Shown here: positions 1 to 36,605 of the stretch, in pieces | Layout of the letters: each line of letters opens with the position of its first letter | Position numbering within the stretch: position 1 is the first letter of the stretch | Assembly: GCA_947629245.1 (NCBI GenBank) | Contig: CANRDC010000020.1 | Span: 1-36,605 of the forward strand | Source of the DNA: an uncultured Oscillospiraceae bacterium | GTDB lineage: Bacteria; Bacillota; Clostridia; Oscillospirales; Oscillospiraceae | Direction of reading: 5' to 3' | Length of the DNA stretch: 36,605 bases | Program-made: the position numbers and the translations under genes | Notes under the pieces: generated by a model | Told to the model about the DNA's origin: nothing | The model's database searches: none | What the model saw: the letters and a program-made list of their open reading frames with translations, nothing else

Positions 1-527
1 ACGCCGCCCAGATCATCAGCCGCATCAACGGCTTCACCTATGTCCAGACCCAGTTCGACTACGCCACCGGCAAGGTCAAGGTCGTGAAGGAGATCCCCTA
101 CTCCAAGACCGAGCGGGCCGACGTGCGCTGCTACGGCGCGGACGACGTGCGCGAGGGCGTGGCCATCATGCACCTGGAGGGCGTGGACGTGTCCATCACC
201 GGCAACTCCACCAACCCCACCCGGTTCCAGCACCCCGTGGCAGGCACCTATAAGAAAGAGTGCATCGAGCAGGGGAAGAAGTACTTCTCCGTGGCCTCCG
301 GCGGCGGCACGGGCCGCACCCTGCATCCGGACAACATGGCCGCCGGTCCCGCCAGCTATGGCATGACCGACACCATGGGCCGCATGCACTCCGACGCCCA
401 GTTCGCCGGTTCCTCCTCCGTGCCCGCGCACGTGGAGATGATGGGCTTCCTTGGCATGGGCAACAACCCCATGGTGGGCGCCACCGTGGCCGTGGCTGTC
501 GCCGTGGACCAGGCCCTGAACAAGTAA
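1..527 (+). CDS. GGGtGRT protein, C-terminal part (5' end outside window)
   Basis: The reading frame is open from base 3 and ends at TAA 525-527, giving about 174 residues of a longer protein. The motif GGGTGRT is plainly visible about 75 residues before the end. It is followed by a very conserved-looking tail (HPDNMAAGPASYG, then GMGNNPMVGATVAVAVAV). This is the signature that gave the GGGtGRT family its name; its members are roughly 330 residues long and have no established reaction that I know of. No membrane segment is visible in this part. A strong hairpin terminator follows 27 bases after the stop, so this is the last gene of its transcription unit. I am confident in the family name and make no functional claim. 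Confidence 0.85.
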   Translation, partial: AAQIISRINGFTYVQTQFDYATGKVKVVKEIPYSKTERADVRCYGADDVREGVAIMHLEGVDVSITGNSTNPTRFQHPVAGTYKKECIEQGKKYFSVASGGGTGRTLHPDNMAAGPASYGMTDTMGRMHSDAQFAGSSSVPAHVEMMGFLGMGNNPMVGATVAVAVAVDQALNK

Positions 528-554
528 GCTTTCCACCCCGCAAAAAAGCAATGT

Positions 555-586
555 GTCCCGCCGGGAGCTCCCGGCGGGACATTTTT
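555..586. terminator. Rho-independent terminator after the GGGtGRT gene, possibly bidirectional
   Basis: Bases 555-580 form a perfect 26-base palindrome (GTCCCGCCGGGAG and its complement), followed by ATTTTT on the plus strand. On the minus strand an A-rich stretch at 542-548 gives a U tract a few bases beyond the hairpin. It may therefore also end the permease transcript that stops at 599. Confidence 0.85.
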
Positions 587-598
587 GCGTATTTGGCC

Positions 599-2611
599 CT
601 AGCTTCGGACTATCCTGGTATAGGTCCGGGCGGTCAGGGCGTACACCGCCCCGTACAGGGCCGCGAACGCCGCCGCCGAGATAAGGCTGCACAGGGCGAA
701 GACGCCCGTGTCGTACATGCCCCAGATGCCCAGCAGCTTGTCCACCAGGGGGAAGGCCGCCGCCATGTGGCAGAAGGCCGTCAGCAGCGGCAGGAAGCAC
801 ACCAGCGAGATCTGGCTGCGGATGGACCGGCGGGCCATGCGGTTGTCCAGCCCCACCTTCTCCAGCACCGCGAACCGGGCCCGGTCCTCGTAGCCCTCGG
901 AAAGCTGCTTGTAGTAAATGAGCAGCGCCGCGCCGCCCAGGAAAAGAGTCCCCAGGAACAGCCCCAGAAACAGCAGGGAGCCGTAGTTGGCCATCAGCTC
1001 GGCCCGGAGGGTGCCGGTGTCCCGGCAGCCGGAGCGAAAGCCTGTCTCCAGATCGTAGAAATGGTCCACCACATAGCGCTCCACCAGGACCCGGCAGGCG
1101 TGGGTGTCCTCCCCGGCGGGCAGGTCGAATTCGATCAGGTGGTCGATGTAGGTGCCGTAGGCATAGCTGAGGTCCAGGTCAGTCTCACAGTAGCTGCGCA
1201 CGGCCCGCCACAGCTCCTCGATGGTGTCCGCATCGGCCACCGCCAGGTCCCGTTCTCCCAAAGGCCCCAGATCGCCGTATTGCTGGTCGATCCCGGCCAG
1301 GCCCATGGACCTGCCGAGATAGGCCGCCGCCGGATCCTCCAGCTCCAGATGGCCCGCCACGTCCAGCTCCACGCCCAAGATGGAGAGGGTATCCTCCGGC
1401 CAGGTGGTCAGTATTTGGCCCGGCGCCAGGGATATCTCCCGGCCCGTGATGGCCTCGTAGCCCGCAGCGTCCAGAAAAGCCATATTGCCGGAGCTGACGC
1501 CGCGCTGGATCCAGCTGCACTCCCAGTAGCGATAGCGGACCACGTTCTGCGGGTGATACCCGGCGGCCCGGACATCATCCATAGCCTCGTCCAGCAGGGC
1601 GTCCCAGTCCGTCTCCGCCTCGCTGGAAAACTCGCACAGCACGTCCCGGGGACAGGACCGGCGCACGTGGCTCTCCAGCCCCGCGTACAGGCTCACGGTG
1701 CTGGACACCATCACCAGCACCGCCGTGGACAGCACGCAGATGATGGCCAGGCCCGCGGCGTTGTGGCCCATCCGGTGGATCAGGCCCGACACGGCGATGA
1801 AGTGCCGGGTCCTGTAATAATAGCTCTTCCAGCGGCGCAAAAGCAGCAGCCCCGCCACGGTCCCGGCCAGAAACAGGGCGAAGGTGCCCAATATCACCAG
1901 CAGCACCGCCAGGAAGAACACCTCGATGATGTCCATCTCCACCGACTCCATCCGGGCCGGGGTGACGATGGCGATGGCGTAGCCCGCCCCCAGCAGGGCC
2001 AGTCCCGCCAGGGCAATGAGCCACCGGGCCTTGGGGATCTTGTCGCCCGCGCTCTGGCGGGTCATCAGGTCCACGGGCCGCATGAATCCTACCTTGGTGG
2101 CGTTGACCAGGAAGATGAGGAACAAAATGGCCCCGAAGGCCGCCGCCGTGAGCAGCAGGCACTTGCCGTAGAGGAAGGGTCCGTCAAGCTCCACGCCCAT
2201 GAGCCAGGCCAGCAGCAGAAGCAGCAGCCGGTCGAAGAGCACCCCCAGCAGCAGACCGCCGCCCAGACCGATAAGGGCCGTGTACGCCGTCTCCCACAGC
2301 AGCAGCCGGGTCAGGTTGGTCCGGGTCATGCCCAGCACAGCGTAAAGGCCGAACTCCCGGCCCCGCTGGCGCATGAGAAAGCCGCTGGCATACAGCAGGA
2401 ATCCCGCGCAGACCAGCCCCAGCACCACCGTGCACGCCTGCATGATGATCCGCACGTCCCCGGCGTCGGCAAAGCCCTTGGGGTCGGCGGTAGTAGCCAG
2501 CATGTAAAAGCCCGCCGCGGCCCCCATGACGGTGACCAAGTAGGGCGTATAAAACCGCCGGTTCTTCCTCAGACAGTCCCAGGCGAGCCTTGGATAAAAC
2601 CCCTTATTCAT
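599..2611 (-). CDS. Bce-type ABC transporter permease (FtsX family)
   Basis: This is a 670-residue integral membrane permease of the BceB/FtsX type, which works with its ATPase to release or remove cell-wall-active peptide antibiotics. Hydrophobic segments are visible near residues 22-40, 58-78, 105-130 and 150-168, with further ones up to about 310. A polar region of about 200 residues (310-515) then fits the large extracellular sensor domain of BceB proteins. Three more membrane segments follow to the end. The motif RQRGREFGLYAVLGM is typical of FtsX-domain permeases. The ATG at 2611 overlaps the end of the ATPase gene by 8 bases, which implies translational coupling. The length is as expected for the family. 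The ligand cannot be told from sequence. Confidence 0.9.
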   Translation of the reverse strand: MNKGFYPRLAWDCLRKNRRFYTPYLVTVMGAAAGFYMLATTADPKGFADAGDVRIIMQACTVVLGLVCAGFLLYASGFLMRQRGREFGLYAVLGMTRTNLTRLLLWETAYTALIGLGGGLLLGVLFDRLLLLLLAWLMGVELDGPFLYGKCLLLTAAAFGAILFLIFLVNATKVGFMRPVDLMTRQSAGDKIPKARWLIALAGLALLGAGYAIAIVTPARMESVEMDIIEVFFLAVLLVILGTFALFLAGTVAGLLLLRRWKSYYYRTRHFIAVSGLIHRMGHNAAGLAIICVLSTAVLVMVSSTVSLYAGLESHVRRSCPRDVLCEFSSEAETDWDALLDEAMDDVRAAGYHPQNVVRYRYWECSWIQRGVSSGNMAFLDAAGYEAITGREISLAPGQILTTWPEDTLSILGVELDVAGHLELEDPAAAYLGRSMGLAGIDQQYGDLGPLGERDLAVADADTIEELWRAVRSYCETDLDLSYAYGTYIDHLIEFDLPAGEDTHACRVLVERYVVDHFYDLETGFRSGCRDTGTLRAELMANYGSLLFLGLFLGTLFLGGAALLIYYKQLSEGYEDRARFAVLEKVGLDNRMARRSIRSQISLVCFLPLLTAFCHMAAAFPLVDKLLGIWGMYDTGVFALCSLISAAAFAALYGAVYALTARTYTRIVRS

Positions 2612-3368
2612 CCCGACCGCCTCCCGCCAAAAGCGACAGCGCGTCGGAGATGCGGCCGTAAAACCGCTCCTGGCTGTCCGCCCCCCGGCAGAGCTGGTGG
2701 AACAGGACCCCGTCCTTGATGAACAGCACCCGGCCCGCGTGGCTGGCGGCCTTCACCGAGTGGGTCACCATGAGAAGGGTCTGTCCGGCGGCGGCCAGAT
2801 CGTCAAAAATGCGCAGCAGCTCGTCCGAGGACCGGGAGTCCAGCGCCCCGGTGGGCTCGTCTGCCAGCACCAGCCTGGGGGAGAGGATCAGCGCCCTTGC
2901 CACGGCGGCGCGCTGCTTCTGCCCGCCGGAGACCTCGTAGGGATACTTGTCCAGAATGTCCCCGATGCCCAGCCGCCGGACCAGGGGCAGGAGCCGTTCT
3001 CCCATCTCCCTGTGGGACCGGCCCGCCAGGACCATGGGCAGGCAGATGTTGTCCCGGATGGTGAAGGTGTCCAGCAGGTTGAATTCCTGAAACACGAACC
3101 CCAGGTTGTCCCGCCGGAAGGCGGCCAGCTCTGCCTCCGGCACGGTGGCCATGTCCCGTCCCTCCAGCTTCACCGTGCCCGCCGTGGGCCGGTCCAGGCT
3201 GGCCAGCACGTTCAAAAGCGTGGTCTTGCCGGAGCCGGACTCGCCCATCACCGCCGTGTACTGGCCGTCCTCCACCGTGAAGCTCACCCCCGCCAGGGCC
3301 TGTACGGACTGGCCCCCGAACCGGGAGGTATAGGTCTTTTGCAGATTTTCCACTTCCAATAACGCCAT
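2604..3368 (-). CDS. Bce-type ABC transporter ATP-binding protein
   Basis: This is a 254-residue ATPase of the MacB/BceA group. Walker A is GESGSGKT at residues 42-49, the signature is VSGGQKQR near 146, and Walker B is LVLADEPTG near 165, with an H-loop in LMVTHS. The ATG at 3368 has a strong upstream ribosome site (AAGGAGG about 10 bases away). It is the first gene of a two-gene operon with the permease and lies just downstream of the matching kinase and regulator genes. In Bce modules the transporter acts both as resistance pump and as the sensor that informs the kinase. A weak core promoter with upstream direct repeats (3393-3455) suggests activation by the neighbouring regulator. Confidence 0.93.
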   Translation of the reverse strand: MALLEVENLQKTYTSRFGGQSVQALAGVSFTVEDGQYTAVMGESGSGKTTLLNVLASLDRPTAGTVKLEGRDMATVPEAELAAFRRDNLGFVFQEFNLLDTFTIRDNICLPMVLAGRSHREMGERLLPLVRRLGIGDILDKYPYEVSGGQKQRAAVARALILSPRLVLADEPTGALDSRSSDELLRIFDDLAAAGQTLLMVTHSVKAASHAGRVLFIKDGVLFHQLCRGADSQERFYGRISDALSLLAGGGRDE

Positions 3369-3392
3369 CGGTCGTCGACCTCCTTTGGCATT

Positions 3393-3455
3393 ATGATACC
3401 AGAGCGGCGGGGCCGCTGCCTTAGCTTTGGCTTACATTTGGGGCCTCTGGCTTAC
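3393..3455 (-). promoter_or_regulatory. Promoter of the ABC operon with a two-repeat regulator site
   Basis: On the minus strand a -10-like TATCAT lies at 3398-3393. The -35 position (3421-3416) reads AGGCAG, a poor match. Immediately upstream are two direct copies of GTAAGCCA at 3435-3428 and 3455-3448, 20 bases apart, about two helical turns. OmpR-type regulators usually bind such direct repeats, so this looks like the site through which the neighbouring response regulator switches on the transporter. The assignment is inferred from spacing and context. Confidence 0.5.
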
Positions 3456-3469
3456 GAATCTGTCACAAA

Positions 3470-4450
3470 TCACTCCACGCCCAGCTTCGCGGCGGTCAGG
3501 TCCACTGTCACCGACGTGCCCGCGCCGGGCGTCGACTGGATGCGGATGCCGTGGCCCAAAATGCCGCACACCCGCTTGCACAGGTACAGCCCGATGCCCG
3601 TGGACCGGCCCTCGGTCCGGCCGTTGAAGCCGGTGTAGCCCTTCTGGAACACCAGGGGCAGGTCCTCAGGCGCGATGCCGAGGCCCGTGTCCCGGACGAC
3701 GAGCACCGGCCCCGGCTCCGCCGTGATGGACACGGTCCCGCCGGGGGTGTATTTCAGGGCGTTGGACAAAAGCTGCTCCAGCACGAAGCCCAGCCACTTC
3801 TCGTCGGTGAGGGCCGTCTCCGCCACGCCGCCGTAGTCCAGGGCCACGCCCCGGCGGATGAACCATCCGGCGTACTTCTTCACCGCCCGGCGGATGATGC
3901 CATCCAGCTCGTACCGGGCGATGAGAAGGTCGCTGCCCCCGTCCAGCCGCAGATAGCCCAGGGCCATGTCCGTGTACTGCTCGACGCGGAACAGCTGGTT
4001 GCGCAGCTCCCCCTTGTCCGGGACCTCGTCCTTCAACAGCAGCCCCATGCCCGCGATGGGCGTCTTGATCTGGTGGGTCCAGGCGGTGAAGTAGTCCATC
4101 GCGTCGGCATACCGGGCCTGCTGCCGGGCCTGACAGGCGGCCAGTTCATCCCGCAGGGCGGCGATCATAGCCTGATAGTCCCGCTCCAGACCGTTGACCG
4201 GCGCGGGCAGCGCCCCGGCCTGAGCGGGATGGGCCAGGGCCCTTCTCAGCTCCCCGGCCCGGCGGACATACCGGGCGCAGTCCAACCCCAGGTACGCCAG
4301 AGCGAAAAAGGCGCACAGCGCCATGGCGTAGCCCACCGCCGCCACAGGCAGGCCGGACAGGGCGAATACCGTCAGAAACACGCCGCCGAACAGCGCGAAC
4401 AGCCCGATGGCCCCGGCGCTCTTTTTTAAATATGCACCTATATCTCTCAT
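3470..4450 (-). CDS. Bce-type sensor histidine kinase (intramembrane-sensing)
   Basis: This is a 326-residue membrane kinase. Two hydrophobic segments near residues 15-34 and 38-56 are separated by only a few residues, the hallmark of BceS-like intramembrane-sensing kinases that have no external sensor domain. The phosphoacceptor His126 sits in FTAWTHQIKTPIAGM. The N box (LLSNALKYTPGG) and the G boxes (DTGLGIAPED and GRSTGIGLYL) follow. The start is taken at the ATG at 4450, whose ATGA overlaps the stop of the regulator gene; earlier in-frame starts would run inside that gene. It is co-transcribed with the regulator and expected to be controlled by the adjacent ABC transporter. Confidence 0.9.
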   Translation of the reverse strand: MRDIGAYLKKSAGAIGLFALFGGVFLTVFALSGLPVAAVGYAMALCAFFALAYLGLDCARYVRRAGELRRALAHPAQAGALPAPVNGLERDYQAMIAALRDELAACQARQQARYADAMDYFTAWTHQIKTPIAGMGLLLKDEVPDKGELRNQLFRVEQYTDMALGYLRLDGGSDLLIARYELDGIIRRAVKKYAGWFIRRGVALDYGGVAETALTDEKWLGFVLEQLLSNALKYTPGGTVSITAEPGPVLVVRDTGLGIAPEDLPLVFQKGYTGFNGRTEGRSTGIGLYLCKRVCGILGHGIRIQSTPGAGTSVTVDLTAAKLGVE

Positions 4451-5124
4451 TCGCCCTCCACCAGATAGCCCACGCCCTTTTTCGTGGCGATGAAGTTTTC
4501 CAGCCCCGCCGCCTCCAGCCGCCGCCGGAGCCGGGCCACGTTCACCGTCAGGGTGTTCTCGTCCACAAAGCTGTCCGTCTGCCACAGCCGCTCCATCAGC
4601 TCCTCACGGGACACCACCCGGCCCCTGGCGGCCATGAGCGTCTCCAGGATGCGGTAGTCGTTTTTCGTCAGCTCGATCCGCCGCCCCCGGTAGGAGAGGC
4701 TGGCGTCCGCCGTGTTCAGCACCGCGCCCCTGGCCGTCAGCACCGTCAGCGGGGCCTGGAAGTCGTAGGCCCGGCGCAGTACCGCCTGGAGCTTCGCCAT
4801 CAGCACCTCCCGGTCGAAGGGCTTGGGGATGAAGTCGTCCCCGCCCATATCCATGGCCATGACGATGTTCATCTTGTCCGAGGCCGAGGACAGAAATACC
4901 ACCGGCACCCGGGACTCGGCCCGGATCAGCCGGGTCCAGTGGTAGCCGTTGTAGAAGGGCAGCCCGATGTCCATCAGCACCAGCTGGGGGTCGAAGGCGC
5001 GAAACTCCTCCAGCACACGGGCAAAGTCCTCCGCCCGCCGGACCTGCAGGCCCCAGCTTTCCATATAGGCCGCCAGGTGAGAGGCGATGACCTCGTCGTC
5101 CTCCACCAGAAACACCTTATACAT
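4447..5124 (-). CDS. Bce-type response regulator (OmpR family)
   Basis: This 225-residue regulator has a receiver domain (residues 1-115) with an acidic pocket at EDD near 8-10, the phosphoacceptor Asp52 in LVLMDIGLP, and a lysine in the FIPKPFD motif. A C-terminal winged-helix DNA-binding domain follows (RRIELTKNDYRILETLM, then VDENTLTVNVARLRRRLE). The ATG at 5124 is preferred because a GGGAGG ribosome site lies 7 bases upstream. The ATG two codons earlier would sit directly against that site. The gene overlaps the kinase gene by 4 bases. It likely activates the downstream ABC operon through the direct repeats at 3428-3455. Confidence 0.92.
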   Translation of the reverse strand: MYKVFLVEDDEVIASHLAAYMESWGLQVRRAEDFARVLEEFRAFDPQLVLMDIGLPFYNGYHWTRLIRAESRVPVVFLSSASDKMNIVMAMDMGGDDFIPKPFDREVLMAKLQAVLRRAYDFQAPLTVLTARGAVLNTADASLSYRGRRIELTKNDYRILETLMAARGRVVSREELMERLWQTDSFVDENTLTVNVARLRRRLEAAGLENFIATKKGVGYLVEGE

Positions 5125-5144
5125 CCGCATCCCTCCCGTCTGTC

Positions 5145-5174
5145 AGTTTACCATCCGGACCCGTCCCCCGTCCA
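5145..5174 (-). promoter_or_regulatory. Possible promoter of the regulator-kinase operon
   Basis: The minus strand reads TGGACG (5174-5169), an 18-base spacer, then TAAACT (5150-5145), placed just upstream of the ribosome site of the response regulator. Both boxes match the consensus only in part, so this is tentative. Confidence 0.3.
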
Positions 5175-5214
5175 GAGCGGTCAGCTAACATTTTCGTCAT
5201 GTTGAGGGGGATAT

Positions 5215-5390
5215 CGGTCGCGCAAGGGGGAGCTCGAGGGGGACGAAAGTCCCGCCTCGAATGGGATAAATAGCCGCCAAGCGCCTGGGTTGCAGGCGTT
5301 TGGGGAGCGCAGCGACGTTTTTTGCGGCGGCGTGCCGCCGGGAAAAACACGGCGTTTTCAGGCTGTCAAAAAGACTTTTTTGACAGCCTG
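5215..5390 (+). repeat. Intergenic dispersed repeat, copy 1 (about 175 bp)
   Basis: This segment aligns with 12227-12396 in the same orientation. By hand I count about 11 substitutions and two single-base gaps over about 171 positions. Conserved parts include GGGGAGCGCAGCGACG, a hairpin GGCGGC/GCCGCC within a run of T and A, and a terminal hairpin whose arms here are CAGGCTGTCAAAAAG and its near complement. It lies between the regulator promoter and the degV terminator. The terminal hairpin could act as a terminator on either strand. A possible short peptide on the minus strand is not convincing because it would read through all the hairpins. Confidence 0.8.
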
Positions 5391-5392
5391 AA

Positions 5393-5426
5393 GCGGCGTC
5401 GTCCGGTGCATACCGGACGACGCCGC
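5393..5426 (-). terminator. Hairpin terminator after degV
   Basis: This is a perfect 15-bp stem (GCGGCGTCGTCCGGT and its complement) with a GCAT loop, 16 bases after the degV stop. On the minus strand it is followed directly by the second hairpin of the dispersed repeat (5359-5390), whose loop side supplies the T run. Together they form a tandem terminator. Confidence 0.7.
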
Positions 5427-5442
5427 TGATATTGTGGGCATG

Positions 5443-6297
5443 TCAGCCTTTGGCGAAGAAGGCCACGGCGATGGCGCCGGGACCGGCGTGGGTGCTGATG
5501 GTGCTGCCGATCATGACGGCGGGGGGAAGCTCCGTCAGGTGGTCCTCCCAGAGGGCCCGGCTGTTTTCTATGTAGCCCTTCAGGAGGGCGTCGTCCGTGC
5601 CGGAGAAGGCCAGCAGCGCGGGCATGGCAAAGTCGATGCCGCCGGATTTTTGGATGAACTCGGTGAGCAGGTTGCCGCTCTGGCGGGAGCCTCGGGCCTT
5701 GCCCAGGACCTTGATCTGGCCGTCCTCCACGGACAGGACCGGTTTGATCTGCAAAAGCGTCCCGGCGATTGCGGCGGTGCGGGAGAGCCTGCCGCCCTTC
5801 ATGAGGTATTCCAGCGTGTCCACCCTGGCCAGCAGCCGGACCCGACTCTTGCTGCGTTCCAATTCCTCCGCGATCTCCTGCCCGGACAGGCCCCGGTCCC
5901 GGAGCCGGATGGCGTACCGCAGCAGGATGCACTGGCCGATGGTCACGCTGCCGCTGTCCACCACCCACGCCTTGCCGGGATAGTCCGCCGCGGCGATACA
6001 AGCGCTCTGGAACGTGCCGGAGAGCTTTCCCGCGATGGTGAGGATCACCGCCTCGTCTCCCCGCTCCGCGATCGGCTCCAGGGCGTCAGAAAAATCCGCC
6101 GGGGTCAGCTGGCTGGTGGTGGGCATGGTCTTGCAGCGCTCCAGCTTCTCATAAAACTCCTCGCTTGTGATGGTCACCCCGTCCAGATATTCCACGCCGT
6201 CGATGACGGTCTTCATGGGCAGGATGGTCACGCCAAATTTTGCTGCCTCCTGCTGGCTCATGTCGCAGGCAGAATCGCTGATCAGCGTCACGCTCAT
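5443..6297 (-). CDS. DegV family protein
   Basis: This 284-residue protein has the size and layout of DegV fatty-acid-binding proteins (FakB-like), which present acyl chains to a kinase for phosphorylation. The N-terminus has the typical LISDSACDMS strand. TTSQLTP (near 58) and SGTFQSA (near 90) are the conserved ligand-head contacts. The ATG at 6297 is chosen because AAGGAG lies 9 bases upstream and the family always begins at this strand; upstream in-frame codons would extend into the promoter. No fatty acid kinase (FakA) gene is in the window. A consensus promoter (6352-6380) drives it divergently from patB. The family call is firm and the bound fatty acid is unknown. Confidence 0.9.
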   Translation of the reverse strand: MSVTLISDSACDMSQQEAAKFGVTILPMKTVIDGVEYLDGVTITSEEFYEKLERCKTMPTTSQLTPADFSDALEPIAERGDEAVILTIAGKLSGTFQSACIAAADYPGKAWVVDSGSVTIGQCILLRYAIRLRDRGLSGQEIAEELERSKSRVRLLARVDTLEYLMKGGRLSRTAAIAGTLLQIKPVLSVEDGQIKVLGKARGSRQSGNLLTEFIQKSGGIDFAMPALLAFSGTDDALLKGYIENSRALWEDHLTELPPAVMIGSTISTHAGPGAIAVAFFAKG

Positions 6298-6351
6298 GTG
6301 GTTCAGCTCCTTGCAACTTTCTTGGATGATGTCAAATGACCTTTGCCGGGA

Positions 6352-6380
6352 AGTATAGCGCATATGGCCGCCGTTGTCAA
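6352..6380 (-). promoter_or_regulatory. degV promoter
   Basis: On the minus strand TTGACA (6380-6375) and TATACT (6357-6352) are separated by exactly 17 bases, about 55 bases upstream of the degV start. It is a near-consensus vegetative promoter. Confidence 0.8.
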
Positions 6381-6469
6381 CAGCGGCGGGAATTGCTATT
6401 TTGGAGCCGGTGCTGTATAACAGACGCTGCGCGCTGTTATACCCGAAAGATACCGGTCGTGCTCCCGGC

Positions 6470-6499
6470 TTGCGCCGGAACCGCACGACATGGTATAAT
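6470..6499 (+). promoter_or_regulatory. patB promoter
   Basis: TTGCGC (6470-6475) and a perfect TATAAT (6494-6499) are separated by 18 bases, 36 bases before the GTG start of the aminotransferase gene. Confidence 0.65.
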
Positions 6500-6535
6500 G
6501 GACGGCAGAAAAACTGCGACAGGGAGGCTTTGCGC

Positions 6536-7702
6536 GTGGGATACGATTTTGACAGGGTCATCGACCGCCGTAACACCAATTCGGTCAAATGGGACGTGGG
6601 GCGGGGGGAACTGCCCATGTGGGTGGCGGACATGGACTTTGCCGCCGCGCCCCCGGTGCTGGAGGCCGTGAAGGCCCGCGCGGAGCACGGCGTGTGGGGC
6701 TATGCCGGGCTGCCGGAGGCGTGGTACGACGCCTATATCGGCTGGTGGCGGGACCGGCACGGTCTGGCGCTGGAGAAGGACTGGCTGCTGTTCTGCACGG
6801 GCATCGTGCCCGCCATCGGCTGCATCGTGCGCCGGTTCACCGCGCCGGGGGAGAAGGTGGTCGTCCAGTCCCCGGTGTACAACTGCTTTTTCAGCGCTGT
6901 GACGGACAACGGCCGCCAGGTGCTGGACAGCCCCCTGCGCTATGACGGCGGGGCGTATGCCATCGATTTTGCCGACCTGGAGGTTAAGCTTTCGGACCCG
7001 GCGGCCACGCTGATGCTCCTGTGCAACCCCCAAAATCCCACCGGACAGATCTGGGACCGGCAGACTCTGGCCCGGATCGGGGAGCTTTGCGCCAGGCACC
7101 ATGTGCTGGTGGTGGCGGATGAGATCCACTGCGACGTGACGGAGCCGGGGACGGGGTACGTGCCCTTCGCCTCCGTGTCGGAGACCTGCCGGGACAACAG
7201 CGTCATCTGTCTGGCCCCCACCAAGTCGTTCAATCTGGCGGGGCTGAAAACGGCGGCGGTGGCGGTCCCGGACCCGGTGCTGCGGGAGAAGCTGGCCAGG
7301 GCGCTGAACAACGACGGCGTAAGCGACGCTGGTGCCTTCGCCGTCGACGGGGCGATCGCCGCCTTTACCAAGGGCGGGTCATGGCTGGACGAGCTGTGCG
7401 CGTATATCTTTGAGAACAGGAAAGCGGCCTCGGCGTATCTGGAGGAGGAACTGCCCCAGGTGAAGGCGGTGCCGGGTCAGGCCACCTATCTTATGTGGCT
7501 GGACTGCGCGGCCCTGCCGGGGGACAAGACGGAGCTTGCCCAGTTCATCCGGGAGAGGACCGGCCTTTTTCTGTGCGGCGGCGCGATGTATGGCGACAGC
7601 CGCTTTCTGCGGCTAAACGTGGGCTGCCCCCGGTCGCTGCTGGAGGACGGCCTGGCGCGGCTGAAAGAGGGCGTGCGCCTGTGGGAGCGGGAGAAGGGCT
7701 GA
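6536..7702 (+). CDS. patB: PLP-dependent aminotransferase, MalY/PatB family (cystathionine beta-lyase type)
   Basis: This is a 388-residue fold-type I PLP enzyme. The opening region (DRRNTNSVKWD, then MWVADMDF) is diagnostic of the MalY/PatB group of C-S lyases, which split cystathionine or related thioethers to a thiol, pyruvate and ammonia. CNPQNPTG is the usual substrate and PLP-binding loop, VADEIHCD carries the PLP-nitrogen aspartate, and Lys230 in APTKSFNLAGLK is the Schiff-base lysine. The start is GTG 6536 with an AGGGAGG ribosome site 8 bases upstream; reading further upstream would cross the promoter. The gene stands alone, divergent from degV, and ends at a shared terminator. The precise substrate cannot be read from sequence. 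Confidence 0.88.
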   Translation: MGYDFDRVIDRRNTNSVKWDVGRGELPMWVADMDFAAAPPVLEAVKARAEHGVWGYAGLPEAWYDAYIGWWRDRHGLALEKDWLLFCTGIVPAIGCIVRRFTAPGEKVVVQSPVYNCFFSAVTDNGRQVLDSPLRYDGGAYAIDFADLEVKLSDPAATLMLLCNPQNPTGQIWDRQTLARIGELCARHHVLVVADEIHCDVTEPGTGYVPFASVSETCRDNSVICLAPTKSFNLAGLKTAAVAVPDPVLREKLARALNNDGVSDAGAFAVDGAIAAFTKGGSWLDELCAYIFENRKAASAYLEEELPQVKAVPGQATYLMWLDCAALPGDKTELAQFIRERTGLFLCGGAMYGDSRFLRLNVGCPRSLLEDGLARLKEGVRLWEREKG

Positions 7703-7736
7703 GAAGGCGCGTTGGTCCCCGCTGAGAACATAAAAA

Positions 7737-7771
7737 ACCGCACCCGGTGCTTGCCGGGTGCGGTGGTTTTT
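7737..7771. terminator. Bidirectional terminator between patB and hppA
   Basis: An 11-bp stem (ACCGCACCCGG and its complement, 7737-7747 and 7754-7764) has a run of A on its left and TTTTT at 7767-7771 on its right. It can therefore stop transcripts from both converging genes. Confidence 0.85.
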
Positions 7772-7779
7772 GTCAGCTC

Positions 7780-9915
<2,136 letters not shown>

Positions 9916-9975
9916 AGCGCATATCACTCCTTAAAATAAAAAATTTTTAAGATTATGTTACAGCCGCTACCCCTT

Positions 9976-10004
9976 ATAATATACTGCGCCGGGCGTTTTT
10001 TCAA
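9976..10004 (-). promoter_or_regulatory. hppA promoter
   Basis: On the minus strand TTGAAA (10004-9999) and TATTAT (9981-9976) lie 17 bases apart, with an AT-rich leader of about 60 bases to the start codon. The rest of the 269-bp gap to the next gene (9916-10184) holds the divergent promoter at 10117 and nothing else I can identify. Confidence 0.75.
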
Positions 10005-10116
10005 ATAAAACTTTCAGATTTTGGGTCAAAAACGGCGATTTGTCAATAGTGTCAATATTTTGTGTGAACCGGGGAAAAAATTGACGAAAACCACAATAGA
10101 ACGTGACGCGGCGGCC

Positions 10117-10145
10117 TTGACAAAGAAAGGCGGCGGGCCTATAAT
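10117..10145 (+). promoter_or_regulatory. Promoter of the GtrA-family gene
   Basis: TTGACA (10117-10122), a 17-base spacer and TATAAT (10140-10145) make an exact consensus promoter 39 bases upstream of the GtrA-like start codon. Confidence 0.9.
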
Positions 10146-10184
10146 TTGGGAAACATCAAGAATTTAAAGTATGGAGGGAACGCC

Positions 10185-10616
10185 ATGGCGAAGCTGTCGA
10201 GACGGGAGAATGTGCTGCAGGGGGTGAAATTCACCCTGTTTTCCATATCCGCCGGGGTGATCGAAGCGGCGGCCTTCGCCCTGCTGCACGAACTGCTGGA
10301 CCTGAAGTACTGGCCCGCCTACCTGACCGCGCTGGTGCTGTCGGTGCTGTGGAACTTCACGCTGAACCGGGAGTTCACCTTTAAATCCGCGGCCAACGTG
10401 CCGGTGGCCATGGCAAAGGTGTTCGGGTTCTACTGCGTGTTCACGCCGCTGTCCACCTGGGCGGGGGATTGGTTGACGGAGACGGCCGGGTGGCCGGATT
10501 ATCTGGTCTTGGCGCTGACCATGATCACCAATTTCGTGACGGAATTTCTGTTTGACCGGTTCGTGGTGTTCCGCAACAGCATCAACACCAACGCCCGGGC
10601 CAAGGGCGAAAAATGA
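10185..10616 (+). CDS. GtrA family membrane protein
   Basis: This 143-residue protein has four hydrophobic segments and the family's marker WNFTLNREFTF in the loop after the second one. GtrA-type proteins are thought to help move or flip lipid-linked sugars for glycosylation of surface polymers. A second marker is the C-terminal FLFDRFVVFR. The ATG at 10185 has GGAGGG 6 bases upstream; upstream in-frame codons fall in the promoter. It has its own consensus promoter and terminator, so it is a single-gene unit. The glycosyltransferase partner is not adjacent, although a WecG/TagA-type enzyme is encoded 0.9 kb downstream. Confidence 0.88.
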   Translation: MAKLSRRENVLQGVKFTLFSISAGVIEAAAFALLHELLDLKYWPAYLTALVLSVLWNFTLNREFTFKSAANVPVAMAKVFGFYCVFTPLSTWAGDWLTETAGWPDYLVLALTMITNFVTEFLFDRFVVFRNSINTNARAKGEK

Positions 10617-10630
10617 CAGGCTCTCCACAG

Positions 10631-10672
10631 GGCCCCGTGAAAGTCCGCGCGCGGACCTTCATGGGGCCTTTT
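10631..10672 (+). terminator. Terminator of the GtrA-family gene
   Basis: A long hairpin (arms starting GGCCCC at 10631 and ending GGGGCC at 10668, with a near-complete inner stem GTCCGC/GCGGAC) is followed by TTTTGT. Confidence 0.8.
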
Positions 10673-10694
10673 GTCGTTTGTCTATCGGTTTTTA

Positions 10695-10723
10695 TTGAAA
10701 AACGGAATTGGATATATTATAAT
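10695..10723 (+). promoter_or_regulatory. Sirtuin operon promoter
   Basis: TTGAAA (10695-10700), a 17-base spacer and TATAAT (10718-10723) sit 50 bases upstream of the sirtuin start. Confidence 0.85.
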
Positions 10724-10772
10724 AGGATGAATTATGCTGGGAACATATGGCGGGACAGAAAGGAGCGGGGAC

Positions 10773-11489
10773 ATGGCCTCAGAGATCGAGACGCTGCGCC
10801 GGTGGATCGCGGAGAGCGACAATATCGTGTTTTTCGGCGGCGCGGGCGTGAGCACGGAGAGCGGCATCCCTGATTTCCGCAGCGTGGACGGGCTGTACAA
10901 CCAGAAATGGGCTTATCCGCCGGAGACGATCCTGTCCCATTCCTTCTTTGAGCGGGACCCGGCGGAGTTTTACCGGTTCTACCGGGAAAAGCTGGTGGTC
11001 CACGGGGCCAAGCCCAACCCGGCCCATCTGCGGCTGGCCCAGATGGAGCGGGAGGGCAAGCTCAGGGCCATCCTGACCCAGAACATCGACGGGCTCCACC
11101 AGGCGGCGGGAAGCCGCGAGGTGCTGGAGCTGCACGGCTCCACGCTCCGATGCTACTGCGCCCGGTGCGGCAAGCGCTATCCGCCCGAATATATCAACGA
11201 GGGCACAGGGGTGCCCCGGTGCGGCTGCGGCGGGATCGTCCGTCCGGACGTGGTGCTGTATGAGGAGCCCCTGGACCAGGACATCCTGCAAAAGAGCGTG
11301 AAGTACATCCGCCAGGCGGATATGCTGATCATCGGGGGAACAAGTCTCGCGGTGTACCCGGCGGCGGGCCTTATCAACTACTACCGGGGCCATAAGCTGG
11401 TGCTGGTGAACCGGGGGGCCACCCCCAGAGACGCCGAGGCGGATCTGATCGTCCGGGGCAACATCGGAGAGGTCTTTTCCCAGGTATGA
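10773..11489 (+). CDS. cobB: NAD-dependent protein deacylase, SIR2 family
   Basis: This 238-residue sirtuin removes acyl groups from lysines using NAD. The NAD-binding motif GAGVSTESGIPDFRS is at residues 23-37. TQNIDGLH lies near 102, and the catalytic histidine is His121 in ELHGS. A four-cysteine zinc site follows as CARCG and, 20 residues on, RCGCGG; the C-x-C spacing of the second pair is shorter than the usual C-x2-C. GTSLAVYPAAGL is the late Rossmann motif. The ATG at 10773 has AGGAG 7 bases before it. The stop overlaps the start of the glycosyltransferase gene (ATGA), so the two are co-translated although no functional link is obvious. Confidence 0.93.
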   Translation: MASEIETLRRWIAESDNIVFFGGAGVSTESGIPDFRSVDGLYNQKWAYPPETILSHSFFERDPAEFYRFYREKLVVHGAKPNPAHLRLAQMEREGKLRAILTQNIDGLHQAAGSREVLELHGSTLRCYCARCGKRYPPEYINEGTGVPRCGCGGIVRPDVVLYEEPLDQDILQKSVKYIRQADMLIIGGTSLAVYPAAGLINYYRGHKLVLVNRGATPRDAEADLIVRGNIGEVFSQV

Positions 11490-12226
11490 GGCCGGAGGTC
11501 CTGTCCGTCCGGTTCGACGGCCTGACCCTGGACCAGGCGGCGGAGCGCGCTCTGGCGCTGATGAAGCGGCGGCGGGACGCCTACGTATGCACGCCGAACC
11601 CGGAGATCGTCTGGCGCTGCCGGAAGGACGATGCGCTGCGCTCTGCCATTGCCGGGGCGGATATGACGCTGGCGGACGGCGTGGGCGTGGTGTGGGCCTC
11701 GCGTGTGCTGGGCTGTCCGGTGCCGGAGCGGGTGAGCGGGTATGACTTTCTCATGGCTCTGCTGGGCCGGTTCCGGGGCCGGGTGTTTTTGCTGGGCGGG
11801 AAGCCTGGCGTGGGCGAGGAGGCCGCCGCGGCCCTGGAGCGGATGTTTCCGGAGGTGACCGTGTGCGGGTGTCTGGACGGATATTTTACCGACAGCGGAC
11901 CGGTCGTCGAGACGGTAAAGGCGTCGGGAGCCGATCTGGTGCTGGTGTGCCTGGGCTCTCCGAAGCAGGAGCTTTGGATGGAGGAGAATCGGGGAAAGCT
12001 GGGCGTGGGGCTGATGATCGGGCTGGGCGGATGTCTGGACGTGCTGAGCGGACGGAAGCGCCGGGCGCCGGAGGGCTGGATACGGCTTCGTCTGGAGTGG
12101 CTGTACAGGCTGATCCGGGAGCCGTCCCGGCTGGGACGGCAGATGTGCTTGCCGCTGTTCGTGCTGGCGGTGCTGGGAGAGAGGATAAAAGATAAAAAGG
12201 TGGCCGGTCAAAAAAAGCGGGGATGA
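11486..12226 (+). CDS. WecG/TagA/CpsF family glycosyltransferase
   Basis: This 246-residue GT26-family enzyme probably adds N-acetylmannosamine (or a related sugar) to undecaprenyl-diphosphate-GlcNAc in the making of a teichoic acid or other wall glycopolymer. Family markers are TPNPEIVWRCRKDD and LADGVGVVWASR in the N-terminal half, then VCLGSPKQELWM and GLGGCLDVLSGRKRRAPEW-like sequence (here RRAPEGW), and the basic C-terminal helix that docks to the membrane. The ATG at 11486 overlaps the sirtuin stop. The stop codon at 12224-12226 directly abuts the second copy of the dispersed repeat. The exact acceptor is inferred from the family. Confidence 0.88.
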   Translation: MRPEVLSVRFDGLTLDQAAERALALMKRRRDAYVCTPNPEIVWRCRKDDALRSAIAGADMTLADGVGVVWASRVLGCPVPERVSGYDFLMALLGRFRGRVFLLGGKPGVGEEAAAALERMFPEVTVCGCLDGYFTDSGPVVETVKASGADLVLVCLGSPKQELWMEENRGKLGVGLMIGLGGCLDVLSGRKRRAPEGWIRLRLEWLYRLIREPSRLGRQMCLPLFVLAVLGERIKDKKVAGQKKRG

Positions 12227-12396
12227 CGGTCGCACAAGGGGGAGCCCGAGGGGGACGGAAGTCCCGCCGCGAATGGGATTAACAGCCGCCAAGCGCCGGG
12301 TTGCAGGTGCTTGGGGAGCGCAGCGACGTTTTTTGCGGCGGTATGCCGCCGGGAAAAACACGGCGTTTTTATGCTGTCAAAAAACTTTTTTGACAG
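12227..12396 (+). repeat. Intergenic dispersed repeat, copy 2 (about 170 bp)
   Basis: This is the second copy of the repeat at 5215-5390, in the same orientation. It begins at the base after the glycosyltransferase stop codon. It ends with the hairpin CTGTCAAAAAA/CTTTTTTGACAG, which can serve as a terminator for that gene. Differences from copy 1 are scattered, and the inner hairpin is kept in spite of changes in its loop. Confidence 0.8.
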
Positions 12397-12406
12397 AATA
12401 AAAAGA

Positions 12407-12426
12407 CGGGGCTCAAATGAGCCCCG
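12407..12426 (-). terminator. Terminator of the Gly-Cys peptide gene
   Basis: The inverted repeat CGGGGCTC/GAGCCCCG with an AAAT loop is followed on the minus strand by TCTTTTTATT. It lies 40 bases downstream of the stop of the small gene at 12467-12610. Confidence 0.75.
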
Positions 12427-12466
12427 AGAGGGTGTTGGCGAGATCGTCTTTATACGACGGCAAAGC

Positions 12467-12610
12467 TCAGTTGCCGCAGCCGCAGCCACAGCCGCAGTTG
12501 TTGTTGTCGTTGTTGCAGCCGCAGCCACAGCCGCAGCCACCGGCGACGGAGAACAGAAGGATCAGGATGATGATGAGCCAGAGCCAGCTATAGGAATTAT
12601 TGCAGAACAT
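12467..12610 (-). CDS. Small Gly-Cys-rich membrane peptide (47 aa)
   Basis: A 47-residue protein reads from ATG 12610 to TGA 12469-12467. It starts MFCNNSYSWLWLIIILILLF, a single hydrophobic helix. It continues with a SVAGG turn and ends in two runs of alternating Gly and Cys separated by NNDNNN: about nine cysteines in the last 22 residues. An AAAGGGA ribosome site precedes the start and a clear terminator follows. Short peptides with one helix and a Cys/Gly tail are common in sporulating Firmicutes (YjcZ-like and similar), so a membrane-attached or spore-associated role is possible, but I cannot assign one. The Gly-Cys repeats may bind metal. The alternative frames of this stretch give only low-complexity Ala/Thr sequence. 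Confidence 0.7.
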   Translation of the reverse strand: MFCNNSYSWLWLIIILILLFSVAGGCGCGCGCNNDNNNCGCGCGCGN

Positions 12611-12646
12611 TTTTATTTCCCTTTCTCCGCGCTTGTTTCTCCGTGA

Positions 12647-12664
12647 CCGCCGCCTGCGCGGCGG
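12647..12664. other. Hairpin between the Gly-Cys peptide gene and mltG
   Basis: CCGCCGC, a CTGC loop and GCGGCGG form a perfect 7-bp stem in the short gap between two divergent genes. There is no T tract, so it is not an obvious terminator. No good promoter for either gene could be fixed in the gap. Confidence 0.4.
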
Positions 12665-12742
12665 GGCGGGCGGTGCGTCGTCATCCGTGTCATACTATGT
12701 AAGTCAGGTCCCTGGCGTGACGAGAAATATAAGGAGCGTTTT

Positions 12743-14239
12743 ATGTCGAAAAAGAATCCAAACGACAGATATGGCTATCCCGAGGGCGAGGATACGGAGC
12801 GGGAGCATCCGGACGAGGAGCAGACCCACACCTTTGACGAGGAGTATTACGCCCCCGACGCCGCGCCGGTCCCGGAGCCGCCCAAGCCCCCGGAGGAGCA
12901 GGGGCTGACGGCGGAGCCCCGGCGGGAGATCGTGGATGTGAAAAAGCTCTCCCGCGGGGAGAAGAAGGCGCTGAAGTCCATGCCGGAAAGGTTGGTCCGG
13001 GAATCGCCCGTCGTGGGCCGGGACCTGCGCTCCGGCAAGATGCTGGTCTACGACTCCGAGCTGGACGAGGTGGATTACACCGACCCGGACGACGTGCCGG
13101 AGGCACGGGACTATCTGCCCATCCGCTTCCGGCGGTACGGACGGCTGGGCGTGGGCGGCGGCGTGCTGTACGCCCTGTTCGTCATCAGCGTCAGCGTGAT
13201 CCTGGCCTGCTTCGCCTGGATGTGCGCGGTGGACGTGCTGGCCCTGAACAAGGAGGAGGCCAACGCCATCGTCACCATCCTGCCCTATGAGCCCACGGGC
13301 GATATGCCCGCCACCGTCCGGATGGAGAACTCCGACGGCGAGATGGAGGACGTGGAGATCAAGGTGGACATCGACCAGGTGGCCGAGGCGCTGAAAAACG
13401 GCGGCATCATCGAGTATAAGTGGCTTTTCAAGCTCTTCGCGGGCTTTTCCCACGCCAACGTCAAGATCGACCCCGGCACCTACGACCTGAACACCTCCTA
13501 TGACTACCGGGCCCTGGTGACCAAGATGCGCTTCGGCTCGGACAGCCAGGAGATCACCCAGGTGACCTTCCCGGAGGGCTTCACCATGGAGCAGATCTTC
13601 ACGCTCCTGGAGCAGAATTATGTCTGCGAGAAGAAGGACCTGTACGAGGCGGCGGCCAACTACGACTTCGACTACGACTTCCTGGCGGACATCCCCCTGG
13701 GGGACGCGTCCCGGCTGGAGGGGTTCCTGTTCCCGGACACCTATGAGTTCTATCAGGGCGAGGCCGCCACGGTGGCCATCAGCCGGTTTTTGGACAACAC
13801 GAAAAACAAGCTGACCCAGGAGATCCTGGACGGCGCCGCGAATCGGGGCCTGAACGTGCAGCAGCTTCTCACCATGGCGTCCCTCATCGAGAAGGAGGCC
13901 GGCGGCGCGGAGGGCGAGCGGGAGAGCATGGCCTCGGCCATCTACAACCGTCTGGCCGCCGGTATGCCCCTGCAGATCGACGCCACCGTCAACTACGCCC
14001 TGGGCACCAGTACGCTGGACCTGACCCAGGAGGACCTGCAGGTGGACAGTCCCTACAACACCTATCTGAACCAGGGCCTGCCTCCCGGACCCATCTGCAG
14101 TCCGGGCCTGGCCTCCATCCAGGCGGTGGTGAATCCAGCGGACACAGGGTACTATTATTGGTACTCCGTCGACGGCGAGACCCATTTCTTCGCCACCAAC
14201 GACGAGCACGCGGCCTTCGCCGCTGCCAATCCCAACTGA
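12743..14239 (+). CDS. mltG: Endolytic transglycosylase MltG
   Basis: This 498-residue, single-pass membrane enzyme cuts nascent peptidoglycan strands and sets glycan chain length. Residues 1-130 are cytoplasmic and rich in Glu, Asp and Pro. A membrane helix follows at about 137-160, then the extracellular YceG domain. The catalytic region is visible as SLIEKEAGG with glutamates 383 and 385, then ASAIYNRLAAGMPLQIDATV. The C-terminal NQGLPPGPICSPG and ATNDEHAAF segments are standard. ATG 12743 has AAGGAG 6 bases upstream. The long acidic N-terminus is larger than in E. coli MltG but usual for Clostridia. alaS follows after 35 bases, so the two may share a transcript. Confidence 0.93.
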   Translation: MSKKNPNDRYGYPEGEDTEREHPDEEQTHTFDEEYYAPDAAPVPEPPKPPEEQGLTAEPRREIVDVKKLSRGEKKALKSMPERLVRESPVVGRDLRSGKMLVYDSELDEVDYTDPDDVPEARDYLPIRFRRYGRLGVGGGVLYALFVISVSVILACFAWMCAVDVLALNKEEANAIVTILPYEPTGDMPATVRMENSDGEMEDVEIKVDIDQVAEALKNGGIIEYKWLFKLFAGFSHANVKIDPGTYDLNTSYDYRALVTKMRFGSDSQEITQVTFPEGFTMEQIFTLLEQNYVCEKKDLYEAAANYDFDYDFLADIPLGDASRLEGFLFPDTYEFYQGEAATVAISRFLDNTKNKLTQEILDGAANRGLNVQQLLTMASLIEKEAGGAEGERESMASAIYNRLAAGMPLQIDATVNYALGTSTLDLTQEDLQVDSPYNTYLNQGLPPGPICSPGLASIQAVVNPADTGYYYWYSVDGETHFFATNDEHAAFAAANPN

Positions 14240-14274
14240 GCGCAATTTACTTTGAGTATACAGAGGTAGACAAA

Positions 14275-16941
<2,667 letters not shown>

Positions 16942-16963
16942 ATCAGAAAGGAGCGCCATACCG

Positions 16964-17293
16964 ATGCTGATCTCATTCGACAACATGCAGGAGACCATAA
17001 AGCCCAATTTCAAGGGCGGGGACAAGGAAGCGGCGATGAAGATCGTCCGTTATGAGGACGACCGGATCATGATGGGCCGTCTGGAGCCCGGCGCTTCCAT
17101 CGGCCCGCACGCCCACGAGGAAAGCTGCGAGGTCTATTACTTCCTCTCCGGCACCGGCAAGTGCCAGTATGACGGCGCGTGGGAGCCTGTCCGGCCCGGC
17201 GTCGCCCACTACTGCCCCAAGGGCCACAGCCACAGCCTGGTCAACACCGGCGAGGAGGACCTTGTGTTCTTCGCCGCCGTCTGCCATCAGTGA
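16964..17293 (+). CDS. Small cupin domain protein
   Basis: This 109-residue protein is one cupin beta-barrel. The first motif GPHAHEESCEVYYFLSG supplies two His and a Glu as likely metal ligands. The second motif holds GHSHSLVNTG, adding another His. No other domain is present, so the substrate and reaction cannot be told; stand-alone cupins of this size include isomerases, dioxygenases and binding proteins. ATG 16964 has AAAGGAG 11 bases upstream. It sits between alaS and the HIT gene with short gaps and is presumably part of the same transcript. Confidence 0.85.
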   Translation: MLISFDNMQETIKPNFKGGDKEAAMKIVRYEDDRIMMGRLEPGASIGPHAHEESCEVYYFLSGTGKCQYDGAWEPVRPGVAHYCPKGHSHSLVNTGEEDLVFFAAVCHQ

Positions 17294-17302
17294 GGCGCGG
17301 CC

Positions 17303-17665
17303 ATGAGCGACGTTTTGAACTATCACGACGACTGCCTGTTCTGCAAGATCGTCAAGGGAGACATCCCCTCCGCGAAGGTCTATGAGGACGAGCTGTGCTA
17401 CGCCTTCCGGGACATCGCGCCCCAGGCGCCCACCCATATCCTGGTGGTGCCCAAGACCCACATCGGCTCCTGCGCGGAGATCACCGGAGACAACGCCGCC
17501 CTGGTGGGGCACATCTACACGGTGATCGCGAAGCTGGCGAGGGACGAGGGGCTGGATAACGGCTACCGGGTGGTGTCCAACGTGGGCCCGGACGGGGGCC
17601 AGACCGTGCCCCATCTGCACTTCCATATCCTGGGCGGCAGAGCGCTCAGCGGCCAGATGGGCTGA
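17303..17665 (+). CDS. HIT family nucleotide hydrolase (HinT-like)
   Basis: This 120-residue protein has the histidine-triad motif His104-Leu-His106-Phe-His108 and an N-terminal zinc-ribbon-like start CLFCKIVKGDIPS, as in the HinT branch. HinT proteins cleave the P-N bond of nucleoside phosphoramidates, often those left by tRNA synthetases. That would make its position two genes after alaS fitting, although the link is inference. The length matches the family. The gene starts 9 bases after the cupin stop and comEC starts 9 bases after its own stop. Confidence 0.93.
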   Translation: MSDVLNYHDDCLFCKIVKGDIPSAKVYEDELCYAFRDIAPQAPTHILVVPKTHIGSCAEITGDNAALVGHIYTVIAKLARDEGLDNGYRVVSNVGPDGGQTVPHLHFHILGGRALSGQMG

Positions 17666-17674
17666 CAGCGGAAT

Positions 17675-19963
17675 ATGCGAAAGCTGGCGTGGGCGGCGCT
17701 GGGCTTTGCCGTGGCAGCGGGCCTGGCGGAGTACATACTGCCCGTGGGAGAGCTGCCGTATTATGCGGCGGCTCTTGCCGTTTTGTCGCTGGCGCGGCTT
17801 CTCGCGCGCGACCGGCGCGGTCGGGCCAGAGTGCTGCTGGTCTGCCTGGGTGCCTCGGCGGGCTTTCTGGATTGGTGGGGACACTATCAGCTCCATGTGG
17901 CCCCTTCGGAGGCTCTGGTGGGGGAGAACGTCGTTATAACGGGCACAGTGAACGACTATGTGGAGCGGCACGAGGATTATGAGCGCGTGGAGGTCCGGGT
18001 AACGGACGGGGCGCCTCGGGAGAAGGCGCTGCTGTACCTGTACGAAGGGACGTTGCCGGAGCTGGAGCCGGGGGATATCGTCCGGGCGGAGATCCGGGTG
18101 ACCTCCGCCGTGATCCGGCAGGGGGCCCGGTCCCGGACGTATACCGCGCAAAACGACAATTTGCTGGGCTATATCCAGCCGGACACGCTGGCGGTGACGG
18201 GACGGACGGAGCACGGGTGGCGGTATTTTCCCCAGCGGCTGTGCCGCCGGGTGGAGACGCTGTGCGAAAGCCTCTTCCCGCCGGATACGGCGCCCTTTGT
18301 GAAGGGTCTTCTCACCGGGAATACGATCGAGCTGCAGGAGGACACGGAAAACTACACCGCCATGCGCGCCGCCGGGGTGCTGCACATCGTGGCGGTGAGC
18401 GGGATGCACATGTTCGTGCTGGTGGGCTTTGTGCAGCTGCTGCTGGGCAAGAGCCGCCGGACGAGCGTTCTGTGCCTGCCGCCGATCCTGCTTTTCGCGC
18501 TGATGGCCGGTTGGAAGCCGTCGGTTGTGCGGGCGGCGGTGATGCAGGCGCTGGCATTGATGGCGCCGGTGGCGGGCCGGGAGTCAGACGGAGCCACCTG
18601 TCTTGGCGCGGCGCTGCTGGCGCTGTTGGCGCCGAATCCCATGGCCATCGGCGGCGTGGGACTGCAGCTGAGCTTCGCGTGCATGGCGGGACTGGTATTT
18701 TTAACGCCTGGGATAAAGAGGCGGATGGAAGAACGCCTGCCCATGGACAAGCGGCCGGTGGCGTACGCCGTCGGCAATCTGGCCTGCACCCTGGGGGCGA
18801 ACGCCTTCTCCATGCCGCTGGCGGCGATCTATTTTGAACAGGTGCCGCTGTATTCCCTGCTGGCGAACCTGCTGACGCTGCTGGCGGTGGAGGGCGTGTT
18901 CGTTGCCGGATATATCGTCTGCGCCGTGGGCGCGGCGTTCCCGGCGGCGGGGGTCGCGGCGGCCGGGGCCGTGAGCTGGGTGGCGCGGTGGTGCCTGTGG
19001 GTATACAGGACCCTGGCGGGACTGCCCTTTGCCTGCCTCTATATGAGAAGCGCCCGGACGTGGGTCTGGCTGGGGACGCTCTATCTGGCGTTTGCGCTGT
19101 GGTATATCCTCCGGCGGCGGGGCCATGCCGTGAGGCTGTACGGGCCGGTGTGCGCGTCGGTGATGCTTCTGATGGCCGTGCTGGCCCTGGGCAGACTGAC
19201 CATACGCCGGGGCGAGGGCCTGGCGACGGTGCTGGACGTGGGTCAGGGCGAATGCGTGGTGCTGGCGGACAGCGTCGGCGCCGTGGTGGTGGACTGCGGG
19301 GGCAGCGGCATGAACAGCGCCGGAGACGCCGCGGCCAACTATCTTTCGAGCATCGGCAAGACCCGTGTGGATATGCTGGTGCTGACCCATCTGCACGAGG
19401 ACCACGCCAACGGCGTGGAGACGCTTTTGTACCGGATGGACGTAGGCCGCCTTGTGATGCCCTCGGACGGCGACGACAGCGATAGGCAGCGGGCGGATAT
19501 CCTGGCGGCCGCGGAGCGGCGGGGCGTGCCCGTGACGCTGCTGGAGGAGGATACCCACGCCTCGGTGGGCGGTATCGAGCTGGACCTGCTCCTGCCGGAG
19601 GGCGAGGGCGGCTCCAACGAGCGGGGCATCGTGGCCCTGGCCGGGATGGGGGACACGCAGACCCTCGTCATGGGCGACGCGGGCCGGGAGGCGGAGCTGG
19701 CGCTGATGGGGGCCTGGGCGGTGCCGGATGTGGACGTGCTGGTGGTGGGCCACCACGGGTCCAACTCCGCCTCCAGCCCGAGCTTTCTCCGGGCGGCAAA
19801 CGCGCAGACCGCCGTCATCAGCGTGGGCTACAACAGCTACGGCCATCCCACGCAGGAAGTGCTGGACCGGCTGGATACATACTGCGACACGGTGCTGCGG
19901 ACCGATACGCAGGGCAACGTGGTCATCAGACTGGGAGGAAAAGACTTTGGCGAGGACGGATAA
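17675..19963 (+). CDS. comEC: DNA internalization-related competence protein ComEC/Rec2
   Basis: This 762-residue polytopic membrane channel carries single-stranded DNA into the cytoplasm during natural transformation. An N-terminal membrane pair and an OB-like DUF4131 region (residues 1-200) come first. The competence core of many helices follows (about 200-500), with AAGVLHIVAVSGMHM as the family motif. A C-terminal metallo-beta-lactamase domain has THLHEDH (571-577) and GHHGSNSASS as metal ligands. All three parts are intact. ATG 17675 lies 9 bases after the HIT stop. No other competence genes are in the window, so DNA uptake by this strain is not shown. The end overlaps holA by 17 bases. 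Confidence 0.93.
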   Translation: MRKLAWAALGFAVAAGLAEYILPVGELPYYAAALAVLSLARLLARDRRGRARVLLVCLGASAGFLDWWGHYQLHVAPSEALVGENVVITGTVNDYVERHEDYERVEVRVTDGAPREKALLYLYEGTLPELEPGDIVRAEIRVTSAVIRQGARSRTYTAQNDNLLGYIQPDTLAVTGRTEHGWRYFPQRLCRRVETLCESLFPPDTAPFVKGLLTGNTIELQEDTENYTAMRAAGVLHIVAVSGMHMFVLVGFVQLLLGKSRRTSVLCLPPILLFALMAGWKPSVVRAAVMQALALMAPVAGRESDGATCLGAALLALLAPNPMAIGGVGLQLSFACMAGLVFLTPGIKRRMEERLPMDKRPVAYAVGNLACTLGANAFSMPLAAIYFEQVPLYSLLANLLTLLAVEGVFVAGYIVCAVGAAFPAAGVAAAGAVSWVARWCLWVYRTLAGLPFACLYMRSARTWVWLGTLYLAFALWYILRRRGHAVRLYGPVCASVMLLMAVLALGRLTIRRGEGLATVLDVGQGECVVLADSVGAVVVDCGGSGMNSAGDAAANYLSSIGKTRVDMLVLTHLHEDHANGVETLLYRMDVGRLVMPSDGDDSDRQRADILAAAERRGVPVTLLEEDTHASVGGIELDLLLPEGEGGSNERGIVALAGMGDTQTLVMGDAGREAELALMGAWAVPDVDVLVVGHHGSNSASSPSFLRAANAQTAVISVGYNSYGHPTQEVLDRLDTYCDTVLRTDTQGNVVIRLGGKDFGEDG

Positions 19964-20993
19964 AAGCACCCTGGATTACGGGGCGGAACTGAAAAAACTG
20001 CGGCAGGAGGGTCCCCGGCAGGTGTACATCCTCCGGGGCGACGAGGACTATCTGCGGGACAGCTATCTGGCGGAGCTGAAGCGGCTGTGCCTGCCCGAGG
20101 GGACGGAGGCGTTCAATCACCACCGCCTGCAGGGGCCGGAGCTGGACCTGGGCGCGCTCGTCCAGAGCGTGGAGGCCATGCCCTTCATGGGGGAGCGGAC
20201 GTTGACGGAGGTCCGGGATTTTGACGTGAACCGCACCTCGGCCTACGACCCGGAGGCGCTGCGGCGGTTTCTGGAGGACGTGCCGGAGTGGGCCACGGTG
20301 GCGTTCGTGTTTTCCCCCGGCTACGCGCCGGACAACCGACTGGCGGCGGTGAAGGCCATGAAGAAGGCCGGGGCGGACCTGGCCTTTTCCAGTCCCGGAG
20401 AGGCGGCGCTGGTCCGCTGGGTCATCCGCCGGGCGGAGGACCTGGGCAAGACCATAGACGCCCGGACGGCCAGCTATCTCATCTGGGTCTGCGGCGACCG
20501 GATGAACGCCCTGATCCCGGAGATTTTGAAGATCGCGGGCTACGCCGGGGACAAGGCGATCACGAAGGCGGACATCGACGCGGTGGCGAAAAAGACCCCG
20601 GAGACCACCATCTTCAACCTGACCGACGCCTTGGGCGCGGGGGAGTATGACAAGGCGGCAAGGCTTTTGGCGGACCTGCTGGCGGACAAGGACGAGCCGC
20701 CCCAGCGGCAGTTGGCCATGGTGAGCGAGCAATTCCGCAGGCTCTACGTGGCCCGCGTGGGGGCGGACAGCGGCCTTGGCGCGGCCTACATCACCGCCTG
20801 TGTGCCGGAGCTTGCCGGGCGCAGCTACCCCTTGCAGCTGCTGCAAAGGGCCTGTAAGCGTTTTCCGGCGGAGCGTCTGGCCAGGGCGGTGAGTATGTGC
20901 GCCCAATGCGATCGCGCCATGAAGGACACCGGCGGCGAGCCGGAGGCGCTGATGAAGGAGCTGCTGCTGCACCTCGCCATGGACCGGTCATGA
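19947..20993 (+). CDS. holA: DNA polymerase III subunit delta
   Basis: This 348-residue clamp-loader delta subunit opens the sliding clamp at replication forks. The start RQVYILRGDEDYLRDSYL and the following AMPFMGERTLTEVRDFD are typical of the delta N-terminal domain. The C-terminal collar domain includes TIFNLTDALGAGEYDKA. The likely start is TTG 19947, which lies 8 bases after GGGAGG and within the last codons of comEC; no ATG or GTG fits the expected N-terminus. comEC followed by holA is a very common order in Firmicutes. The gene ends in an ATGA overlap with the next gene. Confidence 0.92.
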   Translation: MARTDKSTLDYGAELKKLRQEGPRQVYILRGDEDYLRDSYLAELKRLCLPEGTEAFNHHRLQGPELDLGALVQSVEAMPFMGERTLTEVRDFDVNRTSAYDPEALRRFLEDVPEWATVAFVFSPGYAPDNRLAAVKAMKKAGADLAFSSPGEAALVRWVIRRAEDLGKTIDARTASYLIWVCGDRMNALIPEILKIAGYAGDKAITKADIDAVAKKTPETTIFNLTDALGAGEYDKAARLLADLLADKDEPPQRQLAMVSEQFRRLYVARVGADSGLGAAYITACVPELAGRSYPLQLLQRACKRFPAERLARAVSMCAQCDRAMKDTGGEPEALMKELLLHLAMDRS

Positions 20994-21592
20994 TACGCAT
21001 ACGGGAAGCGATCGTGGTGGAGGGCCGGTACGACAAGGCGGCCCTCGCGAACGTGGCGGACACGGTGATCGTGGACACCGCGGGCTTCGGCGTTTTTTCC
21101 GATAAGGAAAAGCTGGCGCTGCTGCGCCGCCTGGCCGCGGCGAGGGGACTGGTGGTGCTGACCGACAGCGACGGCGGCGGCTTTCTCATCCGCAGTTTTT
21201 TGAAGAGCGCTATCGACCCTCGTTTGGTGAAGCACGCCTATATCCCGGACGTGTCCGGCAAGGAGCGGCGCAAAAAAAGCCCCTCCAGGGAGGGGAAGCT
21301 GGGGGTGGAGGGCATGAGCCCTCAGGTGCTGGAGCAGGCTCTTCGCCGGGCGGGGGTCACCGTGGAGGGCGAGGAGGATAAAAACACAGCCCCGCCCATG
21401 ACGAAGGCGGAGCTGTATGCGCTTGGGCTCACGGGCCGACCGGACAGCGCCAAGAGGCGCTCGGCGGTGAAAAGAGCCCTGGACCTGCCGGAAAAGCTCA
21501 CTGCCAACGGCCTTCTGGACGTGCTGAACGTACTGACGACCCGGGAGGAGCTGGAACGGATCATTTCTTCAGAGCGGGATCTTCCACAATAA
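20990..21592 (+). CDS. Toprim/DUF4093 protein, ribonuclease M5-like
   Basis: This 200-residue protein begins with a Toprim nuclease domain: Glu11 in VVEGRYDK and the acidic pair in LTDSDGGGF near residue 58. RNase M5, the 5S rRNA maturase, has the same domain order, Toprim then the clostridial DUF4093 region. It is often found close to this set of housekeeping genes, so that is the best guess. The DSD of this protein replaces the usual DxD context, and a 20-residue Lys/Ser-rich linker (GKERRKKSPSREGK) follows. Start ATG 20990 overlaps the holA stop by 4 bases. A related primase-like Toprim role is not excluded. Confidence 0.7.
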   Translation: MIRIREAIVVEGRYDKAALANVADTVIVDTAGFGVFSDKEKLALLRRLAAARGLVVLTDSDGGGFLIRSFLKSAIDPRLVKHAYIPDVSGKERRKKSPSREGKLGVEGMSPQVLEQALRRAGVTVEGEEDKNTAPPMTKAELYALGLTGRPDSAKRRSAVKRALDLPEKLTANGLLDVLNVLTTREELERIISSERDLPQ

Positions 21593-21809
21593 GCAATCCT
21601 ATCCCCGCCAGCAGCAGGACCCCCGCCGGGGTCTCCGCCATAGACCGGGCCAGCCGGTAGAGCCGGAAGCTGCCCGCGCAGGGCTCTCCGGCGAACAGAC
21701 ACAGCACGAACGCCCCGAACACCATGGCGCAGCACAGGATAAGCGTGATGCGCACGGCCAGCAGTCCGCAGGGCGATATATTTGAAAAGCTATGTAATAA
21801 CTTTTTCAT
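21561..21809 (-). CDS. Small two-helix membrane protein, unknown function
   Basis: This is an 82-residue protein with a basic start (MKKLLHSF) and two hydrophobic segments, about residues 16-36 and 55-70, ending VEDPALKK. It overlaps the 3' end of the convergent Toprim gene by 32 bases. The ATG at 21809 has almost no room for a leader: a promoter-like TTGCGC-17-TATGAT ends only 6 bases upstream, so the message may be leaderless. I recall similar short proteins in related gut Clostridia but cannot name a function. Confidence 0.55.
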   Translation of the reverse strand: MKKLLHSFSNISPCGLLAVRITLILCCAMVFGAFVLCLFAGEPCAGSFRLYRLARSMAETPAGVLLLAGIGLLIVEDPALKK

Positions 21810-21815
21810 GGGCCT

Positions 21816-21844
21816 ATCATAACGCGTCCGGACCCGGAGCGCAA
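21816..21844 (-). promoter_or_regulatory. Promoter of the small membrane protein gene
   Basis: On the minus strand TTGCGC (21844-21839) and TATGAT (21821-21816) are 17 bases apart. The expected transcription start falls on or next to the ATG at 21809. Confidence 0.55.
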
Positions 21845-21874
21845 GGAACACTTTTTTCCATCATCGAAAGACGC

Positions 21875-21904
21875 CCGCGCCGGTGGTCATGACCACCGGC
21901 GCGG
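21875..21904. other. Perfect 30-base palindrome (hairpin)
   Basis: CCGCGCCGGTGGTCA is followed directly by its exact reverse complement. There is no clear T tract on either side. It could end the Toprim-gene transcript, 280 bases downstream of that stop, or be a protein-binding site ahead of nrdR. Confidence 0.5.
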
Positions 21905-21964
21905 GGTATTATGTCTATTTAAATGCGAAAAAACATAAATTATAGTAGCAATTTGGAGAAAGAT

Positions 21965-21974
21965 ATGCTATAAT
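21965..21974 (+). promoter_or_regulatory. nrdR promoter (extended -10)
   Basis: TGCTATAAT forms an extended -10 element (TATAAT at 21969-21974), 52 bases before nrdR. No good -35 hexamer is visible at the right spacing, as is usual for this promoter type. I saw no clear NrdR box pair here. Confidence 0.55.
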
Positions 21975-22025
21975 TATGTAAATTACCGTATACGCGGATA
22001 TGCGGAGCATTTTGGAGGAACGACG

Positions 22026-22493
22026 ATGAAATGTCCCTATTGCGGCTATGCCGAGAGCAAGGTCATTGATTCCCGCCCCGCGGACGAGGGCAGCACCATC
22101 CGCCGCCGCCGTGAATGCCTGATGTGCGGCAAGCGGTTCACCACGTATGAGAAGGTGGAGCGCATGCCCCTGGTGGTGGTGAAGCGGGACGGCAGCCGCC
22201 AGACCTTCGACAAGGTCAAGCTCATCAACTCCATGGTCCGGGCCTGCGAGAAGCGGACCGTGCCTCTGGATCAGATCGAGTCCATTGCCGACTCCATCGA
22301 GACGGAGCTGCAGAGCGCCCTGGAGCGGGAGGTGTCCACCGCCGAGATCGGCGATATGGTCATGGAGCAGCTGAAGAACGTGGACGAGGTGTCCTATGTC
22401 CGCTTCGCCAGCGTCTACCGCCAGTTCAAGGACATCAATACCTTCATGGAAGAGCTGACCAAGCTGCTGGGAGACAAGACCAAGAACGGTTGA
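22026..22493 (+). CDS. nrdR: Transcriptional repressor NrdR
   Basis: This 155-residue repressor of ribonucleotide reductase genes senses the ATP/dATP balance. The zinc ribbon uses Cys3, Cys6, Cys31 and Cys34 (CPYC and CLMC). An ATP-cone domain follows ([17 protein letters not shown], residues about 48-140). The length is exactly that of the family. ATG 22026 is preceded by TTGGAGGAA at good spacing. It is a single-gene unit; no ribonucleotide reductase gene lies nearby. Confidence 0.97.
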
Positions 22494-22525
22494 GGCGGTT
22501 AAGGCGGTGAATGTGGTAAAAACGG

Positions 22526-23206
22526 TTAACGCTTTTCCCTGGGGGACAGAAACACGCCGCCAGCCATGTCCACCGTCATCATATACACGTCCTTGGGCGA
22601 GGACAGCTTCTGGCTGCGCAGGTGTTTTTCCAGCCACTTCTCGTCTTTGCCCAGTATCTTCAGATTCTCCTTCAATACCCGTCCCTCGTTGATGACGATG
22701 AGGGGGTAGCCGGGGTCCTCCGCCGTCACGTTCATCTGGGCGGCGGTGACCGGTCGGCTGCCGGGGGAGAGGATGACGTTGAGCTTGCCGTCTGTCTCCA
22801 GGATGGCGTATTCCACCTCGTTCAGGTCCAGGGCCCCCTGATTGCGCAGGGCCTCGGCCAGCTCGTCCGGGGTGAAGCGGTTGCGGCGCATCTGGGTCTG
22901 ATCGATGCGGCCGTGGGCGATGAGCAGGGCGGGCTTGCCCGCCAGCACCCCCCGGAATTTCACGCTTCTGGCCATGCAGACGCTCAGCAGAAGCTCCATG
23001 GCGAACAGCGTGGCCGCGGGGACGATGCCGTAATACAGGGGCTTGTCCGGCGCGCCGATGGGCGTGGCGGATACCTCGGAGATCAGGATCGTGACGATCA
23101 GCTCCGAGGGCTCCAGCTCTCCCAGCTGGCGCTTGCCCATCAGGCGCATGAACAGGATGAGCACGGCATATATGACGACGGAATTGAATATGATCTTACT
23201 TAGCAT
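22526..23206 (-). CDS. DUF421 domain membrane protein (YetF/YcaP-like)
   Basis: This 226-residue protein has three N-terminal membrane helices (about residues 1-90) and the family motif RLMGKRQLGELEPSELIVTILISE. A cytoplasmic YetF-type domain follows (GVLAGKPALLIAHGRID, then DELAEALRNQGALDLNEVEYAILE). Its role is unknown; relatives in Bacillus are linked to the membrane of spores or to stress. ATG 23206 lacks a ribosome site, and a TACTAT box ends only 4 bases upstream, so translation may be leaderless. It lies divergent from glmM and convergent with nrdR, with no terminator visible in the 32-base gap. Confidence 0.85.
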   Translation of the reverse strand: MLSKIIFNSVVIYAVLILFMRLMGKRQLGELEPSELIVTILISEVSATPIGAPDKPLYYGIVPAATLFAMELLLSVCMARSVKFRGVLAGKPALLIAHGRIDQTQMRRNRFTPDELAEALRNQGALDLNEVEYAILETDGKLNVILSPGSRPVTAAQMNVTAEDPGYPLIVINEGRVLKENLKILGKDEKWLEKHLRSQKLSSPKDVYMMTVDMAGGVFLSPREKR

Positions 23207-23275
23207 GGCGATAGTATGCCACGCTTTGCCCGGAGTATTATGAGCGGGCGGACTTTTTGGCAAGGGAGAATGGGA

Positions 23276-24631
23276 ATGGGTAAGTATTTTGGCACCGACG
23301 GCTTCCGGGGCGAGGCCAATGTGGATCTGAATCCGGTCCACGCCTTTCAGATCGGGCGGTATCTGGGCTGGTACTATGGCCGGGAGCATAAGGCGAAGAT
23401 CGTCATCGGCAAGGACACCCGCCGCAGCAGCTATATGTATGAGAACGCGCTGGCGGCGGGCATCGTGTCCTCCGGCGCGGACGCGTATCTGCTGCATGTG
23501 ACCACCACGCCCTGCGTGGCCTACATCACCCGCAGCGAGGGCTTTGACTGCGGCGTGATGATCTCCGCCAGCCACAATCCCTACTACGACAACGGCATCA
23601 AGCTTCTGAACGGCGACGGGGAGAAGATGGACGACGCCCTGCAGGACGAGATCGAAAAATACATCGACGGCCAGATCCCGGCTCTTCCCTACGCCACGCG
23701 GGACCAGATCGGCTGCACCGTGGACTTCTACTCCGGCCGGAACCGGTACATCGGTCGGTTGACCGCCATCGCGGACTGTCCCTTTGAGAACCGGACCATC
23801 GCCCTGGACTGCGCCAACGGCAGCACCTGGATGATCGCCAGGGCCGTGTTCAACGCCCTGGGGGCCAGGGTGCTGGTCATCAACGACCGGCCCGACGGCA
23901 CCAACATCAACCGGGGCTGCGGCTCCACCCACATCGAGCAGCTGCGGGAATTCGTCCGGGAGACCCGCGCGGACTGCGGCTTCGCCTTCGACGGAGACGG
24001 GGACCGGTGCCTGGCTGTGGACGAGCGGGGCGAGGTAGTCAACGGCGACGCCATCATGTACATATGCGCCAAGGGCATGAAGCGCCGGGGCCACCTGCCC
24101 AGCAATACCGTGGTCACCACGGTCATGAGCAATCTGGGCCTTTACAAGGCCCTGGACGCCGCCGGTATCGCCTATGAAAAGACCGCCGTGGGCGACCGGT
24201 ACGTGTATGAGAACATGAAGGCCAATAACCACCTGATCGGCGGCGAGCAGTCCGGCCACATCATCTTCCGCAAGCACGCCCGGTCCGGCGACGGCCTCAT
24301 CACCGCCATCATGGTCATGCGGGAGATGATCCAGACCAACCTGCCCCTGTCCACCCTGGCCGCGCCGGTGAAGATGTATCCCCAGGTGCTGAAAAACGTG
24401 GTGGTCACGGACAAGGAGCGGACTTTGGCCAACGAGGCCGTACAAAAGGCCGTGGCCGCGGTGGAGGCGGACCTTGGCGACGACGGCCGGGTGCTGCTTC
24501 GGGCCAGCGGCACGGAGCCGGTGCTGCGGGTCATGGCGGAGGCGTCCACACACGAGCTGTGCGAGCAGAGCGTGGACCGGATCATCGCCGCCATGGACGG
24601 CGAGGGCCTGCTGGTGGAGGTGCGCAAATGA
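23276..24631 (+). CDS. glmM: Phosphoglucosamine mutase
   Basis: This 451-residue enzyme turns glucosamine-6-phosphate into glucosamine-1-phosphate, the step before UDP-GlcNAc for the cell wall. It starts with GKYFGTDGFRGEAN. The catalytic phosphoserine is Ser99 in MISASHNPYYDNGIKL. FDGDGDRCLAVD binds the metal, GGEQSGHIIF binds substrate, and LRASGTEPVLRVM holds the phosphate near the C-terminus. Of two nearby ATG codons I chose 23276, 7 bases after AAGGGAG; the one at 23270 would be too close. It is coupled by an ATGA overlap to the hexapeptide-repeat gene. Confidence 0.95.
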   Translation: MGKYFGTDGFRGEANVDLNPVHAFQIGRYLGWYYGREHKAKIVIGKDTRRSSYMYENALAAGIVSSGADAYLLHVTTTPCVAYITRSEGFDCGVMISASHNPYYDNGIKLLNGDGEKMDDALQDEIEKYIDGQIPALPYATRDQIGCTVDFYSGRNRYIGRLTAIADCPFENRTIALDCANGSTWMIARAVFNALGARVLVINDRPDGTNINRGCGSTHIEQLREFVRETRADCGFAFDGDGDRCLAVDERGEVVNGDAIMYICAKGMKRRGHLPSNTVVTTVMSNLGLYKALDAAGIAYEKTAVGDRYVYENMKANNHLIGGEQSGHIIFRKHARSGDGLITAIMVMREMIQTNLPLSTLAAPVKMYPQVLKNVVVTDKERTLANEAVQKAVAAVEADLGDDGRVLLRASGTEPVLRVMAEASTHELCEQSVDRIIAAMDGEGLLVEVRK

Positions 24632-25290
24632 GGACCGCCGAGCTCTACGACCTCTCCCACACCGCCGCCGCCCCTTTGCTGGAAAAGACGGAATACCCCT
24701 GGGAGGCTCTGGCGGGCATCGGCGATCTCATCCTGTCGCTGGGCCCCACGCTGCCCGAGGCGGAATACGACCATCCGGCGGAGGATGTGTGGATCGCGAA
24801 GGACGCCACGGTGTTCGCCACGGCGTACATCAAGGGCCCCTGTATCATCGGCCACGGCACGGAGGTGCGTCAGTGCGCCTTCATCCGGGGCAACGCCCTG
24901 GTGGGCGAGCACTGCGTGGTGGGCAACTCCACGGAGCTGAAAAACGTCATTTTGTTCGATAATGTCCAGGTCCCCCATTATAACTATGTGGGCGACTCCA
25001 TCCTGGGCTATAAGGCCCATATGGGGGCCGGGAGCATCACCTCCAACGTGAAGAGCGATAAGGCCCTCGTGGTCATCCACAACGGCAAGGAGGACATCCC
25101 CACGGGTCGGAAAAAGGTGGGGGCCATGCTGGGGGACCGGGTGGAGGTGGGCTGCGGCAGCGTGCTCAACCCCGGCACCGTTATCGGCAGGGACAGCAGC
25201 ATCTATCCCCTGTCCTCCGTGCGGGGCGTGGTCCCGGCGGGCTCCATCTTCAAGGAGCAGAACAACATCGTGCCCAAAACGCTGCTGTAA
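24628..25290 (+). CDS. Hexapeptide-repeat (left-handed beta-helix) protein, GlmU-C-terminal-like
   Basis: This 220-residue protein has an N-terminal helical part. Hexapeptide repeats follow (for example VWIAKDATVFATAYIKG, then IIGHGTEVRQCAFIRG), forming a left-handed beta-helix as in the acetyltransferase half of GlmU. MGAGSITSNVKSD resembles the acetyl-CoA site region, and the end FKEQNNIVPKTLL is typical. Database entries often name such proteins UDP-N-acetylglucosamine pyrophosphorylase, but the nucleotidyltransferase domain is absent here. It probably acts in the same pathway as glmM, with which it overlaps by 4 bases, perhaps as an acyl- or acetyltransferase. The substrate is not proven. 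Confidence 0.8.
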   Translation: MRTAELYDLSHTAAAPLLEKTEYPWEALAGIGDLILSLGPTLPEAEYDHPAEDVWIAKDATVFATAYIKGPCIIGHGTEVRQCAFIRGNALVGEHCVVGNSTELKNVILFDNVQVPHYNYVGDSILGYKAHMGAGSITSNVKSDKALVVIHNGKEDIPTGRKKVGAMLGDRVEVGCGSVLNPGTVIGRDSSIYPLSSVRGVVPAGSIFKEQNNIVPKTLL

Positions 25291-25313
25291 AGGCCAAAAG
25301 CTTTTGAAGAGGC

Positions 25314-25366
25314 GGGAGGAACTTTTCTCGAAAAGTTCCTCCCGTGGGGTTTGGGGCGAAGCCCCA
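25314..25366. repeat. Two tandem hairpins downstream of the hexapeptide-repeat gene
   Basis: A 13-bp perfect stem (GGGAGGAACTTTT and complement, CTCG loop, 25314-25343) is followed closely by TTGGGG-CGAA-rich loop-CCCCAA (25351-25366). They look like a REP-type intergenic element rather than a simple terminator, because a separate, classical terminator follows at 25395. Confidence 0.55.
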
Positions 25367-25394
25367 ACTGACAGATACTCGATCAACATAAACG

Positions 25395-25428
25395 CCGGAC
25401 TGCCGTGTTTCGCGGCAGTCCGGTTTTT
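25395..25428 (+). terminator. Terminator of the glmM operon
   Basis: CCGGACTGCCG, a 7-base loop and CGGCAGTCCGG are followed by TTTTT at 25424-25428. The last bases touch the stop codon of the convergent gene. Confidence 0.85.
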
Positions 25429-26144
25429 CAGTTGTTGCCGCCGTTTCCGTTCGCGGGCGCGACGGCGGGGCTCTGGGGGACGTTCAGATTCTGGATGGCG
25501 GAGCGGTAATCCTCCGCCGCGTCGATGCTGTCGGGCGGGAAAAACTCCTCCACGGGGAATCTGATCCTCGAGAACATGGTGCAGGGATCGTCCTCGGAGT
25601 TGGACACGCAGTCCTTGTCGGGCAGGCAGTAGTCGTATACCGGCACCACCAGCTGGCTGTCCCGCTCCAGGCGGATGATGGAGAACTGCCCCAGGGTGGT
25701 CAGCCAGATGCGGCTGCCGTCCGTCAGGACCAGATCCTCCCCGAAGTGGGCCAGGATGGAGGCGGGGATGGCGGAGATGTCCGCCATGAGGCCGGTGGGG
25801 CAGGCGTCCGCCACTTTCATGTTCAGGGCGATGGGGTCCACGCACTCCACCACGCCGATGGGCTGGGTGTAGCTGTCGGCAAAGGAGCCGTCGGAGCTGA
25901 ACACCTTGGCGGAGCCCTCGCTGCCGAAGAGCATGACCCGCTTGTTGAACACGCAAAGGCCGTTCACCGGATTCTCGCCGGGGAAGGTGGTGCCGCTGAC
26001 CTCGTAGAAATAGGTCACGTCCACGGTGTAATAGCCCCGGTTGAAGCTGATCTCGTCAACGTCCACGTCCGCAAACAGCAGCGTGGCCCCGGTGGGCCGC
26101 ACGCTGAAGGCGCTCTCTATGTACGGCTGGGACGTGCCGCAAAG
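25428..26144 (-). pseudogene. Conserved clostridial hypothetical protein, 5' end missing
   Basis: The frame runs from TGA (25430-25428) back to an in-frame TAA at 26147-26145, with no plausible ATG near its upstream end. Recognizable features are SFNRGYYTVDVTYFYEV, MLFGSEGSAKVFSSD, GVVECVDPIALNMKV, YCLPDKDCVSNSEDDPC and RIRFPVEEFFPP. These match a family of about 250-300-residue clostridial proteins of unknown function that I recall, in which a Cys-containing stretch of about 30-40 residues precedes the SQPYIESAF segment. Here that stretch is absent, and AT-richer, unrelated DNA starts at the break. A GTG at 26102 could still give a 224-residue product. The truncation is attributed to insertion of the mobile element at about 26,140. 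Confidence 0.65.
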
Positions 26145-26195
26145 TTAAAGAGATAAATGGAAAACCCGCGCTTACATAGCTTCTTTATACCTGAG

Positions 26196-26217
26196 GCCGC
26201 CGGAGCGATCCGGCGGC
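26196..26217. other. Hairpin near the left end of the mobile element
   Basis: GCCGCCGGA, a GCGA loop and TCCGGCGGC form a perfect 9-bp stem. The flanking 26145-26263 region holds no gene. The hairpin may shield the element's first operon from outside transcription or be a recombinase-related site. Confidence 0.45.
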
Positions 26218-26263
26218 TTCTATTATGCCTCAATGCACAGGGACGCATATCATCAAGTACTCA

Positions 26264-26293
26264 TTGAAAACTGTTATTATGGTATGATATAAT
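26264..26293 (+). promoter_or_regulatory. Promoter of the Shango-like operon
   Basis: TTGAAA (26264-26269) and TATAAT (26288-26293) are 18 bases apart, with TG at the extended -10 position. They lie 31 bases before the first start codon. It is a strong, apparently constitutive promoter. Confidence 0.8.
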
Positions 26294-26324
26294 AATTTAT
26301 TATCACATAGTAGGAGCAGTGGAC

Positions 26325-28250
26325 ATGAGCCGACAAGGAGATAAAAACAAGAAGCCTGCAGGCATAGGCCTCCGAATTTTTTCCTTTATTCCGGCTTTCA
26401 ATTGGATCGCGCTGATCGTGCTTGGAAGCCGCACGTCGCGGCCAGTAAACTCGGTTTTTGGTGTGCTCTATGGCGTTGTAACCTTTGTGTGGCCGCAACA
26501 ATTGGCCTTTATTTCATGGATCGTTGTCATTGTTCACTTTTCCATCGCCGTCCATTTGGAAAAGCGGTCATTCGGAGCAGATTCCCTGGCGCCCGTTCAG
26601 GCTCAGGAGCCCCAAACGCCTTCCTATTGTTCTTCCGACCCTGATATTCGGTATACTGCCAATTCGGCCCCCGACCACTCTCTTGAAGTTGCCTCCCAGT
26701 CCTCCGCCCAAACCACGGGCACAAGTCATACACAGTCTTCCTATGTCGATGTATCTATACCCGGCTCATCGGAAAAGCGCGAATCCATCCCTGTAAAGTC
26801 AACTCCAGTTCAGGATACATATCCCTCAACTGATGCAGGGTTCCACATAACACTCGATATTGCAAGACCTTATTCCGAGTATCCCTCCCGTGATAAGTTC
26901 ATCCGGGATATGAAGCGATTTGCCAACGTCCGCGGAAAGCCCGCCGCCTTTGTCCCCTTCCAACAGTATTGGCCCATGTATGACAGCATGAGCCGCCAGC
27001 AGCAGGCGTGGTATTTCTATTGGCGTTCTGAGGTGCGAAACAAAGCCTTTCCGGATACCGATCTGTCATATATCTATGTTCATGTATACGAGCTGCTCAA
27101 TGGCGTTGGTTGGGATGATCCCAAAGACGGCTATGAGCAGTTAATGACCCTTTGGCTCTCTTATCGCGAACGTTTTCCATCTCTTGATTCTTATCTTTTT
27201 AATTGGACCTTTGATTTCGCGTTGATACATGACTTGTCACCGACATTTCCCTGCGTCCCGGAATATTCATCTTATTATTACCCGGAGCTCAATGATTATC
27301 TTATTGAATCGCATAGTACAGATACACCTTTGAAGCTCCCATTGTCATTGATAGAGAGTCTATGCGACTACAGAATGGCTCGCAATAAGTTTTACCAGGA
27401 TGGACACCAGGAACTGATGATGGAGTCGATCCCGCGCGTGGTCGCTCTTGCGGATGCGGCATCACGGAAGAAAAGCGGACGTGGTATATTGGCTGTATAT
27501 GGGCCGAACCGCCCCCGTAAGCAGGCGCATATCATTTACCAGAGCGCGATCCATCCAGAGGCGAACAAGCGCATTTATGTTCCGGTCAAGGCATATACCT
27601 CCAGCCAGCCATTGCGTACTTATATGAATGAGTTGGTCCGTTATGCGGAGAACAGCTTACGAGAGCTGTATGGCGTCAGAACGCGTCTGCGGAACGTGTC
27701 AATGGATGCGGAGACTGCGGCGCTGATCGATGCGTTTTTAAAGAAAGAGTATAGTCCCGCAGGCGAGGCGCATGCGGCAGCGTCTGTGGAGCTGAAATTG
27801 GACTTTAGCAGCATAGAAGAACTGCGCGCGCAGTCAGACGCAGTACGGGAGGCGCTGGCCGTAGACGAGGAACGCGGCGATATGGAAATGCCGCCCGCCG
27901 ATGAACCCGAAAACACGTCGGGGGAGAAACCGGTGACGGTGGAAACGCAACCCGATAATAATGGCGGCGACCGCTTTGATGTAAACGCTCTTCCCGCTGA
28001 GCTGCGATCTCTCATAGAAGCGATGACACCGGTCCAACAGCAGACGCTTTCTATCATCCTGGCAGGAGAGGATACCCGGTCCGCGCTTGCAAAACTCGCG
28101 GAAGAGGAATTGACGCTGCCGGAAATGCTCATCGACGAGATCAACGATACGGCATCGCAATATTTAGATGATATTCTTATCGACGCGCTCGGAGATGAAC
28201 CGCGTATTTTGAAACAATATGAGCCTGCTCTCAAGGCAGCCCTGAAATAG
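26325..28250 (+). CDS. sngA: TerB_N/TerB_C domain protein, membrane-anchored (Shango SngA-like)
   Basis: This is a 641-residue protein. Residues 15-78 hold two or three hydrophobic segments and a PxP-like turn, followed by a Ser/Thr/Pro-rich linker to about 195. The TerB_N domain then begins with FVPFQQYWPMYDSMSRQQQ and WYFYWRSEVRN, and the TerB_C domain occupies about 487-641 (LKLDFSSIEELRAQ to the end). TerB-type proteins with this layout accompany a BrxC/BrxD-like ATPase and a helicase in the anti-phage system Shango; the exact role of the TerB partner is not known. ATG 26325 is chosen because AGGAG lies 8 bases before it; the GTG two codons earlier is too close. Confidence 0.82.
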   Translation: MSRQGDKNKKPAGIGLRIFSFIPAFNWIALIVLGSRTSRPVNSVFGVLYGVVTFVWPQQLAFISWIVVIVHFSIAVHLEKRSFGADSLAPVQAQEPQTPSYCSSDPDIRYTANSAPDHSLEVASQSSAQTTGTSHTQSSYVDVSIPGSSEKRESIPVKSTPVQDTYPSTDAGFHITLDIARPYSEYPSRDKFIRDMKRFANVRGKPAAFVPFQQYWPMYDSMSRQQQAWYFYWRSEVRNKAFPDTDLSYIYVHVYELLNGVGWDDPKDGYEQLMTLWLSYRERFPSLDSYLFNWTFDFALIHDLSPTFPCVPEYSSYYYPELNDYLIESHSTDTPLKLPLSLIESLCDYRMARNKFYQDGHQELMMESIPRVVALADAASRKKSGRGILAVYGPNRPRKQAHIIYQSAIHPEANKRIYVPVKAYTSSQPLRTYMNELVRYAENSLRELYGVRTRLRNVSMDAETAALIDAFLKKEYSPAGEAHAAASVELKLDFSSIEELRAQSDAVREALAVDEERGDMEMPPADEPENTSGEKPVTVETQPDNNGGDRFDVNALPAELRSLIEAMTPVQQQTLSIILAGEDTRSALAKLAEEELTLPEMLIDEINDTASQYLDDILIDALGDEPRILKQYEPALKAALK

Positions 28251-28260
28251 GAGGTGCACA

Positions 28261-29595
28261 ATGGCAACCACTATCAACCGCCGCGAATCTGCGGCTCTTA
28301 TCAATTCCCTCACAGCGGGCGTTGTCCCCCGCATTGGTCTGAGACACATTGCGGTAGGCCGGCAGCCGGAAGTAAACGCATTTTTGAATGATCTCTCTAC
28401 CGTGGAGGACGGTGGCAGCGCCTTTCGTTTTGTCTGTGGTCAATATGGCAGCGGCAAGAGCTTTTTGCTCCAGTTGATCCGCAACAACGCCATGGACCGG
28501 TCTTTTGCCGTCATGGATGCAGACCTCTCCCCGGAACGGCGTCTCACCGGCGCAAAGGGTCAAGGATTGGCAACATATCGGGAGTTGATGCAGCATCTCT
28601 CCACTCATAACCGTCCGGATGGAGGAGCTCTGGAATCCATTATTCAGAAATGGATTACCGGCATACAGGCCGACACCGCCAAGGAACTTGGCCTGGCGCC
28701 CAATGACCCGGCGCTGATCGATGCTGTCAGTGCCCGTATCGCAGCGGTTCTCTCCGAGCTTTCCGAAATGGCCTATGGCTTTGCATTCTCCGCCGTTATT
28801 GATTCCTATTGGAGGGGCCTGAAATGCGGGGACGACGAACTCAAACAGGCTGCGTTGCGCTGGCTTCGTGGCGAATTTGTTACCAAAACTGAAGCCAGAC
28901 GGTATCTCCCGGTCGACAGGATCATTGACGATCAAAACTGGTATGATTTTTTAAAGCTCTTTGCGCAATTTGTCCACCGCGCAGGATACAATGGCCTTCT
29001 GGCTTTTATTGACGAGGGCGTAAACCTCTACAAGATCAGCCACAAACAGACAAGGGAGAATAACTACGAGAAGGTTCTGACTATCTTCAACGATACCATG
29101 CAGGGAAAGGCCCAGTATATCGGCGTATTCATGAGCGGCACTCCACAGTTCATTTATGACGAGCGCCGCGGACTTTGCAGCTATGAGGCTCTTCGTTCCC
29201 GCCTGGCTGATAACCGTTTCAGCACGCTTGGATTCAAGGATTATAGCAGCCCTGTTATTCGGCTGGCACAACTGTCATCTGAAGAGATATATCTTCTACT
29301 GGAACGGCTGTGCGAACTTCACAGCGCACACTACGGCTACGACTGTCCACTCGGCAAAGATGAGCTGACCCGCTTTATGAGCACGGTCCTCTCCAGGCTT
29401 GGTTCAGACCAGCTTTTGACGCCACGGGAGGTTACGCGAGATTTTCTTGGCCTTCTGAACATTCTCCACGAAAATCCTGAAGCGACCTTTGAAACGCTCA
29501 TCTCCGAGCAGGGGTTTACGGTCCAAAGCGCGGACAAGGACCCCGAGCAGGTCGATGATGTAAGCGACAGTCTGTTCGCGGAATTTGATATATGA
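28261..29595 (+). CDS. sngB: BrxC/BrxD-like ATPase (DUF2791), Shango SngB-like
   Basis: This 444-residue P-loop ATPase has Walker A GQYGSGKSF at residues 60-68 and Walker B LLAFIDEG near 246-253. AFIDEGVNLYKI and the sensor-like VFMSGTPQFIYDERRGL are features of the DUF2791 family found in BREX (BrxD) and Shango. Such ATPases are thought to load or drive a partner on invading DNA. It starts 10 bases after the TerB gene with a GGAGG ribosome site, and its stop overlaps the helicase start (ATGA), so the three are one operon. Confidence 0.87.
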   Translation: MATTINRRESAALINSLTAGVVPRIGLRHIAVGRQPEVNAFLNDLSTVEDGGSAFRFVCGQYGSGKSFLLQLIRNNAMDRSFAVMDADLSPERRLTGAKGQGLATYRELMQHLSTHNRPDGGALESIIQKWITGIQADTAKELGLAPNDPALIDAVSARIAAVLSELSEMAYGFAFSAVIDSYWRGLKCGDDELKQAALRWLRGEFVTKTEARRYLPVDRIIDDQNWYDFLKLFAQFVHRAGYNGLLAFIDEGVNLYKISHKQTRENNYEKVLTIFNDTMQGKAQYIGVFMSGTPQFIYDERRGLCSYEALRSRLADNRFSTLGFKDYSSPVIRLAQLSSEEIYLLLERLCELHSAHYGYDCPLGKDELTRFMSTVLSRLGSDQLLTPREVTRDFLGLLNILHENPEATFETLISEQGFTVQSADKDPEQVDDVSDSLFAEFDI

Positions 29596-31796
29596 GCCAG
29601 ACTGCTTTTGAGCGCTATGCGCCTTTCATTCAGGAATACATATACAGAAAGCAGTGGACGGACCTGCGACAGGTCCAGGTAGAGGCGTGCCAAGCCATCA
29701 TGGACACGGACCGGCATGTCATCATTGCGTCGGGAACTGCTTCAGGAAAAACAGAGGCGGCTTTTTTCCCAATTCTCACCCTGCTGTCCCAGAACCCACC
29801 GGACTCGGTCGGTATTTTATACATCGGGCCGCTGAAGGCGCTCATAAACGATCAGTTCGAGAGATTGAACGAACTTCTCAATGATAGCGGTATCCCTGTC
29901 TGGCCTTGGCACGGGGATATCTCTCAATCAGTTAAGAAGAAGGCGTTGAAGGTCTGCCAAGGAATCGTGCAGATCACGCCGGAGTCCTTGGAAGCGCTGC
30001 TCATGAGCCACGCTGGCGACGCGTATCGCCTGTTCTCCGATCTGCGTTTTATTGTGATCGACGAGCTTCACGCCCTTATGGGTGCTGACAGAGGGCTGCA
30101 GGTCATGTGCCTTATCGCTCGACTTGAGCGACTGATCGGTCGCTCTCCGCGTAGGATCGGATTATCTGCTACCTTGAACGACTACCGCCCGGTCATGACT
30201 TTTCTGGCGGCTGGCAGCAATCGCGGCGCAATGGCGGTCGGAATCCAAAGCCAGCGGCGCACGGTTTCTCTCTGTGTAGAGAATTATCGTGCATCTGAAG
30301 ATGCGGATCAAGCGTCTGATGAAATGCAGGCATTTTATAACTTTATTTATGACAACACTCACAGAAACAAGTGCCTTCTCTTCACAAACAGCAGAGGCAG
30401 CGCTGAAGAGATAGTTGCGAAAATGAAGAGCATCGCAAAGGCACGTCAGGAGCCGGACGTGTTTTTTGTCCATCACGGAAGTGTGTCGGCTGCACTGCGT
30501 CAGGAGGCTGAACACGCCCTTCGAGACCGCACGGGACCCACTGTTGCAGCCGCTACCCTAACATTGGAACTAGGTATAGATATAGGGGATTTGGATTGTA
30601 CGCTCCAGGCAGGAGCTCCCTATTCCTGTGCCAGCTTTGTACAGCGTCTGGGCCGATCTGGTCGGCGAACGGGCAAATCGCGGATGATGTTCGTTAACCT
30701 ACAGAGGGCTTCCGGCGACTCGCCCTTTGATACAATGATCCCTTGGGGGCTGATACGTTCCATCGCGATCATACAGCTATATCTGGAAGAACGCTGGGTA
30801 GAACCATTTATACAGAAACCAAAACCGTTTAGTCTGTTGGCTCATCAGACACTAAGCGTCCTTATGGCGTCAGGGGAACTCAGTCCGGCAGAACTGGCAA
30901 GAAGTGTTCTTCCGCTCCCGCCATTTAAGGATACAGTCACGACAGATGAGTACCGCGCCCTTTTGCGTTATATGCTTCAAGAGGAGTACATACAGCGCAT
31001 GGAGGATGGAGGTATCATCGTCGGTCTAAAAGGCGAGCGGCTCACGAATCACTATACCTTCTATGCTGTTTTTCAAGACGAAAATACGTATCATGTCATT
31101 GCAAAAGAAGGCGAAGTCGGCACCCTGACCACTTGTCCGGCAATCGGCGAAGTTTTTGTGTTAGCTGGACGCACATGGAAAGTCACATCCGTGGATGAAT
31201 CAGGTCAAAGCATCTATGTGGTTCGGGCGCCAAGCAACAAAATTCCATCCTGGTACGGTTCTGCAGGCGATATACATCCCAAGATCGCTCAGAGGATGAG
31301 GCAAGTGCTAGGGGAAGATACAGTCTATCCATATTTACAGTCTCATGCAAAAGAGGCGCTTGAGAAGGCTCGCCAATACGCCGCTTCAAACGGTTTGCTT
31401 TCAAATATGGTTATCCGGGATAAAGGAAGTTCTTTTTATTTGTTCCCCTGGACCGGCACGCGGGAGCTTAAAACGATATCGAAGCTTCTGAGCGTCGGCC
31501 TGAAAGAAAGCCTGGAGGTACAAGCCGTTACAGATCACCGCAATTATTTGTATATTTCCAGCGCACTGGATACCGATGTTTTGATGGAAAACCTGTGTGA
31601 TTTGAATTTACGCACTGACGACCCGGAGCTTATTTTGCCATTGGATCATGTCCCCAGGATGGACAAATACGATTCCATGGTGCCCGAGGCATTGTTGCGC
31701 ACAGCATATCTCTATAATCAGATGGATGTTCCCGCTGCGCTTTCCATCCTGAGACAGGTTGGAAATGATTATGGCACGCCAGCTGGCAGCTCATAG
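29592..31796 (+). CDS. sngC: DEAD/DEAH-box helicase, Lhr-like (Shango SngC-like)
   Basis: This is a 734-residue superfamily 2 helicase. Motif I ASGTASGKTEAAF is at 46-58, motif Ia is YIGPLKALIND, motif II reads VIDELHAL (DELH, near 157), motif III LSATL near 192, and motif VI VQRLGRSGRRTGKS near 350. The C-terminal 380 residues are the long accessory part typical of Lhr/BrxHI-type helicases. No nuclease motif was recognized. It is the third gene of the defence operon and overlaps the ATPase gene by 4 bases. In Shango the helicase acts together with the ATPase and the TerB protein against phage. Confidence 0.88.
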   Translation: MSQTAFERYAPFIQEYIYRKQWTDLRQVQVEACQAIMDTDRHVIIASGTASGKTEAAFFPILTLLSQNPPDSVGILYIGPLKALINDQFERLNELLNDSGIPVWPWHGDISQSVKKKALKVCQGIVQITPESLEALLMSHAGDAYRLFSDLRFIVIDELHALMGADRGLQVMCLIARLERLIGRSPRRIGLSATLNDYRPVMTFLAAGSNRGAMAVGIQSQRRTVSLCVENYRASEDADQASDEMQAFYNFIYDNTHRNKCLLFTNSRGSAEEIVAKMKSIAKARQEPDVFFVHHGSVSAALRQEAEHALRDRTGPTVAAATLTLELGIDIGDLDCTLQAGAPYSCASFVQRLGRSGRRTGKSRMMFVNLQRASGDSPFDTMIPWGLIRSIAIIQLYLEERWVEPFIQKPKPFSLLAHQTLSVLMASGELSPAELARSVLPLPPFKDTVTTDEYRALLRYMLQEEYIQRMEDGGIIVGLKGERLTNHYTFYAVFQDENTYHVIAKEGEVGTLTTCPAIGEVFVLAGRTWKVTSVDESGQSIYVVRAPSNKIPSWYGSAGDIHPKIAQRMRQVLGEDTVYPYLQSHAKEALEKARQYAASNGLLSNMVIRDKGSSFYLFPWTGTRELKTISKLLSVGLKESLEVQAVTDHRNYLYISSALDTDVLMENLCDLNLRTDDPELILPLDHVPRMDKYDSMVPEALLRTAYLYNQMDVPAALSILRQVGNDYGTPAGSS

Positions 31797-31838
31797 GTTA
31801 AATCAACTTTGCTCATGACCGAGTTGGAGAATTTTGTA

Positions 31839-31870
31839 TTGCGATTCGACATACAATATGGTATAATACC
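31839..31870 (+). promoter_or_regulatory. Toxin-antitoxin promoter with overlapping operator
   Basis: TTGCGA (31839-31844) and TATAAT (31862-31867) are 17 bases apart. The -10 is the centre of a palindrome GGTATAATACC (31860-31870), a likely site for autorepression by the antitoxin, as is usual for RelB-type proteins. Confidence 0.7.
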
Positions 31871-31891
31871 TTTTGAAAGGTGGTGCATACC

Positions 31892-32194
31892 ATGGCGAAC
31901 AAGACCGCGAATGTGCTGGCCCGTGTGGAGCCGGAGACAAAGCGCGAGGCAGAAGAAGTCATGCAGAAGTTGGGCATCTCCGCTTCCGCGGTGATCAATC
32001 TGCTCTACAACCAGATCATTCTCACCAAGAGCATTCCCTTCCCGCTGACGCTGCCCTGCGAGCCGAAAGCACGGGACGAGATGACCGACGAGGAGTTCTC
32101 CGCTATGCTCCAAAAGGGCATGGATGATGTGCAGGCTGGGCGCACCAGACCCGCCAAAGAGGTGTTTGCCGATCTGCGTCGGGAGCTTTTATGA
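31892..32194 (+). CDS. Type II antitoxin, RelB/DinJ family
   Basis: This 100-residue protein has an N-terminal ribbon-helix-helix (ANVLARVEPETKREAEEV, then LGISASAVINLLYNQI), which binds the operator. An acidic, less ordered C-terminus (MTDEEFSAMLQKGMDDV) would wrap the toxin. The SIPFPLTLP stretch is typical of DinJ/RelB. ATG 31892 follows AAAGGTGG at good spacing. The toxin gene starts at the base after its stop codon, so the two are tightly coupled. Confidence 0.9.
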   Translation: MANKTANVLARVEPETKREAEEVMQKLGISASAVINLLYNQIILTKSIPFPLTLPCEPKARDEMTDEEFSAMLQKGMDDVQAGRTRPAKEVFADLRRELL

Positions 32195-32518
32195 ATGGAG
32201 AGCTATGCCGTTGAGATGACCCGGCAGGCGGAGGAGCAGCTGTCGGAGATCATGCAGTATATCTCCTTGACGCTGCGGTCGCCGCAGGCTGGCGTAAACA
32301 CGCTGGACGCGCTGGAGGAAGAGATCGGTTCTCTTTCGGCCATGCCGTCCCGCTACCCAGCAATAGAAGATGACCCGGCTGGTGATCGTGGCATCCGCAA
32401 AACACGGGCCAAGAACTTCAACATCTACTATCAGGTGGACGACGCCCGGAAGCGCGTCAATATCCTTGCCGTCTGCTACGCCCGCCGGGATCAGAAGAAG
32501 ATAATTGAGAACCTGTGA
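32195..32518 (+). CDS. Type II toxin, RelE/ParE family
   Basis: This 107-residue toxin has the RelE/ParE fold: a first strand YAVEMTRQAEEQL, then helices with LDALEEEIGSLSAMPSRYPAI, then GIRKTRAKNFNIYYQV and VNILAVCYARRDQ. The ILAV.YARRD end is the family mark. RelE toxins cut ribosome-bound mRNA, ParE ones poison gyrase; which applies here cannot be decided. The pair lies between the defence operon and the mobilization module and may stabilize the element. Confidence 0.88.
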   Translation: MESYAVEMTRQAEEQLSEIMQYISLTLRSPQAGVNTLDALEEEIGSLSAMPSRYPAIEDDPAGDRGIRKTRAKNFNIYYQVDDARKRVNILAVCYARRDQKKIIENL

Positions 32519-32543
32519 TTTGTCCTGGTTCGCAAATGCGTCA

Positions 32544-32579
32544 TTGACAGGCGGGGCGTAAGGTAGTAAAGTCACTTTA
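32544..32579 (+). promoter_or_regulatory. Promoter with palindromic operator upstream of the mobilization genes
   Basis: TTGACA (32544-32549), a 17-base spacer and TAAAGT (32567-32572) form a promoter whose -10 is half of the palindrome TAAAGT-C-ACTTTA (32567-32579). That suggests a repressor-controlled start of the long leader before mobC. Confidence 0.5.
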
Positions 32580-32620
32580 GATGGAGCAAAAAGCCCGCCT
32601 TAATCGAACTTAATATGATA

Positions 32621-32725
32621 CACAGATCATAGTCTGTGCCAGGAGCCGCTGTTAGTGTGTCTTCAGGCCGTATGATCAGAGCATTCTGTGCTCTGATTTC
32701 TCGGTCGGGACCATTAACAGCGGCT
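32621..32725 (+). other. Nested hairpins in the leader upstream of mobC
   Basis: Three inverted repeats occur in order: CACAGA/TCTGTG (32621-32638); an outer pair AGCCGCTGTTA/TAACAGCGGCT (32644-32654 and 32715-32725); and, inside it, ATCAGAGCA/TGCTCTGAT (32675-32697) followed by TTTCTC. The nested arrangement looks like a folded RNA or a relaxosome DNA site. No protein-coding frame here is convincing. Confidence 0.55.
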
Positions 32726-32844
32726 TCGCAATTTGTTCAGCACTTTTCTCGTCTGACCGACTGCTTTCGACAAATTCTGCAGAGAGAAAAATCTAAAATG
32801 ATTTTGCACGATGGATTGCCGCTGTGGAGCACCACTTGTCAGAG

Positions 32845-32924
32845 CAAGATTCTACCGTGGGCCCAAAATTCGCCCGACGCTCATTTTTGCCCCACGGAAT
32901 CTTGTTGGGGAGTGCCTTCCCCAA
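32845..32924 (+). other. Candidate origin of transfer (oriT)
   Basis: A 14-bp inverted repeat (CAAGATTC, three extra bases on the left arm, then CGTGGG; arms 32845-32861 and 32891-32904) has an AT-rich loop with ATTTTTG. A second hairpin TTGGGGA/TCCCCAA (32905-32924) follows directly. Such a pair just upstream of mobC and a relaxase gene is the expected place and shape of an oriT. I cannot fix the nick site. Confidence 0.55.
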
Positions 32925-32999
32925 ACCCGGCTGATTTGCCTAGCGGCTTGTTTGCTCATTTTTCAAATTCGCTTGTTCCCAAAGGAGATCATTTTGCCC

Positions 33000-33398
33000 A
33001 TGCCGAAAAAGTACAACACGCCCCATCGGAGCATGACCGTGAAAACACGCCTTAGCAAAGAGGAATATGCCGCCTTTGAAGAACTTGCTGTTTTGTGCGG
33101 CGTCAGCAAAGCCGCATTTATCCGCAAGGCCATCACCGGCGCGCTGCTCAAGCCCACTATCGTGATCACGGCGGTGAATGACGAGCTGCTGAAAAAGCTG
33201 GACGATCTCATCGTGCAATATGGCAAGATCGGCGGCAATCTCAACCAGATTGCTCGACACCTGAACGAGTTCGGAACCGCCTACGCCGACTTGGAAAAAG
33301 AGGTCCGAGACGCAGCCGTTGATCTTGCTATGCTGAAATACGAAGTTCTGGAAAAGGTGGCGGCAGCTATTGGCGACGTTCAAACACATAAACTCTAA
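33000..33398 (+). CDS. mobC: MobC-type relaxosome accessory protein
   Basis: This 132-residue DNA-binding protein has an N-terminal ribbon-helix-helix (SMTVKTRLSKEEYAAFEEL). The MobC signature IGGNLNQIARHLN lies at 77-89, followed by a helical C-terminus. MobC helps the relaxase open oriT. The ATG at 33000 is 12 bases from AAAGGAG; a TTG at 32994 is better spaced (6 bases) and would add two residues. Its end overlaps the relaxase start by 29 bases. Confidence 0.9.
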   Translation: MPKKYNTPHRSMTVKTRLSKEEYAAFEELAVLCGVSKAAFIRKAITGALLKPTIVITAVNDELLKKLDDLIVQYGKIGGNLNQIARHLNEFGTAYADLEKEVRDAAVDLAMLKYEVLEKVAAAIGDVQTHKL

Positions 33399-35010
33399 AA
33401 ACGCCCGGTACAGCGACGCGGAGAAGTACCTGCTTTTTGAGCACGATGAGTTTACCATGAAGCCCATTCTGGATGAAAATGGGCGGCTCATTCCAAGAGA
33501 GGATTACCGCATCGCCGCGCTCAACTGTGAGGGCCAGGATTTTGCCATTGCCTGCATGAGAGCGAATCTGCAATATGGCAAGAACCTGGATCGGCGCGAT
33601 GTGAAAAGCCACCACTTCGTCGTCGCAAGCTCCACATCCCTCGCTTCGCCGCATACGGCAAAGCTCGTCCGTTCCGCTGCGCCTCCTCTCCCCGCAAAGT
33701 CCGATGACTTTGCGGGGACCCCTTTTAGCTTTGACCCACGGGACGGCGCAGACAACGGCTTGACCGTAGACCGGGCACAGGCGCTTGGAGAGCAGTTTTG
33801 CCGCGAGCATTTCCCCGGTCACCAGGCGCTGGTCTGTACCCACCCGGACGGCCACAACCACACCGGCAACATTCATGTACATATCGTCATCAATAGTCTG
33901 CGGATCGAGGATGTCCCTATGCTGCCGTACATGGACCGGCCCGCCGACGTGAAAGCCGGGATGAAGCACCGCTGCACTACTGCGGCGATGGATTATTTCC
34001 GGGCCGAGGTCATGGAGATGTGTCACCGGGAGGGGCTTTACCAGATCGACTTGCTTAACGGCAGTGAGGATCGGATCAATGACCGAGAGTATTGGGCGCA
34101 GAAAAAGGGACAGGCCGCATTGAACAAAAACGGAAGCCCCACCAAGTTTGAAACGGACAAGGAGAAACTGCGAAAAATCATCCGTAAGGCGTTGGAGACG
34201 GCCACTTCTTTTGATGAGTTTGCCGAGCTGCTTCTCCGTGAGGGCGTGACAGTCAAGGAGAGCCGGGGCCGACTATCCTATCTCTCGCCGGACAGAGCGA
34301 AATCCATCACAGCCCGGAAACTGGGCGATGCCTATGATCTCGCGGCGGTGAACGAGGCATTGGCACAAAACGCGCTGAAGCAGCCTGTCCGTTCCAGCGT
34401 TCTGGACAAGCTCCGGGAGGCTGGGACCGTCCAGAATCTTGTGGACATAGATGCTAAACGCGCCGAGGGAAAGGGCATCGGCTACGAGAAATGGGCGCAG
34501 GGATTCAATCTCCAGCAGATGGCAAACACCCTGAACGCATACACCGAGTACGGCTTTTCTTCCATGGACGAGTTGAACGAGTTGTTGTCTGCTGCCCGGA
34601 GCGAATTGCAAGAGAGCCGGGAAAAACTCAAGTCCATAGAGACTGTCCTGGCGGATAAGAAAGAACTATTGAAGCAGCTTCTGACGTATTGGGAAACGAA
34701 GAATGTCCGGCAAGAATACAAGGCACTGAAAACAGCCAAGGCCAGGGCTGAATACGCCCAGGCGCATGAGCGCGAGTTCAAGCTATCCAACGCTGCCGCC
34801 AAGTATTTCAAGGATCACGGTATCACCAAGCTGCCCAGCACCAAGGCCCTGCAAGCGGAGATCCAACAGCTTACATCGGAGCAAAACGCGCGGTATAAAG
34901 ACTACCGGGAAAAGCGGGACCGGGTGGAAGAACTTGAAAGGGTAAGAAGCAACCTGGAGACCGTGCTGGGCCACAAGAAAGAGAAACGCCATGAGCTTAT
35001 TCCATCTTGA
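33370..35010 (+). CDS. Relaxase/mobilization nuclease, MobA/VirD2-like
   Basis: This 546-residue relaxase nicks oriT and pilots the strand into the recipient. The N-terminus has tyrosines 14 and 20 (NARYSDAEKYLLFEHDEF). The metal-binding histidines are in HPDGHNHTGNIHVHIVI (158-174). A long coiled-coil C-terminus follows. The family shows KSHHxxx directly followed by SFDPRDG. Here 34 residues (86-119, bases 33625-33726) are inserted between KSHHFVV and SFDPRDG, encoding a low-complexity Ser/Ala/Pro stretch. The frame is kept, so the protein may still work. The start is TTG 33370, with GGTGG 11 bases upstream; it fits the family N-terminus (MATFK). Confidence 0.9.
   Translation: MATFKHINSKNARYSDAEKYLLFEHDEFTMKPILDENGRLIPREDYRIAALNCEGQDFAIACMRANLQYGKNLDRRDVKSHHFVVASSTSLASPHTAKLVRSAAPPLPAKSDDFAGTPFSFDPRDGADNGLTVDRAQALGEQFCREHFPGHQALVCTHPDGHNHTGNIHVHIVINSLRIEDVPMLPYMDRPADVKAGMKHRCTTAAMDYFRAEVMEMCHREGLYQIDLLNGSEDRINDREYWAQKKGQAALNKNGSPTKFETDKEKLRKIIRKALETATSFDEFAELLLREGVTVKESRGRLSYLSPDRAKSITARKLGDAYDLAAVNEALAQNALKQPVRSSVLDKLREAGTVQNLVDIDAKRAEGKGIGYEKWAQGFNLQQMANTLNAYTEYGFSSMDELNELLSAARSELQESREKLKSIETVLADKKELLKQLLTYWETKNVRQEYKALKTAKARAEYAQAHEREFKLSNAAAKYFKDHGITKLPSTKALQAEIQQLTSEQNARYKDYREKRDRVEELERVRSNLETVLGHKKEKRHELIPS
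33625..33726 (+). repeat. In-frame 102-bp palindromic insertion inside the relaxase gene
   Basis: This is the extra segment relative to the relaxase family. It contains a perfect 12-bp stem CCCCGCAAAGTC/GACTTTGCGGGG with a CGAT loop (33690-33717) and a small hairpin GCCG-CATA-CGGC (33648-33659). Its length is a multiple of three and it has no stop in the gene's frame, so it adds 34 codons. I recall AKSxDFAGTP-like translations as common in gut Clostridia, which suggests a dispersed palindromic element. Confidence 0.65.
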
Positions 35011-35428
35011 ACTGCTCCCGCCGATTGAGAGACAGCCAGACGGTTCTCTCCCACGCATGACCGGCAGACAGCGGCAACGGGCCGTTACGCTCATCCGCAA
35101 GCTGTGCAGTGCCTGTGACAACGGCAACTGCCTGTACTTGGACGACGGCGAGGAAGTCCCCTGTCCGCAAACGCTCTCTTATTCCGTCTGCTGCAAAATT
35201 TTTCGCTGGGTGCTGTTGAGGGACAAGGCCGGACAGGAATTAGAAACGGAACTGTTCGGCAAGGACGCTATGAAGCGGTGCGCGATCTGCGGCAGGGCAT
35301 TCTTCCCCGGCTCCAACCGGGCGAAATACTGCGATGACTGCAAGGCCATAGTCCAGCGGCGGCAAAAGGCGGAGTACGCCAAACGACACAGGGCGGAGAG
35401 TAGAACGATAGAGCAGCAAAGTCCCTGA
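34991..35428 (+). CDS. Cysteine-rich VLP domain protein
   Basis: This 145-residue protein is typical of mobilization modules of gut Firmicutes. The N-terminal part (RQRQRAVTLIRKLCSAC then NCLYLDDGEEVPC) and the C-terminal zinc finger (RCAICGRAFFPGSNRAKYCDDC) supply about ten cysteines, probably holding zinc. The tail is very basic (QRRQKAEYAKRHR), so it may bind nucleic acid. The name VLP refers to a short motif, seen here as WVLLRD. It overlaps the relaxase end by 20 bases and is likely translated with it. No precise role is known. Confidence 0.78.
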   Translation: MSLFHLELLPPIERQPDGSLPRMTGRQRQRAVTLIRKLCSACDNGNCLYLDDGEEVPCPQTLSYSVCCKIFRWVLLRDKAGQELETELFGKDAMKRCAICGRAFFPGSNRAKYCDDCKAIVQRRQKAEYAKRHRAESRTIEQQSP

Positions 35429-35496
35429 ATTTGCAAGGCTTTCCGGGCGCAAAACCCGGAGGGGCGGCATTGGTATTAAGAAGGAGGAAAACCACC

Positions 35497-35850
35497 ATGT
35501 GCAACAATGGTATAACACCCCATGACGACGAATATGAATGGGTAGACCTGAACACACCGTTCTGGGATTTTGAGAAGCCGCCCAGGGAAACGCTGAGAGA
35601 GTTTGACAAGTACTGGCGGCAGTATTGGAAGGAGCGGGAAAAGCAGTACACCGACATGGACAAGGCTTTTTACGCGGTCGAGGAAGATGGACAGGAGTAT
35701 TTCTATATCGGAAAGACCCGCATCAAGATCACAGAACACTTCCCGGAGAAAGGCAGGACCATGGGCGAACTCATTGAGGACCTGATCCTCTATGCCGCCC
35801 GTCAGGACGAAAAAACAGATGATGGTACATATGCGGATTCAACACTTTAA
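35497..35850 (+). CDS. TnpW-like small protein of the mobile element
   Basis: This is a 117-residue protein. The N-terminal half is rich in Trp, Tyr, Lys and Glu (PFWDFEKPPRETLREFDKYW), while the C-terminal half (YFYIGKTRIKITEHFPEKG, then TMGELIEDLILYAA) resembles TnpW-type proteins of Tn4451-like elements, which are usually about 70 residues. It may be a fused or extended form. ATG 35497 follows AAGGAGG by 9 bases. A small hairpin TCCGGG/CCCGGA (about 35443-35460) precedes it. Function is unknown. Confidence 0.6.
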   Translation: MCNNGITPHDDEYEWVDLNTPFWDFEKPPRETLREFDKYWRQYWKEREKQYTDMDKAFYAVEEDGQEYFYIGKTRIKITEHFPEKGRTMGELIEDLILYAARQDEKTDDGTYADSTL

Positions 35851-35909
35851 AGTATTGAATTTTCCCCGCGCTTATAGTACAATACCCGTGGAAGTATTGT
35901 AAGCGCGGG
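35851..35909 (+). promoter_or_regulatory. Recombinase promoter embedded in inverted repeats
   Basis: TTGAAT (35855-35860), a 17-base spacer and TACAAT (35878-35883) make a promoter. The -10 lies in an inverted repeat ACAATAC-N8-GTATTGT (35879-35900). A further half-site AGTATTG overlaps the -35 (35851-35857). A longer hairpin with a 5-base bulge uses CCCGCGCTTA and its complement as outer arms (35865-35909), followed by TCGTTTTA, so it could also end upstream transcripts. It looks like an autorepressed or switch-like control site. Confidence 0.6.
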
Positions 35910-35934
35910 TCGTTTTATACGAAGGAGGTTATTT

Positions 35935-36605
35935 TTGAAACGACCGAACAATGCGGCTCTCTATATGAGATTGAGCGTGGACGACGAGAACTATGGCGAC
36001 AGCGTGAGTATCGAGACCCAGCGGACGATCCTGCGGACATATGTCAAAGAAAACGGTTTTACCGTCTACGACGAGTATGTGGACGACGGATGGAGCGGGA
36101 CCAATTTCGAGCGGCCTGCCTTCCAGCGCATGATGGCCGATGTGGACGCGGGCAAGGTCAACTGCATCATAACAAAGGACCTGTCTCGTTTCGGGCGCGA
36201 GCACGTTATGATGGATTATTACCTGGAGTTCGTGTTCCCGGAAAAGCGGGTCCGCTATATCGCCGTCACGGACAACGAGGACACGGAAAAGGGCCTGAGC
36301 GACTTTGTGCCGTTCAAAAACCTGTTCAACGAGTGGCTGGCCAAGGACACCAGCCGGAAGGTGAAAGCGGCCTATAAGGCGAAATTCGCGGCGGGCGAAC
36401 ACCTTTGCGCCTGTGCGCCGCTGGGCTATATAAAAGACCCCGAGCACCCGAACAAGCTGCTCATAGACGACCAGACCCGTTGGATCGTGGAGCGTATTTT
36501 CGAGCTGGCCGCCCGTGGGACAGGCCCTGCAAAGATCGTAAAGATACTGACAGAGGAAAAGGTCCCGACGCCAAGCTGGATACACTATCAGAGGGAGGGC
36601 CTGTT
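35935..36605 (+). CDS. Large serine recombinase, TnpX/TndX-like (3' end outside window)
   Basis: The first 223 codons of the element's site-specific recombinase are present. The catalytic serine is Ser14 in LYMRLSVDDE, and SVSIETQRTIL, DDGWSGTNFERPAF and IITKDLSRFGREH are the conserved resolvase-domain blocks. YIKDPEHPNKLLIDDQT and the following IVERIFELAARG start the recombinase domain. Large serine recombinases of this kind excise and insert mobilizable elements using short core sites. The start is TTG 35935 with a full AAGGAGGT ribosome site 5 bases before it. The reading frame is still open at the window edge. Confidence 0.93.
   Translation, partial: MKRPNNAALYMRLSVDDENYGDSVSIETQRTILRTYVKENGFTVYDEYVDDGWSGTNFERPAFQRMMADVDAGKVNCIITKDLSRFGREHVMMDYYLEFVFPEKRVRYIAVTDNEDTEKGLSDFVPFKNLFNEWLAKDTSRKVKAAYKAKFAAGEHLCACAPLGYIKDPEHPNKLLIDDQTRWIVERIFELAARGTGPAKIVKILTEEKVPTPSWIHYQREGL

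Follow-up and report, generated by a model that had tools for sequence, protein, structure and literature searches.

A dispersed two-hairpin palindromic element lying in frame within a relaxase gene of an uncultured Oscillospiraceae bacterium

Near the end of the 36,605-nucleotide stretch of DNA analysed here (the window; contig CANRDC010000020.1 of assembly GCA_947629245.1, from an uncultured Oscillospiraceae bacterium) is a relaxase gene whose product has 546 residues, against an aligned length of 512 residues in its relatives. What are the 102 extra bases of this gene, and how did they come to lie within it? They very probably represent an insertion into the relaxase gene of a mobile palindromic element of about 106 bp, which is built of two hairpins and has no gene of its own. 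A palindromic insertion had been proposed in a preliminary description made from the sequence alone.

The relaxase gene and its uninterrupted relatives

The interrupted protein matches the MobA/VirD2 family (PF03432) in a Pfam search with an E-value of 3e-9 over residues 119–180. It contains the nuclease domain of that family with its HxxxxHxH motif, and its HNHTGNIHVH region is kept across the alignment of homologues. The insert had first been placed just ahead of this catalytic histidine motif, which in fact follows some 40–50 residues further on. With a MobC/NikA-like gene before it and genes for a Cys-rich VLP protein and a serine recombinase after it (Table 1), the relaxase probably belongs to a mobilisable element. 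Upstream in the window, at 26319–31796, are a TerB_N/TerB_C protein, a BrxC/BrxD ATPase and a DEAD helicase in succession, a row that looks like an operon of phage-defence type close to the mobilisation genes; a RelB-type antitoxin gene and then a ParE-type toxin gene occupy 31880–32518. A sequence search of the PDB with a relaxase homologue as the query gave no relaxase match at E up to 1, and a protein search of the plasmid collection gave no relaxase homologue at 1e-40.

Table 1. Features of the window at and around the interrupted relaxase gene
Feature	Position	Strand	Details	Basis
MobC/NikA-like mobilisation protein gene	33000..33398	+	precedes relaxase	Pfam
MobA/VirD2-type relaxase gene with element in frame	33370..35010	+	546 aa	open frame; PF03432
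Palindromic element, complete copy	33617..33722	+	5' TCGTCG to 3' GGGGACCCC	covariance model R1
Hairpin 1, inner part	33643..33664	+	GCTT.GCCG / CGGC.AAGC	fold; compensatory changes between copies
Hairpin 2	33689..33718	+	13-bp perfect stem, 4-nt loop; arms 33689-33701/33706-33718	inverted repeat
Junction bases	33723..33726	+	TTTT	comparison with uninterrupted relaxase genes
Cys-rich VLP protein gene	34991..35428	+	adjoins relaxase	Pfam
Serine recombinase gene, resolvase N-terminal domain	35935..36603	+	continues past window end	Pfam

A protein search of the 35 genomes of the genus yielded nine distinct full-length relaxase homologues besides that of the window, plus some partial ones. Two damaged homologues were also seen, at L015/L022 (genome G021) and at L010/L125 (G024:C37), one missing a large middle part and the other carrying an in-frame stop. 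Aligned with the window protein over the whole length, each of the nine full-length proteins (83–88% identical) shows one gap and no other, 34 residues long and placed after window residue 85. This bears out the proposed in-frame insertion, and with it the expectation of an alignment otherwise free of gaps.

Relatives encode KSHHYII-SFDP where the window encodes KSHHFVV, 34 further residues and SFDP. The insert thus splits the conserved HHYIISFDP stretch, of which YIIS, at the insertion point, is invariant in the four homologues compared. In the relatives whose DNA was read, the codons are CAC-TAC/TAT-ATC/ATT-ATC-AGC-TTT/TTC; in the window they are CAC-TTC-GTC-GTC, the insert and AGC-TTT, and Phe-Val-Val, encoded by the first codons of the element, conservatively replaces Tyr-Ile-Ile. 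The 102 bp are a net gain, in which the 106 bp of the element and 4 junction bases replace 8 host bases, which are ACATCATC in most of the relatives whose DNA was read and ATATTATC in L008. The limits originally given, 33625..33726, need correcting; those of the element are 33617–33722.

Two other accounts of the extra residues bear on this comparison. Relaxase loops and linkers do vary, and the more distant homologues L207–L209 have gaps at other places in the alignment, as would suit a natural variable loop of the relaxase family in which the palindrome is a coincidence. Yet neither the nine full-length genus homologues nor L207–L209 have any residue at the insert position, and members of this DNA family are found at dozens of sites besides this one, as well as elsewhere in the homologous relaxase of L189; refuted by these dispersed copies, the variable loop is given practically no credence here. 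An artefact of assembly or binning is barely credible: the assembly is, like many of the genomes used, an incomplete draft (146 contigs, 87% complete), but both flanks of the insert match one and the same gene of the relatives at about 90%, the edges of the insert coincide with the element ends to within a few bases, and in a different genome a homologous relaxase (L189) is interrupted by the element in the same frame.

Two hairpins between fixed ends

Between its ends, TCGTCG and GGGG(A/G)CCCC, the element has a first hairpin of about 65 nt (hairpin 1), joined by a pyrimidine link to hairpin 2. A BLAST search of the own genome with the insert yielded five further copies, and from six own-genome copies, that of the window among them, we built covariance model R1 (106 positions, 27 pairs), which the window copy matches at positions 1–106 of 106 with 117.5 bits. 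With its edges (33616–33732), the insert has a folding z-score of −4.4, none of 200 dinucleotide shuffles being as good. The smaller hairpin of the preliminary description is confirmed as the inner part of hairpin 1, with one mismatched pair. Its larger stem, described as a perfect 12 bp at 33690–33717, is indeed perfectly paired but one pair longer, with arms of 13 nt.

The ends are fixed among 181 distinct copies, of which 132 start with TCGTCG and 138 finish with GGGGACCCC or GGGGGCCCC. Both hairpins are conserved in structure: compensatory changes affect 14 of the 27 model pairs among the six own-genome copies, and hairpin 2 occurs with 33 different arm pairs while keeping 889 of 952 outer pairs (87 copies parsed of 92). 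Five unlike copies, an own-genome sub-type included, fold to one common plan. That sub-type (L301, L303–L305, L307 and L308) has similar ends and a similar type of hairpin 2, but its hairpin 1 is a different one, longer and including GAAGAT…ATCGGTCA.

Upstream of prfA, two orthologous copies from two genomes (L053 and L065) have near-identical hairpin 1 and wholly different hairpin 2. Hairpin 2 may therefore have been exchanged or replaced in place, a difference suggesting that copies exchange modules or convert one another. Rfam gave no gathering-level match in the window, its best E-value on the insert stretch being 0.91, and on 14 other loci it found two tRNAs and nothing else. Both are in L307, where an element copy lies between the two tRNA genes at 1927–2198.

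Distribution of the family was followed with R1, using E cut-offs that differ between searches. Scoring covered a part of the candidates in each genome, so counts per genome are lower bounds. The model has 41 matches in the own genome and at least one in 30 of the 35 genus genomes, own included, with 0 to 74 per genome (E ≤ 1e-3), and the dispersal that the preliminary description had looked to is plain: many genus genomes hold tens of copies, located at unrelated sites. In the family, 155 of 250 genomes have matches (E ≤ 1e-4). They cover 81 of 106 genera, so a structurally defined palindromic family reaches the majority of the genera sampled from this gut family, and many genomes hold it in dozens of copies. 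Matches were found in 54 of 295 genomes of a draw from the order, 17 of these in the family, and in five of 299 from the phylum, two being the own genome and another of its family (both E ≤ 1e-6); from the last figure the model is specific. The element family thus extends across gut Oscillospiraceae and into further families of their order. Neither observation that would speak against an insertion, presence of the 34 residues in most homologues or a lack of further copies, was made.

An exact pattern scan found the element in 36 stretches of named records, namely uncultured Oscillospiraceae and Clostridia assemblies, one Bacillota assembly and Acutalibacter sp. 1XD8-33; many of these records are labelled Lapin, which we take as rabbit gut. 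One copy lies on a Subdoligranulum variabile plasmid. In the open-access literature we came across no account of elements like this from these bacteria. Tandem arrays of the element are present at L271 (2001–2437, with a 164-bp period) and, on the reverse strand, at L056 (1300–1720).

Junctions and the question of a mover

Copies that are 98–99% identical lie between unlike flanks in different genomes (L117/L073 and L033/L034), and such signs of recent movement between species are found in a family repeatedly captured in frame by genes linked to DNA transfer. Filled sites can be set beside empty ones. One intergenic copy has a HIGH nucleotidyl transferase gene on one side and prfA on the other. 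The site before prfA is filled in L129 and L137, empty in the closest relatives L132, L133 and L149, and occupied by unrelated sequence in other genomes. Compared with L132 (flanks 89% identical), the element is inserted between ...GTGTGAC and ATGGACG with no base duplicated or lost. At the relaxase site there is no target duplication beyond one shared T. Upstream of the mobC region, where four of the nine full-length relatives have a copy and the window has none, some 6–8 bases are missing to the right of the element. Matching empty sites of this kind make the family one system for testing how transposase-free elements move.

Some copies are found within another palindromic repeat, in many cases at its loop, and some are nested in one another (L079, L117); for these the empty site is a paralogue and the junctions are less secure. 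A second dispersed palindromic family (CCCCCAGTCAGCGC…GCGCTGACAGCCCCC and related segments) is present in the same genomes (L035, L112, L124, L064, L130, L146 and others), and the element is often found within its loop or close by. Past the element ends the flanking sequence has only weak biases, the first base to the right being A or G in 80 of 93 rows.

We infer that the element moves as a unit by way of a folded single strand, mobilised by an enzyme encoded outside it. Joining would take place without target duplication, exactly on the left and raggedly on the right, where some sites would lose a few bases.

Among the examined loci, no half-elements flank a transposase gene: 136 copies are complete, and eight apparent exceptions, none with a gene between its ends, are by eye nested, tandem, diverged or shortened copies. 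Nor was a larger autonomous relative seen among these loci. A classical MITE would be a DNA transposon that has lost its interior, keeps terminal inverted repeats and depends on a DDE transposase; the element matches this in size, in having no gene of its own, and in being dispersed, mobile and present in many copies. The ends TCGTCG and GGGG(A/G)CCCC are, however, not inverted repeats of each other, target duplication is absent at the prfA and relaxase sites, and no parent transposon with the same ends appeared among the examined loci, which makes a MITE very improbable.

Single-strand transposition of the IS200/IS605 and RAYT types involves hairpins near the element ends and no target duplication. 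The element resembles these systems in having hairpins near its ends and no target duplication at resolved sites, and differs from them in that no conserved target tetranucleotide adjoins either end (93 rows) and no Y1 transposase was found in several high-copy genomes. The Y1 domain (PF01797) was found in 12 of the 35 genus genomes and gave no match in 23, among them G015 (74 element matches, 74% complete), G013 (60, 73%), G017 (52, 93%) and G033 (47, 77%), in some of which a Y1 gene could have been missed. The sole match in the own genome is an IS200-like gene with ends unlike those of the element. A Y1 transposase is unsupported as the mover.

These observations bear on whether the element should be counted among the REPs, mobilised by RAYT (Y1) transposases. 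It is small and hairpin-forming, it joins its resolved sites with no target duplication, and the CGTC at one end recalls the tag of CGTC-tagged REPs, which include RPE-4 and RPE-6 of Rickettsia conorii (PMC3733652, extract). The likeness to CGTC-tagged REPs extends to the CGTC being unpaired at one end of a hairpin, to a mostly intergenic location with some copies in genes, and to no dedicated transposase being known, as far as the extract of that paper describes them (PMC3733652). REPs are nevertheless 20–40 bp long; their stem of 8–9 bp begins with A-T pairs, and the tail is in most cases CCA (PMC3733652, extract). Rather than a GTAG or CGTC tag beside a single hairpin of that length, we find a 5' CGTC on a two-hairpin unit of about 106 bp, in which stem 1 starts with G-C pairs in the folds and the tail is CCCC. 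With no Y1-type transposase flanked by the repeat or otherwise assignable to it in the genome, a REP moved by RAYT is quite improbable.

Some copies of the element lie near mobilisation genes. Such genes are close to 2 of 40 own-genome loci and to 18 of 107 other loci, figures from which no enrichment is claimed, the 107 including duplicates (L189/L265, L191/L266) and four loci (L261–L264) picked partly for a nearby MobL gene. Outside the genus, in a biased sample, copies at L191, L192, L194, L195, L229, L239 and L268 adjoin genes for relaxases, MobL or Cys-rich VLP proteins, as though mobilisable elements had brought them from one species to another. A broader proposal, rather unlikely but not far-fetched, is that the family represents an undescribed class of two-hairpin single-strand elements, spread through an order of gut bacteria and parasitising conjugation, which would ride on mobilisable elements, use an as yet unrecognised enzyme to insert into single-stranded hairpin loops (palindromes beside oriT, other repeats, their own copies) and recurrently join the relaxases and accessory proteins of their carriers.

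In-frame copies and the state of the decorated relaxase

To find copies within genes, frames spanning the 181 copies were scored by codon use, and those coding-like on both sides were submitted to Pfam, the codon score alone being unreliable because antisense frames score equally well. Long spanning frames in L055, L082, L089, L254 and L033 were rejected as domain-free; in DNA this rich in GC they are probably artefacts of the antisense strand. What remains is five loci at four sites, a small minority of the copies in this screen and not a ceiling, since frames with one coding-like side (for example, L241, L245, L301 and L308) fell outside the Pfam check. The element is thus in frame in at least three genes besides the window relaxase, from which it is absent in nine relatives, and all of these genes are linked to mobile elements. 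With that of the window, the set comprises two MobA/VirD2-type relaxases that differ in where the element lies, one MobL relaxase and, shared by two genomes, one CHC2 zinc-finger protein.

The second MobA/VirD2-type relaxase (L189, 462–2087) is homologous to that of the window and comes from another genus. Its element lies in the linker after the nuclease domain, in the same orientation and frame as in the window, and is absent from its best homologues (L207 and L208). The MobL relaxase (L115) has Sel1 repeats and carries the element on the other strand. No model match lies within the MobL gene at the 30 MobL homologue loci examined; the closest of them (L159) shares no more than 55% identity and carries different residues in the insert region, so this junction is not pinned by comparison.

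In the CHC2 zinc-finger protein (L233 and L234, from genomes of different families) the element is again on the other strand, in a frame unlike that of L115. The closest homologues (L283–L286) align throughout except for a 37-residue gap, and the protein has no relative in viral contigs. Between the two genomes the insert differs by three nucleotides, all of which change the amino acid and none of which is silent, with silent divergence of about 0.25 in the flanks; by this measure the added peptide appears to show no sign of selection as protein. For annotators this is a warning that a peptide met again and again in proteins of such bacteria is not necessarily a domain.

Elements of 106, 107 or 113 bp alone would shift the frame, so survival within a gene needs a change at the junction. 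Only 42 of the 181 copies have a length divisible by three. Element copies have 4.67 of six frames open on average, versus 3.61 in shuffles (92 related copies; a descriptive figure). Copies landing in genes would mostly be purged, and those that survive would be the ones in which element and junction change add up to a multiple of three and the mostly stop-free frames of the element keep the gene open. Frame-breaking insertions lie outside the count, so a bias towards in-frame insertion is not demonstrated by it.

We know of no enzyme that mobilises the Rickettsia palindromic elements (RPEs), to which the preliminary description had compared the insert. Rickettsia is the best-known source of palindromic elements retained in genes as protein, and palindromic repeats within genes are on record both for RPEs (PMC10969869, extract) and, in several bacteria, for REPs (PMC3733652, extract). 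RPEs are about 150 bp long, present in many copies and often in frame in unrelated genes, where they are read as added protein (PMC10969869, extract). The comparison holds for behaviour and is not based on sequence: here too palindromic copies are dispersed (the 41 own-genome matches) and some lie in frame in unrelated genes (the four sites). It does not hold for the share of copies in genes, which is small here (five loci of 181), unlike in the Rickettsia reports. The element family further differs in belonging to another phylum, in occupying genes linked to mobile elements rather than metabolic genes, and in its two-hairpin design with a hypervariable second hairpin. It behaves like RPEs and REPs while differing in length, two-hairpin plan, tail, taxonomic range and an apparent lack of RAYT.

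Whether the decorated relaxase still functions is a separate matter. The dN/dS of the window relaxase against its relatives is 0.08–0.12 (0.07–0.14 among the relatives), and at otherwise invariant codons the window has ten silent and three replacement changes of its own. On codon comparison, these values exclude a long-standing decay of the gene and are blind to a very recent loss of function. AlphaFold2 modelled the insert as coil with very low confidence, in a model with a mean pLDDT of 54.6 that is unusable for the relaxase domain, being below 50 over residues 1–134 and 147–262.

That the gene is dead, caught soon after the insertion and in frame by a one-in-three chance, is a real possibility to which we give slightly less than even weight. 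The splitting of the invariant YIIS, the coil of the model, low dN/dS values that may date from before the insertion, and the copies whose length is already divisible by three are all in keeping with it. Against it stand the 428 codons from the insert end, which contain no stop or frameshift, and the compensating junction change, the 106-bp copy alone breaking the frame. Against it also are the three independent in-frame insertions in other genes, one of them common to two genomes of different families with the gene diverged around it. With its matching empty sites, the relaxase also allows a test of whether a catalytic enzyme can accommodate, within its core, a peptide derived from a hairpin. 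Because Phe-Val-Val stands in for Tyr-Ile-Ile, the insert could bulge out of the relaxase as a loop.
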